64,000 nt of DNA from Gracilariopsis chorda (taxonomy: Eukaryota > Rhodophyta > Florideophyceae > Gracilariales > Gracilariaceae), in NCBI GenBank assembly GCA_003194525.1, contig NBIV01000040.1, positions 186,001 to 250,000 of the forward strand, read 5' to 3'. The number at the start of each line of letters is the position of its first letter. The stretch's first letter is position 1. The notes under the pieces are model-generated. The model was not told the origin of the DNA and ran no database searches. It saw only the letters and a program-made list of their open reading frames with translations. Position numbers and translations under genes: made by a program. This document shows positions 1 through 64,000 of this stretch, in pieces.

Positions 1-984
1 GACAACCATAACAAAAAGTGGCCTGTAAAACTAACCGATTTCGGCTTCTCAGAAAAGATACAACCAGATCAGCTGTTGCATGACGCTATCGGTACGCCTC
101 TTTTCGTGGCGCCTGAAATTTTGAAGGGGGAAGGCTATGACTGCGCCTGCGACATGTGGAGTCTTGGCGTTGTCATGTATCTCGTTCTCTGTGGATACCC
201 CCCTTTCCCCATTTATGATGATCCACAAAAGCTTACAAGGGCCATAATCAATGGCGACTATTCTTTCCCTGCTAGGGAATGGACACATGTATCTGCTGAT
301 GCCAAGTCGGTCATAACAGAGATGCTGCAGGTCAATCCTCAGAAGCGCCTTACTCCAGCAGAAGCACTGGCACGTCCTTGGATTTTGATGGCGCAATCCA
401 CAACCGACTTGCCCAACAGCAAGCTCAAGTCCTTTAACGCCAGACGAAAACTGAAAGCTGGGTTCATGGCCGTTCGCACAACTTTCGGCTTGCGCAATAT
501 TCTAGGATCAGCGAGTTTGCGCACTGATGCTGTAGACCAACAGGCTCTTCAAAGAGAAGTAGAAAGGAGTCGCGCTCTTATAGCTCGTGCAAGCAGAGAG
601 GATGAGCTTTTCGCCGTTTCGGACGAAGGCCAGAACCCTGCCAACGCTCTTTTCCGGGAATCATCTGCCCGGATGACATGTAGGCATTCTCTTATCTTCC
701 CCACTGGCATTACTGACCTGAGTCAAACAAACGATACCGATATCGACAAACCGAAGGGTCGATACGAGGAAGGGGCATTGCAATCAACGCACATACTAAC
801 TAGTGATTCCGATGCACTGCAATCAAAGGCACTAGCTATGGTCGCAGAAGTCAACGAGGATGTGGATCTCGAGGACACCACTCTGTTTCTGACCGACAGT
901 TTAGAGGGAGAATCACCTCCAAAACCGGGTAGGACTCTATTAAATCTGGAACAACTTGATTTTGGTCGCTTGGAAATTCAGTGA
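1..984 (+). CDS. CAMK-type Ser/Thr protein kinase, C-terminal part (5' end outside window)
   Basis: The frame is open from base 1, so the start and the N-lobe lie upstream of the window; 327 codons are visible. The first codons are the metal-binding segment, with DFG at codons 13-15, then the activation segment ending GTPLFVAPEIL (APE at codons 37-39). Next come the helix F motif DMWSLGVVMYLVLCGYPPF and the subdomain XI motif PQKRLTPAEALARPWI. This C-lobe grammar, with a short LKSFNARRKLKAGF-like stretch after the kinase domain, is typical of CaMK/CDPK-group kinases that phosphorylate Ser/Thr. No EF hands follow. The last 190 residues are acidic, Ser-rich and unrecognised. The exact subfamily cannot be set without the missing half. 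Confidence 0.85.
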   Translation, partial: DNHNKKWPVKLTDFGFSEKIQPDQLLHDAIGTPLFVAPEILKGEGYDCACDMWSLGVVMYLVLCGYPPFPIYDDPQKLTRAIINGDYSFPAREWTHVSADAKSVITEMLQVNPQKRLTPAEALARPWILMAQSTTDLPNSKLKSFNARRKLKAGFMAVRTTFGLRNILGSASLRTDAVDQQALQREVERSRALIARASREDELFAVSDEGQNPANALFRESSARMTCRHSLIFPTGITDLSQTNDTDIDKPKGRYEEGALQSTHILTSDSDALQSKALAMVAEVNEDVDLEDTTLFLTDSLEGESPPKPGRTLLNLEQLDFGRLEIQ

Positions 985-2110
985 GATACATGTACGTCAC
1001 AGCACGGCAATGCAAGTCAGAACGTTACCGTGGCACGTCTCTGTATAACGCAGACTTGTACGATAATGCTGTTTGAGATGTGTGCGGACGTGGACCAAAG
1101 ACCTAAAGGTCATGCAATGGTTGTTTGATCATCGTGGAACAAAATGGGTCCTTGTCCGCCGCAACTACACATTATTACTGACATAGAACAATGGAACTAT
1201 GTGTATGTTTTGGGCCTTCGGATGTTCCGTATGTTAACTTTACCTAGAGCATGTGACCTGTCAGCGTGTATCATGGTTAAGGAACTGCGGTAGATATTGG
1301 TTAATGAAATTAATAATACTGGTGTATATATATGTGGTTAGCAACTTGGTGGTGGAGGCATCATGCTTCCACCAAGTGCTTTGATTATCTATTTGAAGAC
1401 ATTCCAGGAACAAGGACAACCAGTAGCAGGTGCACATGTCCAGATGCGCCCCATGCACTTTCGTATGTCCTATGCTGCACCTTGTGTCTCCAAGATTTCG
1501 AATGGGACGTTTGACGGTTGGCTATTTTGCTTGCTGCTTGGAAAATTGCGAAGCATGTAGTGCCCTTGGTTTTCATGAGTACAATGCATGTCTACCAACC
1601 ACTGTGCGACAATGACCAAACGAGGGGCCACTTTTGCCTCAGACAATAATTTTTATAATGGCGATGGGTACTGAGGCCCAGAGGGAATTGCATCACGTGA
1701 TGCCAGTAGACGAAGACAAGAGAGCGTTTATGCGGACCTGGAAGGATAGTTCATGTAGTATAGGGGATGCGCACTATGTTTCTCTTTCACCTTCAACGGC
1801 CAAATACCTTGTACATCCTCGGGAGACTCCTTTGCTCTTCACTTGCACAGAAAAGCTACCGCGCCGCACTGATTCCCATTACGCCTGACATTCTCACTGT
1901 TCTTTGGACGGAAAGTCGTAGTTAACAAGTCATTAAGCCACCCTCAAGCACGTTTTGCAAATGCTTTTCTCGCGACAAGTCCCAGAGAAAGATATGATCA
2001 GAGAGCTAGAAGTCGTCTATAACATACTCTCGTGCTGGTTCAGCTACTGACATTCAGCATAGCTCCATGGCTATGTACCGTATTTCCAGGCTTCTTGCCG
2101 GCTTGCCGAG
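985..2110. other. Gene-free stretch between two convergent genes
   Basis: This stretch separates the 3' end of the kinase (plus) from the 3' end of the Derlin gene (minus), so it should hold two terminators. It contains an imperfect hairpin at 1344-1377 with 9-base arms ACTTGGTGG and CCACCAAGT. Only short open frames without family features are present. Confidence 0.5.
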
Positions 2111-2986
2111 CTATGAGGAACCCAATGTATGACCTGCACCCCAGCTGTGGCCGCCTCGAGATGTTGGTGTAGTGAATCCCACTCTGGCACCAGAGGATGC
2201 CCCTCCGCGGTTCCAGCGCCCTGCCACACCCGGTGTTGACGATGCCGTCTGTCCAGCAGAGTGAGACAATGTGGGTATTCCGCGCTGCAACCCTGTTAGC
2301 GAACCTAGCATTCTCTGTAGAGACTCGATGATATTTTCAAACCAAAGTGGAACGAATATTAGCTGCTTCCCTTCCGGCATTGTTGGATACACAGAGTCCA
2401 GAAAATAATAGAGATGCCCTCCGATCAGTCCGAGAATGTCTGAATAGTTAAACGATCCTGTGCGAATGAGATCGATAAAAACCAAGGACAGTGAAAGGTA
2501 TTTCGCCGGAATTCTCAAGAATCCATACAGTGACACAGTGACGCTCGTAGCATACCGCCCCCATAGATGGATTATTGCGGTAAGCAAAGCGCTAGCATTC
2601 ACAGGGGATGGCAAGAACAGAGAGCCTAAAGATACACACACCATAATTATAGTAATAAACCAGGAATAGTTGGCCGGTCGACCGAAGAAAAAGCCGACCT
2701 CGAGTTGTTTTGAATACGTGAAAAGGAAATACATTCGGATCAAAAAGCCAATACCCAGTCCTCCCATATGCATAAACGATAGTGGCAGGCGCCAAATCTG
2801 AAACCGTTGGATGATCACGGGCCAACTGAGGATGAAGGGTTGTATGGGGATTACTCCGAGTCCGGAAAGAACGGTGCATGAAAACATAGAAATGAACAAC
2901 GTGCGGGTTACTGGAGGAATATCTAAAAAGAATGTCTTGAAGTCGAAGTCTCCAGTTCCATGAACATCTCCAGTGGGGCCAGACAT
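2111..2986 (-). CDS. Derlin family ER-associated degradation protein
   Basis: A single-exon, 291-residue protein with an ATG start. Derlins are inactive rhomboid-fold proteins of the ER membrane that help move misfolded proteins to the cytosol and recruit Cdc48/p97. Family signs are the N-terminal PPVTRTLFISMF segment, the WR motif (QIWRLPLSF, near residue 65), several hydrophobic spans up to about residue 195, and GGHLYYFLDSVYP, the conserved loop-helix motif. The C-terminal tail is Gly/Ser/Arg-rich and ends with WGAGHTLG (W282 to G289), which fits the SHP box that binds Cdc48. The length is slightly above the usual 240-260 because of the tail. The gene is divergent from the Nse1-like gene across about 640 bases. 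The family call is firm; orthology to Derlin-1 or Derlin-2 is open. Confidence 0.9.
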   Translation of the reverse strand: MSGPTGDVHGTGDFDFKTFFLDIPPVTRTLFISMFSCTVLSGLGVIPIQPFILSWPVIIQRFQIWRLPLSFMHMGGLGIGFLIRMYFLFTYSKQLEVGFFFGRPANYSWFITIIMVCVSLGSLFLPSPVNASALLTAIIHLWGRYATSVTVSLYGFLRIPAKYLSLSLVFIDLIRTGSFNYSDILGLIGGHLYYFLDSVYPTMPEGKQLIFVPLWFENIIESLQRMLGSLTGLQRGIPTLSHSAGQTASSTPGVAGRWNRGGASSGARVGFTTPTSRGGHSWGAGHTLGSS

Positions 2987-3629
2987 TTTGTTAGCGACAC
3001 GAATTAACAGAAGCTAGAATCACCACAGCAGAATTACGGCGACGCGGGATTGCCTCAGCTGACTTGATACAACGGCAGGAATAGGTCGCAGAAGAATGAT
3101 TCTCTACAACGGTTTGATACTTCACATGCAGGCTTCTGGTTTCCAGCACGAGGATGGATAGCTTCGACAGACGGATGTGTGAAAACGCCAGGATGTTGAT
3201 TGTGTACCTGTTCAAAACTGTCCGATATGCCGAAGTACAGGTGGCCATGTGTTTGACTTGGTTTGCAGGTTCATAGAAATACGTGTAAACCATGTAAATC
3301 GTAAGTTGGCCCTGGGGTACTGTAGTGTTCTTCGGATACCGGAGGACCTGGAGTGATCGTATGTCGGTTGCAGCGTTTCGGATACCAGGGTGGGTATCTG
3401 CTCAGACAGCATTTGACTTGTTTGGTTCAGCCCCCCTTCGCGCGAAAAACAATTTCTGGTGGTTGACCACGCATTCTCCTTCCTACCATTATACCAAGTT
3501 ACGTCTGAATTTCAGGCTCTGAGGGAAGTTGGGCGTTGCTTCATAGCATCCAGACCACGAACTCTTGCTCTTATCAACGGTGAAGAACTATTCGACGTTA
3601 TTGGGCTCCCCCCTCGTTAAATTCCAAGA
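2987..3629. other. Divergent intergenic region (Derlin / Nse1-like)
   Basis: This should hold both promoters. I see no clear TATA box, and only short open frames that look like chance. Confidence 0.4.
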
Positions 3630-4482
3630 ATGGTTCTGCATGTCGTGGACCAAAGCTTTATTGCTGGCATGATGGCTAACAAAGCCTTGTCACAACAGAA
3701 GGCAATTGACCTTTACAACTCATGTCTTGCCAACACGAAAAGAGGCATCAAGATTCGCGACGCCAGTGCCTTTCAACACAGAATTGACAAGATTAACAAG
3801 TACGTTCAAAAGCGAACACTACAACTCTGTTCCCGACATACCGGTCTAACTTTTTTCCCAAATCAGAGTACTGAGCTTGATGGATTTGCAATTCAAAACC
3901 ATCTACTCTCCTTGGGACAACACACAATACTGGAGCGTCTGCAATACCGTGGAAGATGATGCCACGGACACCGCTACAGTCTTCAATGGCATCAACCAGA
4001 AGAAGATGTTCTTTGAAGTTATAGAAGAGATCGCTGAAGATATTCAAAGTGGTGGAGAAGGGCTCCTGCGATTCAACGATGTGCAGAACCTTGCATCCAG
4101 CTATGGGATGACAGTCGCCGACGGTGGCCAATTCTTGCACAAACTCAACCAATACAAGTGGCTCAAGACGGTGCGCAATCGATCCGGGGAGGCGCACATA
4201 GCACCTGGGCCTCGCAGTCTACTCGAACTACCCCAGCTTCGAACTCTTGCTCTTAAGAAGAACATGCAGACAAAGAAGCGACGTTCCCAGGAAATAACCC
4301 CGCCTCAGTCACAAGCTGACGAAGAGGACGAAATCACGCCGGTTAGGCCGAGAAAAAAGCTCTCCAGGCGACCAACGCAGGAATCTAACGAGGAAGACGA
4401 AATTGAGGAAGCGCCATCCGAGCCGCGTACGAGGTCCCAGCCGCGTAGAAGGTCGAGGACAGCCAGTCAGTACATTGAATGA
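3630..4482 (+). CDS. NSE1: Nse1-like subunit of the SMC5/6 complex, RING absent
   Basis: Two exons, 3630-3799 and 3867-4482, joined across a 67-nt intron (donor GTACGT, branch CTAAC, acceptor TTCCCAAATCAG). Together they encode 261 residues. The splice joins HRIDKINK to VLSLMDLQFK in frame, recreating the Nse1 segment with INxxL followed by a Tyr/Trp-VNT-like stretch (YWSVCNTVEDD). The winged-helix part follows (FFEVIEEIAEDI, LHKLNQYKWLKT, then GPRSLLEL), matching the order in Nse1, which with Nse3/Nse4 forms the kleisin-binding trimer of the SMC5/6 DNA-repair ATPase. Nse1 normally continues into a Cys/His RING. Here the tail after about residue 175 is a charged, low-complexity Lys/Arg/Glu stretch with no Cys pairs. 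No RING frame follows downstream. Confidence 0.75.
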
Positions 4483-5438
4483 CGTGTGATACTTGAGGCG
4501 CTTCTTGTTTCGGAAAGCCATCTTCCTCAAAGAACAGCTGCAGTTCAGGGAAGAACAACATACTCGTGCAGTTGAACTCTACCATGAGGGTTCAAAGTTA
4601 TGGCTTTTGGCAGATTCAGAACCATCGACCACGGAACGAATAGCAAGCAGGACGGATTTTGAACGATGGTCACGAAAGCATTTTCATTACCAAATTCGGA
4701 AAGGGATGTGGGATGGCGCTACGTTGAAGGTGCACTTGTGCATTCATGATGTCATACATCTGCCCGTACAATCATGACTGTACAGACCAGCGAAGCAAGC
4801 ATCCCATAAGTTAGAATAGATGGTTCTGCTGGGGAAAGGGCCAACGACCTGAACCAAAGCTCGCATGCATTACTTCGCCCCTCGTGGTGCCCTGAGCCTC
4901 CCACTGGTGCGAATTGAATCGAAGTAAAACACGTGGTCAGTTCAGTGTACCTCATAAACGTGCATTTGAGGCAGAGCTTTGCTGAGAGAGTGAGTTTGGA
5001 AAGGGACTTGGGACTTTTTCAGTAATGCAAGGCAAGATGTAGGGTTACCTCTTTGCTATCGTAGATGACGCATTTTGAAATTTGTTTTAGAAGTAACCCT
5101 TACCGTTCGTTGTATGAGTTGCTAAAAGCGAAGGGGCATCGTATCTATCTGGAACGGAAGTTAGATGCGCAAAGAGTGGAACTGGGTTGGTCGAACAGCA
5201 ATGACATGGTTAGTTTCCAAAAATAGCAACCGCTCAATCGCCAGAAATGGTGCAGACAGCACTGTGTAAGGGTTATCTAAGCCTTCGTATGCCGTCATGG
5301 TTGAAGCGCCGGGTGAAGGTATTTTGTAGGCAAGCCAAGCCCCAAAGCGGCAGTGGTGGACATGTTGTTAGGTTGTTAAAAAGTTGCGCCACTCGTTCGG
5401 TCAGCAGTCAATGGGAATATGAAAAGGTATAGACGCAG
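4483..5438. other. Gene-free stretch between convergent genes
   Basis: It lies between the 3' ends of the Nse1-like gene (plus) and the RING-H2 gene (minus). An open frame at 4493-4777 starts only at TTG and has no domain. No zinc-binding Cys pairs that could extend the Nse1-like protein are visible. Confidence 0.4.
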
Positions 5439-6097
5439 TCAGCAGATAAGCATATTTGCGATTCGAACCGGATCGAAATGAATGAAGGGGTACTGCGCAA
5501 ATTGATCTTCATCAGCAACACGCATGACGCAGGTGTGCGCTTCCTCTCCATTTGCAGCCGTAGCAGGGGTGCCGACGCGGTGTTTCGAACGACTGCTCTT
5601 TCGCGATTCAAGTGACGACGCGTTTGTCGCGGAAATGTGATTGGATGCGATGACAAGTTGCTTGCAGTTTGGACATTTGTCACCGTTACAAGATCGATAC
5701 CACGATAATATACCTGCCACAATTCCACACCCACAACTTGCGGTTAGACTCGACAGAAATACGCCAGCAGTTACAACGGAAAAGAAATAGCAACGGGAGA
5801 CTTACAATTGGAATGAAATTCATGAGCACAGGGTAAGCGTCGTACCAGATCTCGATCGTTGACCAAATACTCCAGACAGATAGTACATTGCTGCCGCGTA
5901 GAATCGCGAGGTCGACATGTGAAAACTCTCACGGGGCAAAGTTTATCAAAGCCAGGAACGGCGCACGTAGAAAATCTCATCAGACCAGGGTAAACGTAGT
6001 GGGGGTACGGCGGCGGGACAGCGGGAGTTGAGCGGGGTGGATGTTGGGGTCGTTTAGGGCGTCTGGGACGTCCCAGACAGGACGATATGACGCTCAT
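5439..6097 (-). CDS. RING-H2 E3 ubiquitin ligase
   Basis: Two exons on the minus strand, 6097-5806 and 5713-5439, with a 92-nt intron (donor GTAAGT, branch CTAAC, acceptor GTGGCAG), encoding 188 residues. The splice falls inside a Cys codon of the RING and restores it. Ligands are C71, C74, C90, H92, H95, C98, C111 and C114: CTIC, then PCAHEFHSNC, then CPNC. This is a RING-H2 finger that would bind a ubiquitin-loaded E2. The N-terminus is Pro/Arg-rich and has no clear membrane span. The ATG at 6097 is the first in frame; the frame runs further upstream only from TTG. The last 70 residues are unrecognised. The substrate is unknown. Confidence 0.8.
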
Positions 6098-6594
6098 GGC
6101 GGGGATCGCGGACGCGCGCAGACGACATGTCGACGGAGTGCTGGAGCGGGACGGTCGGTCTTCGCAGCGTTGTGTTTTGCTTTGCGCGGCGACAAGTCTC
6201 CACCCCTTGGAAGGGTTTGTTGGATGCGGCGGACCGCATGGGGCACTCGCTTTACAGAACAGTTGCACTGGCGGAAAGGCGCTGTCCACGTCACTGGCGA
6301 CGCCGGACAAGCAATCAAGTACACGTGTGCAGCAAAGAGTTGTTACAATACAACGTACAAGTCAGCGGCGGCATGATGCCGCCGTTCCGATACAGCCGGA
6401 ATCACAACATCCGCAGCCACAGCAAGAAGCATCTCTCCAAGTGCAAGTATCTCAGACAATTCTCCTGTACAAAGCTGTTGCCTCTTTACGTTCATGCTCT
6501 CCAATTCGAAGCGGATACAGCAACCGAAAAAGAAAGAAAAAAAAAAGTAATCTACACAGAGATGCAAACAGCAGCCAAACACACAACACAACTG
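6098..6594. other. Intergenic stretch upstream of the RING-H2 gene
   Basis: This lies between the start of the RING-H2 gene and the 3' end of the LURP-one-like gene, both on the minus strand. It contains an A-rich run near 6530-6547. Open frames here have no domain features. Confidence 0.35.
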
Positions 6595-7536
6595 CTAATC
6601 CTCATATATCTCATCTATAGCGACCGCAATAAACAACATCAAAGCCGGAGAGCCATAATTAACAGTAACATTGTAACAGTCCTTGCCGGTAATCATATTC
6701 TTGTAGGTGCTCATGTGTTTCCACGAAGAGGTCTCCCTCTGGACGGAGCACATCAGATGGTTCTGCGCATTATATACGCTGAACAGTGTCTTATCATCAT
6801 TTCCAGTTATGATAAGAATAGGAGTTCCTCCAGGTTGCGGTCCAGCATATCCATGCACCCTCTTCTCCGACATCTGCACCACACTGGTCTTCTGCAGCGT
6901 GAGAATGGGAATATCTGTGGGCGTGAACAGGGTAATCCTATCACGAAGTGTCAATCTCGCTTCCCGAAGCTTAAGCAACACGTTTCCAGACATGTCTTTC
7001 AGAACCTTTCGTTCATGCACAGAGATCTTGCTTTCCACCTTATACCGCAACGTACCCTGTTGATCGCGCGCAACAAACGAGCCTCGAATTGTGCCCAACA
7101 GTCGTTCCTCAAGTCGGAACGTTTCCGGGTACGTGACGGGAAGATCTCCAGGCACGACCGGCAAACCATACGCGTCCAACTGAGAGGCGCTGTACAACTG
7201 TTGCGAATGGTACGGGGCGGAGGGCGTTTGAGCAGGCGTTTGCGGAGCGTGCGTTTGCGGATCTTGCGGTTGAGCGGGGTACGGAGGGCGGTAAGCGCCT
7301 GGGTACGAGGCGTACGCGGCATAGGGGGGGAGACGATACGAAGACGGCGGCGGATTGTGGGGGTAATACGGCGAGTACGGCGAAGGGTAGGGGTATGGCG
7401 GATAGGATGGCGGATAGGATGGCGGGTAGCCCTGGTACCCCTGGTACGGCATGTACGGCACGGTATACGGCATGCACGGCATGGCGTACGGCGAGAAGGG
7501 GAGGCCGTGGTAGCGTGAAAGCGGGCGATAGTACAT
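6595..7536 (-). CDS. LURP-one-related / Tubby-C2-like protein with Tyr/Pro-rich N-terminus
   Basis: A single-exon protein of 313 residues with an ATG start. The first 110 residues are almost only Pro, Tyr, Ser and Gln, with short repeats such as YPPSYPPSYPPYPYP. Residues about 135-305 form a beta-rich domain with the LURP-one/Tubby-like layout: a SFVARDQQGTLRYKV strand pair, then DMSGNVLLKLREARLTLRD, a strand HLMCSVQRETSSWK, and a C-terminal hydrophobic helix PALMLFIAVAIDEI. The LOR/scramblase superfamily binds membranes or phosphoinositides, and its human relatives also have Pro-rich N-termini. The cellular role here is unknown. The gene is divergent from the SLC4 transporter. Confidence 0.65.
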   Translation of the reverse strand: MYYRPLSRYHGLPFSPYAMPCMPYTVPYMPYQGYQGYPPSYPPSYPPYPYPSPYSPYYPHNPPPSSYRLPPYAAYASYPGAYRPPYPAQPQDPQTHAPQTPAQTPSAPYHSQQLYSASQLDAYGLPVVPGDLPVTYPETFRLEERLLGTIRGSFVARDQQGTLRYKVESKISVHERKVLKDMSGNVLLKLREARLTLRDRITLFTPTDIPILTLQKTSVVQMSEKRVHGYAGPQPGGTPILIITGNDDKTLFSVYNAQNHLMCSVQRETSSWKHMSTYKNMITGKDCYNVTVNYGSPALMLFIAVAIDEIYED

Positions 7537-8059
7537 GACGACGAAGACGGCGACGGCGGTGAAGGTAGCGGCGGCAGCGGAAGGGCAGAGCGACGGACGG
7601 GGGGAGGGGAGGGGAGGGGGAGAGACACACAGCAGGCGCGCATAGTTAAATGCTTCCCAGCTGGCAAGCGCCGACTAAGGTTTTCTGTGCACCGAGCCGC
7701 GAGCCAGAGCACGCGTCGTGCAGACTTTCTGTAAGCACTGTCAACGCGCCGAGTAGCCGCGGTAACCGCCACGCAGAAGCTGGTTCTCACGCGCAAACTG
7801 ATCTGCGCCGGTGCCCACGCGCGCGTTATGGCGCGCGCCCTCAGCACTTGCGCGACGGACAAGTCACAGCAGCCGCGTGCGTCGCAGCGTGTCACGGCGC
7901 ATGTTGCGAGCGCGTGCGCCCCGCCCATCAACCGCCGCATCTCCCGCCTCCCTTCATGCCCCGCCGTCGCCCTCTCATGAGTCCCTTCGCGCCCCACGCA
8001 CACTTTCGTCGTCATTCCGTCTTTCCACAGCCCGCCTCGACGCCGCTATCTGCTCCAAC
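7537..8059. other. Divergent promoter region (LURP-one-like / SLC4)
   Basis: About 520 bases lie between the two ATG codons, with a G-rich plus-strand tract at 7597-7620. If the SLC4 gene starts at the alternative ATG (7901), the shared region is 364 bases. Confidence 0.4.
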
Positions 8060-10432
8060 ATGCCTCCCTCGAATCATGACGCCCCCACCTCAACCTCCTC
8101 CACCAACAACTCCGTCACCACCCGTCACCTCTCCAAACCCGCCCTGCTATGCGAGGTGGAGCCCTTGCACCACAAGAGCGTTGCCGAGGAAATTCGCGGT
8201 CACAAGGATCTCGACCGCCTCTCCGAATCCGCTCCGGTTCTGCTACACGTCCGGGCAACCACTCCCGAGCGCGTCGTCGCAGCTCTGCTCGACGCCCTTA
8301 TAGAGCAGCAACAACTCCCTCCCGAGGCAACGCAACAGGCTAGTTCCGCCCTCTTTGGCACAGAACCAATCGTCAGCACCCGTCGTTCCGCAGACAATCG
8401 TGAGGATTTGTACGACGGCCACATTTCCACTTCAACTCTCCCCGTCGCCGCCGACCAATCCCTGGATGAATCGCCCCGCTCTACCGCCCACTGGCACAAG
8501 AACATCCTTGGTTCGGGCTACATTATCCCGTTTGCCAGGATTCCAGCCCTGGATTCGACAGAAAAATGCATTGTGGCCATCGCCCGTCTTGCTGGGGACT
8601 CCAACCTCGGCGTCGTGAACAACTCCCTCATTCGCTTCGTCATCATCGTTCTCGGCCCCGTGCGCGAGGTCAAAGAGACAAAGTCTCCATTCGAGCTCGC
8701 CCACACCTTGTCCTCTCTTTTTCAGGATGACCAATTCTTCTCAGAGGCAAAGTCTGTACATCAGTCCTCCCATGTCCGTCTCGCCATGCGCAAGTATCTC
8801 TCTCGCGTAACAGACCGCGCAGTGCAAGACCAGCAAGTGCTCACTCAGGCCGACAGGGTGTTCGCACGTACCGGCAAATTTGCTGGAGGTTTCATGGCTG
8901 ATATTAAGCGCAGATACAGACCCTCCGTATACAAATCAGATTGGCTTGATGGCGTTACCGACATTCGAAGCTGGCTCAAGTATCTCTCGACCACCGTTTG
9001 GCTGTTCTTCGCAATCATCATGCCCACAATCGCATTTGGAGCTCTAGACGATGACAATACCGACGGGCAATTAGGGGTCATAGAAACCATTGTATCCCAA
9101 GCTTTTGCAGGTCTTGTCTTTGCAATTCTTGCTGGACAACCTCTCACCATAGTCATGACCACCGCCCCACTCACTGTCTTTATCGATGTCTTGTTCAAAT
9201 GGTCTGAAGCGCTTGAGATCCCTTTCCTCCCCTTCTATGCGTGGACCGGTATCTGGACCGCCGTTATTCTGCTCATTCTTGTCGTTACCGACGCCTGCTA
9301 CATCATGAAGTTCTGCGGGCACTTCACCGAAGAGATTTTCGCCACACTCATCGCCGCTTTGTTCATTAGTGAATACGTCAAGCCGCTGATTAAGAGCGCT
9401 CAACACGACTCGACAGATGTGTTCCTCCTTACCTTTCTTCTTGCCACAGGAACCTTTCTCATTGCAATCGTCCTTCTCAACTTTCGCAGAAGCTTCCTTC
9501 TCAAGCCCATCATCCGACAACTTCTCAGTGACTTTGGTGTATCTATAGCCATCGTCACGATGACAGGGGTGCGACAAGCATTTGACGAGATAGATGTGCC
9601 TGCACTTAAAGTACCCGAGAGAATAGGCATTGTAACTACAAGCGGCAGGCCGTGGTTGGTGCCTCTCTTCGATATCGGCGTGGCGTACATCTTCTTGGCA
9701 CTTGTAAGCGGGGCATTGCTTGCCACTCTTTTCTTTCTTGATCAGAATATATCATCCATGCTTGTTAACAAGGTTGAAAACAAGCTTCGAAAAGGACCTG
9801 GCTACTACCTGGATCTTGTTATCGTCAGCGTCATCGTGATCATCCAGTCAATCCTGGGCATGCCATGGACCCATGCTGCTCTACCTCATTCTCCTTTGCA
9901 CGCTCGGCAGCTCGCAGACGTTGCTGAATACGAACAACACGGCAGACGATATGAGAGGGTCATCAAGGCACGAGAGACGCGCATAACAGGAGTTGTCACA
10001 CACATACTCATCGGCTTGAGCATTCTTGCCAAGGACGCACTAGGCGTCATCCCTCTTTCTGTGCTGTACGGTTTTTTCCTGTTTCTCGGTCTCGGTACTC
10101 TGGATGGGAACGCCCTGTGGGATCGGGTTCTGCTACTCTTCACACAACCGGAGAAATATCCCCCCAACCATTATGTGCGACGGGTCAAGATCAAGCGTAT
10201 TCACCTCTACACACTCATTCAGGTCACATTGCTCATCCTCTTATGGTTTGTCAAGTCCAACTTCTACATCAAAGATACGGTGTTCAACACCGGTCTTCTT
10301 TTCCCCTTTATTATTGCATTATTCATCCCAGTCCGTCTGTATATTCTCCCAAGGTTCTTTACCAAGGCCGAACTACATGCACTCAGTAAGGAGGAGGAAG
10401 AAAATGTCTCCGACACGGGCATAACAGTCTAG
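8060..10432 (+). CDS. SLC4-family anion (bicarbonate or borate) transporter
   Basis: A single-exon protein of 790 residues from the ATG at 8060. It has both SLC4 parts. A cytoplasmic N-domain (residues about 25-270) contains the PTS-IIA-like fold with segments such as PVLLHVRATTPERVVAALLD and NNSLIRFVIIVLGPVRE. The membrane domain (about 300-770) has many hydrophobic helices, including TIAFGALDDDNT, FAGLVFAILAGQPLTIV and SVLYGFFLFLGLGTLDGN, all characteristic of band-3/BOR transporters. Algal members move bicarbonate or borate. Substrate cannot be read from sequence; inorganic carbon uptake is a reasonable inference. An in-frame ATG at 7901 would add 53 residues rich in Arg, Ser, Ala and Pro. 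The stop is 9 nt from that of the SOUL gene on the other strand. Confidence 0.88.
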   Translation: MPPSNHDAPTSTSSTNNSVTTRHLSKPALLCEVEPLHHKSVAEEIRGHKDLDRLSESAPVLLHVRATTPERVVAALLDALIEQQQLPPEATQQASSALFGTEPIVSTRRSADNREDLYDGHISTSTLPVAADQSLDESPRSTAHWHKNILGSGYIIPFARIPALDSTEKCIVAIARLAGDSNLGVVNNSLIRFVIIVLGPVREVKETKSPFELAHTLSSLFQDDQFFSEAKSVHQSSHVRLAMRKYLSRVTDRAVQDQQVLTQADRVFARTGKFAGGFMADIKRRYRPSVYKSDWLDGVTDIRSWLKYLSTTVWLFFAIIMPTIAFGALDDDNTDGQLGVIETIVSQAFAGLVFAILAGQPLTIVMTTAPLTVFIDVLFKWSEALEIPFLPFYAWTGIWTAVILLILVVTDACYIMKFCGHFTEEIFATLIAALFISEYVKPLIKSAQHDSTDVFLLTFLLATGTFLIAIVLLNFRRSFLLKPIIRQLLSDFGVSIAIVTMTGVRQAFDEIDVPALKVPERIGIVTTSGRPWLVPLFDIGVAYIFLALVSGALLATLFFLDQNISSMLVNKVENKLRKGPGYYLDLVIVSVIVIIQSILGMPWTHAALPHSPLHARQLADVAEYEQHGRRYERVIKARETRITGVVTHILIGLSILAKDALGVIPLSVLYGFFLFLGLGTLDGNALWDRVLLLFTQPEKYPPNHYVRRVKIKRIHLYTLIQVTLLILLWFVKSNFYIKDTVFNTGLLFPFIIALFIPVRLYILPRFFTKAELHALSKEEEENVSDTGITV

Positions 10433-10441
10433 AATTACGAT

Positions 10442-11713
10442 TTACTGGGCTTCGTCTTCCGGACAAACGACCTCAATCATCATCTCATTTCGCCGGAGGT
10501 TAGGCAAGGTTGAAGGCCCGTTGTATATCATACATTTGTAAGTATCCCTCCCGTCGTCAGTCGTCTGGACCCCGTTTCTGGCTAGAAGCGATAGCAATTT
10601 TTCGCGTTGGCGTTTTGCTTCACCCTGGGTCACATATCCGGAGAACTCGAGGACGGCATATATCTTCCCTTCTTCTTCTCGTAATACGACGCTGTCATCC
10701 AACGTGTTTGGAACGTCCCCAACAGAATTGTATTCGCCAATGATAAAACTCATCTTCTCATTAGGGGCCCCTTTGTCCAGTACAACTGGAGTTGTCATTT
10801 TCATGGCTGTTTTGGACTCGTTTTTGCCAAACAGGTATCCTGCAAGAGTATTAAATGCTTGTCCCATGGCCGCTGCGGATTCGACCTCCGTAATATCGGC
10901 TCCTATTTTGTTTGGACTCATGGCAGATGTAGCAACGATTAGAGTGGGGTACTTCCTAATCTCGAAGCCATCATAAGAGCACAAAGTCTCGTACTGTGGT
11001 GTAAATAGACCTTCTGGCGTTCTGTTGAACACATTTCGAAACTCTTGTTGCAGCTCTTCTGCGGTCGGTCTCGGCATCGAGTTGCGCAGTGAGTTAGAAT
11101 CCTTTGCTTGTCTCGTCACTCCATCTGGAAACTCTTGAACAGCCCTTGCGAAGTACCTGGGACCGTTCAAGACCAGGTCCGGAACTATGTCCTCCGTCAC
11201 CTGTCTCAGCACATCTAAGATTCCCCTCATATTTGGGTTGCTGCGCGCCATTGAACATGAATCTTCAATAATCTCGGGAGTTCGCTTGGCAAGATCCTGA
11301 AGCAGCACTTGCTTGGCACCCGTAGTGATGTTGGGATTAAGGAGCAGCCTGATTTCTTGTTGCCATGATGCAGTCTCTTCTGAATTTCCATCCTTCGACG
11401 AAGACGCGACAGGAGCACATCGCACTCTCTTCGTGTACTTGCACACCTTCGTTGAGACCGCACTTGCTCGAAGAGCACTCAATTGGTTCAGGTGAGGGTT
11501 GACTGGAATCCAAGAACAGAATGCTTCCATCAAGCCTTCAAGAATAGCTAGGAATCCGAAATTAGTGGTAGAAACAGCTGGACCTTCCGCGCGATGGAGT
11601 TGGACGGATGTCTTCAGAAAACCTGACGCAGAAACGTGAGACACAAAATCTGTGTAGATGCAGGGTGTAATATGGATGACGACGGAGGTTGAGGTTGCAA
11701 GAGTGGCCTTCAT
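10442..11713 (-). CDS. SOUL haem-binding family protein, probably organellar
   Basis: A single-exon protein of 423 residues starting at ATG 11713. The C-terminal half (about 225-420) is a SOUL domain: GLFTPQYETLCSYDGFEIRKYP near its start, then KTAMKMTTPVVLDKG, MSFIIGEY and the C-terminal strand NEMMIEVVCPE. SOUL proteins bind haem or tetrapyrroles; in plants several are plastid or plastoglobule proteins. Residues about 110-205 are a helical region of unknown function (WQQEIRLLLNPNI, GILDVLRQVTEDIVPDLVL). The first 110 residues are poor in acidic residues and rich in Ser/Thr/Ala, like a targeting peptide. The internal Met in LEGLMEAFCSWIP is a second plausible start. Confidence 0.8.
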   Translation of the reverse strand: MKATLATSTSVVIHITPCIYTDFVSHVSASGFLKTSVQLHRAEGPAVSTTNFGFLAILEGLMEAFCSWIPVNPHLNQLSALRASAVSTKVCKYTKRVRCAPVASSSKDGNSEETASWQQEIRLLLNPNITTGAKQVLLQDLAKRTPEIIEDSCSMARSNPNMRGILDVLRQVTEDIVPDLVLNGPRYFARAVQEFPDGVTRQAKDSNSLRNSMPRPTAEELQQEFRNVFNRTPEGLFTPQYETLCSYDGFEIRKYPTLIVATSAMSPNKIGADITEVESAAAMGQAFNTLAGYLFGKNESKTAMKMTTPVVLDKGAPNEKMSFIIGEYNSVGDVPNTLDDSVVLREEEGKIYAVLEFSGYVTQGEAKRQREKLLSLLARNGVQTTDDGRDTYKCMIYNGPSTLPNLRRNEMMIEVVCPEDEAQ

Positions 11714-12127
11714 TCACAGCGGAGAGGAGATTCCTACGTAATGTATCTACGCTGTGGTGAAGTGGCGAGAACTCCATCAGCCCCTCACTTTTTTCGCGAA
11801 TATCCGATTTTAGAACTCGTTCCACCCACCCAGTCGTCCCCTGCCGTATCATATCTCAGCGCAGCTCAAACAGCGTAGCCTTGCGTAGCCCCAGTAATTG
11901 TGACCGTACATAGCCGAGGAGAAGGCCAACAGATTATGGCTCAACTAGGATACAAAGGGACACAATCTGTAACGCCGAAGTTGTAGAAACGGCCTAACCA
12001 CGAGTTTAATACAGTTCTCTCCTTCTGTCTCTGATGGCATCGGCCTTGGGAAGAATCGCACGCCCAGCACCCGTAAATTCTGAGCTCTTTGAAAGGTTCT
12101 AGACTTACAGTTTGTAGGCTATAAGCG
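11714..12127. other. Intergenic stretch upstream of the SOUL gene
   Basis: It separates the SOUL gene start from the doubtful gene at 12128-12844. A CTAAC box followed by TTTAATACAG (about 11994-12020) resembles a splice acceptor, but I could not connect it to exons. Confidence 0.3.
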
Positions 12128-12844
12128 ATGGGTTTCTTGAAGATTAATGCTGAAAAGGAGAACGAGAATGATGGTAATGTACTCCCAAGTTCAAGTCTAT
12201 CTGCAAGAGCACCGTCTCAGCTTGAGCTCTTAAAGCAATACATATGTCAGTACGCTGGTACGCCCCAGAACACCTGTTTAGAACGGCCCTGATAGGTCGA
12301 TTTGACAATTCCGACCAAACTGAAGCAGAGAAGCGCTCCGGAGCGCAGGTCTTGCCATTTGCGTTGCACGTGAACACGCCTTTGGAACCCCTCATTGATA
12401 ACCTTCCTGACGATTTCAATACGAACACATCATTTCACGTACTAGAAGAGACTTATCATTGGCAACCAGGTAGCAGAAACCCCACACTCATCCCCGTACT
12501 TATCCGGTTCGATACTGTTGGTGGCAGGGCCATTGCTTGGAACTCTCTTCAGATTCCCCCTGACTTGGAACTTGCATCTGTGAGACGCGACAACCCAATG
12601 CTTCGCTTTAACTATGCTGAATTAGCTCAGTCAAAAGCCTTTCCTATCAGCCCCGTGTGTGATTTTGATGAGGTTTACGCAGGAATTCATGCTTGACGTC
12701 GCTGTCGATCTACCGGGGGGTAGGAAATTTCAACTTACTGAGACCCTGTCACCAAACAGGTTGATTGTTCATCTACGCCTTTGGAAACATGGAAATCTTG
12801 TGTTAGGATCTAAAGACACTCCCATCTACTATGATCGCAAGTAA
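12128..12844 (+). pseudogene. Unrecognised, possibly frameshifted protein-coding locus
   Basis: Three overlapping open frames follow one another. A 54-codon frame starts at ATG 12128, a 150-codon frame at ATG 12244-12696, and a 61-codon frame runs to 12844. The middle frame has a normal amino-acid mix (for example LIDNLPDDFNTNTSFHVLEE and LIPVLIRFDTVGGRAI) and looks like real protein. The third continues with plausible sequence (LDVAVDLPGGRKFQL). No GT-AG pair of usual intron size joins the second and third frames; a one-base insertion or a 10-nt deletion near 12678-12690 would. I do not recognise the family. It is either a decaying gene, a sequence error, or two short genes. Confidence 0.35.
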
Positions 12845-13595
12845 GCAGAGAGCAAGTAATACAAGTACGACTTTTTGACGAGGCCAAACGTCATGGCCAC
12901 GGGTATAGTGACGCTTATATTTGAAAGAGGGAGCGAGTAGTCAATGTGAGCCGAAGACCGTTGCACACGTTGTGTTTGACCGACACCTTTTTTCCTCGTC
13001 GAAGAACGTATCCATTTCCATATAACGCGCTTCTCGCTACTGGCATCCATCGCCTCCCAACCTCTGCCATTCTCTTACTGCTGCATTTCCAAAACAGTTC
13101 TTCGTCGCACCTGAGTTTCATCCGCCACATGGTGTGTTACGACTCTTAGATCATCTAAGTATGTCCCGCGCTTTCAAAGCCAGATGTGTACTACATGCCT
13201 TTTCACTCTAAATTAGAACAACAGCTTCTTTTCCGTGAACGATATTGCACATTAAGTCAGATAAACATGGCGACAAAAACACAGTTCTTCGGATGCAAAG
13301 AAGATATATGGTCAAAGCCCCATGAAAAGGAAGCCATTCGCAAGCCGACGCTGGTAGGTGGTAATGCAGGGTAGGCGCTGAGAGTGGGCAAAGGGGTAGA
13401 AGTCTAGCCCTTAAATACAACTTGCGGTTAGCATCGAACTATCGAATGGCACTTTCGTACTCCAACATATCCATGTTGGATGTGTTGATTTTGCTCTTCG
13501 GGCATGAACCTGTCTAAGAGCTACGGAACTCGTACACGCTTCCGCATCAAAGATCGCCCCAGAAAAGCAATCGCGATGGTACTGCGTTTCGAACA
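12845..13595. other. Gene-free stretch downstream of TCF25-like gene
   Basis: No gene is visible. Short open frames at 12946-13149 and 13186-13374 show no family feature. Confidence 0.35.
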
Positions 13596-15719
13596 TCATG
13601 TCCCGCCTTGTTGCGCGTCGCCAGCTTCCCTCCAAGGGAGCAAGCTCTGAAGGAATTCCATAGCTCCATGCGTCATAGTTATCTCTCTCTGCGGTTGCGC
13701 ACCGATTACCTGTGCTTCTACATTATTTCCAAGCAGCTCACCAGGCAAATTACTCCTGTCCATGAAATCCCCAATCTGCAATGTGCGGTACAAGCCACTC
13801 CTCTCTAGCCATTCCGCTGCGTCTTTGCGAAGAGCTCTGCACTTGGCTACCCTTGCATGCTTTGATGAGTCCTTCACAAACGCAGACGTCTTGCGACCTG
13901 TGTCAGGATCAGTTCCTATGCCAGCCTCTCTGTCTAATTCTCCAGCTTTTCGAGCACATCTGGCTAGCAGTGCCTTGTGTGATTCCGAGTTCCAAAGCAG
14001 TTTACTCCTCTCGGCGTAAATTCGACATATCCGAAGAAGCACGTCACAATTCCTAATTCCTGCACTGTAACAGTTCTCCTCATACAACGCGAACTCCGCC
14101 CACACTCCTGGGTCATCGCGGATTGCGAGAACAATAGGCTTCAACAACATAGGATAAGCAAGAAGTGCATCAATCAGTATATTCTCCGCCTCTACCTGAG
14201 CCTTCAAATTGTCCTCCTCGGATATTTTGCGCTTTGCAGCAGACTTCCCCTTCCTTGACATTGGACGAGAAGCGATATCCCCCAAACCTAATCTCTGTCC
14301 TTCAATAGCAATCGCAATGCTGGCTGCAAAGTTCGGGAAATACTTGAGGGGAACATACTCGTAATTCTTAACCATGGACTTCACCCATCCATACTCCCCG
14401 GAAAGTAGTGCATAGGAGTCTGAGAGTAAGAGAATTCCCATAGGATCACCCGTAGGATCCAAGTTGAGTATCAGCTTGCTTATCTCCAGTGCTGTACGAT
14501 GCAGTCCCCTTCTTGTCAGAAGCTGAGAGTATCGAAATAACGCTACGTACAAAGAACGATTTTCCACGACATCAAATCTGAGACGACATTTGCCATCGTA
14601 AGGCTTAAATGTCACGTCCCATGATGTCTGGAGCACGTAAATACATCTTTCAATTTGTTCGGCTGCTTGTTCCATCTCCCCCATTTGTCTATGAATCTCA
14701 GCGAGTTGCAACAGCCCATCGACATGAAACGGATGCATGCTAACGAAGTTTGCGAGAGGATTCGGTTCAAAATTTTCCACAGCAACTCGGTATTCGTCCT
14801 GCAAGCTCTTGTAAGATGGTTCATATCTGTATCGATAGTATCGCAATCCAGAGGTATCTTTTTCCATCGCTTCTGAATCCATGACCATGGTTAACCCGGG
14901 AACATACCCAACCCACGAATCTCGGGGTTTTACGAGCGTTAGTTGCCGTCGCAAGTGAGCCCTGGGTGGAGGGGGTTTCCTGTGGCGATTACTTTGCCCG
15001 TCAGAACCTCTTTCGTTTCGTTGTTCGGCTTCTACGGCCCTGGATCCAAACAACTTCTTCAACTCTGCTGCCGTGTTTAGAAACTTTGTTTCTACACGCA
15101 ATGGACGCGCATTTTGTTCGCCCTCGCAACCCTGCTTCAGGGTCCCACCTCGGTCGGATACTGCCATTCTTTCGACTGCAGTCATAATATCTCTCGCCTC
15201 CCTTCGAACCATTTCGTCATCTTCATCACTGAAGAAAGACTCCGGAATGTAGCCAGAGGTTCTCTGTGATGATGAGGATATCTCATCTACTTCCCGATTT
15301 AATGCAGCCCAGTCGAGATCCCCGTGGACTGCCGCGCCTTCGTCTTTCCTCTTTTGCTTTGATCTTTTCTTCCGCTTCTTCTTTGACTTTTTTGGGGTTT
15401 CGGTAGGTTCCTGTTCATACGTTTGGCTGCGCTCTTGTGACACATGTTTTGACTCTACCTCACCGTTTTTTAACTCAGGCGGACCAGCACTTGCTAATTC
15501 TCCTTCTTTCTCAGGCAGTTTTTCCCCTTTGGAGCTATCCTCTTCCTCATCTGTGTCATTATCTGAATTCCCCAGCAACGAGAACAGACTGGGACCCGTC
15601 TTCGCGGATATTGGCGATGGTTCAAGCGAATCCGTATCCGAGTCCTCTTTTTCGTTTTCTTTTAAGTTCTTTTGAGCTCGAAGAGCTTCATCGTACCTCC
15701 TTATAGCCCTTTTACTCAT
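13596..15719 (-). CDS. TCF25: TCF25/Rqc1 (NULP1) homologue, ribosome quality control
   Basis: A single-exon protein of 707 residues; the start chosen is ATG 15719 (MSKRAIRRYDEAL), which resembles the MSxRAxRR start of the family. The longer frame upstream begins only at TTG. Residues 30-150 are acidic and then strongly basic (KKSKKKRKKRSKQKRK). The core has the TCF25 signature: FVSMHPFHVDGLLQLAEIH, then IERCIYVLQTSWDVTFKPYD, SLYVALFRYSQLLTRRGLHR, ILNLDPTGDPMGILLLSDSY, and WVKSMVKNYEYVPLKYFPNF. In yeast Rqc1, with Ltn1 and Rqc2, acts on stalled 60S subunits to mark nascent chains for Cdc48 extraction; the TPR-like helices bind partners. The assignment is firm; the animal transcription-factor role is not implied. 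Confidence 0.9.
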   Translation of the reverse strand: MSKRAIRRYDEALRAQKNLKENEKEDSDTDSLEPSPISAKTGPSLFSLLGNSDNDTDEEEDSSKGEKLPEKEGELASAGPPELKNGEVESKHVSQERSQTYEQEPTETPKKSKKKRKKRSKQKRKDEGAAVHGDLDWAALNREVDEISSSSQRTSGYIPESFFSDEDDEMVRREARDIMTAVERMAVSDRGGTLKQGCEGEQNARPLRVETKFLNTAAELKKLFGSRAVEAEQRNERGSDGQSNRHRKPPPPRAHLRRQLTLVKPRDSWVGYVPGLTMVMDSEAMEKDTSGLRYYRYRYEPSYKSLQDEYRVAVENFEPNPLANFVSMHPFHVDGLLQLAEIHRQMGEMEQAAEQIERCIYVLQTSWDVTFKPYDGKCRLRFDVVENRSLYVALFRYSQLLTRRGLHRTALEISKLILNLDPTGDPMGILLLSDSYALLSGEYGWVKSMVKNYEYVPLKYFPNFAASIAIAIEGQRLGLGDIASRPMSRKGKSAAKRKISEEDNLKAQVEAENILIDALLAYPMLLKPIVLAIRDDPGVWAEFALYEENCYSAGIRNCDVLLRICRIYAERSKLLWNSESHKALLARCARKAGELDREAGIGTDPDTGRKTSAFVKDSSKHARVAKCRALRKDAAEWLERSGLYRTLQIGDFMDRSNLPGELLGNNVEAQVIGAQPQREITMTHGAMEFLQSLLPWREAGDAQQGGT

Positions 15720-16471
15720 TTCGGGAACCCGCTCAAGCCTCTCAGGTGTATACAAACTTGGATACGTGCAAACGTACTTGTTCCGATGCCGCCCCCCGAA
15801 CAAATACCGAGTTTATGAACTGCTTACGAAAGGTGGAAATGTTCTATCGTCGATCTAGGAAGATGAAGCTCGATGGACTGCCGTTGATCGTTTTATAGTT
15901 CGGAGTTTGGACTCCAAACGTGCAAGGACATGGTGTGGGTGGAATCCCTCTCCACTGGAGAGGCGGACGTTTGCCTTCGTAGAGCAACATGGACTCACGG
16001 GCCTGCGTCGCAGACCAGGCTATATTTTTGCGGTGCTTGTTCTAATCAATTTGCCTAATTTATTTCGAAATTCTGGAAAGATCTTTTGCAAGGATATGGC
16101 GTTGAAACGTATTTCGATAACATGATAAGGTTCGCGTTCGCGTAAGTTGCTCGCTAGCAGACCGGTAGCAATCCTAACCCTTTGTTTCTGGGCATACCCG
16201 AAGGAGTAATAGTTCATGAGACCTTCAAGCCAAGTTCAAGGGGTTTTCTCCTCGTTGGTTGGTCTCGGTGAGTGACCCAAACGGCGCTCCATTTCATGAG
16301 GAACAGACAGGTAAGCCTCGAGAAGATGAATTGGGTTGTGATCTCATATCTCTTATCGATGTCTCACACTTTCTCAGGCCTGACGCGGTGCGCCACAATA
16401 GACAGAGAAGACTGTAGAAAGAGCAATTATTTGCAAGAACACGTAGTGCGACCTACCGTACCGAGGTGAAC

Positions 16472-16522
16472 GGTATAACGAACGAACGAACGAGACCTTC
16501 ATTTAGGATTTTAGGTTGGCCC
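16472..16522. repeat. Dispersed repeat, copy 1, with (CGAA)n tract
   Basis: AACGAACGAACGAACGAG is followed by CATTTAGGATTTTAGGTTGG. The same order and near-identical bases recur at 52809-52860. Read on the minus strand, the element ends with a (TTCG)n tail, as non-LTR retroelements often do. The family is not identified. Confidence 0.55.
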
Positions 16523-17485
16523 TATAGTAGCCACCTAGCCGTGGTGGATACGTGCTTAAGGCTTAACGCTGTGCCTTTAAGAATTGTCAGAATTTCTCTA
16601 ATGTTCCGCTTCATAATATGAAGCTCATATCCGACGGAGGACAGATGTGTTCCGTGTCACTGGAATTTCCATGGAAGATTTATCGAAGCAGAGCGGTCGA
16701 AATGGACCTGAAAAACAGTTTGGAGCCAGTGTGAGCACGGAGTAAACAGTATAGCCCGCCGGCGTCTTCTCCGTACCCGCCAGCTCCGACAAGATTCGAC
16801 CCGCTCCGCTCCTCGGGAACTCTGTGCGAGTGCTTTATTCCCACTCCGCCCACCCTTAGGCGACAGCTACGCCTTGGTAAAGCGCGCTGACTACAGACTG
16901 CAGGTGCAATTTGCGGAGGACGTAGTGGTATTAGGGTTCATAGCCGTTATCCCGAAATAAAGGATCTGCATTTGCTCGTTACGCGTCACCGATAAATATC
17001 ATTCAAAGATAGGATTAGCTAGTCGCTGGGACGTGTGCTCACACTGTGCTGTAGCACACTCAACCGAGTTCGCATGGTCCCAGCAAAGTATGGAGTTACA
17101 CTACTCTACCAGAATTTCTCATTACCATCAAAAGGCTCTTCCGAGGGATTTAGAGAGAGCATATGGCTCGCAGCCGACCAGGCCTGGTCAGTTCTCGGAC
17201 TTTCATAGGGCTGTAACCATAGTTCCCACATGCCACCACCTGTTATAGTTATCAAAGAAATCGGAAACTGGAGACAGGATTTGATCCACACGGGCAGTTT
17301 TCCAGGAGTTCGTACATCCGCACGCCAATATAGCCCTGATTCGCGAGACACCGGCCGCGCTTGCCGGTAGTGCAGTAGTCCCTCTTTAACAAAACAAGAC
17401 GGCGTTTCGGCGGGATGGGAAACAGCTGCGAAGTGTCAGCGTCCCGTTTGTCACAACTTGCCGCGCGGTATTGGTCAGAAGTTCT

Positions 17486-17552
17486 GAATGCAGTATCTAC
17501 TCACTCTACAAGTTCTGAGTCAGAACTTGTAGAGTGAGTAGATACTGCATTC
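17486..17552. repeat. Perfect 67-nt palindrome (33-nt arms, 1-nt centre)
   Basis: The arm from 17486 to 17518 (starting GAATGCAGTATCTACTCACT) is exactly reverse-complementary to 17520-17552, with G at 17519 as the centre. The match stops at the next base pair on each side. Such a structure may be a hairpin-type miniature element, a fold-back replication product or a hairpin RNA gene. Confidence 0.9.
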
Positions 17553-17774
17553 GCAGTCATTAATCCAAGTACGAATGTACAATATGTTTTTCGTCTCCCA
17601 GATTTTCTGTTTTCTGTTCTAATTTCATGGACAAAGTGCAGTGGAAACCTGTGATTTCATTAATGTCTGGTTTTTCATGCATTTTCTCCAAAAATGACGG
17701 CAATAATGATGATTCATGAAGAAATCGGCGATTTGCTTCGATATTTACATCATGAAAAAACATGAGTTTTCACA

Positions 17775-17817
17775 GTTTATGCATGAATAATCATGCAAAA
17801 AGAAGAAATGCATAAAC
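17775..17817. repeat. Nested inverted repeats
   Basis: GTTTATGCAT at 17775-17784 pairs with ATGCATAAAC at 17808-17817, and a smaller GCATGA/TCATGC pair lies inside (17781-17796). The flanks 17640-17830 are rich in CATGA words. Confidence 0.6.
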
Positions 17818-18679
17818 TTCATGAAATCGTGGGTGGAAACCCCTTCTTCTAGTACACGTAGTGGTTTACGGTAGAATTCTAACTTTTGCGTCATCTACCA
17901 CTATCTCTACTTCTGGCCTGAATACGGCGGCGTAAGAGTCCTATGGCTACGGTCTCTATGAGAAACCTCTTGATTAAGAAAAAGGAGAGTGCTAACCTTT
18001 TAAGAGAGTTCTGGGACGCAAAATCACGTTGGTCCAAGAAGCCTTTGCCTTTGGGCTTCAGCCCCCTCGGAAGGATTGACTCAAGCGAGTTCTTTTGAAA
18101 ATGAAGGAGCGAAGGCGGATTTTTGTACAATTCTTGACCGGACGCTTGTCTAAGCTTCATCTAGCTACTAGTAGCAGTGAAACCCTTTGCGTGGGGAAGA
18201 TAAGATAGACCACTATCATAGGCTATGTGCTGCAATGCCAATTGACAGCCAATTCAAGGACACGGATGCATCGTTTGTGAGAGAGAAGGGCAAAATCCGT
18301 CAAATACAGAGGTATGTCTAGACTGACAACAAAAGTTTCTTAGTTTCCGGCAAAGAGAGCAGCTGGTGCTTCTACCCTAATGTCGCTCTTAGGCGATAAG
18401 GGCCGCAATAAACAAGCAAGAAAAGCAAAGAAAGCCTTCATATCCCTGACAACTCCACCTTAGCTCGATCTTTTAGGTGAAGCCAATGCTGTTATCGCTG
18501 TTTACGGGCTCGGGCTACTAGTTCCGAACGCATGGTAGAAGCACTTACCAAAGACTTTACCTTTTTTGAGTATTCGCACAAACTAGCCTGCCGTTTCTCA
18601 ACTATCGCTTTGTGAAACAACCGAACGCTGCAATCCCAGCAGCTGTATTACGCTTACAACCACATCACCAGGATATTGC

Positions 18680-19200
18680 CAGGCTAGCATTGCGTTTCAT
18701 TGTCGAGACCCGTCGAGGGACGCGCTTCCTAGTAGAAACGTCATCCTTAGTACTCACCAGTACTTCTTCATATTGACCTGTTTGCCACCACTTTCCTCCG
18801 TTTAGGGATCCTAGGTTCAAATCGCAGAATAGACTAGGATAGATTGTCTCTTTTCTTCTATGGCAGGAGAGAGAACCACATGGAAGATTCTATCATGATA
18901 TAGTTCTCTCTTTCATCAGCAAGGTCAAGAAATTCTGCGAAATGGCCAACATAAGTACTCTGACTTCCTTTATCTGCTTTCGGGTGGCTTGATTATTCCT
19001 AATGGTCACAACGAACATATCTCAACTGGAACCGATACACGCGAGGAGGTCAAAGGTATCGTCATAAACATTACAGAGAATGAGCAGATCTTTGCCGGTT
19101 TTGTTTCCGATAAACTTCGTTCAGGTTTCCAACCTCTTCAGTGTGTGTGTTTACGGGCACGTGCCTCTGATTCCGAGGCAGCGGTATTAACATTCTAGAA
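18680..19200 (+). mobile_element. Possible decayed LTR-retrotransposon fragment
   Basis: Around 18702-18760 one frame reads GTRFLVETSSLVL, which resembles the retropepsin context where FLVDTG is expected; the active DTG is replaced by ETS. Stops interrupt the frame soon after. There is no recognisable reverse transcriptase or terminal repeats. This is weak and could be chance. Confidence 0.25.
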
Positions 19201-19462
19201 GTAGAAGGCTATTCATCTATTCGACGGCTAAATTCCCCTAATAGACGCAATCGCATCTCCATTTGGCTTCCTCATCCGGCGTAACTTCGTAGTCTTTTGT
19301 AGCCTTTTCGGAAGGTCAGCACACCTCGACGGGCGGAACTGCATGTGCCCTTAGCGGGACTCGCCAGTACCTTGCAGTGCCCCACAACAGGCATCCAGCG
19401 CAAAGCGATTTAGAATCGTGGTTCCATATGGGCTACGACAACTTTGACGCCCCTTTACCTCT

Positions 19463-22400
19463 TCAGGTATCGTACGAAACGGACTTCATGAAAGCATCTA
19501 GTCTGGGACGATATGTCGACAACTGAATTGAATCCGCTACTACTTTTAACACGAGTTCGCACCATCTCTTAGCTTCTGCAATCTTTCCAAGCTGTTTGTG
19601 CATCTGCGCACGATCCCAGCCGACAGCAACAAGCCAGCGTCGCTCATCTACTGGATACTGGTCACCATATTCCAATACCACTCCTGCAATTTTCCGAAAT
19701 ACGTTATACGAACGGGCCGTGCTCGCGCCTCGGGAGAGTTCTATTCCAAGATGCTCACGCATAGTGATGGCCAAGGCATTGATGTCTTTGTCCTCTTCGC
19801 ACAGCCGTCGATCACTTGCCTTTGACAAAAGCGCCGTCGTCAGATCAGCACACCTAGCGGAAATCTGACTGTCATGACTCTTTCCGTGACTGAAATGGTA
19901 ACATACCGCGGCGAGTTGTTCTAGAACTCCGGCCCCAACTTCTTGATGCATCGAGGTTTCAATGATTTTGCTCAAACCTTCTAGGTCTCCACATCCAGTA
20001 CAGCATCGTGCCTCTAGCATCAAGAGAACGCCCCCCAATGGATCTTCGTCGTCTGCAGAACTGAGCAACCTCATCTTCTGTGAATCTCGTCGAGCATCTT
20101 GCAACAACACCCTTGCCTTTTCATAATTCGAGGTGTCCGATTTGGGATTCTCAATATTAGCGCATGCGCTCATCAGCTTAGACATACGTCTTGTCTGAAA
20201 AACATCGATGTTCTCCTGTTGAAACATGGTGAACTCATAGCAAACAGCAAAGAAAGAATCCCATAAAACGTAGCGCATCTTCGTTCCAGCATCTCTCCCT
20301 GCGTTCCAGCTCACGTTCACCAAGTACGCAATCGTCTCCTCTGGTATCGTCGACTTATCGAAAGCAACATCAACTCCAAGCTGTTTTATTCCCTGCAATC
20401 CGGACTCCAGGGTGTGAAACAAGTCCTGAACTGCATCAATATCGGCGTCGCAGTCTTCACTCTCAACTGTCGCGGAATCGTTACCTTCCCGACCAGACAT
20501 GTTTCGAAGTTGTAAGTTGATGCAAGCTAGTAGAACTGTTCCATAAAATCCATGTGGGGGGGAGTTGATGCTCGAATCTAGAGTCTTCAGCAAAATAGAG
20601 GTATCCATCGCGATGACGCATCGCAGAACTGCAATGACGGCAGTGGTTGAGCCTACATCTCTGGCAGCACAAGCAGCTTCAGCTAGTGCACCAGCATCAA
20701 ACGTACGGATTTCCGTGCTGGAGTTTTCAAGTTCTGAGGCAGCTTCTGTGTAATTTCCTGCTATAAGGTGTGTCCTGAATAAGAGCAAACGAGGCGAGTA
20801 GTCATCAGGTTCAAGTTCTTTCGATCGGCGAGCGTGTTCAAGAGAGAGCTCAAGCATGAGCTTGTCATCTTTCTCCAATTCCTCTGAATTTCTCTCCATC
20901 ATCTTGATAGACTGTTTCTTTTCACTGATGCTGCACAACGCGCATGAGGAAGCAAGCCTGCAGATCCTGGCCTCGTTGGCCAAGACTACATTTTCCGGGA
21001 TTGGGTAAGGTTGTGCAGATGAAGAGGCTCGACGAGCTGAAACATCTTTTGCAGTTCGAGCTAAACTGAGTGCTTTGGTCAAGAGGAGGGCAGATGACTT
21101 AAAGTCCTTTCGGTCGGCCTGAGCTGAGCCAATGGAAAGCAGTAGAGCGGACCATCTCAAAAACTGGGATACTTGATCTTGACCGTTGTCGTCATCGATT
21201 TCTATGGCTTTGGGTACTTCAGTCTTCCACTCATTCATTTCACCAAGTCGTGAAATGTAAGACGAACACGTCTCCAGGACCATGAGTGCTTTATCGATCT
21301 TCCCGATCGCGGCCAGGGCCTCAAAATATCTAGGGCCTATCACGCATGCCTGAGTTCGTGGATCACCGTCGAATTTCTCATATAGAGCTTTATACCCGTC
21401 AGCGGCTTCAGACACCCGTTGCGCATCTCCGAAGAGTGACACTGCAGCGACACAGACATCTATAGTGGACTCACTATCTTCAATGATTTCCAGCAACAAG
21501 TCAGATGCATTCGTCTTCTTGGTTATAATGCTCAGTTTCAATAACAAATATGAGCCGATTGGGTCATGATGTGTCTCCTCAGCGTGTTTCATCATATTCC
21601 ATGATTCTTCGTATTTTCGCAAAGCTAAAAGACATACGCCAGCTAATCGCATAGTCTTAGCTTGCTTCACGTTGTTTCTTAATTGGTTTTTCTGATCACA
21701 CCGTGTCTCTATAGATCTCCTTAACCATTTCAAAGCTCGATCTGTCTGCTTTTCTTGATAAGCAAAGAGACCAAAATTGTACTCTACAGTTGCAAGGAAC
21801 TCAAACTCTCCGGGAAGGTCATGCAAGTAGGTTCGGGCATCGTTCACATATCTTTCGGCCGTTTCGCTATCTCCTCTCTCCCAGCAACATTCTGCCCTTC
21901 CGATCAGTAGATCAAACATAGCGCGGGAAAGATCCAGCTTTTCGGGTCCAAGCATATGTGCTTCGTTTACAGCTTTGCTAGCAAATTCCTTCGCTTTAGC
22001 GAAGCAAACCTCGGCACAATCCATATCACCAATTTCAGCGGCATACTTCTGGCCGCATGCAGTGTAGAACTTGAGGAGGGTGAGATCGTCTATGTTGTAG
22101 CGAGCACTAATGCCACCAAGCGCTGTTGTTGACATGTACATGCAATCTACGGCTACATGTCTCACTCGAACCAACGCTTTCATGGTTTCCTCCTCCAAAT
22201 TCGGCTCATCTATCGATATTATGCTGTTCCACATAGAAACGCCTGTTGTGCTCAATTTGACCCGGCACAGTGTGTTAGCATAACTGCTACAGAGAATGGT
22301 TGAATATGCGTTTCCAAACTTTAAGGAGAAGCAAACTCTTGAAGACATACCTGCCGAAAGCAATCGCTCAGCGTCATCGCGAGATGGAATGGAGTTTATG

Positions 22401-22552
22401 GAGTTGAGTATCACTGAAAGACGACTTGGGAAACCGGCTGACAATAACTTGGATTCATTCGACTTCGACAAGTCTTCGAGCATCAGTGCGGCCTCTTCGA
22501 GTTGCTTGAGGCTATTACTTGCTCTCAAGCGTTCGTCCCCCACGGTTTCCAT
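19463..22552 (-). CDS. ZIP4: ZIP4/SPO22/TEX11-like meiotic TPR protein
   Basis: A single-exon protein of 1029 residues from ATG 22552. It consists of helical TPR-like repeats throughout. The N-terminal part carries the SPO22 pattern: TLLKFYTACGQKYAAEIGDM, then CFAKAKEFASKAV, LLIGRAECCWERGDSETAER and FLATVEYNFGLFAYQEKQTD. A late segment, VDERRWLVAVGWDRAQMHKQ followed by AKRWCELVLKV, matches the C-terminal SPO22 helix pair. ZIP4 proteins act on meiotic chromosome axes as scaffolds for crossover (ZMM) factors. The frame stays open through a stretch at 22284-22350 with intron-like ends, but removing it would break the frame, so none is called. A generic TPR protein remains possible. Confidence 0.6.
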   Translation of the reverse strand: METVGDERLRASNSLKQLEEAALMLEDLSKSNESKLLSAGFPSRLSVILNSINSIPSRDDAERLLSAGMSSRVCFSLKFGNAYSTILCSSYANTLCRVKLSTTGVSMWNSIISIDEPNLEEETMKALVRVRHVAVDCMYMSTTALGGISARYNIDDLTLLKFYTACGQKYAAEIGDMDCAEVCFAKAKEFASKAVNEAHMLGPEKLDLSRAMFDLLIGRAECCWERGDSETAERYVNDARTYLHDLPGEFEFLATVEYNFGLFAYQEKQTDRALKWLRRSIETRCDQKNQLRNNVKQAKTMRLAGVCLLALRKYEESWNMMKHAEETHHDPIGSYLLLKLSIITKKTNASDLLLEIIEDSESTIDVCVAAVSLFGDAQRVSEAADGYKALYEKFDGDPRTQACVIGPRYFEALAAIGKIDKALMVLETCSSYISRLGEMNEWKTEVPKAIEIDDDNGQDQVSQFLRWSALLLSIGSAQADRKDFKSSALLLTKALSLARTAKDVSARRASSSAQPYPIPENVVLANEARICRLASSCALCSISEKKQSIKMMERNSEELEKDDKLMLELSLEHARRSKELEPDDYSPRLLLFRTHLIAGNYTEAASELENSSTEIRTFDAGALAEAACAARDVGSTTAVIAVLRCVIAMDTSILLKTLDSSINSPPHGFYGTVLLACINLQLRNMSGREGNDSATVESEDCDADIDAVQDLFHTLESGLQGIKQLGVDVAFDKSTIPEETIAYLVNVSWNAGRDAGTKMRYVLWDSFFAVCYEFTMFQQENIDVFQTRRMSKLMSACANIENPKSDTSNYEKARVLLQDARRDSQKMRLLSSADDEDPLGGVLLMLEARCCTGCGDLEGLSKIIETSMHQEVGAGVLEQLAAVCYHFSHGKSHDSQISARCADLTTALLSKASDRRLCEEDKDINALAITMREHLGIELSRGASTARSYNVFRKIAGVVLEYGDQYPVDERRWLVAVGWDRAQMHKQLGKIAEAKRWCELVLKVVADSIQLSTYRPRLDAFMKSVSYDT

Positions 22553-25474
22553 TGTCTTCACAATAACCAAGATACTGATGATATTATGAGAGATGAGCCG
22601 GGTAAAGTGGAGAACGTGACGATGATGATCCGTGGGCCAGTTGAACAGTGCACAAACCCTGTTAGGATGAAAGAAGAGTTGGATGGGCTTACCGTACGGG
22701 AGTATTTGCTCTCACAATGCACACCTGGGTTGAAGGATAACGCCTTGATGTTCCAAGACGAAAGGAAAACTTGAAACGAAAGTTGTTGTCGATATACATT
22801 TATATCAACAAAACCCGGCCGTATTGCCTTTGATTTGGTTCCTTTGAAACAGGGGAAGAAATTCTCATTTCCTTTCTTCCACGGCCAGTGAATAGCATGA
22901 TGTGTGCAAATTGCCACTACGTTTTGTGCATGATTCCCTTCCAGTTACAACGGCTTAGACCGAAACATACTTCTCGATTGGATTGCCGACGAAGATTGCT
23001 CGCTTTAGAACCAAGAAGACGAACAGCAAGTGAGTGAGCCCGCCCTTTCATTCTGGCAGTTATGCAACTGGTGCAGAATCTTTTCCAATCTTCAGTAGTT
23101 TTCCTTTATGGTAAACTCTTTCTTAGGATAATGAGTCATATGGTGTTGATATGAACCCAAGCCATTACGAGCGTGAGCTTTACAAGCATCCCGATACAGC
23201 AGCCTACTCTCAAATGTGGACTTTCAAAACAATGTAAATGCAATTAGCAATATAGTCTTGAATCTAAGAGGAGAGGCGGACAACTTGGGGTGATGTCTAT
23301 CCTTTTCATGTCCACGGCAGGAAAGAAAGAGCTTTGATTCCAGGGGTACGCAAGTATGGAGCGGGCCCGAAAGCCTAGGAGGGGGAAGAAAAAGCGATGT
23401 ACAGTGGTAAGCTCCACTTCTTCCTCTGACATTACCTTTTAACGTCTATCTCTCGCTCCTTGTCCCTGTGACGGTCGTCTGACGGCCGCCATCACATGGT
23501 ATGATGGTACCGGAAGGACATGTAGTCAAATGGACTGGAGGCCGCAAATGAAAAACGCAATCGAGTGCCCCGTCTGAAGGGTCATAAAGCGCATCAAGCT
23601 CGAGCTGCGCACAGCTCTGCTCGCTCGATCGACAAAATCGATGCGCCTCCTATCCAGATGATCTATGATCGGAGAAACAGAAAATGGATACGACCGGTGA
23701 ATGTAAGGCAATTCCAGAGACAGCACCACTGTCCGGTATCCAGCAGTAGGTGCTCGTTCCGTTCAAACGCCGCGCTTTCTTAAGATAATCTTGTTTGCAG
23801 TCGTCACTGTTGTCATGCTAGCGGTGGTGGAGCAGATGCGAGATCACGCCGCCTGCCGCTCGCAGGCACGAGCATGGATGTCTTTTGTACGAGCACCAAA
23901 TGTAGAGTTGTCGCCGCAGCCATAGAACGTATGACTCGTGGGTTGGCACCGGCCACTGCGACTCTGATTACACTTGCCTGGTGCATTCGTACATGACTCA
24001 AACCACGAACAAAATACTGGTGAGGGTAGGCTCTCAGATCAAGTCGCTACTAGGAAACGGGGTGGTGCCGGCCTGACACATGATCGCATTGCGCGAATGC
24101 CAGATACGCATGTGGCTTCAATCGCGCTTGAGTTGGTAACCCATGTGAGCCAAGGGCTGGAGCAGCTCGTTTGTGGGGTTGACATGGACGACGTGAAGGA
24201 GGCAATCAAAGAGACGGCAGTCGAAGTGGGGCAAAATTGTGATGTGACAACTAAAACTGCAGCTTGTTACCCTCATAGAGAAATGATCCGCTTCGCATCG
24301 GTGTCACTGCGGAAGACTTTAATGCTGCCTACCAGACAGTGCCACAGTATGCTGTACTGTCCAGCGGTGCTTGAGGCGTCCTCGGTGAACAATTGCATGT
24401 CGGCAAGCGCGGGCTAGAGAATTTCTCGGTGGATGACCAGGCGCGATCGGCAGATGAGCATAGAAGTGGTATGTTGAAGGCACGAGCTGTGGCGTAGCGT
24501 GCGAATATACTGATGAACACTGTGGAGAAGGACTTGGGCGATTCCGGCCGCGCTCTGACGCGGACGCGGTGTGTGACGGCATGCATGCGGGTCCCAACGT
24601 GCACTCGCACGGATCAGGACGAGTGCCTGAACGTGACCGCTGTGGGCAGTGCGTGATGGCGCAGCGGTTTGGTGCAAGCGGCACAAGTAAACCTTCTACA
24701 ACGATGTAGTATACATGAATTTCACGAGCCGCGCGTGAACAATTCATATGAGAAAGTTCATGTTTAGCAGAGCAATGCTTCGTGCGGCGCTTTTGAGATC
24801 AAAGGAGCACCGTACTTATGTCGCGGAAGATGACACTTGCTTTGCCTTCTGGCACCTCATCGGACACTGGAAGCTGACCGGAATATATTCGGTCAGGTCC
24901 TTGGTCTTGATGATGATGCTTTGTTCCAGTGCTAAGATGGGCTGGTCAAGCCATGCCGTTTGAGAGGCTGCAGCCATGATCCTTTCTTAGATTGTATTAT
25001 CAGGGACCGCCATCATTTAGATACCTTTGGTACCAACGGTATCCATAGTTCGGTAGTTAGCAGTCTAACCCTTGGTTACCAGGAGTAAACAAATACTTCG
25101 GGCGGATCCACACTGTGGACTCCACAGCCTCCCAAAGTTCACAAATCCCGCAGCCGAGATGTCACGCTGTTTGCCGTGCCTCACTTCGATTCCAAATTGG
25201 CGCGAAATTCTGCAAATGAAAACTGTGTGCATGCAAATCATGTTGCGATCCAGTATATGTACCGATCTCTGTTCTGAGTTATCTACCCCTGGTGTCATTA
25301 AAGCGAAGGCTCTCTCTTCGAGAAGGAGTCTGAGTGTCTGAGTGGTTTCTTGCAATTTGAAGTTGCGAAGGGTAAGGAGATAACGAAACCTGTGAAGTAC
25401 ACTGTTTTTCGCGCAGCCATATGCAGATGCCTTAAGTTGTCCTTGACATTCAGTGAGATTACAATCCAAAAGAA
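22553..25474. other. Divergent gene-poor region (ZIP4-like / FANCI)
   Basis: About 2.9 kb. Around 23816-24417 several frames stay open for 50 to 147 codons with a coding-like composition (for example MTRGLAPATATLITLAWC and DDVKEAIKETAVEVGQ), interrupted by stops, which may be an old gene or element. Near 25058-25082 a CTAAC box precedes TTGGTTACCAG, a possible 5' UTR intron end for FANCI. Confidence 0.35.
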
Positions 25475-28400
25475 ATGGTGCGCGAAGGTTCTAAGGTTGA
25501 CAATGACGCCAACGTCGCACAGCATTTCGAGAGCATTAAGGCTGAACGTGAGGCGTATCTTCTACGTGCAGCGAAACGAATAATTCCGATTCAAACTCGT
25601 CAACGCATTGTTGAAGCCGCTCTTCGCTATTTGGAGTCTCGCAGCCGTCAGTCGCAGCCATCCCAATCTCCGTCGCAGAGTATATTCTCACAAGGCCCTA
25701 ATGTGGCTCTAGGACAACTATCTTCTTTCCAAAGTGTTCTTTCAAGCCTTTTGACTGCCGAGCTCCCTCCGGAAACTCTGATTGATGTATGTGTGAGAGC
25801 TACAGATGGGCAGTTTCTTCCCATAGCTCAGAAAGGCCTTTCCCTCCTGGCTACGATTGGCCCAATAGGGGAAAGAAAGTCTGTCAAAACTGAGAACAAG
25901 ACACGGAGCGAACAGGAAGATGAACAGCTCGTCGGTAACGAGAATGAAGAGAACGAAGATCCACAAAATCCCATCAGCAGCAGCTCTACCCCGTCACGCA
26001 ATCAAATACTGGTTCGCCGAACAGGTCAAAGCTTCGTCGATGAGTTCGTTTCCAAACTTACAGAACAGGAAAGCCGCAAGGCAACCCAGGCTCGTTCGAA
26101 TGACATTTTCGTTGTTTCTGTGGCTCGCGAAGTACCTCTTTCAGATCATGCGGCTGAATTCGTTTTCTCTCAGTTGGTTCATCGTATGAGCAAGGTAGAA
26201 CTATTGGAGCTTCCTGCCTTTATATATCAACTGCTATTGTACGCCTCCTCTCGAGGAAACTCATACGTGAAGCGTTGTGTCCTGGTGCACATTGCGCGCG
26301 TTTTCTCCGTCCACGAAGAGAAATCAAGGCAATCTGATGCATTCTCACAGAATCTTCTGGCTGAAGACGAAGATGCTATTGTTGCTTCCACAACGTCCCT
26401 CGCTGATCTTCGCCAAGTACAAGGTACAGCTCTCCTTCACATAGAGTATGCGGTTAAGCAAGACCCATCGCTTTCGGGTGAAATTGTAAGCCTTGCTAAG
26501 GCCGGAGTTGAGACCCCCAAGCACTTTTTGACAGCATTTGGCACTGGCATGGTGTTGTCGCTTGCGAAAACAGTATCTATCCGTACCGATGTGTTGCAAG
26601 TTTTAAGAGAGGTTGTTTCACGATTTGATAAAGAAGTCGTGCTGCGGAAACGCAACCTATTTATGGCCAGAGTGTCTATGAACGATGAAAAGCTGATCAA
26701 TCCATGCAATTCCTTGCTTCACATTGCGGAATGCACATGTGAAAATGGATGGGACTACGTCAAAGAAAGCTTGCTTCAGTTTGCATTTGTACTTCTGGAC
26801 AAACCTTTACCTACTTATTACAGCGAACAGATCTCAGCGTCAGGATCTCTAGTCGATCATCTCTTCATCAAGCTATTCAACGCACATCCTGCTATGAGAA
26901 GTTCTATTCTGGAACAACTTACAACCAGGATTGCTCTCCAAGAAAAGTCAGCCATGCAAGCAATATCTATCATTAAGGTGTTGGCAGAGAAGATTCCCTA
27001 CTTTGTCCTGGAACATATCCATCATATACGAGATGGGATGGAGATCATTGTCAGTCTTCCTCCATGGATGGCGAGTTCTCTAATTCAAGCATACAAGCCA
27101 CTGCTGCTAACTAGACAGGATTTGCAAGATTACTTTCAGCTAATTGTACGCAAGTCTCTGTTTCATCGAGAAGTTTCGAGCAGAGCGGTATCCATTATAG
27201 GATTCTTAACTCTTGTACCAATGAATAAGGTAACTCAAAGCGCACGGAAGAAATCGATTTCGTCTAAATCCCAATCCACTTGTCCATCTAGAAGAGCTGA
27301 AAAGGGAATAGACGGTATCATGGAGTCCTTTCAGCCACTACGCCGTGTATTCTCTTACCCTGCCGCACTGAAAGCTTTTTGGTATATGAACGCAATTCAA
27401 CATCTAAACGCTATCGAGTCTAGACCCGTCATGGAAGCTGTTGCCACGGGTATGTCAGAAGTGTTTGTGAACCACTTGCGTCGCTTTGTCGATGTAACGA
27501 AAGCTCCGTATCTACTACTTGATCACTGTGTGGACATGAACGGACTTGTAGAACCACTTGGGGAGCTTGTGTGGTGCCTTGCTGTAGTCGAATTCAAGAA
27601 GGATCCTGTCGCATACTGTAACTCTTATATACTGGACATTGGAAAAAAAGCTTTCAGGTGTTAGCATCCAAGATTTTGGTATTACAAAAGACGTAGTTAT
27701 AACGACTCAAGCCCAACACAGGGATGATGAAGATTTTGCTAATGCTCCAGAGAATGATGAAAACAACCCCAAGTATGTCCGCAACAAAGTGCGCGCACTT
27801 GGTTCCGTTTGCGAGGCGCTCATCCATGCCGTGTTCATCATTCCAAAGGAACAACAAAAATGGTCGTTCTATTCCGATATCGCTGTTCCTCTGCTGACAT
27901 TGAAGGGGCAATTGTTGGAAATCCTTGGTCACGCGAGGGTCGCATCCGCATCAGATTCTTTTCTTGAGTTGGGCGGGATAGCTACGTTAGAGCGACTACG
28001 TCCTGGTTTGCGACTTATGCTACAGCGCAGTGGAAAGTCATCACGTTCAGGGAAAAAGGGTCAATCTCGAAAAGGAAAAAGCAATGATACACAAGCATCG
28101 AGCGCCCATGCAACGCAAAACAACTTGCACAAATTCGGTGTATTCAATGTTCTAGCGAGTTCTTCTTCGAAACCGTCGCTTCCATTGAAAACTTCGATAC
28201 AGATTCTTCAACAAATGACCGACGCGGAAGTATCAGAGCAGCCCAGTCAAGATATATTTCAGAGCAGAACTCACAGCAAGGAATTTCAGGAGCTCCGTCT
28301 ATATCTTCTGGCGGTAACGAAGAAACATATAGAAAATTTCTCGACAGTTCTGTCAAAACCCGGTCATGACAAAAGCTTTGCAGGCGAAGAGAAGATGAAT

Positions 28401-29801
28401 ACATTAATGCGCTCTGTGAATGTGTTTGTGAACATAGTCATGAGTGACTTTAAGAAGTTTCGTAGGTCATCTTCGGATATTTCCCGCCAAGGCGGTTTGA
28501 AGGCGTTACAAGCTGCAGAATCCTGTACTTCAGTTCTTCCATTCATTATCAGGCATAAACCCAAAGCTCTTTCCACGTTTTGCAAGGCCTTGACACCTGT
28601 GGACTCAGACTTTGACAATCGGACCGAAGCAACAACTCTTGAAACTGCAGTAGAGCTGCTTGAAGGGCTCATTGACAACCTTATTGAAGACGCTATGCTC
28701 AAGGAGGTCACTGTTGCGCTTCATATTCGTGATGTTTTGGTGAAGAGTGCATTCGCAGTTCTAAATGGCCTTGACACAAGATCCGGGTTCCTGACAAAGA
28801 GGGTACAATGGTCTGTAGATGCGCTGTCTAGAAAGAAGATTGCTGATGATCATATAGTGAAGACACTGGTTTGTTCGTGTCTTGTGTATACAGAGAATAA
28901 CAACGACATGAGACGTGCTAACGACCTGTGCGTACGCCTCTTGAGCGTCGTAGGGGATTGCGACGCAAATATGGCAACCCCAGACGAGGATGGGTCTAAT
29001 TGCTTGGATGCAAAGCTTTCATCTGCCGTCGCAATTGAAAAAGGTACATGTTTTCCTGTCGTTGAAGGTATACTGGATGCGATTGAGAGCGCGATATCAG
29101 ACGTGGAATGGTGTCTAAGCAGAATGTCGTCTCTTGAAGCTGCCGCTGCTGGGTCTGAGTTTTCCCTTCCAAGCCAGCCAAAAACCAGAGCGGAGGACAA
29201 ATCAAAACTTCAAGAGGAAGTCGCGAAACAATCCATTCGAGCTGAAGATGCAGCACTTCTACGACTCGAAGGAGTGGTACGTGCGCTGCGGGGATTGACG
29301 ACATGTGCTATTGGAAAATGGGGGCTTCAAGAACGACTTTTGCGACTAGTGACAAAGACATATAAGGTTCTATGCCTGGCCACTGGCATTCAAGCCAAAC
29401 GCAAGGGAGACCCAAGAACATCGTTCATATCTTTAATCAATGAGGTTAAAGGTTTAGCCCCAACGCTCTGGACATATCTTGCGTTCATTGGGGCGGACTC
29501 TATGAATGAAGTTCATCAGCGGAATTCCGGGAGAGCAGCCAGTGAAGCAAGGGTAATGCCACAGTTGATTTACGAAGTCGAAAGGTTTGAAAAGGTTCTC
29601 ATAAGTGCACAGAAGCGAACAACAGTTAGTCTGTTGCGAGGTATGCGCCGAAATATTGCACGAGATTTCCGCATACGCGAGGACCTTCTCCACGATGAAG
29701 ATCAAGAAGAGAGCAATGGGGAGAACAACAACCTTGAGCAACAGAACGAGTCGCGAAACCCTCGTGGTCGCGTGCGTGCGAAACGGCGAAGAGTCTCGTA
29801 A
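25475..29801 (+). CDS. FANCI: FANCI (Fanconi anaemia group I) homologue
   Basis: Two exons, 25475-27657 and 27722-29801, joined by an inferred 64-nt intron (TTTCAG then donor GTGTTA; acceptor CCCAACACAG). Splicing yields 1420 residues; human FANCI has about 1330. FANCI pairs with FANCD2 as a clamp on DNA at interstrand crosslinks and is mono-ubiquitinated there. Family signs are ELPAFIYQLLLYASSRG (solenoid 1), TALLHIEYAVKQDPSLSG, ALGSVCEALIHAVF in exon 2, and a very typical C-terminus: ARVMPQLIYEVERFEKVLIS followed by NIARDFRI. The tail after this is Asp/Glu/Asn-rich and then basic (RVRAKRRR), likely nuclear targeting. I cannot place the ubiquitin-acceptor Lys by eye. The intron donor is weak; the two-frame structure itself is certain. 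Confidence 0.88.
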
Positions 29802-30203
29802 GATGTGCCACATACGCGAGCAGCAATGCTCTAGTAGTACTTTTTTAAGTATTATCGCTGGTGTCACTGCAACTGTTAGTATACTTCAAAGATTAGAATG
29901 ATTGCATCATTCAAGATCATGACTTCATACAGGAGATGTCGTGATCGAATTCTACAAGATGAAGTAGAACGATAAGAAGAGCCACTTTGCAAGAACCGTT
30001 TTACTTACCTCTCTCGAAAGATTCCTGTCTTTCAAGAGTTTCTCAATATGTTTTGCTTCACATAGAGAGCTGAGGTTTAGAAGAACACGTACCCTTATCA
30101 TGCAGCACAGGTCGTATCAGAGTAACATTTACCGCATATTCATCAACTTCAGGATCGGTGAGAATCAATTCAAACCCCTCGGTCTTCACATCTGTCCTGG
30201 AGC
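29802..30203. other. Intergenic stretch, FANCI to methyltransferase-like gene
   Basis: About 400 bases, AT-rich in part. I see no gene or clear promoter element. Confidence 0.35.
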
Positions 30204-31343
30204 ATGCATCAAGCAACAAAAAACCACCTTAGTCTCGACTCCAAGAGATCTATGAAAAAGAACGCAGCTCGTCTTCTTTCTTCGTTTACCCGGGGATTCC
30301 ACAGCAGCGTCAGAACTTTTTCTGAGCGAGATGCTAGCCTGACCTTCATTCTGCTCCTAATTTTAGTACTGATTCATTTCCAGAATCGAATTATGATGGT
30401 CATCAGTACTACCAAAGATACCCATGTCTTCTCCCGTGCTCTTGAACGCACCCAGCCAGGAGGATGGCCAAAGGGTGCGAGTCCTACGCAAGAACGCAGA
30501 GCACCTCCTCCTTATCTTCCACTAGCCCAGCACCTCAAGTTTTTAGAATCAAACCCCAGAAGGACGTCTTTACAAGACATGGATTACGGCCCTCACAGAT
30601 CATCCAAAACAGATTTGAAAGAGACAGGTACTTCCGATTTGAAGGACTGTTCAACCTGCGGGGCGAACGAAAATCGGGCTTCGCTCTCAAACATTCATTC
30701 CCGAAAGTACAAAGACTTGGCTCGTCTTCTGGTAAAACTCATTTCCTTTCATAATATCAAATCCATGATCACTTTTCCTTGCGCAACTGAGACTTTGTGG
30801 ATCTTCACTTTTGTAGAAGCCATGAAGGTAAGTTATCCAATCACGTACTTATTCAGCTTTTGGCTTCTTCTGACCTTCTCGGAACTAAATTGTACCTCTC
30901 CCTAGGGAATCAATCCCAATTTCAAACATTACTGTGTTATCGAGTCATACGAATTTGTGGTTGGGATGATGAAGACTTACGACCGGAGTTATTTGGGTAA
31001 TACGGAGTTTGCTGTCTACTCTCCAAAAGGGCATGGCTCGCTTCCTATGGCGGACTTAATGTTCTCATGGGAAGGATTAGAAACTTGGACCTTTGATTCA
31101 ATCTTTACACTTTTTAAGGACGCAGAGCTGTCAAGTGTGACATATACTATCCTGAAGAACACTCCTGGTATTGAAAATGCAATGATGGTAGATAACGGTA
31201 GAGAGACATACTCAGTAGTTAGATCATCTTCTCATGCGCTTAATTTTAGAGGCTATCCTTTCGGACTTGGTCGTGCGAAGCGCGTGATCTCTTTTCACGG
31301 CTCACAGCTTCTGATGTACAACACTACAAATATGTGGACCTAA
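30204..31343 (+). CDS. Membrane-anchored methyltransferase-like protein, eroded SAM motifs
   Basis: Two exons, 30204-30827 and 30906-31343, with a 78-nt intron (donor GTAAGT, acceptor CTCTCCCTAG), encoding 353 residues. A hydrophobic span near residues 46-61 (LTFILLLILVLIHF) suggests a type II membrane protein, perhaps of the Golgi. The rest follows the order of a SAM-methyltransferase-like family: SRKYKDLARLLV, a motif I position reading ITFPCATETLWIF where LDVPCGxxxWM is usual, YCVIESYEFVVGMM where GVD is usual, then ADLMFSWEGLETW, a strand VTYTILKNTPGIEN, and the late NFRGYPFGLGRAKRVI. The altered Gly and acidic positions suggest weak or lost SAM binding. The family call is by eye. Confidence 0.5.
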
Positions 31344-32006
31344 AAAGTCTTGATGACCAATTCTATATCCTACCGCACATGGAGCTATTTCTTCGTTCAC
31401 GGAGGATCCATGCTTCGCTTTGCTTCGCGACGTAAAGCAAACCTAAGCTCCTGCCCAAGAAACCACGATAATGATTGATAGAGTTGGACATATTCAGCAG
31501 TCATCAGGATTCATGATACAGGCGAATGTTCAACTCAATACTTCGCAAACACAAGACTATGAGTGATCAGAAGTTGATATCGCTCCTGACTCTTTGACTG
31601 AACGGTTATCCAATGCGAAGCTGTCTTCCTTTAGCAAGCCTTTGAGTCGGGTGGTGAGCAATCTTTTTATTGCAAAGGAAACTGCTTTCAGATGAAGCCA
31701 ACTTCACAAGCCAACACTCATCCTAAAAAAAATTGGTATTAAAATATTCTACAGCATCACCTAATCGACAGCGATCCGTTGTTGCTTTACATTCTGCCGA
31801 TTCATCGTTCCCTGTTGAGCTACTAGAGGATACGTATCTAGCTCAGCAGTAGACTCTCCAGAGGTACTTTTTGGTTGATCGTCACTTCCCGATTCACATC
31901 TATTGCGTCGTGTCTACGATCGAAGTAACCGACACTCTCTCACTTCCCGTAACTCTTCCTCTTCAAAGTTCGCCAATACGGATTTACGACTTCATCATTA
32001 TTCAAC
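31344..32006. other. Upstream region of the BAP31-like gene
   Basis: About 660 bases between two genes on the plus strand. No reading frame with protein features and no clear TATA box was found. Confidence 0.35.
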
Positions 32007-32833
32007 ATGGCAACAATCGTATGGATGGCAGTCTTCTTCTTGCTCATGATTGAGCTTGTTATCACTGCACTTCTCGTTCTTCCGCTACCGCGTGTCTTGC
32101 GGAAATTCATAGCCCGCAAGATATTTAACTATGACCTAGGACGGCGAATTCGATTTGTTTCAAACTTCATCATTTTGGGTCTTATTCTCGCGGTTTCGGA
32201 TGCAGTTCAGACCCTTCGCCATTTGGAGCAAAAGGAGGGAACAGAGGCCAGTTCTTCAGCATACAACGATGCTCGTATCGGATATATGACTGTTAGTATC
32301 GACAAGCAGCGTAAATTCCGAGCGGAACGAAATGTGAGTTTCTCATCGACTTTTTCACATGCCGATCACCTTGTGAGATAGGCGTGCCAGATCTAACCTT
32401 CCCCATTTCCTTAACAACGCGCCTTGCATTCAATGCGGCTTGAAACCAACGGTCCGCAATATTTCATTCAAACATTTGTTTTATAGAGTAAGTTTGGCAA
32501 GACACGAGCTACAAAGAAAGGAATCCATATGGAGTTCTTCGAATATCTAGACACTAACAAAGAGCGATTCTGTTTTTCATCGTACTTCTATCAGTGTATC
32601 TCGCGGGATTTGCATTGACCCTAATGTTCGTTATCGCCCGCATTGTCGAACTGATGCAAGAAGTTGTGAATGTTGAAGAGCAAAAAGAAGTTGTGGAACA
32701 ACGCCTCAAAGACGTGGGCGAGATCGCATCGACCACCACGAGCGTTCCTGCTACTGATATCACTTCCAAGGAAGAGTCAACGACTCTTCGTAAGCGCACC
32801 CCCGCAGCTAGCAACGCGGATAAGCATGATTAA
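32007..32833 (+). CDS. BAP31-like ER membrane protein, with a 1-nt exon
   Basis: Three exons, 32007-32333, 32487 alone, and 32595-32833, encoding 188 residues. Introns are 153 nt (donor GTGAGT, acceptor TTGTTTTATAG) and 107 nt (donor GTAAGT, branch CTAAC, acceptor CTTCTATCAG). BAP31 proteins are ER sorting and quality-control factors with three membrane spans and a cytosolic coiled coil. Span 1 is about residues 5-27 and span 2 about 50-66; the conserved link is KQRKFRAERN, followed by MYLAGFALTLMFVI (span 3) and a coiled coil ELMQEVVNVEEQKEVVEQRL. The Met of MYLAGF is encoded by A from the micro-exon plus TG from exon 3. Without it, the frame ends after 8 foreign residues or a few dozen. The C-terminus DKHD is not a canonical KKXX signal. 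Confidence 0.82.
32487..32487 (+). other. Single-nucleotide exon of the BAP31-like gene
   Basis: The context is TTGTTTTATAG, then A, then GTAAGTTTGG. The A is flanked by an excellent acceptor and an excellent donor. It is the only way I find to join RAERN to YLAGF in frame, giving RAERNMYLAGF as in plant and animal BAP31 proteins. Confidence 0.75.
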
Positions 32834-32915
32834 CGCGATGAAACTGTAGATAACTTTGTACCTTCCCGAACATGTCACTTATCTAGTCTCTCGAGATCCA
32901 CAGTCAGTACCAGTT

Positions 32916-33615
32916 TTATCTTCTACGAGAACGTAAACCCTGAGCACTAACATGCCATGAGGGAACATCCTGTCTTGGTGTTTCTTGACCGGCTGGCTGC
33001 GTTGTGTATATTGTGGAAGGGTCTTGTGGGTCTATGAACGCAGAATTATGATCTGGAAGGTACTCCTCAACTTCATGTGTCGTTTGCGATACGGCGACAG
33101 GCAGCACTTCCTGCTGCATCTGTGACTCTCGTGCCATCTGCTGCCTGGTAGCCAATAGAACGTTATTGAATACAGGCAAGAAAGTATTCACTCCACCTTG
33201 CACAAAGTCAATGCGCATGGAAAGATCGCCTAGGAAGGGCTGGCCGTCGTAGTAGAGAACACCCGTGGCGAGATTGTTGCACCCAAAAATAGGTTGATGA
33301 AACGCTTCGTTAATGATGCCTCGAAAAGGAGCTTCAAACGTTTCAAACCGGGCTTTTGCTACGTGCTGCGGAATCACCATGAATATCAAACTATGGAGTT
33401 GTTAGAATACTGGCAGGTGGGTGCTTCTCTAAGAAAGAAAAGTGAGAATCATACCGCATGTTAGTCATGAACAAGCGCCCTCTCAAATGCTTGGCCGTAT
33501 GCGCACCATGTTTCACTGTCAGTTCTGTTTTATCTCTTGTGAGAAGAAACGTTTCACCGGGAAACGGACGGGGAAAGCGCTGCGACCCTGAAGTAAGAGG
33601 AATATTGACCGCCAT
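32916..33615 (-). CDS. WBP2-like GRAM-domain protein
   Basis: Two exons on the minus strand, 33615-33455 and 33390-32916, with a 64-nt intron (donor GTATGA, branch CTAAC, acceptor ACTCCATAG), encoding 211 residues. The splice gives RLFMTNMRLIFMVIP, the GRAM-domain core strand. The N-terminal PFPGETFLLTRDKTELTV and the later FEAPFRGIINEAFHQPIFGC and GVLYYDG follow the WBP2/GRAM order. WBP2 is an adaptor that binds WW proteins through PPxY motifs. The C-terminal half here is Gln/Thr/Pro-rich but shows no PPxY, so partner binding may differ. It is convergent with the BAP31-like gene, 82 nt apart. Confidence 0.78.
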
Positions 33616-34397
33616 AAATGCTGATTGAAATTCGCAGTGTGGCCAACGCGCTCTCTGGTTGCATTAACCCTTATCTCGCCAAGCGTCCGAGAAGCTCGTC
33701 TGATTTTCACGGCAAGACAGAATTGAGAAGCCCGACTGTGGGCGTCCGTCTTCTGAGCGCGGTGCAAAGCCGAGCACAAACGAAGAGCTTTGTCTGTTAC
33801 AGACCTACCAAGGATACGGCAGAGCGACACTCTCAGTAAGAAGCTCTTTACCTCTTCAGCTGTGCGCAACTCGGCATTGAAACTGTAAGGGTTACTACTT
33901 GACACCTTGCTGTCAATGAACAGAGTTTGGGCGAACGAGGCTAAAGGCGAATAAGGCTACCAGGATCTGGCTTCGACTCACGTGTCACGCTTTACATCGC
34001 TTCTACGTTTAGGATGACTGCAGTTTTTTGTCATCTCGGAGCTTTTCAGTTTGCAGATGCATTGGCAGTGCGGCACTCCGGAACGGAAGATATCGGAACT
34101 GGATCTGCTCGTCGGAAAATATTAGCTTCTGCATCCTTAGTCTATTGTCTCGCCTGATGATTATTTCTGGTAAACGGTACCCTTGGTAGCATACGTAAAG
34201 GTCTTTCTGTTCAGTGAAGATTTCAGTTTTATTCAAATACAGCTGGTTCATTGCATATCATCATTGGTTTGGCGTGGCCGTTCTCCTTTTCGAATTCAGA
34301 AATCGTCAGACGGGTGTCTAGGACTACTGTCTCAAGCATGATCCCTTGATCACGAAGCATACCTGGCAAAAGCGTGAACATAGCGCTTACCTGTCAA
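33616..34397. other. Divergent region (WBP2-like / TrmA-like)
   Basis: About 780 bases with both promoters. A minus-strand frame upstream of the WBP2-like gene (33519-33905) starts at GTG, has no family feature, and is not needed for that protein. Confidence 0.35.
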
Positions 34398-36151
34398 ATG
34401 ATCTATACTTCCAGGTTAGATGTTGCTAAAGCGTCCTTCATTCCAAACGTCTTTCGGTTGCCAGTTACAAGAAGATGGCCCGTCAATCTCCGCCCTCCAG
34501 GTCAAAGGCAGCTTTTTGTGCCAAGGGCAGTAGCTACATCATCTTCTGGGCAATCAGCTCCGGAAGAAACAGAAGGGTTTCCTCTACGGAAAGGAGATAC
34601 AATCCAAGCCAAGATTACAAGAATTGCATACGGTGGCGCAGCCGTCGGCGAAATCGTGCACCCTGACAACCTGTTGCCAGCAGACAAGCTTATACCCGTC
34701 TATGGTCCAAAGGGTGCTTGTCCAGGTGACACCATTGAATGCAATGTTACCAAAGTGCGTCGGCGAAAACGTGATCCAGAAGCTTACGTCGTGAACAATA
34801 CAGGCAGTACGTCATCGGATACTCCTACTCGTACATACGCAGAGGTGAGCTTTCGAAAACTTCTGGTCCCGTCACCTGTCACAGTACAGGCTCCGTGTGC
34901 ACACTTTGGAAATCATCATCTAGGCGGCGGGGGCTGTGGCGGTTGTACTTCGATGCACATCACATACTCGATGCAGCTTGAGCAAAAACAACGCCAGCTG
35001 GAATCCCTGTTTGCAGTTTTGAAGGAAGAGTATGGTGTCGCAGATTTCGCTGTTATACCGTGCCGAGACACCTTAGGCTATCGAAACAAAATGGAATTTA
35101 GCTACGGACGGAAGTGGTATACCAGACCTATGAAGAGAGAAACAAGACTGGATGCAACAGAGCCTGAGTATGCTCTAGGCCTACATGCTCCACAGCGCTT
35201 CGATAAGGTAGTTTCAATAACCGAGTGTCATATACAACCGTCGGTGGCAAACAAGATTTTGAACTTTGTCCGAGAAGAGGCCCAACGGTTATTGCTGGAG
35301 CCGTACGATACTAAGCAAGATACTGGATATTTGCGAAATATTGCTATACGCACATCCACAAACTCAAAAGGACAGATAGAAGTGATGGTGAACATAATAA
35401 CGAGCCCCTGTGATGTTCCAAACAGGCTCAAACCTCTAGCGCAAAGCATCAAATACACCTTTCCTGAAGTCGTTTGCGTTTTGCAGAATCTTCGAGGCGT
35501 CAAATCCAGTTTCTCTGTCGATGAGAGCCAAGAACGTCTTCTTACCGGTGACAGGCGCTACATAGAACAGGAACTGTGCGGCTTAACCTTTCGAATATCG
35601 GCCAACTCGTTCTTTCAGACGAATGCGGACCAAGCTGAGGTCTTGTACGAGAATGTTCGTCGTGCTGCGAAACTTACACCAGACGACGTGGTGCTTGACC
35701 TTTTCTGCGGGACTGGAACCATCTCTCTGTGTTTGGCACGAAGCGCGAAACAAGTATACGGCATCGATGTTGTAGCTGCCGCAATCAATGACGCTAGGAA
35801 GAACGCACTGGTGAATAGGATTACGAACGCGACGTTTGAAGAAGGAAATCTGGATAAGCTGAAGTCGTCGAAGGGCACAAAGGCACTCCTTGAACCGGAC
35901 GTCATAGTGGTAGACCCCCGCGCGCAGGGCTACATCCAGATCTGGTCAAGTATATCGCAAGTGCTGAAGTGAAACGAGTGGTATACGTCAGTTGTAACCC
36001 TGTGTCTCAAGTAAGAGATGTCAACCAACTACTGGCTCTTATGCCAGGGAAATTCAAAGTGGCGTGGATTCAGCCCATTGATATGTTCCCAAACACGCCT
36101 CATATAGAATGCATTGTGACACTAGAAGCACAAGCAACTACACCAGTTTAA
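34398..36151 (+). CDS. TrmA/RumA-type RNA (uracil-5)-methyltransferase, organellar-type, with a 1-nt frameshift
   Basis: The start is ATG 34398; the frame runs upstream only from GTG. The first 60 residues are basic and hydroxylated, like a plastid or mitochondrial presequence. A TRAM-like domain follows (KGDTIQAKITRIAYGGAAVG), then the Fe-S Cys cluster CAHFG...GGCGGC (near residues 167-182), the SAM motif DLFCGTGTISL (near 434), and VYVSCNP with the nucleophilic Cys (codon 35992-35994) and the late TPHIECIVTL. Enzymes of this family make m5U in rRNA or tRNA. At 35915-35919 a run of five C breaks the frame inside the DPPRAG motif: upstream reads in one frame, downstream continues perfectly in the next. 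One extra C would give about 584 residues. Either a real null allele or a sequence error. Confidence 0.85.
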
Positions 36152-36256
36152 GGAACGCTCTAGCTTCTATACAGGGGGCCAAACACGCGGGGAAAGTCTA
36201 GTGTATTGTGCTTTACAATATGGAAGAAAAGTTGTTGTTGACAGTAAGGAAGTAGA

Positions 36257-37882
36257 TTAGGACCACAACCATCGTGGCAAGCGCGTTTGCCGGTTTGGAG
36301 TTGTGCTTGTCTTTTGGTTTGATCTATGTACAGCGAGACAAAATGAAGACAACGACTTGGCAACGGATAAGCGAAATTGTCCAGTAAACGTGTGGGCTTG
36401 TGAGGCTCGGGGGGGGCCGCTTGCCGAGCGATGAATGCACATGCCAAGTTTCTTAAGATTGACACTTCGCTGAATGCCATCGACTGTAACTACAAAACAG
36501 CGACGAGGGCTGCTTAAGAAGTGGTTGGCGGCGGAGACATCGGTGTCATCAACGCAGTTGTAAGAGCATCGGCGTTTGGTAGTAGTTTTCATCAACACCC
36601 AGATACAGGAAATGTTAAGATAGTCCAGAATATCCATATCGAGGCGAACTACTAGTTCAAAGGAAGACATGTTGTAAAAATCGGCGCAGAGTAAGACGAG
36701 TTTGGGAGACTGTCTTTGCACCCTGGCTGCAATATCTGGCGCAGCGGTGTTTGGCGGACATTCGATAAGCACGAGTCGAATCAGCTGACCGTTGATATAC
36801 AGGATTGATTTGGTTCGATGCAAATCGCCATCGGTGGAGGCAGGTGGAGCAAAGGTGCTTGTAAGTCGATGGGCGAGGTGAAGCATGATGGTACGTGTGT
36901 GGCCAATTAGGACGATGTTCTGAAGTTGTTGAGGGTTGTAGTTAGGCAGATCGATGGCCGAGGAAAACGAGGAAGTGGAGGACACCGACGGGGACGATGG
37001 ATGCTCGTCGGGATGATCTGGAATGGTGTGCAGAGAGCCAGTTTCTCGGAGCTGGCGAAAAGCATGGTGCTCCCACTGTGTGAGGGAGCGAAACGACGAC
37101 TCGGCCTGCGTGGCAATGTTGAGCGATGACATTGACGTGGCGCGAGAGCGCATTGAGAATAAACGTGGCGATGTGCGAGGCATGGTGGGCAGACTATGGC
37201 GCGGATTTGACGGGATGAATCGAAGATGGTCGGTACTGGGCATGGGGGGTGGAGCTAGTTGAGCAACTGGATGTTCTGCGTCTGAACAGAGAAGACGAAC
37301 TCGAAGAACGGGGGTGCGACAAATTGGACAGAGACGGGTGGCGGAACGACGGAGACAGGAGAGACAACAATGAGCGTGCTGGCATGGAAGGAGAGTAATG
37401 TCCTTGCGACGGTCCATACACACGACGCAGAGGGCGGAGATTGAAGAGGAAGACAGAGCTGGAGAGGAGGGTACGGTGGATGAAGGCGATGTTAACGAAG
37501 TTAAGTAAGGTGAGTTGGTAGTTGAAGATGATGGTGAAGGCGGCGATGCTGAGCGGCACGCCGCTGGCATGACGACGCTCTCGGGCGTGGGGCGAATATT
37601 AGCAGTTGAAGGGGTGAAGGAGGGGGTGAGGGGTGGGGAGGTGTCAGAGAAGAAGAAAAGGGGATGAGGGGAGGAAGAAAGGTGCTCTGGGAGAGGGTTA
37701 TTTAGCGAATGGCGGTTGGTGGCGGCGGCGTGTGGGGTGATGCATGGCGGAGAGGGGTTTGGGTCGGTGGGTGGCGCAACGGATGCGGGCCACGCATGGC
37801 CGCGATGGCGCGGCGGGAGGCGTGCGCCGTCGCAGCTGCTGACGCACGGCGATGACGGAAACGCGTTACGAACCGATGCCAT
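36257..37882 (-). CDS. RING finger protein fused to a degenerate Rho/Ras-like GTPase domain
   Basis: A single-exon protein of 541 residues with ATG 37882. Residues 1-150 are Pro/Ser/Thr-rich and disordered. Residues about 151-190 are a C3HC4 RING close to the MULAN/IAP type: CVVCMDRRKDITLLPCQHAH, CLSC, CPICRTP. After a Ser-rich linker, about 320-485 follows the small-GTPase order: NIVLIGHTRTIMLHLAHRL in the P-loop place, ILYINGQLIRLVLIECPP in the switch II strand, PKLVLLCADFYNMSSFELVV (the Rho/Ras 'DxxxxxSF' strand-helix), CIWVLMKTTTKR where NKxD/TKxD is expected, and a C-terminal strand-helix. GK[ST], DxxG and NKxD are all missing, so nucleotide binding is unlikely. It may recognise a substrate or a GTPase regulator for ubiquitination (inference). 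Confidence 0.7.
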   Translation of the reverse strand: MASVRNAFPSSPCVSSCDGARLPPRHRGHAWPASVAPPTDPNPSPPCITPHAAATNRHSLNNPLPEHLSSSPHPLFFFSDTSPPLTPSFTPSTANIRPTPESVVMPAACRSASPPSPSSSTTNSPYLTSLTSPSSTVPSSPALSSSSISALCVVCMDRRKDITLLPCQHAHCCLSCLRRSATRLCPICRTPVLRVRLLCSDAEHPVAQLAPPPMPSTDHLRFIPSNPRHSLPTMPRTSPRLFSMRSRATSMSSLNIATQAESSFRSLTQWEHHAFRQLRETGSLHTIPDHPDEHPSSPSVSSTSSFSSAIDLPNYNPQQLQNIVLIGHTRTIMLHLAHRLTSTFAPPASTDGDLHRTKSILYINGQLIRLVLIECPPNTAAPDIAARVQRQSPKLVLLCADFYNMSSFELVVRLDMDILDYLNISCIWVLMKTTTKRRCSYNCVDDTDVSAANHFLSSPRRCFVVTVDGIQRSVNLKKLGMCIHRSASGPPRASQAHTFTGQFRLSVAKSLSSFCLAVHRSNQKTSTTPNRQTRLPRWLWS

Positions 37883-38291
37883 GCGTCGTCCCGACGCACG
37901 GCGACGCGACGTGGGAGACCACCTGCAAGCTTTGAAAATTCAAAGCTCTACTGACTGTACCTTTGGGACATAAATATATCGTAGTATTACAGTTGTAAAG
38001 CGCTTGCTAGCCCTTTAGCCTGAGGTACCGAGTTTGGTAGCGCTGGTGGATAGATGTTTGTATGTAGCATTACGCTGCCGCCGATTTAGGGGGCGCGGCT
38101 GGTGGAGGCTTTTCTTCACGATAGGCGATAGCGTCGATAATTACTGACCTACGCAACTGCTGTTGTCGAAGACCAGGCGCAGCTTCTTTCGCAGAGGGTG
38201 CTGTTGCGTGCTCCTATTTCGGGTGTGCAGTAAGGTTGCAACATCGCAGGAACGAAGAGAGTGGATAAAGGGATACGAAAGGGCTGGTGTG
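37883..38291. other. Divergent promoter region (RING-pseudoGTPase / GST)
   Basis: About 410 bases between the two starts. No distinct element was recognised. Confidence 0.35.
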
Positions 38292-38987
38292 ATGGGGACA
38301 GTCGCGGGTTCTACTCTGTCCAATTTGGCATTGACGCTGTATCATATGCCACCCACGCGGTCCACTCGTGCGGTGTGGCTGGCACACGAGCTGGGTATCT
38401 GTGATGCAATCAAGTTGAAAGCGATCAACGTGTTCGCAGGAGAGCATCTATCAAGTGAGTTTAGGCAGCTGAATCCAATGGCAGCCATTCCTCTACTGCG
38501 CATTCACGACAAACGCACCAACCAAACCGTTAATATGACAGAATCTGGGGCGATATGTAGCTTCCTACTACAGCTTGTGCCGCACAATCGGCTTCAACCA
38601 GCACAGAATGATGTACTGGCCATGGCCACTTTTACAAGATTCTGTTGGTTTGCACCGGGATCCATGGACCCTTTGTTATGGACAATTCGCAGACATGAGG
38701 AACTTTTGCCGGGTTCGCATCGAGACAGTAGAAGTGCGCAACGCGCTCGAACGGAGTTTAGACAGAAGGTTGTACGTGTGTTGGATGCGGTGTTACGGGA
38801 GTGGGAATATGTTTGCGAACCGTATTTTATGGGCTTTAGTTGTGCAGATGTATTGATCGGATACGCTTTGTGGTGGGCGGATAGATATCAATTACTAGAA
38901 GGATCGACAACGTTGGTGGCGTATCTAGGTAGGCTGAGAGAGCGGGAGGCCTTTCGCAAGGCGATAGCGAGAGTCGGATCGTTGTGA
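38292..38987 (+). CDS. Glutathione S-transferase
   Basis: A single-exon protein of 231 residues from ATG 38292; further upstream the frame has only a TTG start. The N-terminal thioredoxin-like domain shows LALTLYHMPPTRSTRAVWLA (Ser/Thr/Arg in the catalytic loop), NPMAAIPLLRI (the cis-Pro loop) and MTESGAICSFLLQ (the ES motif that binds the gamma-glutamyl group). The C-terminal helical domain includes FMGFSCADVLIGYALWW, the N-capping-box region with S and D. The length is normal for soluble GSTs. The class is unclear. The second half of the gene is repeated directly downstream as a pseudogene. Confidence 0.88.
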   Translation: MGTVAGSTLSNLALTLYHMPPTRSTRAVWLAHELGICDAIKLKAINVFAGEHLSSEFRQLNPMAAIPLLRIHDKRTNQTVNMTESGAICSFLLQLVPHNRLQPAQNDVLAMATFTRFCWFAPGSMDPLLWTIRRHEELLPGSHRDSRSAQRARTEFRQKVVRVLDAVLREWEYVCEPYFMGFSCADVLIGYALWWADRYQLLEGSTTLVAYLGRLREREAFRKAIARVGSL

Positions 38988-39493
38988 AGAATGACGTAAT
39001 GGCCATGGCCACTTTAGCAAGATTCTGTTGGTTTGCACCGGGATCCATGGACCCCTTGTTATGGGCAGTTCGCAGACATGAGGAACTTTTGCCGGGTTCG
39101 CATCGAGACAGTAGAAGTGCGCAACGCGCTCGAACGGAGTTTAGACAGAAGGTTGTACGTGTGTTGGAGGCGGTGTTAAGGGAGTGGGAATATGTTTGCG
39201 ACCCGTATTTTATGGGCTTTAGTTGTGCAGATGTATTGATCGGATACGCTTTGTGGTGGGCGGATAGATATCAATGACTAGAGGGATCGATCACGTTGGT
39301 GGCGTATCAAGGTGAGAGTACAAGCCTATCCGCCTTTATGAGCTGTACCCGTCTTTCCTCCAGTAACGAGGGAAGCGAAATGGACAGGCGATGGGGTCTC
39401 TCACGGAGACCAGCAAGCTTTGTTCGGTATCTAGGTAGGCTAAAAGAGCGGGAGGCTTTTCGCAAGGCGATAGCCAGAGTAGGATCGCTGTGA
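38988..39493 (+). pseudogene. Tandem pseudogene copy of the GST C-terminal half
   Basis: Bases 38988 onward repeat 38605 onward of the GST gene with an offset of 383 bases and few changes. The copy begins within three bases of the parental stop. It lacks the N-terminal glutathione-binding domain. A Leu codon TTA in the parent (38892-38894) is TGA in the copy (39275-39277). A 123-base insertion at about 39314-39436 is flanked by near-identical 10-mers (GTATCAAGGT and GTATCTAGGT). The rest then matches to the same stop at 39491-39493. Confidence 0.85.
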
Positions 39494-40557
39494 ACTGTGT
39501 TGGATATCGGTCGACGTTCGCTGCGCATTACTAGTGGTAGGTTTAACCAACATTAGATGGTGGTGCGGAAAGCTTACATTAGGCCGCACACTGAATAAAG
39601 GGGACGGGGGGGCTTGAAGATAGTCATTGTGCTCACGAACAGGGACAGATATACCGCGCGCCAAGCAGAGGGCTAGAGCGAAGTTATCAACGAGTTAGGT
39701 ATTCTAGCGTACAGACAGTTCGCGCGAAGGGGGGGATACGATTCTAATACGAAGCGGTGCGAGACATGGAGCACGCGACGGTTGCGGCTGCGATACGGCA
39801 GGTGTGCCATTTTGAGCAAGGCGGGGCACGCCGTTTTTGGGGGTGGGCGCGCTCACGAAATTGCACAAACGCCACCACGAGGAGGCGGTCCAATGGGCGT
39901 AAGCCGCGGTGTGGCGGAGATTCCGAGATCGAACTCGAGCTCGAGAAAACGGCGCGCGCCGCCCAAATTTTTTCAGCATGCCAAATTTTTGGCAGAAGCC
40001 TGCCGATTCGCCCACTGGCCCGAAGCGCCTCCCCGTTGCGCGCCGCTTGCACGCGCTGGTCGCATCCGTCGTTTCATAGCTGCTGCGAAACCGCTCCGTT
40101 CGCGCCGCTCGCCGCTAGTTTTTGCCCCGCCCCCCTTGTGAAAACCCGAAAGGCTCCATACCGCCGCTTCGGCTTGTTCCTCCACAGAGCGCTTCCCGTC
40201 CGCCTCCCTTTCGTCATATAGAGTTACCCATCTGCTTTTCCCTTTCACCCGCTCCTACCCCCGTCCTATTGCTTCTCCACGACCCACCACCCACCCACCC
40301 CGCAGCCTGCCACCTCACCACCGTTTTCCCCCCCTCTTTCTCACCTACCTTCTCGCGTTCCCCGTCCAAATCCACGACACCCACAGGCCGCCCATGGTCA
40401 CCGCCTGAACAACGCCTCGCTCTCACGAAGCAGAACAACAACACAACCCCCCCCCCGTGTGCCCTCCCCCCCCCTCCCCCTCAAGACCAACAACACAAAC
40501 CTCGTGCGACACAGTTTCCGTTTCTCCCAACGGCTTACCGCCCACGCGTATCCCACA
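39494..40557. other. Upstream region of the CCT-domain gene
   Basis: About 1.06 kb. The last 350 bases are C-rich, with long C runs at 40447-40488, probably 5' UTR. No protein-like frame with a domain is seen. Confidence 0.4.
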
Positions 40558-42036
40558 ATGACCCAAGCGTCCCAGCCGTCTCAGCCCCCTTCAGCCCCTC
40601 TGGGCCCACCCTCGTCAACGTCAGCACAAGCACCGCCTCAACATTCGCAACCGGTCCCCGTATCTTATCCCCCCGAAACGCCTCCAATGATTGATCCCTC
40701 CAACCTACGTTACATGAGGATGACTCCGAATCTGCGCGACATGGTTTCCGGTCTTTCCCAACCCACACCGGATCCCGCCGCCCATATGCATGATATTCTC
40801 GCTTCTCCAGATCCCTCTCCGTTCTACAATTCTCTCACCTTTGCAACGCCCATTCTGCGTGATCTCTACCCGTCTCACAGTCCGATCACCTCTTCCGCAT
40901 TGCCAACCCACCCCAACAACGCTGACAGCGACAATGCTTCGCGGAGAATGCAGCGCATTGCCGGTGCTAGAGCCGAAATGAACGCCCTTTTCAACGCTCT
41001 CACACCCACCAATCCAGATACAGAGAACGGCTCGGACAGTAATCATGACGGCGTTATCAGTCTCATTTCTACTCCGGACTTGCGTCACAGTGCTTCTCAC
41101 GTCCCTTCGGTTGATACATCCAATCCGTACCTACGATCAAAACCTGAGGCTACCCCCGTTAATCACCCTTCTGACTCTCAACCTCGGGGATCTGAGAGCT
41201 CCTCTGTCACACCTCCACCTGACACATCCATTCTTTCACCCACCACATCTCCAGAGACCACCTCAACAGCGCAACCAGTAACCACCTTGAAGCAAAACTG
41301 CTCGCTCACAGATGCCGTCAAAGCAGATGATAACAAGCACCACTCCAAACAAAGAGATAACCAAAACAGCCGCACCGACATCAAAAGCGATCCTACCGCA
41401 ACTCAGCAGAAGAGTGCCAAACCACTCAGCAAGGCAGCTCCTGGCACTTCGTCAACAGCTTTGTCGTCTGCGTTATCCTCCTCTGTTCCTAATTCACATA
41501 CGGCAGCAAACGCCGTTGCGATGAACCCCGCTATGGCGGGTTTAATACCTTATGCGTGCTCTCTACCGGCGGCTTTCTCGTCGCAGATGATGGCTGGTCA
41601 GATCCCAGCTCACTTCCCAGGTAGACCAGTTGCTTTTGTACCTGGCAATCCTAGTGCGGACTTGCTTCAGTACAATATGATGGCACAGGCGGCCGCATTT
41701 CACTTTGGCACTGCTCAAGCTATGCAAGTCGCCGGTCGAGTTCTTCAGTCTACCATGTCTCCAACTGCTGCACAGCAAAAGCGACCTGACGCTATTGGCG
41801 GCAGCAGAAAGAAGAGAAGGCGGCAAATGCTGGAAAGGAGCGGATGCACTGTGGAACAAGCACGTGAAAATCGTGCTAGGGCTTTGAAAAGACTTCGCCA
41901 GAAGAAAAGTATGAGGACTCAGGGTAATTCTGTTCGATACGCTTGTCGGAAGCGTATCGCTATGGTCAGGCCGAGGGTTAATGGCCGTTTCGCTACCAAG
42001 GAAGAAGTTGAGGAGGTTCGACGAGCTCGGCAGTGA
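40558..42036 (+). CDS. CCT-domain protein, putative transcription regulator
   Basis: A single-exon protein of 492 residues from ATG 40558; upstream the frame extends only from GTG. Most of the protein is Ser/Thr/Pro/Gln-rich and disordered. Near the C-terminus (about 434-478) lies a CCT motif: RENRARALKRLRQKKSMR, then SVRYACRKRIAMVRPRVNGR and FATK. In plants CCT proteins (CONSTANS, TOC1/PRR, TIFY-related) use this basic helix for nuclear import and for pairing with NF-Y subunits on CCAAT-type DNA. A B-box or receiver domain, found in CONSTANS and TOC1, is absent. The KKRRRQ stretch before the motif is a probable nuclear signal. Target genes are unknown. Confidence 0.82.
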   Translation: MTQASQPSQPPSAPLGPPSSTSAQAPPQHSQPVPVSYPPETPPMIDPSNLRYMRMTPNLRDMVSGLSQPTPDPAAHMHDILASPDPSPFYNSLTFATPILRDLYPSHSPITSSALPTHPNNADSDNASRRMQRIAGARAEMNALFNALTPTNPDTENGSDSNHDGVISLISTPDLRHSASHVPSVDTSNPYLRSKPEATPVNHPSDSQPRGSESSSVTPPPDTSILSPTTSPETTSTAQPVTTLKQNCSLTDAVKADDNKHHSKQRDNQNSRTDIKSDPTATQQKSAKPLSKAAPGTSSTALSSALSSSVPNSHTAANAVAMNPAMAGLIPYACSLPAAFSSQMMAGQIPAHFPGRPVAFVPGNPSADLLQYNMMAQAAAFHFGTAQAMQVAGRVLQSTMSPTAAQQKRPDAIGGSRKKRRRQMLERSGCTVEQARENRARALKRLRQKKSMRTQGNSVRYACRKRIAMVRPRVNGRFATKEEVEEVRRARQ

Positions 42037-44279
42037 GTCCAGTCTTCTCTTAATATTTTCTTTGTTTTTTATGTCCGCTACCAAGGGGTATGTTGTGACG
42101 TTTGTTGATCACAGATAATGGTTTTCATTGTCTATTGTATCTTTTTCCAACAGACATGACTGAACTGTTGTTTGTTCAGTACGCTCATTATTATTTTCTG
42201 GGTGGGCCCTGACGGCCGATGTAAACCTTGATTACTTTCACTGACTATCATCAGAATGGGATTTTCTGAATAGGTTTTGGGTTTCTGCATAGTTGTGCTC
42301 GTAAAAATATGATATCCGTCACTTAGTTGTGAACAAAGTGGTGGCGGGGAGAAGGGATTGTTTGTTTAGGTTGCGCTCATCCATAAAAAGCTCGCCAATC
42401 TAAGAAACGTGAATAGTCTATCGATTTCTCTTTGAAGCAGAGTAAGTAGGGACACGATTACCAAAGTAGAATCAGCCATGGCTTGCTCAGAACGTATGTC
42501 TTCTTTGAGAGATGAGAGCAATAATATTTGGACGAATCCCTCATGTTCGAAGATACCGTCGGGAATGCTCCAGGCATGATGATCAGTTTGCTGGTAGACT
42601 TGTTTTGAGCAAACTGTCGTGCTGACATTATAACCGACACTAGAACTGACAGTACGACTGGTGCATTTATGAAGAAGTGCAACTAAGTTGCTGACAATAG
42701 CATAGTAGTACTTGGTTTAGCTTTATTGTACGTGGTAGCGCGCCGTGTAGAGAGCATCTACGCAGTAGGAGAGGCCGCGAGAGCTCTATATAAGAGCTCG
42801 CAGAGCGATCAGTAAAGAAAGAACGACAGACAGGCGTCTGGTTGAAGCTCTCTGCGCCTCCCTCCTCTCCCATCATCACACAAACAACTCGAACAAGTTG
42901 AACAAATGGCCAAACACGAGGTCCTTACTAGGTATTTGGCTTGTGTACCTGTGTCGCAGGTACAGAAATCATTGCGATATCAAATCGAAGATATGACTGT
43001 ATGCGATGAAGGCTGGCTTTCATGACAGACTGAGAGGCCAATTCTTTTGGCTCCCTTTGGATGCTCAGGGACGGAGGATCTGCGTCAGACGGATCAGTGT
43101 GTGGTGCCACTAAAATGAAAATAGCGCCACGGAACGTCTTGGTACAGTAAACCATGACTGAATGCTTTTTTCTTCTTTACTGCGGGCGGGCAATGTCCAA
43201 TTACGAGTTTGGCTTACCAACTTGATGGGCAACTGCCTGCCTCGAAGACTATGTTCCCAAGGCAAGCCCAGTCGCGGACCCACCCGGATTGGGGTTAGCA
43301 GGACGACCGGCGCGACGCGGCGGGAAGATCACGTTCAGCCAAAAAAGGGACAGCCACAATCGTTTCTTCCATCGCAATACTAACCCAACAGAAAGTCGCT
43401 CTGCACGGCAACTCAGAACTCCTCACGACAGCTTTACGGAGTGTGGGAGTAACAAGGTTGGCTCTCTTCAACTTCAAAGCATTTTGTATCTTCCAAGCAG
43501 CGATATCAAAATCCCTGAGCCCCAGATTATCTAACAGAGAATGGAATCTATCTATCTGTACTGACCAAAGGTATCTAGATAGATATCTAGCTAGAGAGAG
43601 AGCGCGCGGATGTGCTCATGAACAGGAGCACTTGTTGGTTGAATATGCAAAATTTGCAGTTGAAACCAAGGGCTTTCCCTCTGCAGGGTACCTTTGGTAG
43701 CCTTCCACCGCCGCTACCTTGCTCCGCACGGTAGCCTTGCATCTGGCCGGTCGGGACGTCGAAAACAACGGGATACCAGGGCCACCAGACATGCAGAGTT
43801 AAAGGCTGAAGCTACATTTCATGAACCTGACCGGATCAAGGACACTGAAAATCTACCGAGGGCACACTTCTGTATTTCGGAGTTGGAAACCTCTCCGTGT
43901 GTTACAATGCCGTGTCTACATGTCGCGAAGCCCGAATGTCATTTAAGAAAGTATCAGAAGCTGCAAACTAAGCTTCCCTGGACGAGTCTCGGATCATTGG
44001 CCAGTGATCGTCAGCTTCCAATAGGGTATCCGCGGTGCGTGATTGTTGCGAAAGGTATTGTTAAAATCGCGAGCCCGCGGGTGACGGATGTCCTTATACC
44101 GATAGTCCTGGTTTGAGTCCATTTTCGGAAAGGCTGGGGCCGTGGGGAGGGTCCTGAGTCAGTTTTTCAGGTCAAGATCCTGTATCTGCGCATCACCTGG
44201 GGTAGCAATTGCTAGCTATTTTACGAGCTCAGATTGTGGTTTATCCTTTATGCTGTCGTAGCATTGCATACTCGTCGGC
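42037..44279. other. Gene-poor stretch
   Basis: About 2.2 kb. It includes the LTR-like fragment at 42691-42894 and a short GATA/CTAG-rich microsatellite-like run at 43548-43606. The frame 43694-44116 starts at ATG 43694 but has no recognisable feature. Confidence 0.4.
42691..42894 (+). mobile_element. Possible solo LTR or promoter-bearing miniature element
   Basis: A 204-base segment is flanked by the 6-base direct repeat AAGTTG (42685-42690 and 42895-42900). Inside is TATATAAG at 42787-42794 framed by two GAGCTC words, followed about 50 bases later by a CT-rich stretch, the layout of an LTR promoter and R region. TG...CA ends are not clear and no primer-binding site follows, so this is tentative. 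Confidence 0.35.
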
Positions 44280-45068
44280 ATGTTCTCAATGATCAGAATC
44301 GGAAAGAGACTTCCATGCGTACACCAACCGTGGCCATGTTCAACAGTTCAACGATGCCGCGGAAGCAGATGGTTGAGTACGGGTAGCAAGAAGGTGGGCA
44401 AAGGAACTGGAAAAGAAGAAGACAGCTCTGATATTATAGACGAATCAGAAGAAGAATTCGGAATCGATGGATTCGAAATACTTAATGAAATTGAAGAAGA
44501 AGATGTCGAAGCAACCTTAGAGAAGGTCCAAACAGAAGAAGAGGATATAACCCCTGAACTAGCGTCGGAACTCGTCGCTCGAATGGTCGAAGCTACCACA
44601 CGAAGAATGAGCGAACGAACGTCTGCGAGCCTCTTATCGTGTATCACCCCTCACACAATTACCTGTCTGCGGGCGAGTCGCATCTCAACTAACACCATAC
44701 AGGCAGCTGGATCGGATTTGTTCAAACATCCAATCGAGAAGAAAGTTACAGCAGAAATCAACATCGATTCATTGAATTTATCGAGACCGGCACGAGCGGC
44801 ACTTGAAATTCTTTCTGGACCACGGTTGCGAGACAATTTGGTGCACATCGGATGTAATCGCTTTCCGTCTCTGGAGGAGAATCGTGCCCACATCGTTACT
44901 CAGATAGACCGTCTTGTTGCCGGTGCGAAGACAGCTGTTGGAGAAAATCTAGATCTTAGACCCCTTCATTCATGGGACGAAATCAGGCGAGAAGTCAACG
45001 AAATCGCTTCGGAAGAGGTACATGAAGCAGGAGGAATTCACTTTGTCCTTGGTGAAACGAAACAATGA
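44280..45068 (+). CDS. Putative mitochondrial ribosomal protein mS35
   Basis: A 262-residue frame from ATG 44280. The first 35 residues are basic without acidic residues (IGKRLPCVHQPW, VQRCRGSRWLS), a good mitochondrial presequence. A Glu/Asp-rich stretch follows (about 45-95). The last 110 residues resemble the mS35 (MRP-S28/Rsm24) domain: LNLSRPARAALEILSGPR, LVHIGCNRFPSLEENRAHI and IDRLVAGAKTAVG. A stretch of about 38 residues before it (SASLLSCITPHTITCLRAS and on) looks non-coding, and a CTAAC box with CCATACAG lies at 44689-44702. However, no standard donor keeps the frame, so the gene is left as one exon. Confidence 0.55.
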   Translation: MFSMIRIGKRLPCVHQPWPCSTVQRCRGSRWLSTGSKKVGKGTGKEEDSSDIIDESEEEFGIDGFEILNEIEEEDVEATLEKVQTEEEDITPELASELVARMVEATTRRMSERTSASLLSCITPHTITCLRASRISTNTIQAAGSDLFKHPIEKKVTAEINIDSLNLSRPARAALEILSGPRLRDNLVHIGCNRFPSLEENRAHIVTQIDRLVAGAKTAVGENLDLRPLHSWDEIRREVNEIASEEVHEAGGIHFVLGETKQ

Positions 45069-45807
45069 CCAAGTCCGAAACTGTAAAGTCCTTGAGTTTG
45101 GAAGCACCTGGCGAAACGAAACAATCGTGATTTCCATTGCTTGCTCATCATATTCTACCCAAGGGTACTGTGTATTTCAAATTCAGCCACTTCTTCAACG
45201 TCCCTTCTAGCACCCCTTCCCGTAACACTTATCTCGCTTTTCGAACTGCATTCGCTAGAGTACTATGACGGATCAAACAGGGGTTCAGGGTTCGGCGACA
45301 TCGACAGAACATGACGACAACAAAACTATCACGCTGAAACATGCCGCTCGCAAACTTGCACAAAGTCTGACTTCTTTGGTTGACTGTGTTAGGGAAGACG
45401 CCAGAAGTAGGTTCGAACTCCGACAAGAGAATACATTTACTTAAAATAATGAAGAGAACTAAGGACCTTTGAACTATCTTCAGGTGTAACTAACAAGGTA
45501 CTACAATCACGTCAAACTGGGTAGAACTACAATTCTTTCACTCTGTAGGCGTCCAAAACGCCCGGGAACTTGAGAGTGCTCTTGAACAAAGGATATTCAT
45601 AATACTGACCGAATCGAATCAACACGGAACACCGCATCCGAAGCGATCCAATCCATCGAATAGCTCTTAACTCCGCGGTGGAGGGTTTTCTTGACAGCCC
45701 ATACCGCGTAACTTGAACTGGCCATGACTAGCAAGAATTTCAGCCTTTCAAAGCGCAACATTCACGTTCCGATAGTGGTTTCCTAAGAGCCGTTCAAGGT
45801 CATGAAG
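45069..45807. other. Gene-free stretch between convergent genes
   Basis: It separates the 3' ends of the mS35-like gene and the KA1-like gene. Nothing else was recognised; a GGTTCGAACTC word at 45410 does not fold as a tRNA T arm. Confidence 0.4.
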
Positions 45808-47871
45808 TTACTGGTATCGCTCAGATCCAGAGATGTTGTTCAGAAGCGCCTGCTGTAAACCGGCCACAAAGTTCACGTAGTCCGCAGTGGGGACGGTGAA
45901 GTTGTCGGCGCGGGAACGAGCGATGACCACATTACACGAAAAGATATCGAGTTCCTGGAACGTAACGCGGGCCCTGAGCATTCTGTTCAATGAATAATGT
46001 TTCTCACACCTTAGTTTTAGCGCTCCGTTTCTGCGGACTGCGACCATGCAGTTGAACTCCTTCACCATTAGGTCAGCGATGAGGGCCATAGTCTTATGAG
46101 CCGACCTGGGACTAGTGAATCGTGTGTCTGGTTCGGGTTTGTTCTTCGCGAATACACGAAACAAAGAGTCTGTCATAGCCTTCACATCGCCGATAACTCC
46201 TTTCCTTAGCGGGTGCTTCCTTCGAATTTCCGGAACATACATCGGTTCATGATACTGCACAGAGAAAGGTGATAGGTACTGATCACCGTCAGGTTCGTAT
46301 AGTTCACGCCGAAACCTTTCAGGTCCATATACATCTGGCTCCTGGGAGGTGAATGAATCTCTCCTTTTATCAGTTGAACTGAAACCACTCTCACGGTAGT
46401 ATAGGTCATTGGGATGTTCCAAAGACCTATGAGCCTCGAATGAGCTATTGCGCTTTTGGTATCGTTGAGTTGGCGGTCGCACCGCGCGTGTTCCCCGAAT
46501 ACCTTGAAGAGCATTTTCCTGCGTGTTGGAATGGACATTATCTCGTTGCGTAGACCCCAACACGTGGTTGGAACTATGAGGATGCGTCTTCGTTATGTTT
46601 TCTTGGGAAACTGGAGACAATCTTTCCTGGCCTGCGAATGTCGCACGTCTGATTGTTTGCTCGGCATCGTCTGTCCACTGACCTGACGTCTGGACCCTCT
46701 GCCAAAGGTGTTCATCACTGTCTTCCGTGTTTGTCGTTTCAGAACTTGAACTACGAATCGCGGTGGAGGGTAGGTCAGAGGAGCTTTCCCCGATACGCGC
46801 CAACTTCGTTTCAGTTCCATCAGTTTTGGCCAGAGGCATTTGCTCACTACACGTAATGGTACCACTGACTTTCAAATCACTTACGTGAGCATTCTCACCC
46901 TGAGCTGTGGTGCTTTCTAAATCACCATAAGATCCTCTGCTGCTGCTCAAGGTCGAATTACCGGAACTTAACATCGACTCCTCGCGCTCAACAACTAGCT
47001 CTTCAGACTCTGTGCGACTTGAAGAACTTGCGCCTCTATCTTCTATCGATCCATCGGCAGAAGTGTTCGTCTTTATAATAGTTTCTTCTGCATTGGTGTT
47101 CTTCTTCCCAACGATGTTCATTTCAGAACGTCTTGATGCCGTCAGGTTTCTATACTTCTTATGTCGAAAAGGGGATGTCATTATGCTCATCAGAGATCGA
47201 TAAACAGTAGATATAAATAGCAGAATCATGCTGCAAGCTTCGATAAGTACGCTGTGAAGGCCCGAGAAAATGACGATCTTCGATTTCCTTCCCCTGCCAA
47301 CATGACTGGTTCTGTCCATCTTGGTGACAGGCTCTTGGTCCGGTGCCAAATTCTTTGTAGATAAGCCAGGCATGGGGTTGTATTCATTGAGTTTGGTGCC
47401 ATTCGCATCATCTAAAGTCTGAGCAGTGTTCTGATCCTTCTTGGTACGAAATCTGAACCAATTCGAGAATATGCCTATCATACCAAAGTCTCTTGTTGTG
47501 CTCATATCTGCAGCATCTTCGGGGCCAAGGTGATCTTGCTTCGCCAACCCAGATTTCTGTTCGTGAAGTACCTTTGCATCTCGTGAAGGAACGGCTAAAG
47601 GTACAGTCTCTCTGTTTGCGTCAGAATCAATCGAAGAAAATCGATTAGGAGTCTTTTCCCCATCATTCGACGAGCTCAAGTCTGCGTATCGATCGTCACT
47701 ACTCTTTTTCCTCATGAGCTTCCTGGCGTCAAAACAGTTCGGAGCGTGCGGCCGTTCCAAAGGCATTGCACCGTCCTCTGCATCGTCAAATCTTGATGCA
47801 TCATATGTGTCGTGAACCCCATCACCACTTGCAATCCCCATTCTGGGAATGGTGGGCATTCGCAACTTCAT
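45808..47871 (-). CDS. Large disordered protein with a C-terminal KA1-like domain
   Basis: A single-exon protein of 687 residues with ATG 47871. Most is Ser/Thr/Glu/Arg-rich and disordered. A hydrophobic segment near 206-240 (VLIEACSMILLFISTVYRSL) could be a membrane hairpin or amphipathic helix. The last 95 residues fold-like pattern is that of a kinase-associated (KA1) domain: FNCMVAVRRNGALKLRCEK, then LRARVTFQELDIFSCNVVIA, RSRADNFTVPTADYVNFVAG. KA1 domains of MARK/SNF1-type kinases bind acidic phospholipids or the kinase itself. No kinase domain is present in the frame. The KA1 call is by pattern and needs a profile search. Confidence 0.45.
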   Translation of the reverse strand: MKLRMPTIPRMGIASGDGVHDTYDASRFDDAEDGAMPLERPHAPNCFDARKLMRKKSSDDRYADLSSSNDGEKTPNRFSSIDSDANRETVPLAVPSRDAKVLHEQKSGLAKQDHLGPEDAADMSTTRDFGMIGIFSNWFRFRTKKDQNTAQTLDDANGTKLNEYNPMPGLSTKNLAPDQEPVTKMDRTSHVGRGRKSKIVIFSGLHSVLIEACSMILLFISTVYRSLMSIMTSPFRHKKYRNLTASRRSEMNIVGKKNTNAEETIIKTNTSADGSIEDRGASSSSRTESEELVVEREESMLSSGNSTLSSSRGSYGDLESTTAQGENAHVSDLKVSGTITCSEQMPLAKTDGTETKLARIGESSSDLPSTAIRSSSSETTNTEDSDEHLWQRVQTSGQWTDDAEQTIRRATFAGQERLSPVSQENITKTHPHSSNHVLGSTQRDNVHSNTQENALQGIRGTRAVRPPTQRYQKRNSSFEAHRSLEHPNDLYYRESGFSSTDKRRDSFTSQEPDVYGPERFRRELYEPDGDQYLSPFSVQYHEPMYVPEIRRKHPLRKGVIGDVKAMTDSLFRVFAKNKPEPDTRFTSPRSAHKTMALIADLMVKEFNCMVAVRRNGALKLRCEKHYSLNRMLRARVTFQELDIFSCNVVIARSRADNFTVPTADYVNFVAGLQQALLNNISGSERYQ

Positions 47872-48303
47872 TCTCTGAAATACTTCTTAGTGTTGAACCA
47901 CTGCTGATTCGCCAACTCTGAAAGCAATTGTGCTACCAAGTATTGAATAGCGGAACTCTATGCTCGGCATCGACAGACAACAACCACGCCACTTTCCCAA
48001 GCTCTGAAGGACGAGAAGGGTGAGATAAGAAAGCACACTTCGAACGGCTAGGTCCAACATTAAACCCGTTGAGCACGGGTTGAAGGTTTGAATTCTTTAA
48101 CAAAATAGGGTGTTGCTGATTTCATGTAACATGTTTAGACGTTCTTGAATGCGTCCTAAATCAGAACACTTCTGAGCCGTAAAAGGCTTCAAGGCTGAGC
48201 GATTCGAATACAAATATACATACATCACTCTGAAAGAAGAGTCACAGAAGCCCCTCAATTTCTAGCCACCTCCGCTCTGGGAGTCCTGCCGAAAGAAGCC
48301 CAT
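47872..48303. other. Intergenic stretch upstream of the KA1-like gene
   Basis: About 430 bases between the KA1-like gene start and the 3' end of the pseudokinase gene, both on the minus strand. No feature was recognised. Confidence 0.35.
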
Positions 48304-51300
48304 TCACTTGCCACTCTTCTTTCGTGAAAAACGAAGAAATCTGATAGTCTTGGTCTTTTGTGCTGGGTGGCTTTTCCCGTTTCGGTATGAGTCAAATCTG
48401 TTTGTCCTGTTCATTACATCCTCATGCGTATGTGAGCCGTACGCGGGACCTAGCGACCCACCCTTTGGAATATTAAGATAAACAAGTGTCCACTCTATTG
48501 CTTTCTTCACCCTTATCGAATCTTTGTGCAGGTCATGAGCCTCCCGCAAGCATTCCACAATATTGTGGCGTATAGCATGCATTTTAGACTCTGGTTCGTT
48601 CTTCATCAGCTCTGCGAGAGCGTCGGTTGCGATATGGACAACTTTTGCGTTATCCTTCCGTCGTCGAAATACATCGAGTACTGTTTCTATGGCACCTATT
48701 CGGCGGAGCCGTTGCCGTGACCTTGCCCCAAAGGAAGCCAGGAATGTGCAGGCATAGCATGCGTACCATGAGAGCCGCGCGCCTTCTTCACCTACAATAT
48801 CCTGTGATTGATGCATTAGCGATACAATCCTTTCTGATATTCCTGATTGCAGCATTGCGCTTTCACATTCTGGGTCGTTCCACCTCGCAACTGCGCGTAC
48901 GAAGTTACAACATTGCACTAGAAAACGTGGCTCGCGGTTTCTCAGCATTATCGCGGATAGTGCTCTCATACCAGAACTCATGATGATGCTCCTTCTGCCG
49001 TTGGTATAAAACGAGAAAGCTTCCAGAGCATTGAGAATGTCCTGTTCTAGTCCGTCATCAGGAAAGAGCTCGGCAGCACTCGCGACGGGATCCAGCGCTG
49101 CCACGTCAACAAGGTAGTCCGCTGCTCTCTCATTGTTCTCTGCAATATATCGAATAGCATTAAGAGAAGCTCGGGCAAGTTTGACATCTTTGAAGCTGCT
49201 GTTGTTTTGTGTGATGGCACGGTAGACAACACTTGGGCCCCCAAGTGTCGCAATTGCGGTCTGAGAAAGCTTGCCAGATCGGGCGACGAGAGAAAGGCAT
49301 TCACAACCTGCTGTCTGAATTGCGATGTCCGTCCTATAACAATTTAGAATGTCAATTATTACGGAAGGTACGCCCATGCCGCGCAAGCGATGGCTCACTC
49401 TTTCATCAGCATGAGTTGACAGCGCTGTCATACCTCTAAAAAACACTTCGCATAGTGTCATGTCTATCTTGCCGAACAACAAGACGGCGGAGATATATTC
49501 TTCAACGCCACCCTCTTCGCAGAAGTCAAAGTAAAGGTTTGCGTCTCGACAGATGGTTTCCAAGAATATGCAAGCATTTTTCACGACACCTTGAAACTTT
49601 CTATTACGTTTGAGTATAGCAAGAACCATGGAATACTCCCCAGCAGTAGTTGCGGCTTTTAAGGCAATCGCAGCCTGGTCCTCTGACATTTCTTTCTTCA
49701 TGGAAGCCGACTTGCGTTTCGGAGTGTGAACTGTTCTGTGCTCAGTGCCATCAGCAGGTTCTGTTGAAGGGAGGTCTCCGGGGACACCTTGCGGGGATGA
49801 GTCAAGGATATCTTCAGCTTGCTTCGCGCACTTTCTGCGTAGTGAAGTTGAAGACATCGTCGACGTTGCATATTCGTGTGGAGCGCCATCTGGGGCCTGA
49901 CCTGTCATGGATGTAGAAAAGGACGCCGGCTCTATGGCTTCATCGCCGGGCAAAATTGGCTCGTTTGACTCGGCTGGCCTTTCTTCGAAAGAAAGCTCAT
50001 CTGGGACCGCTTCATACTCACCTTCCAGTCTTATTGCTCGCGGGGCTGTGGATTGTATCAATGGTGGGGTGTCTTTCTGTTTGCCTTCAAAGCGGGAGAG
50101 CACTGACTCGTGAATACGTTGAACGGGGGCGGGAAGCTTGCCTGCATAGTGGTGGTGGTGGGCAGCTTTCGTTTCTGACTCCAGGAATAAGGCGGTGTCC
50201 TTCGATTTGGGTGTGCATTGTTCTTCCAAGGATTGTTGAGACTTCTTCGGTTCTAAGGCGCTAAGGCTCAAGTGTAGTTGCGGAAGGTGTGACGGCGCTG
50301 CAGATCTTGTGCGCACAAGCGCGTTTGTACCCATTCTTCCCTTAAACAGTGAACCATCACGGAAGGCTGGGGAGCGTTGCTCCGGAGTAGTCACGGGACT
50401 CACGCGCGGTTCAGGCCCATTCCCAGCTCCGTTGTTAGAACTTATCACACTCGATTGGTCGCTGTCGCTAACCCCGTCCAGCTCCGAGAAATCTATCAGA
50501 GGAGCTTCAGCGCAGTCGTCGTCGGTGGTGGCCAGGGCTGGCTCGGCGGAAGGCGCGGGAAGCACCTGCTGCATGCCAATGACACTAGGAAAGGCCGCTT
50601 GTCTTGGGGGAGGGCTGGGCCGCCGAGCTCTGGATGCAGAGTTGTCACCCTCACCGTGGCGCACAACTGTCGCTGCGGATATGATTAGGTCGTTAAGTTT
50701 AACGACGATATCCCTAGCGGTGGGCCGCGAACACGGATTTTGCACCAAGCACTGCTCAACCAATCGGCGCAGCTTTTCAGAAATTTCTCCACCAAAATCT
50801 TGATCTCCGTTTTGTGAGAAGGTGAGCCGTTGACCATCCACGAGCAAATGCCCGTCCTGGCTCGCTTGCACAAACGACTGAGGTTCCCGCAACGTCAGCA
50901 TTTCGTACATCAGCATTCCAAACGAGAACACGTCAGCGGCTTTCTGTGCCCAACTTTCCTCACCCTCCCCGGCAGTTGTCGTGGACACCATGGAATTGCA
51001 CGCGGAAGCCGAATCAGACCGCTTTCGGAGCTCTTTTTCCGCTTCACGGTTGGAACTGACGCTCTCTGACGAGGATGGTTCGTCTATGCGCGCCACACCA
51101 GAGCTAGGAAACATTCCGTCTTCCTGAATAGGTTCCGAAAGCAGGACTTGACTTGGCTTCACAGCGCCCAACACGCAGTTTTCTTCGTGCAGCTCGCACA
51201 TGCGAGTGCAAACCTGAGATGCGATTCTGGCAAATGACACATAATTTAGCTGTGTGCGTGCTTTGCGAAGCGCCTTCAGTTCATCTGCGAGACTTGTCAT

Positions 51301-51777
51301 ATAGCGAGGTAGTGCTTGTCCATTGTCGGCTTTAGCTCGATGTGGCGAACTAGAACACAGCACATTTACCTGCCCAGAAGAAGATCTGTAGTGTTGGGGT
51401 TTCTGTCCGCGAGACGTACAAGCTGGCAAAGCTTCTGGATTGTAAGCTCTTTGAGGCTCAGTAGGAACATGCGCATTGTGAAGGGTTCTTGAAATCACGT
51501 TAGAAGCACTATGCCTAAAACCCTCCACTTCTTCCTGCTCACATGACGGCACGTACTCGTCAGCATCTGCTGTGCTTCCTGTAGACAGTATGTCTGAGAT
51601 CATCCGACGGCAGCAAGAGTTGTCCACCAAAGATTCCGCGTCTCCAGAGCTGTCTTGAGACACAACTGAGATGGTAGGGCTCTGTCGCAATTTTTGCTCA
51701 CCATGAAAAGGAAAAACTGAACGTTTCGCGGCATGGTCTGCTCTCCGAGTAAGACTATTTGTAGTTGCGCTCGCCAT
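48304..51777 (-). CDS. Pseudokinase (TKL-like C-lobe) with armadillo-type repeats
   Basis: A single-exon protein of 1157 residues from ATG 51777; the frame reaches further upstream only from TTG. Residues about 175-365 resemble a TKL kinase without its N-lobe. The catalytic loop reads NCVLGAVKPSQVLL, lacking the catalytic Asp. The DFG place reads ARIDEPSSS. ADVFSFGMLMYEMLTL and NPCSRPTARDIVVKLNDL are well kept. A long Ser/Pro/Glu-rich middle follows. Residues about 725-1130 are armadillo/HEAT-like helical repeats (MTALSTHADERVSHRLRGMG, ACTFLASFGARSRQRLRR, ATDALAELMKNEPES), ending in a basic tail. It is the tandem paralogue of the gene at 54170-58681, which keeps an intact kinase. It is likely a scaffold or regulator; this is inference. 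Confidence 0.78.
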   Translation of the reverse strand: MASATTNSLTRRADHAAKRSVFPFHGEQKLRQSPTISVVSQDSSGDAESLVDNSCCRRMISDILSTGSTADADEYVPSCEQEEVEGFRHSASNVISRTLHNAHVPTEPQRAYNPEALPACTSRGQKPQHYRSSSGQVNVLCSSSPHRAKADNGQALPRYMTSLADELKALRKARTQLNYVSFARIASQVCTRMCELHEENCVLGAVKPSQVLLSEPIQEDGMFPSSGVARIDEPSSSESVSSNREAEKELRKRSDSASACNSMVSTTTAGEGEESWAQKAADVFSFGMLMYEMLTLREPQSFVQASQDGHLLVDGQRLTFSQNGDQDFGGEISEKLRRLVEQCLVQNPCSRPTARDIVVKLNDLIISAATVVRHGEGDNSASRARRPSPPPRQAAFPSVIGMQQVLPAPSAEPALATTDDDCAEAPLIDFSELDGVSDSDQSSVISSNNGAGNGPEPRVSPVTTPEQRSPAFRDGSLFKGRMGTNALVRTRSAAPSHLPQLHLSLSALEPKKSQQSLEEQCTPKSKDTALFLESETKAAHHHHYAGKLPAPVQRIHESVLSRFEGKQKDTPPLIQSTAPRAIRLEGEYEAVPDELSFEERPAESNEPILPGDEAIEPASFSTSMTGQAPDGAPHEYATSTMSSTSLRRKCAKQAEDILDSSPQGVPGDLPSTEPADGTEHRTVHTPKRKSASMKKEMSEDQAAIALKAATTAGEYSMVLAILKRNRKFQGVVKNACIFLETICRDANLYFDFCEEGGVEEYISAVLLFGKIDMTLCEVFFRGMTALSTHADERVSHRLRGMGVPSVIIDILNCYRTDIAIQTAGCECLSLVARSGKLSQTAIATLGGPSVVYRAITQNNSSFKDVKLARASLNAIRYIAENNERAADYLVDVAALDPVASAAELFPDDGLEQDILNALEAFSFYTNGRRSIIMSSGMRALSAIMLRNREPRFLVQCCNFVRAVARWNDPECESAMLQSGISERIVSLMHQSQDIVGEEGARLSWYACYACTFLASFGARSRQRLRRIGAIETVLDVFRRRKDNAKVVHIATDALAELMKNEPESKMHAIRHNIVECLREAHDLHKDSIRVKKAIEWTLVYLNIPKGGSLGPAYGSHTHEDVMNRTNRFDSYRNGKSHPAQKTKTIRFLRFSRKKSGK

Positions 51778-54169
51778 GATACAATGAACAATATGAAAGT
51801 TCGTGCTCAAGAGAAAGCAGAGCTGTTGATGAACTGAAAAGTTGAACCCAGAAGATAATCTGCCCTTCCAACGCTGTGCGTGAGAATGAACAACAAAAGC
51901 ACTTGTAGCAACAAAGCAGTGGAGCGCAGCCTGATCCAAAACATCCGCACTTGTAGAAAGGACGAATGCTGCTGCTGTGTACAACGCAGAAAAGAGAACG
52001 TTAATGGAGACGCGGCGGTACCTCGATTGTCGTCAAACAAAATGATTACGAAGCAAACTGTGATGCTTTATGATTTACCGGAACCAGGGACACGAAGCTG
52101 TTGCTGTGTCTGCGCTTGTAACCCTTTGGTTCCCAACACTGAGTCCGGCTCTGGTACAAGACGCACAGACGCCCCTTTGTCTCAGGTAGAAATAGACGCC
52201 ATTCCACTCTTATCCGCATGCAACATTGACGAAGTTGATTTCTGCGACGTTAAATAATGCATTGCTGCGGAACGCGTGCATCCACGTAGGATTTGATGGC
52301 GATAGGTCTATGGCTTTCTGAGAATTATCTGGCAGTCGGAGTAGCTTGGGAGTGTCTCCACACTGTCATCAATCCGACAAAGCACAAGGATATGCATATT
52401 ATACTTCTTCAAACATAGCCAAAGACGATAATATGTAAGACGCATGTCCTAGCTTGGAGCGAGAGGAAAGGAGCAACGAATGCTGTCTCCCCAGACAGCG
52501 GATCGCGCCCCCTTCCCCTGTATTACTGCATATATATCTAGATATGAAAGAATAGGCTCTGCGGGCGAAGTGGAACTGTGTAAACCTTTCTCCAGACGCC
52601 TGTCTTCAAACCTGATGCTATCATAAGTGATGTTTGATAATTGCTCTACGTAAGTCAAGTGTTCCACTCTAGCATCCTCTTGCTACATTGTACAAGTATT
52701 CTCAGCACCATGTGTCCTAGTGTATTACTTGACGAGGCTTCATAGCCCTTCGGTGGGTCTATTGGTCTGGACTGGAAAATCATGTCTTAGTAAGGCTTTA
52801 AGGGACATGGTAGAACGAACGAACGAACGAAAGCCTTTATTTATGATTTTGGGCTGGCCCCTACACGGGGTGAGCAGGGGCTCCGGTGACCCCCTGGGGG
52901 GAGCTAAGGCGGCGTCGGTTCACTGCGGCTGCTGTCAGCTGCAGGACCGTCCTTTCCACGCGCAGGAGGATGGTGTGAACATGGTAGAAGGCCAGCCTTC
53001 TAACGCTATAACATTAATGGTGTAGGAAGAACCTTCGCAAGTGGCTCAGAACGCAGAGATTACCCACCGTCTCAGGATGAGAGAGAGACAACTTTAATTA
53101 ACTCGTGGCCAGGAGGAGGGGAGGGGGCGGGGGGGGGGGGGGCTCCACGGTGGCCTGTGGTGTGGTGGCAAGGCGGCGGTGGTTGACAGCAGCCGTTGTC
53201 ACGTGCGCTTTAGATGTAGTTCCAGGCGGAGGTATTCGGAGGTTGGTTAGCAATTGTTACCCGCAAATTGTTCAGGAAGCCCGCCATAGTTTTTATAAGC
53301 GTATTGCCCACATTTCCGATGCCACTGTGGATGTCGAAAGCTACTGGCACAAGATGGACCCCATTTTGATCGCAGAGGGCGGAGCACTTCACCCGTTTGT
53401 ATGATTCCGCCTTGGTTGTGGCCCCCGCGGGAGTTCTCGGCTGCGGTTGCAAGATACACTGCGTCATGGTGGCTCTCAATAATGTCATCAATACCACAGG
53501 AAAGGATAGCCTCTACCGCTGGCTATTATTAAAATTCTTACTCATGAAGTCAATGCCTTTGCTATTTGGTTTCACACATTCTGATGGTTTATTGTGATTG
53601 CTAGCGATCTAACCCTTTTCTTTTTGCAGAACGTGTTTCCCTTCTAGGAATCTATATACATGTACAATAAGCATGGTAGCAATCCTTTGTTACTTGCTGT
53701 CATTTCAAGGTAGCATTGTGTCTGATTCTACGGTTTACAGGGCCACCTGCGGGTAAGTCGAATTATCACAGATCAGGAAACTTGAATGGACAAGTTTACT
53801 TTCCCATTGGTGTGTCTTCAGATGGGTGTAAACAAAACTAGGAAGGGAGAGCTCCTTCCATTCTGGAATGGCAATACCTACTGGCTTAAGATACGCCGAA
53901 ACGAAAACGATGACAAACATGAGCTTGTACCACACGCTAGACGTCAGGTCCATTCCAAACCGATGACATACTGGAGACACTGCGCAGCAGACCATCACAA
54001 TAGCGCCTTTCATAACTTCTCGTTTCTGTCGTTTTAGGTCTTGCTGGGGGCTCCCTTTGTACTTGCTGCGAGTTGCCCAACCTGTTTACACAGAACCATA
54101 TAGAATGAAGCGGGCAGCGAGACGATACAGTGCGATATAGCCCAGAACCCCTCGCAAATCAGCAAAGCC
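51778..54169. other. Gene-poor region between tandem paralogues
   Basis: About 2.4 kb. It holds a second copy of the (CGAA)n repeat (52809-52860), a possible third, more diverged copy near 53085-53210 with a run of 13 G (53130-53142), and no convincing gene. The Cys-rich frame 51880-52257 starts at GTG or ATG 51886 and shows no known fold. Confidence 0.45.
52809..52860. repeat. Dispersed repeat, copy 2, with (CGAA)n tract
   Basis: GAACGAACGAACGAACGAAAG is followed by TTTATTTATGATTTTGGGCT and GGCCC. It aligns over about 50 bases with 16472-16522 with roughly eight differences. On the minus strand it contains AATAAAGGC directly before the (TTCG)n tail. Confidence 0.6.
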
Positions 54170-57100
54170 TTACGTATGCTGGTTCTTTTTCCGTCCCATC
54201 CAGAAGAAGCGCCGTTTTTGGTGGCTCTGAGGTGGTGGTTTGTGGCCATACTTAGCATGCAACTTTCTCATCATCTCTTGGTAAGCATGTGATCCCTCTG
54301 CAGGGCCGATGGGTCTTCCTTTCGGAGATGCTATGTAATCCAAAGTCCACAAAAGCGCATTCCTGACTTGCGACACGCTGTGGTGCAACTCAAGCATAAT
54401 CTGGAGCAAGGTTATCACGTCATGTTCCTCGGCCAGGGCTATGCTCTCAGGTTCGTTCTTGATCAGTTCGGCAATTGCGTCTGTCGCATTGTGTACAACG
54501 CGATAGTTCTCTTTTCGCTTGGCCATTACTTCAAGGACAGTCTCAATCGCACCGACTCGGCGTAGTCGTTGTCTAGACCTTGCCCCGAAAGACGCAAGAA
54601 AAGTACATGCGTGGCAGGCGTACCAAGCGACGCGTGCCCCCTCCTCCCCAGGTATATCGTTAGACATGTGCATTAGTGAGGTTATTCTTTCGGATATGCT
54701 CGACTGCAGCATGGCATCCTCGCATTCGTGGTCTCTCCATCGCGCAATGGCACGAATGAAAGTGCAACACTGCACCAAAAACCGGGGATCTTTGTTTCTC
54801 AGCATAATCGCTGTCAATGCCTTCAATCCTGAACTCATGATGATATTACGTCGGCCACAGTTATAGAATGAAAAGGCCTGTAATGCATCCAGAATGTCTT
54901 GTTCAAGGCCATGATCCGTAAAAACGTCAGCAGCTTTTGATACTGGATCCAGGGCTGCAACCTCCACTAGGTACTCCGCAGCCTTTCGATTGTCATGGGC
55001 TATGTGACGCACCGCTTTCAGTGAGGCCTTTGCCAGCTCCACATCTTTGAAACTGCTGTTATTCTTTGTAATTGCCCGATAAACAGCGCCCGGACCACCC
55101 AATGTAGCCACCGCTGAACGGGAAAGCTCGCTTGAGCCAGCAATTGCAGCGAGACATGAGCAACCTGCCGTCTGTAAAGGAATGTCTGTCTTGTGTAGCT
55201 CAAGAACCTCTATAACCATATAGGGCACTCCAACTCCACGAATTAGATGACCAACTTTGTCGTCAAAATGCGTCGACAGCGCAGTCATTGAATTGCAAAA
55301 TACGGTACATAACGCCGCGTCCTGTTTTCCGAACAGAGAAACTGCCGATATAAACTCTTCAACACCACCTTCTTCACAAACATCGTAGTAAAGAGCTTCT
55401 GCTCGGCAGAAAGGCTCAAGATAAGAGCACGCTGTCTTTGCAATCACGTGTGAAGTCCGGTGTCCCTTCAGAGTCTCAAGAATCAACGAGTAGTTTCCAA
55501 GGCTTTGGGCCCTGTCTATAACGCGAAGTGTTTCATGCTCAGACAGTTGCCGTGCTTCTTCCACTGCCTTCTTCTCTGCAGCTTCTTTGCGGAGCTTCGG
55601 TGGTGTTCTGTTAGTCTTTTCTTCTCTCCGTTGCAGTTCTAAGAAAGCCATTGCAGCATGTTCGATAATGCTTTGCAACCGCTTTGAGCGCTTTCTTCGG
55701 AGAGCAGCGGGTGAGGGATTTGTTGGGGTTTCGTCTTCCACTTGACTTCCCGATTGCGCTCTTGATTTGTCTTGAGATATATTGTGCTCTTCTCTTCGTG
55801 CTGGTCTTTCTGTAACATATTTCGCCCCATTCGACACTGGATCGGAATCATCGATATTAGAAAGCTGAATGGCCGCTTCTGCGAATTTTTGAGCAAGTTG
55901 ATCTCGGTAATGGATGAATTCGGTCGTCGGGACGGCGTGAAGGTCCTCTTGCATAAACCCATCGAAGATTTCTTCATCCGGATTCTGAGGTTTGGATACT
56001 TCATCGCTTTCATCATGCAGTTCATGTGGCTTCCACGCAAGTGTACGTTTGTCTGCGGCACAAAACGCACCCTGCGAAGAAGAGATCAAGCCCGATTTAA
56101 CGGCTGTAATAACAGCTGAAGCTGTTTCGCTGGCATCAGTCGAAGCTGATTTCGTCTGATGAAGCGTATTGGTTTGTAGCAATATTGCATGCATATTTGA
56201 TGAACCAGGCTCTTTGAGCGATTGTGGATCTAGTGAACTTACGGGACTCACACGCGGGTCAGTACTGGCAGAAGATATTGAATCGACTGAACCGTTAGAA
56301 CGCAAGGCCACCGCTTGACCAGCTTCGTCTAGGAACATATCGCTGTCTCTGCTACCCTGAAGTTCAGAAGTGCTGAGTTCAACAGATTCATCGCAGATGG
56401 CAACAGCTGTCGAGGCATTGGAACGCTTTGAAAGTGATAACGAGATACCTGGGGACGGCATGCGATTGAAGTCATTGTCCAACATCGGATTCCCAAGATC
56501 ACTCACAGGACGTTGACCGCCACGCATGCTCATTGAAGAAGCAGTCTCATCAAGCCTCTGGAATATGTCATCAGCCGTAGGCCTATCTAGAGGGTTATGC
56601 GCCCAGCACGATTCTACCAATTGGCGGAGATCTGCCGGTACTTCACGATAGTAGTCAGAATCACTGGCTTTTGGCCAATCTGGTCTTCCTCCTTTCGCAA
56701 CTATGGAACAAACTTCGAACAGATCGCGTCCTTTCCAGGGCGTGCGCAAGGTGAGCATCTCATACATGACCATACCAAATGAGAATACATCGCTTGCTTT
56801 TGCGATATCTTCTTTCTCACGGTCAATTCCGACAAAGGCCTCTGGGGCCATGTAATTCGAAGTGCCGGCAGGGTCCCCGGTTCCTGCCACAGTAGTATCA
56901 GTTAAGAGGGACTGTCCTACACATCGAGATAAGCCAAAGTCCGATATTCTGGCTTCTGCGAGCAAGGGAAACTTTCCATCATGCTCTAGCGGGGCCGAGA
57001 GAAGAATGTTGTCTGGCTTCGCATCTCCCCAGGTGCAGTTTGCTGAATGCAGGGCTCGTAATCCGCCACATGCCTGCAACGAAATTCTAACCATAGATGA

Positions 57101-58681
57101 AAGATCTATAGGTGTTCGCGTATCACGCAACGAAGCTAAAGCCTCCCCTAAGCTTCCGCCTCTCATCAATGCAGTCACAATAAGAGCAGAAGTTTCATTA
57201 TCTGGGAGGGTAACGCCAAGGAAGTGCACTATTCCCGGGTGACTGATGCGCTCGTATCGTCGAATCTCACGTGCAAACTGTCGCAATGCTTCCTTTCTCC
57301 GTGCTTGTACACTCTTGTCTTTCCTCATTGCTACAGAGACCTCAGGCATGCGAATACGCTTGACTGCCACGAGCTCTCCGTGATAACATCCGACATAAAC
57401 TGACCCGTAGGTACCAACTCCAATACGTTTCCCCACGTCCTCAAAGTCCACTTGAAGATTCGATGAGTCAATGATTGCATGGTTTCGCTCCGAAACTTGA
57501 GAAGAACTTTGCAAAACTAGATGTGAACGAGAGTCTGTATCATCTGCAAATACAGCATCCCACGACTTTATAGAGTCGACTCTGACATTCTCTCGTGGAG
57601 TACGTAGGGTACGCGGGGTGATCGGTGGTGTAGGGAGCTGTGGCGTCGGAGGTTGCGGCGTTGGCGGCTGCGGCGTTGGCGGCTGCGTCGGTGGAAGCTG
57701 CGACTTTGAGAGCTGGGTCACGGGAAGCTGCGGCATTGGGAGGTGCGGGGTTGGTGGGCGCTGCGATGAAGCAGCTGCTGGATGACTGTCATATGACAAG
57801 TCTGACAAGAAGGGCCTTTGACGCGCCTTTGGTAGGTTTGGAGGTGAGATGCGACGGTGTGCCGGGTCTTTTTCCGGATGTAGCAGACGACGATGCGCAT
57901 CTGGAAAAATGGGTGGCGAAGAAGGGCTTGGAACACTTGGGAGGTTAGACGACAAGCTGTCAGACTGTGCAGGCGGTGAATGCCTCGGAACTGATAGTTT
58001 ACGCGAAGACGGTGGTGAGGAGAATTTGTTATCTGAGTTGCGCGAGGAGGACTGGCTGTGACTTGAAGATTTAGAAGCGTCGCCATAGTCGGAATTGGCG
58101 AAGTATGGAACGGCGGTCTCGGACACCACCGTTTGAGTGAGGTCAGTATATTGTGATTGTGTAGAAGGTTGGCAGAAGAATGGGACGGCGTTGCCGTCAT
58201 CTTCGATGGATTGACGAATGTTTGGGAGCGGGCGCGTTGCGGAGAGACGACGTAGAAAGGGGGGCACGACTCCACGGAAGTCTGGGAGCTGTTGTCGGTC
58301 GTACGGTTCGGAGGGTGTTCGACTTGCGGGTTGTCGTTGTTGTTCAAGAGACGATGAAGATGAATGCTGAGGGTGGCGCTTTATAGGCTGTGAATGGCGT
58401 CTTGTAGGGGGGCCACTCATGTTGAAAGGAAGAAGAAACTGGAGCTCGTGTTGTGGTGGAAACGAGACTTGTGTGGAGTTTGAAGAAATGAGTGATGAGA
58501 TGGGGGCTGGGCGAGGGAGAAGCAGAAACGACGGTGAAGCAGGGAATGCGTGGGGTTGGAACGGATTGCGAGGTGAAGACGGGGTTTTCAGATGGACGGG
58601 GGTTGGAAAGGAATTGGGAGTGACAAATGGTGGGAGATGGTTCGAACGGTGCTGCTGTAGCTCATGCTGTTCGGTTAGCAT
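54170..58681 (-). CDS. TKL-like protein kinase with Pro-rich N-terminus and armadillo-type repeats
   Basis: A single-exon protein of 1503 residues from ATG 58681; ATG 58420 (MSGPPTRRHSQPIK) is an alternative. Residues 1-400 are Pro/Ser-rich, with tandem PTPQPP units near 340-375. The kinase domain (about 420-715) has the Gly loop GVGTYGSVYVG, VAVKRI, a catalytic loop CTWGDAKPDNILLS (Asp kept, HR replaced by WG), SDFGLSR, NYMAPEAF and ASDVFSFGMVMYEMLTLRTPW, as in Raf/CTR1-like (TKL) kinases. The domain should be active. A Ser-rich linker and residues about 1060-1490 with armadillo-like repeats follow, closely similar to the neighbouring pseudokinase. Role unknown; the repeats probably bind partners or substrates. 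Confidence 0.85.
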   Translation of the reverse strand: MLTEQHELQQHRSNHLPPFVTPNSFPTPVHLKTPSSPRNPFQPHAFPASPSFLLLPRPAPISSLISSNSTQVSFPPQHELQFLLPFNMSGPPTRRHSQPIKRHPQHSSSSSLEQQRQPASRTPSEPYDRQQLPDFRGVVPPFLRRLSATRPLPNIRQSIEDDGNAVPFFCQPSTQSQYTDLTQTVVSETAVPYFANSDYGDASKSSSHSQSSSRNSDNKFSSPPSSRKLSVPRHSPPAQSDSLSSNLPSVPSPSSPPIFPDAHRRLLHPEKDPAHRRISPPNLPKARQRPFLSDLSYDSHPAAASSQRPPTPHLPMPQLPVTQLSKSQLPPTQPPTPQPPTPQPPTPQLPTPPITPRTLRTPRENVRVDSIKSWDAVFADDTDSRSHLVLQSSSQVSERNHAIIDSSNLQVDFEDVGKRIGVGTYGSVYVGCYHGELVAVKRIRMPEVSVAMRKDKSVQARRKEALRQFAREIRRYERISHPGIVHFLGVTLPDNETSALIVTALMRGGSLGEALASLRDTRTPIDLSSMVRISLQACGGLRALHSANCTWGDAKPDNILLSAPLEHDGKFPLLAEARISDFGLSRCVGQSLLTDTTVAGTGDPAGTSNYMAPEAFVGIDREKEDIAKASDVFSFGMVMYEMLTLRTPWKGRDLFEVCSIVAKGGRPDWPKASDSDYYREVPADLRQLVESCWAHNPLDRPTADDIFQRLDETASSMSMRGGQRPVSDLGNPMLDNDFNRMPSPGISLSLSKRSNASTAVAICDESVELSTSELQGSRDSDMFLDEAGQAVALRSNGSVDSISSASTDPRVSPVSSLDPQSLKEPGSSNMHAILLQTNTLHQTKSASTDASETASAVITAVKSGLISSSQGAFCAADKRTLAWKPHELHDESDEVSKPQNPDEEIFDGFMQEDLHAVPTTEFIHYRDQLAQKFAEAAIQLSNIDDSDPVSNGAKYVTERPARREEHNISQDKSRAQSGSQVEDETPTNPSPAALRRKRSKRLQSIIEHAAMAFLELQRREEKTNRTPPKLRKEAAEKKAVEEARQLSEHETLRVIDRAQSLGNYSLILETLKGHRTSHVIAKTACSYLEPFCRAEALYYDVCEEGGVEEFISAVSLFGKQDAALCTVFCNSMTALSTHFDDKVGHLIRGVGVPYMVIEVLELHKTDIPLQTAGCSCLAAIAGSSELSRSAVATLGGPGAVYRAITKNNSSFKDVELAKASLKAVRHIAHDNRKAAEYLVEVAALDPVSKAADVFTDHGLEQDILDALQAFSFYNCGRRNIIMSSGLKALTAIMLRNKDPRFLVQCCTFIRAIARWRDHECEDAMLQSSISERITSLMHMSNDIPGEEGARVAWYACHACTFLASFGARSRQRLRRVGAIETVLEVMAKRKENYRVVHNATDAIAELIKNEPESIALAEEHDVITLLQIMLELHHSVSQVRNALLWTLDYIASPKGRPIGPAEGSHAYQEMMRKLHAKYGHKPPPQSHQKRRFFWMGRKKNQHT

Positions 58682-59558
58682 TCATGGAAGGCGTAGAAGC
58701 GAGGAGGTAACGATAACGGCAAACGAGGGGGCGCTCCGCAGATGAGGAGGAGGGCGACTGCGTCATGTGCTGGGACGGGTGTGTGCGGCGAAGCGAACGG
58801 CAAGCGAAAAGCGCGCAGGTCGGAGCGCAGCGACAGCTGCGTACGGAGCACGAGGCGAAGGTGCATGTTGCGTGCATTGCTGCGCGATAGAAGCCGCACC
58901 ACTTGATCCTCGTCAGCGTCATCAACATCGCGCGCGCCCTGCGCCGCCATTGGCGCACGTCGCGGCCGAGCAGCACGCGCCAGCGATGTCCATTGTAGAG
59001 CCATCTCGCTCCTCACCACCACGCTACCGAGCGCGCGGCGACGCTGCTAGCCTCGGTAGCCTTCCGTACACGTCAAACACGTGCGCAATTACGAAGTGCT
59101 CGTGACATAGAGTAATGTGCTGAAGTGGCGCCGCCGTCATTGGTGTCACCGTGCCCCGACAGCACCGTCATACTAACGGTACCGGAAGCTTCCATGCCAA
59201 CCCGTAAATGCATGTCACCAGCGTGCCTCAGATCGCTCGTTTTGAAGCCTTCTGCTGCATCACAATGCGCTGTCCAATAAAACATCTTTCACTTTTTCCC
59301 CTGAGTCCCTCATTTCACGCTGTTCTGGTACTGTCGACGTCACACCCAGTTTAATACCTCCACGCCCCCGTAAATCCAACCAACCACCGTCTCATCCATT
59401 CACCCAGCGCCTTGCTTCACTTCACTTGCCTTCATTTCACTTCACACCCGCGCCAAGCCGTTCATCCGCCGAGTCTATATAAGCGCAATCTCTTACCTGT
59501 GCAACACAGCAATCCAACGTAATCAACAAAACAACTAACATACTCAACAGTAACAGTA
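58682..59558. other. Divergent promoter region (kinase / DnaJ)
   Basis: About 880 bases. The DnaJ side has a clear TATA box (59476-59483); the kinase side shows none. Frames here have no domain. Confidence 0.45.
59476..59483 (+). promoter_or_regulatory. TATA box of the DnaJ-X gene
   Basis: TATATAAG lies 76 bases before the ATG at 59559, which would place transcription start near 59506 and a short A/C-rich 5' leader after it. Confidence 0.6.
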
Positions 59559-61155
59559 ATGTCAAGTAGCGAACAGCGACAACGCGATGACGACGACTCC
59601 GCGCTCAACCCTCACAGGGAACTTCTCATGGAAGCAGCCGCTCAGATTCGTGCCGACCAGGTTGCACGAGAACAGGCGCGTCCGAAAAACGTCGGTCAAG
59701 GAACTCTCGGACTCTTCGGCGATTCCTTGGGAGGAGCCGCTATGGGTGCCGCCGCCCTAGTTATGGGACCAATTCAAGGTTACCGCGAAAACGGTGCAAA
59801 GGGACTTTTGGGAGGCGCTGTGGGAGGTCTTGCCGTCGGCGTAGCAGCTACTGCGTACGGATTCGGCTCGGGACTCACGAAGTTTGCACACGGCGCAAAG
59901 GAGACTGCGCGCTCGTTTGACTCCTCCTCGCTTGACTACAGGCTCGTTGTCAACGACCACGATCGTCCGCAACAAGGCGAATACAAGGCGGAGAGGGATC
60001 GCCTTTACGACGAACTCAAAACCAAGTACAACGCTGACAATGCGAACAGCAGTATGGCTGGTCTGGCCGCGCCGGTAGACAACAAGCTTTATGATGTGCT
60101 TGGCATACAACCTGACGCCACTCCCGCTCAAATCCGAAAAGCATACTACAAGATGGCTCAGAAATATCATCCCGACAAACATCCGGATGATCCTGAGGCC
60201 ACCGCTAAATTCCAAGAGGTCAGCGCAGCTTATCAGTAAGTAACCACCTCCACCCATATGTTTTATGTTGATGCGTATGATATTGCTCTGGGAAACGCGT
60301 ACTAACCATGTTTTCTTGCTTTTATTCAGAATCCTTTCTGACCCTGCTAAACGTGAAGAGTATCACCGTCTTGGCGAGCAGGCAGCCGCTGATGACACCC
60401 TTATGGAACCGAAGGCACTATTTGCCCTCATGTTCTCTGACTTTGATCACATTGTAGGGGATCTTGCCACGGCCAGAATTCTGTCTACCCCGGATCAACC
60501 CACCGAAGGTGAAGAGAACGCTAACGCCAGTGCGGACAGCGCAGGCTCGAGTACAGGCGCCGGTCCGCAATCACTTGAAGAAAAAGAAAAACATGCGAAA
60601 GAAGCTCGAGAGAGAAGGAAGAAATTCCAAAAAGCGCGGGTGGCGTACCTCGCTGAACTGCTCAATCGACGACTTGAACCTTGGATGGCAGGTGACGAAG
60701 AAGCATTCATCAAGCATGCGAAGCATGAAGTGTTTGCCATGCGCGACGAACCATTTGGAAGGGAAGTGTTGAAGACAGCAGGGTACGTTTATGGCAGACG
60801 GGCTTCTAGGTTCCTGGAGAAAAAGAAAGGCCCTTTGCACAATGTACAATCGATGCTAGATAACCTTGGGGACAAGGCGCACCAGATTAAGAACCATGTT
60901 CGAGCGTTTGAGGGAGGGGTTAAGGTCCTTTCATCAGTCAACGCTGAGGAAAATGAAACTATTGACGACAAGGCGCGACGTGATACGGTCAACATATTGG
61001 GCGTCGTGTGGCTCTCTTCTGTTCTTGACATCGAGTCCACACTAAAGCATGTTGTGTCCGCAGTGCTTCATGTGGATGAAACCAACCCGAAACCGATCGC
61101 AAAGAAAAAGGCCGCGGGGTTGATAGTGTTGAGTAAAATCTTTGAACAGGCGTAA
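59559..61155 (+). CDS. DnaJ (Hsp40) protein with DnaJ-X domain and Gly-rich N-terminus
   Basis: Two exons, 59559-60235 and 60330-61155, with a 94-nt intron (donor GTAAGT, branch CTAAC, acceptor TTTATTCAG), encoding 500 residues. Residues about 45-120 are a Gly-periodic, hydrophobic stretch (GPIQGYRENGAKGLLGGAVG) much like the segment near the C-terminus of VPS13-type lipid transporters. The J domain (about 173-240) is LYDVLGIQPDATPAQIRKAY and YHPDKHPDDPEATAKFQEVS with the HPD motif, completed by ILSDPAKREEYHRLG across the splice. HPD stimulates Hsp70 ATPase. The C-terminus is the DnaJ-X region (AYLAELLNRRLEPWMAGD, AFIKHAKHEVFAMRDEPFG, KHVVSAVLHVDE). A cytosolic, membrane-associated co-chaperone is the likely role. 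Confidence 0.88.
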
Positions 61156-61446
61156 TAAGCAGATACATATGTAACATTTTGTGACTTAAAGACTTCGCTC
61201 TACCCTCCACAAAGCAGGTAGATGGGCTCGGCTCTAAGTAGTAAAGAGGTACAATTGCACAACTCACATCAGTTTCTCGGTCTACGGGGCCCCTAAGTCC
61301 GCACTAAGCGCGCCGAAAATCAACGAGAACTCTTTTGCAGATGTACGTGGCTCTTCTCAAAAAGCTTATTCCATGGTACATTGGCCACCAGGCAATTGAA
61401 AGGCGGTACGGGAATACGAGTAGAATAGTATTCGGGGGCCGCTCTT

Positions 61447-62838
61447 TTATATAGCTCCATTATCTTCTCCTTCTTCGTCTTCCTCCTCTTCTTCTTCATC
61501 TTCTTCATCTTCTTCGTCCATTTCTTCGTCTTCTTCTTCTTCACTAGCAGCCATTGACGAATCATCATCATCTCGTCGGATAATCTTATATATGTCACCT
61601 CTGCTCGCCATGAGCTTCATCATTTCAACGAAAAAGGTATCGTAATTGTGAGCAGCCAACGTTCTAGTCAGCTCCTCTTGAGAGAGTTGCTCTTGCAGTT
61701 CGTCATCAGTGTCATAATCCGTAAAATGTCTAAGAGGAATCGACGGCTTCTTTTGCCCCTTGTAGATGAGACTTCTCGAGTGAGGGTCATGATTTTTTCG
61801 GCGACGCATGGTTTGGTAGACAGAACTTGAAACTGCGAAGAGCAGGAAAGGAGTCTGATGTTCCCTGAATGTGGCTACCCGTTCCATCAGAGGCCTTCTC
61901 ATAACTGGCGCCCACCCATCCACATGTCTATGATCATGGTGCTGAGTGCCGCATGACGCAATCACTCGAGCCTGATCTGACATACTTTCGATTTCATAAA
62001 CATAGCGTTTATCCTTTCCAGGAACGTAAACAGAATACATCCAGAGTTCCTCAGCCAGTAATGAACTGCGAACTTTGCCGTCTTCATCAAGGAGCTCAGG
62101 ATGGCCGCCGAACTGATGTCTCGCTGCCTCATTATGCGCATCTCGAACAACTTTAGAGCTACATACAGAGGCGGCGCGAAGAACAGGGTCAAAAGGCTTC
62201 AGAAAGCTCTTCAAGGTTCTGATATCATCACCAATATCGTACGATTGACTAAAAAACTCCTCTTGTGAGTTGTTGCTTGTAAGAAATGTATCATCCTCTA
62301 TTTCTGGAATGTTCATTAGTGCCATCATAAGAGCATGCGTTGCGGAAGCATTGTCCATAGCATGTCCACAGACAAGAATGTCTTCGGCACCCGCATTTGC
62401 AGAATCATCTTCCATGCTCGTGTTATTAACAATTGGTTCATTTCTTGGATTCCAGCGAGTGCTCTTCCCTCGGTACGGAGACCATTTGTAAAGCAAGATG
62501 TACGCCTGCGTCAAGTATTCACGGTCTTCAACTAAGCTGTAAAGCTGGCGAACGCAGAGACCTTTCACTCCTGCATTTCGCAGGACGTTCGTGAGATTCG
62601 GCCCGTTTGTACGCAGAAGCAACCACCCGGTTTTACGCATGGCTCCTTGCTCAGAGAGAATTTGCCGGGCCTCGATCCTGTCAGCCTCAGTGGCTTCGCG
62701 CGATGACTCTGAAGATCTTGTGCCATCTGGGGTAGTTACCAACGGTGTTGCAGCAGATGATGAGGGTTTGGGGGGGTAAGGCGACTGGCTTTCAAAGTCC
62801 GATTGACCGTTTTCTTCGTCAGGGCGAGAGGGAGGCAT
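61447..62838 (-). CDS. UCH37/UCHL5-like protein with a dead catalytic site
   Basis: A single-exon protein of 463 residues with ATG 62838. The order matches UCH37: NLTNVLRNAGVKGLCVRQLY (ubiquitin-binding start), YILLYKWSP, GHAMDNASATHALMMALMN, DDIRTLKSFLKPFDP, LWMYSVYVPGKDKRYVYEIE, then a ULD-type C-terminus with WAPVMRRPLMERV and AHNYDTFFVEMMKLMASRGD. In active enzymes the NAC Cys, an upstream Gln, a His in the AFHF position and an Asp in YELDG form the active site. Here these are S165, H159, M267 and E284. The protein cannot be a normal cysteine deubiquitinase but may still bind ubiquitin and, through the ULD, the proteasome or INO80. The C-terminus is a 30-residue Glu/Asp tail. Confidence 0.82.
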   Translation of the reverse strand: MPPSRPDEENGQSDFESQSPYPPKPSSSAATPLVTTPDGTRSSESSREATEADRIEARQILSEQGAMRKTGWLLLRTNGPNLTNVLRNAGVKGLCVRQLYSLVEDREYLTQAYILLYKWSPYRGKSTRWNPRNEPIVNNTSMEDDSANAGAEDILVCGHAMDNASATHALMMALMNIPEIEDDTFLTSNNSQEEFFSQSYDIGDDIRTLKSFLKPFDPVLRAASVCSSKVVRDAHNEAARHQFGGHPELLDEDGKVRSSLLAEELWMYSVYVPGKDKRYVYEIESMSDQARVIASCGTQHHDHRHVDGWAPVMRRPLMERVATFREHQTPFLLFAVSSSVYQTMRRRKNHDPHSRSLIYKGQKKPSIPLRHFTDYDTDDELQEQLSQEELTRTLAAHNYDTFFVEMMKLMASRGDIYKIIRRDDDDSSMAASEEEEDEEMDEEDEEDEEEEEEDEEGEDNGAI

Positions 62839-63378
62839 GGCTCGCAGTTTCGTGTAGTACTGAGGACTAGTGTCGAGTTCAGCTCGGTTCTTGACCAGAG
62901 CAGTGGAAAGATAGGAATGCTCACCAGTCGTGGCAACTTGAAGAACGAAGAACAGACACTCCCGCGGTCACGTCATTCGTATCGGAAAGCAGCCATATGT
63001 TCCTGCTGCTACCAGGCTATAAGTTAACCTAATAGGCTGTCCATGTATTTGCAGAGTGCCGTAGTTGGACGAACACGTTGATCGCAAAGCTGAACTCATA
63101 TGACTCCGCCAGGAGTGCCCAGGCCGCGATTCTGCTTCGGAGTTCGAAGCTCGGACTCAAACTCCCAAAAATTATGCAAAAAATACACACCTGTTCTACT
63201 AGATTCTGTGCGCGCAGCGAACTTCGCCGTTTGGTGTTCAAGGGCCGCACAGCCTTTGACGCGGATTTTCACATCATAGCCAGCGCTAGCTACATCGCGT
63301 CACCGTCACGATCTTCATAGGACTCAAACCAAGCCGGTTGATCGGAGCTCTCTGCTTCGTCTCTGTTAAGTTTTGACG
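62839..63378. other. Divergent promoter region (UCH37-like / MECR)
   Basis: About 540 bases between the two starts. No element was recognised. Confidence 0.35.
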
Positions 63379-64000
63379 ATGTACTCGATACGCGCCCTCC
63401 CGAGACAAACCCGGCAGATTCGCACTCTTGCAACTGCGTACACATACACATCTCCAGGAGCTCCCACTGCAGTCCTTTCTCGAGAGCAGCGACAAGTTCC
63501 TCAACCGTCCGATAGCGATCTTAGCCTTAAATGGCTTGCTGCGGGAGTTGACCCCGTGGATCTTGCCACTTTGTCAGGTAGTCCATCAGCGGCTGCGTAT
63601 GCACCTACCGCCTTACCAGCCGTACCTGGAAATGAAGGCGTTGCGCGCGTTACTGCTGCTGGTGCTGAGGTGAACGGAATATCTGAGGGAGATCTTGTCA
63701 TTCCTATCAAGGTATGTCATGTACCAATTTGAATGAATTTCTAGCGAATGCATTTCTTACACACGAACACATCTAACACTCTTGTGCGCAGACATCCTTG
63801 GGTACTTGGTGTGAATCCTCCGTAATCGACCACTCGCACGTTATCCCTGTGCCGAAAAGCATCCGCCTAGAACTTGCCGCCACACTCTCCGCCTCTCCGT
63901 TCACAGCTTATCGAATTTTACGCGATTTTGTAACTCTATCACCTGGGGATGTCATTCTACAAAACGCCGGCTCTACCCCAGTTGGAACTGCCATTGTGCA
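63379..64000 (+). CDS. MECR: Mitochondrial enoyl-[acyl-carrier-protein] reductase (MECR/ETR1), 5' part
   Basis: The gene starts at ATG 63379 and runs off the window. Exon 1 is 63379-63711 and exon 2 starts at 63792; the 80-nt intron has donor GTATGT, branch CTAAC and acceptor TTGTGCGCAG. The first 30 residues (YSIRALPRQTRQIRTLATAY) are a mitochondrial presequence. The medium-chain reductase fold follows: GVDPVDLATLSG, LPAVPGNEGVARVTAAGAEV, GDLVIPI, then across the splice KTSLGTWCESSVID, AATLSASPFTAYRIL, and GDVILQNAGSTPVGTAIV at the start of the NADPH-binding Rossmann fold. MECR performs the last, NADPH-dependent step of mitochondrial fatty acid synthesis, needed for lipoic acid. About half of the protein is visible. 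Confidence 0.9.

Follow-up and report, generated by a model that had tools for sequence, protein, structure and literature searches.

Exons of a single nucleotide have, as far as we found, been documented in few nuclear genes, from land plants and one fungal genus. APC11 is described as having such an exon in Arabidopsis and most land plants (PMC4674806, PMC8831610), VPS55 of land plants as having a deeply conserved 1-nt microexon (PMC8831610), and a further case is reported for CYP621A of Fusarium (PMC12940212). The original prediction for the locus studied here rightly named APC11 as a described one-base exon, but its account was incomplete, as VPS55 and CYP621A are also known. Single bases between two introns are reported as well for placozoan cox1 (PMC5436844) and fungal mitochondrial rnl (PMC12308204). 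For red algae we found no one-base exon in the literature searched, which lacks most subscription papers, as judged by titles and the beginnings of abstracts.

The BAP31 gene of Gracilariopsis chorda is, judging from DNA and protein sequences, a very probable and well-supported further case in this very small class. As described, the APC11 exon resembles the one proposed for BAP31 in being an A between GT-AG introns of a nuclear gene, in being needed for the frame and in having been missed by annotation; it differs in gene and lineage, and its splicing was demonstrated by cDNA and reporter constructs, whereas that of BAP31 is deduced. VPS55 is likewise nuclear, encodes a membrane protein, has a GTRAGT directly after the exon and was missed by annotation, but is reported to make a form without the microexon as well in some lineages, while for BAP31 no alternative form is known. 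In the CYP621A report, as here, the flanking exons are one base out of phase within a conserved motif and a contiguous relative served as guide; there, however, the exon is a G, the middle base of a Gly codon, found in one fungal genus and confirmed with SRA data. The cox1 and rnl bases share with BAP31 the position between two introns; those introns are organellar group I or group II introns and not spliceosomal.

Deep conservation in one more eukaryotic lineage would demonstrate that exons this small can persist stably for long periods, and BAP31 would provide a natural system for studying how the cell deals successively with two splice sites that a single base separates. The case also offers a cheap way to detect one-base exons without RNA, namely through the phase of ORF fragments that read through a splice site.

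The BAP31 gene and its possible joins

The window, i.e. the whole stretch of DNA analysed, comprises 64,000 bases (186001-250000) of contig C40 (393,212 bases), from a genome of 91.3 Mb in 1081 contigs. The protein spliced as described below belongs to the BAP31 family: it matches the Bap31 transmembrane region (PF05529) over positions 2-136 of the 138 in the profile with 93.5 bits, above the curated cut-off of 22.7, and its best database match is BWQ96_03858 of G. chorda, a red alga as the original prediction had assumed. Coding exon 1 (32007-32333, plus strand) is an open reading frame of codons 1-109 that ends with RAERN in phase 0 and that gave a PF05529 match of 54.9 bits on its own, at the corresponding place of C40. 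Coding exon 3 (32595-32833, plus strand) starts with TGTATCTCGCGGG, of which the TG would belong to a Met codon and the remainder reads YLAGF...DKHD up to the stop. When exon 1 (ending AAT|GTGAGT) is joined directly to exon 3 (after CTATCAG|TGTAT), the frame is short by one base; measured against the conserved protein, the phases of the two flanking exons differ by exactly one base.

The missing base can be supplied by an A at 32487 (plus strand), in the context TTTTATAG|A|GTAAGT, through which AAT-A-TG-TAT completes an ATG; the A would open the Met codon that stands between those for N109 and Y111. The 153-nt intron 1 (32334-32486, plus strand) would run from the donor GTGAGT (32334-32339) via a CTAAC box (32393-32397) to the acceptor TTTTATAG, and the 107-nt intron 2 (32488-32594, plus strand) from GTAAGT (32488-32493) via CTAAC (32554-32558) to CTATCAG. 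On the strength of the phase arithmetic, the enumeration of joins and the conserved N-x-Y spacing we consider it highly probable that this single A is the second of three coding exons in the gene and lies between two ordinary GT-AG introns. The layout first proposed for 32334-32594 agrees with sequence and coordinates, apart from small corrections. It had been claimed that no AG occurs between the first CTAAC box and TTTTATAG, and inspection of the sequence indeed revealed none ending between 32390 and 32486; both of the CTAAC boxes are present, the first at 32393-32397 and not, as given at the time, at 32392-32396.

Splicing through the A (junction string GAACGAAAT-A-TGTATCTCGCGG) yields 188 residues with RAERN-M-YLAGF. 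Skipping it (GAACGAAAT-TGTATCTCGCGG) truncates the protein as predicted, to 116 aa, with 7 foreign residues and not about 8; retention of intron 2 gives 152 aa without the third membrane span, which confirms the expectation that the protein would end before that span, and retention of intron 1 gives 124 aa.

We enumerated all GT-AG and GC-AG joins with one or two introns (donors at 32290-32599, acceptors at 32320-32599, introns of at least 40 nt). Eight one-intron and 275 two-intron joins were in frame to the stop, and RAERN was retained in 2 and 71 of these, respectively. The sole join with RAERN-x-YLAGF was GTGAGT(32334)-AG(32486)-A-GTAAGT(32488)-AG(32594). Two residues at the site resulted from four two-intron joins with GC donors (A-L, F-V, I-V and V-M) and from a single intron (32338-32594) whose donor lies 4 nt downstream (AATGTGA|GTTTCT, junction string GAACGAAAT-GTGA-TGTATCTCGCGG). 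This single intron is GT-AG, is in frame and keeps all conserved residues, giving 189 residues with RAERN-V-M-YLAGF, i.e. with an extra valine. The original prediction, that a 1-nt exon is required for an intact protein, overlooked it, and holds in the sense that only the join through the A yields the conserved N-x-Y spacing. A non-canonical single intron (e.g. TG...AG) could also make use of the GTG repeated at both ends (AAT[GTG]AGT and CA[GTG]TAT), which gives RAERN-V-YLAGF, a protein of the right length.

Scored against a profile built from 20 contiguous relatives, the protein with the one-base exon reached 270.1 bits, the GTG-repeat product 267.4 (2.7 bits lower) and the product with the extra valine 263.2; on the same profile the public model obtained 207.2 bits and the skip product 172.5. 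The GTG-repeat join fits no GT-AG or GC-AG boundary, and valine occurs at the site in none of 37 contiguous relatives (see below); we give it hardly any credence.

The sequence around the A is of the AG-N-GT type (TTTTATAG-A-GTAAGT) with splice-site-like surroundings, and its base yields the conserved residue. The frequency of such strings was estimated in 199,451 random 261-base segments (both strands, inner 171 bases searched, BAP31 gene masked) from 87 sources of the G. chorda genome; most of the segments are non-intronic, and some of the sources overlap. YAG-A-GTRAGT was present in 0.07% of these segments, YAG-A-GTRNGY in 0.23%, and YAG-[A/C/T]-GTRNGY, which allows any base giving M or L, in 1.2%. 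In the 64-kb window, YAGAGTRAGT occurs four times on both strands, against 0.44 expected, and is not a unique string; the BAP31 copy sits where one base is missing. The other copies lie at 17499-17508 (minus strand), 17530-17539 (plus strand) and 42438-42447 (plus strand), two of them forming an inverted pair.

Spacing and phase in related proteins

Three protein searches returned 88 different proteins (60 in one, 12 and 31, overlapping, in the others). The comparison with related BAP31 genes that had been suggested as a check was run on these proteins, and all 37 contiguous ones, which span the site without a break, show a single residue between N and Y (M in 23, L in 12, I and S in one each, V in none); two residues were found in 0 of the 88. 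In 20 of the 88 the N is followed by V (VR in 12, VS in 5, VG in 2 and VC in 1), including P0010 of the window species. The other 31 consist of the public models P0001 and P0006, 23 exon-3 ORFs that include YL and 6 ORFs that start within exon 3.

We take the 20 N-V proteins for translations of genomic ORFs that extend into the intron. In every case the residue after their V is R, S, G or C and hence encodable by NGT, which is compatible with a GTNNGT donor directly after the N. Since a GTNNGT donor always has a second GT at +5, an escape of the kind possible at 32338 is open to the relatives too. The residue following V-[RSGC], however, varies freely in the 20 fragments (F, L, R, A, V, W, T, K, S, Y, M or stop), which gives no sign of the +5 GT being conserved as a donor. 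The extra residue expected from the shifted donor is seen in 0 of the 37 contiguous proteins, among them P0005, whose genomic copy P0038 does have the intron.

Four contiguous relatives bear more directly on splicing. P0002 comes from EukProt as a TRINITY transcript and clusters with Agarophyton chilense (support 99/90); P0003, P0004 and P0005 are on contigs of 1615-1787 bases and are presumably cDNAs. All four read RAERN-M-YLAGF. P0005 is identical to the genomic P0038 over 104 residues of exon 1, where P0038 runs into the intron (RAERN-VSYS); P0005 thus represents either spliced cDNA or a gene copy that lacks the intron. P0003 shares 94% identity with the intron-bearing P0014 in exon 1 and 81% with P0062, a fragment with the phase gap, in exon 3. 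A tree of 46 rows placed these proteins among rows with the intron or the phase gap, P0003 with P0014, P0020, P0039 and P0062 (96/79) and P0005 with P0038; weak support affects many of its inner branches, 19 of 43 being open. From their place in this tree, the close relatives other than Gracilariopsis and Agarophyton would be red algae. The single residue (M) in P0002-P0005 is what a one-base insert would require and what the shifted donor would forbid.

The phase of exon 3 can be read from ORFs that extend upstream of it. Of the 23 exon-3 ORFs including YL, 17 begin with M-YL, the window's own among them, and are uninformative on the phase, as such a start may be a GTG, as in the window's own P0061, or an ATG. 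All six that reach upstream have V before YL: I-V in P0059 and P0081, L-V in P0062, A-V in P0064, T-V in P0065 and S-V in P0083. Each pair is compatible with NYA-G|TG-TAT, with codons deduced from the protein, so that the intron would end in YAG and exon 3 would start at the second base of a codon. The reading Q-M, expected from CAG|ATG-TAT, was found in 0 of the 6. For four of these fragments there is an exon-1 fragment ending in RAERN-V on a contig of equal size (6137, 1311, 22139 and 74809 bases).

The one-base gap thus appears to be conserved in the relatives, and they may well fill it with 1-nt exons of their own. Their BAP31 DNA was not found in scans of genome contigs and viral contigs. 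A codable YAG-A-GTRNGT is present in 3 of the 20 intron-1 translations, against 0.85 expected, a marginal excess (shuffle test, P 0.048).

The gap might also be an error of the assembly, with a base missing at the edge of an exon and one ordinary intron in reality; long-read assemblies can carry one-base errors. As six other genomic fragments appear to share it, four of them with the matching exon 1 on an equally long contig, it is hardly an assembly slip, and we regard this explanation as extremely improbable. P0010 and P0061, on a contig of 19,254 bases, carry the window's readings on both sides, though P0061 starts at M and the pair adds little.

The public G. chorda model BWQ96_03858 (P0001), which could be reconstructed exactly, joins 32274 to 32595 (junction string AACGATGCTC-TGTATCTCGCGG); it uses the same exon-3 acceptor with the poor donor GTATCG (32275-32280, plus strand), by which the phase is repaired, and replaces 21 residues, DKQRKFRAERN included, by one L. 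The A. chilense model (P0006) jumps from RAERN to EVVNVEE, thereby losing the 22 residues of the third span, and is probably misannotated. Both models break at the junction, as a hidden one-base exon predicts. The G. chorda BAP31 of 188 residues is absent among the 60 matches listed, where only the 168-residue public model is found; RNA-seq runs of this species (SRR21594546-SRR21594568, PRJNA872288) are cited by PMC10853006. The join through the A corrects this model and probably that of A. chilense too.

Splice sites and probable order of intron removal

Local splice sites were learnt from 13 split protein-domain matches elsewhere in the genome (pairs picked by eye), 10 of which were resolved; UBC_C12, PSM_C55 and RAS_C205 were left unsolved. 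The donor was forced in four of the ten (UBC_C115, MC_C216 and RAS_C16 by a single solution, PSM_C14 by a shared donor) and chosen by a consensus filter in the other six. The resulting donors were GTAAGT (3), GTACGT (5) and GTACGC (2), in introns of 64-235 nt; a CTRAY box was present in nine introns and lay 21-49 nt from the end in eight of those nine.

With the small matrix derived from these ten donors, the donor at 32488 scores 5.23, the highest of all GTs at 32270-32600. GTGAGT at 32334 is moderate with 0.95, all ten local donors having A at +3; 6.7% of the plus-strand GTs of the window match or exceed it, and GTACTT at 32582 scores 1.94. The GTTTCT at 32338 (32338-32343, plus strand) scores as low as -6.36, and 65% of the plus-strand GTs of the window are as good or better. 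Considering this score together with the spacing in the relatives, we hold a single intron from 32338 to be quite unlikely. In intron 1, 94 nt separate the branch box from the acceptor, more than in eight of the nine local introns with a box; in intron 2 the distance is 41 nt. A coding-potential intron finder was dropped, since of its 12 candidate joins three were kept and none was convincing.

For the join through the A, we infer both the use of this base by the cell and the order of removal. The normal spliceosome would take out the two introns one after the other, because two splice sites round a single base can hardly be occupied together. Intron 2 would probably be removed first, having the strongest donor and a box 41 nt from its acceptor; this would leave intron 1 with an ordinary acceptor, TTTTATAG|ATGTAT, and the reverse order would rebuild a donor A|GTAAGT. 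The final join, AAT-A-TG-TAT, would restore Met110 where the third membrane span starts. Removal in turn is also discussed by Guo and Liu, who cite the 9-nt exon of potato invertase, where the second intron goes first (PMC4674806).

Skipping of the A, always or variably, would leave mostly frame-shifted RNA, as a regulatory switch or as the mark of a dying gene. The skip is a simple GT-AG intron (32334-32594) leading to an early stop, and a second BAP31-like gene exists in the genome, with RAERNFYLASF at the site. Exon 3 is nevertheless open to its end and the open frame is conserved in other genomic fragments, which a dead gene would hardly keep; this possibility seems very improbable to us.

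The one-base exon of BAP31 is probably ancient. The arrangement is probably older than the intron-bearing fragments, since every informative one of them reads as having the two halves of the gap. A second intron could have entered the Met codon between its A and its TG; alternatively, a base could have been lost and then replaced from the intron, as is proposed in the report on CYP621A (PMC12940212). Contiguous proteins inside the intron-bearing part of the tree (P0007 and the group of P0008, P0011, P0012, P0013, P0015 and P0019) may, on weak branches, reflect joint loss of both introns. We think it reasonably likely that the one-base exon has a single origin in an early ancestor of the red algae and that many lineages of red seaweeds retained it in BAP31, with later joint intron losses. 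If so, red algae would have their first reported one-base exon, which would rank with the oldest known, and the spliceosome would be able to process such an exon dependably over very long periods.

Some other features were noted. The second BAP31-like gene (G000:C25:96437-96853, minus strand) gave its match within a single open frame. The window as a whole has no Rfam matches. At 25475-29801 (plus strand) it contains a FANCI gene spread over two long ORFs that differ in frame and have a 26-base overlap, one (25475-27664) with FANCI_S1 and S2 and the other (27639-29801) with FANCI_S4; an intron, a frameshift or an assembly indel may account for the frame change. Downstream of BAP31, an ORF at 34374-35972 (plus strand) resembles tRNA (uracil-5-)-methyltransferase (PF05958, 38.8 bits).
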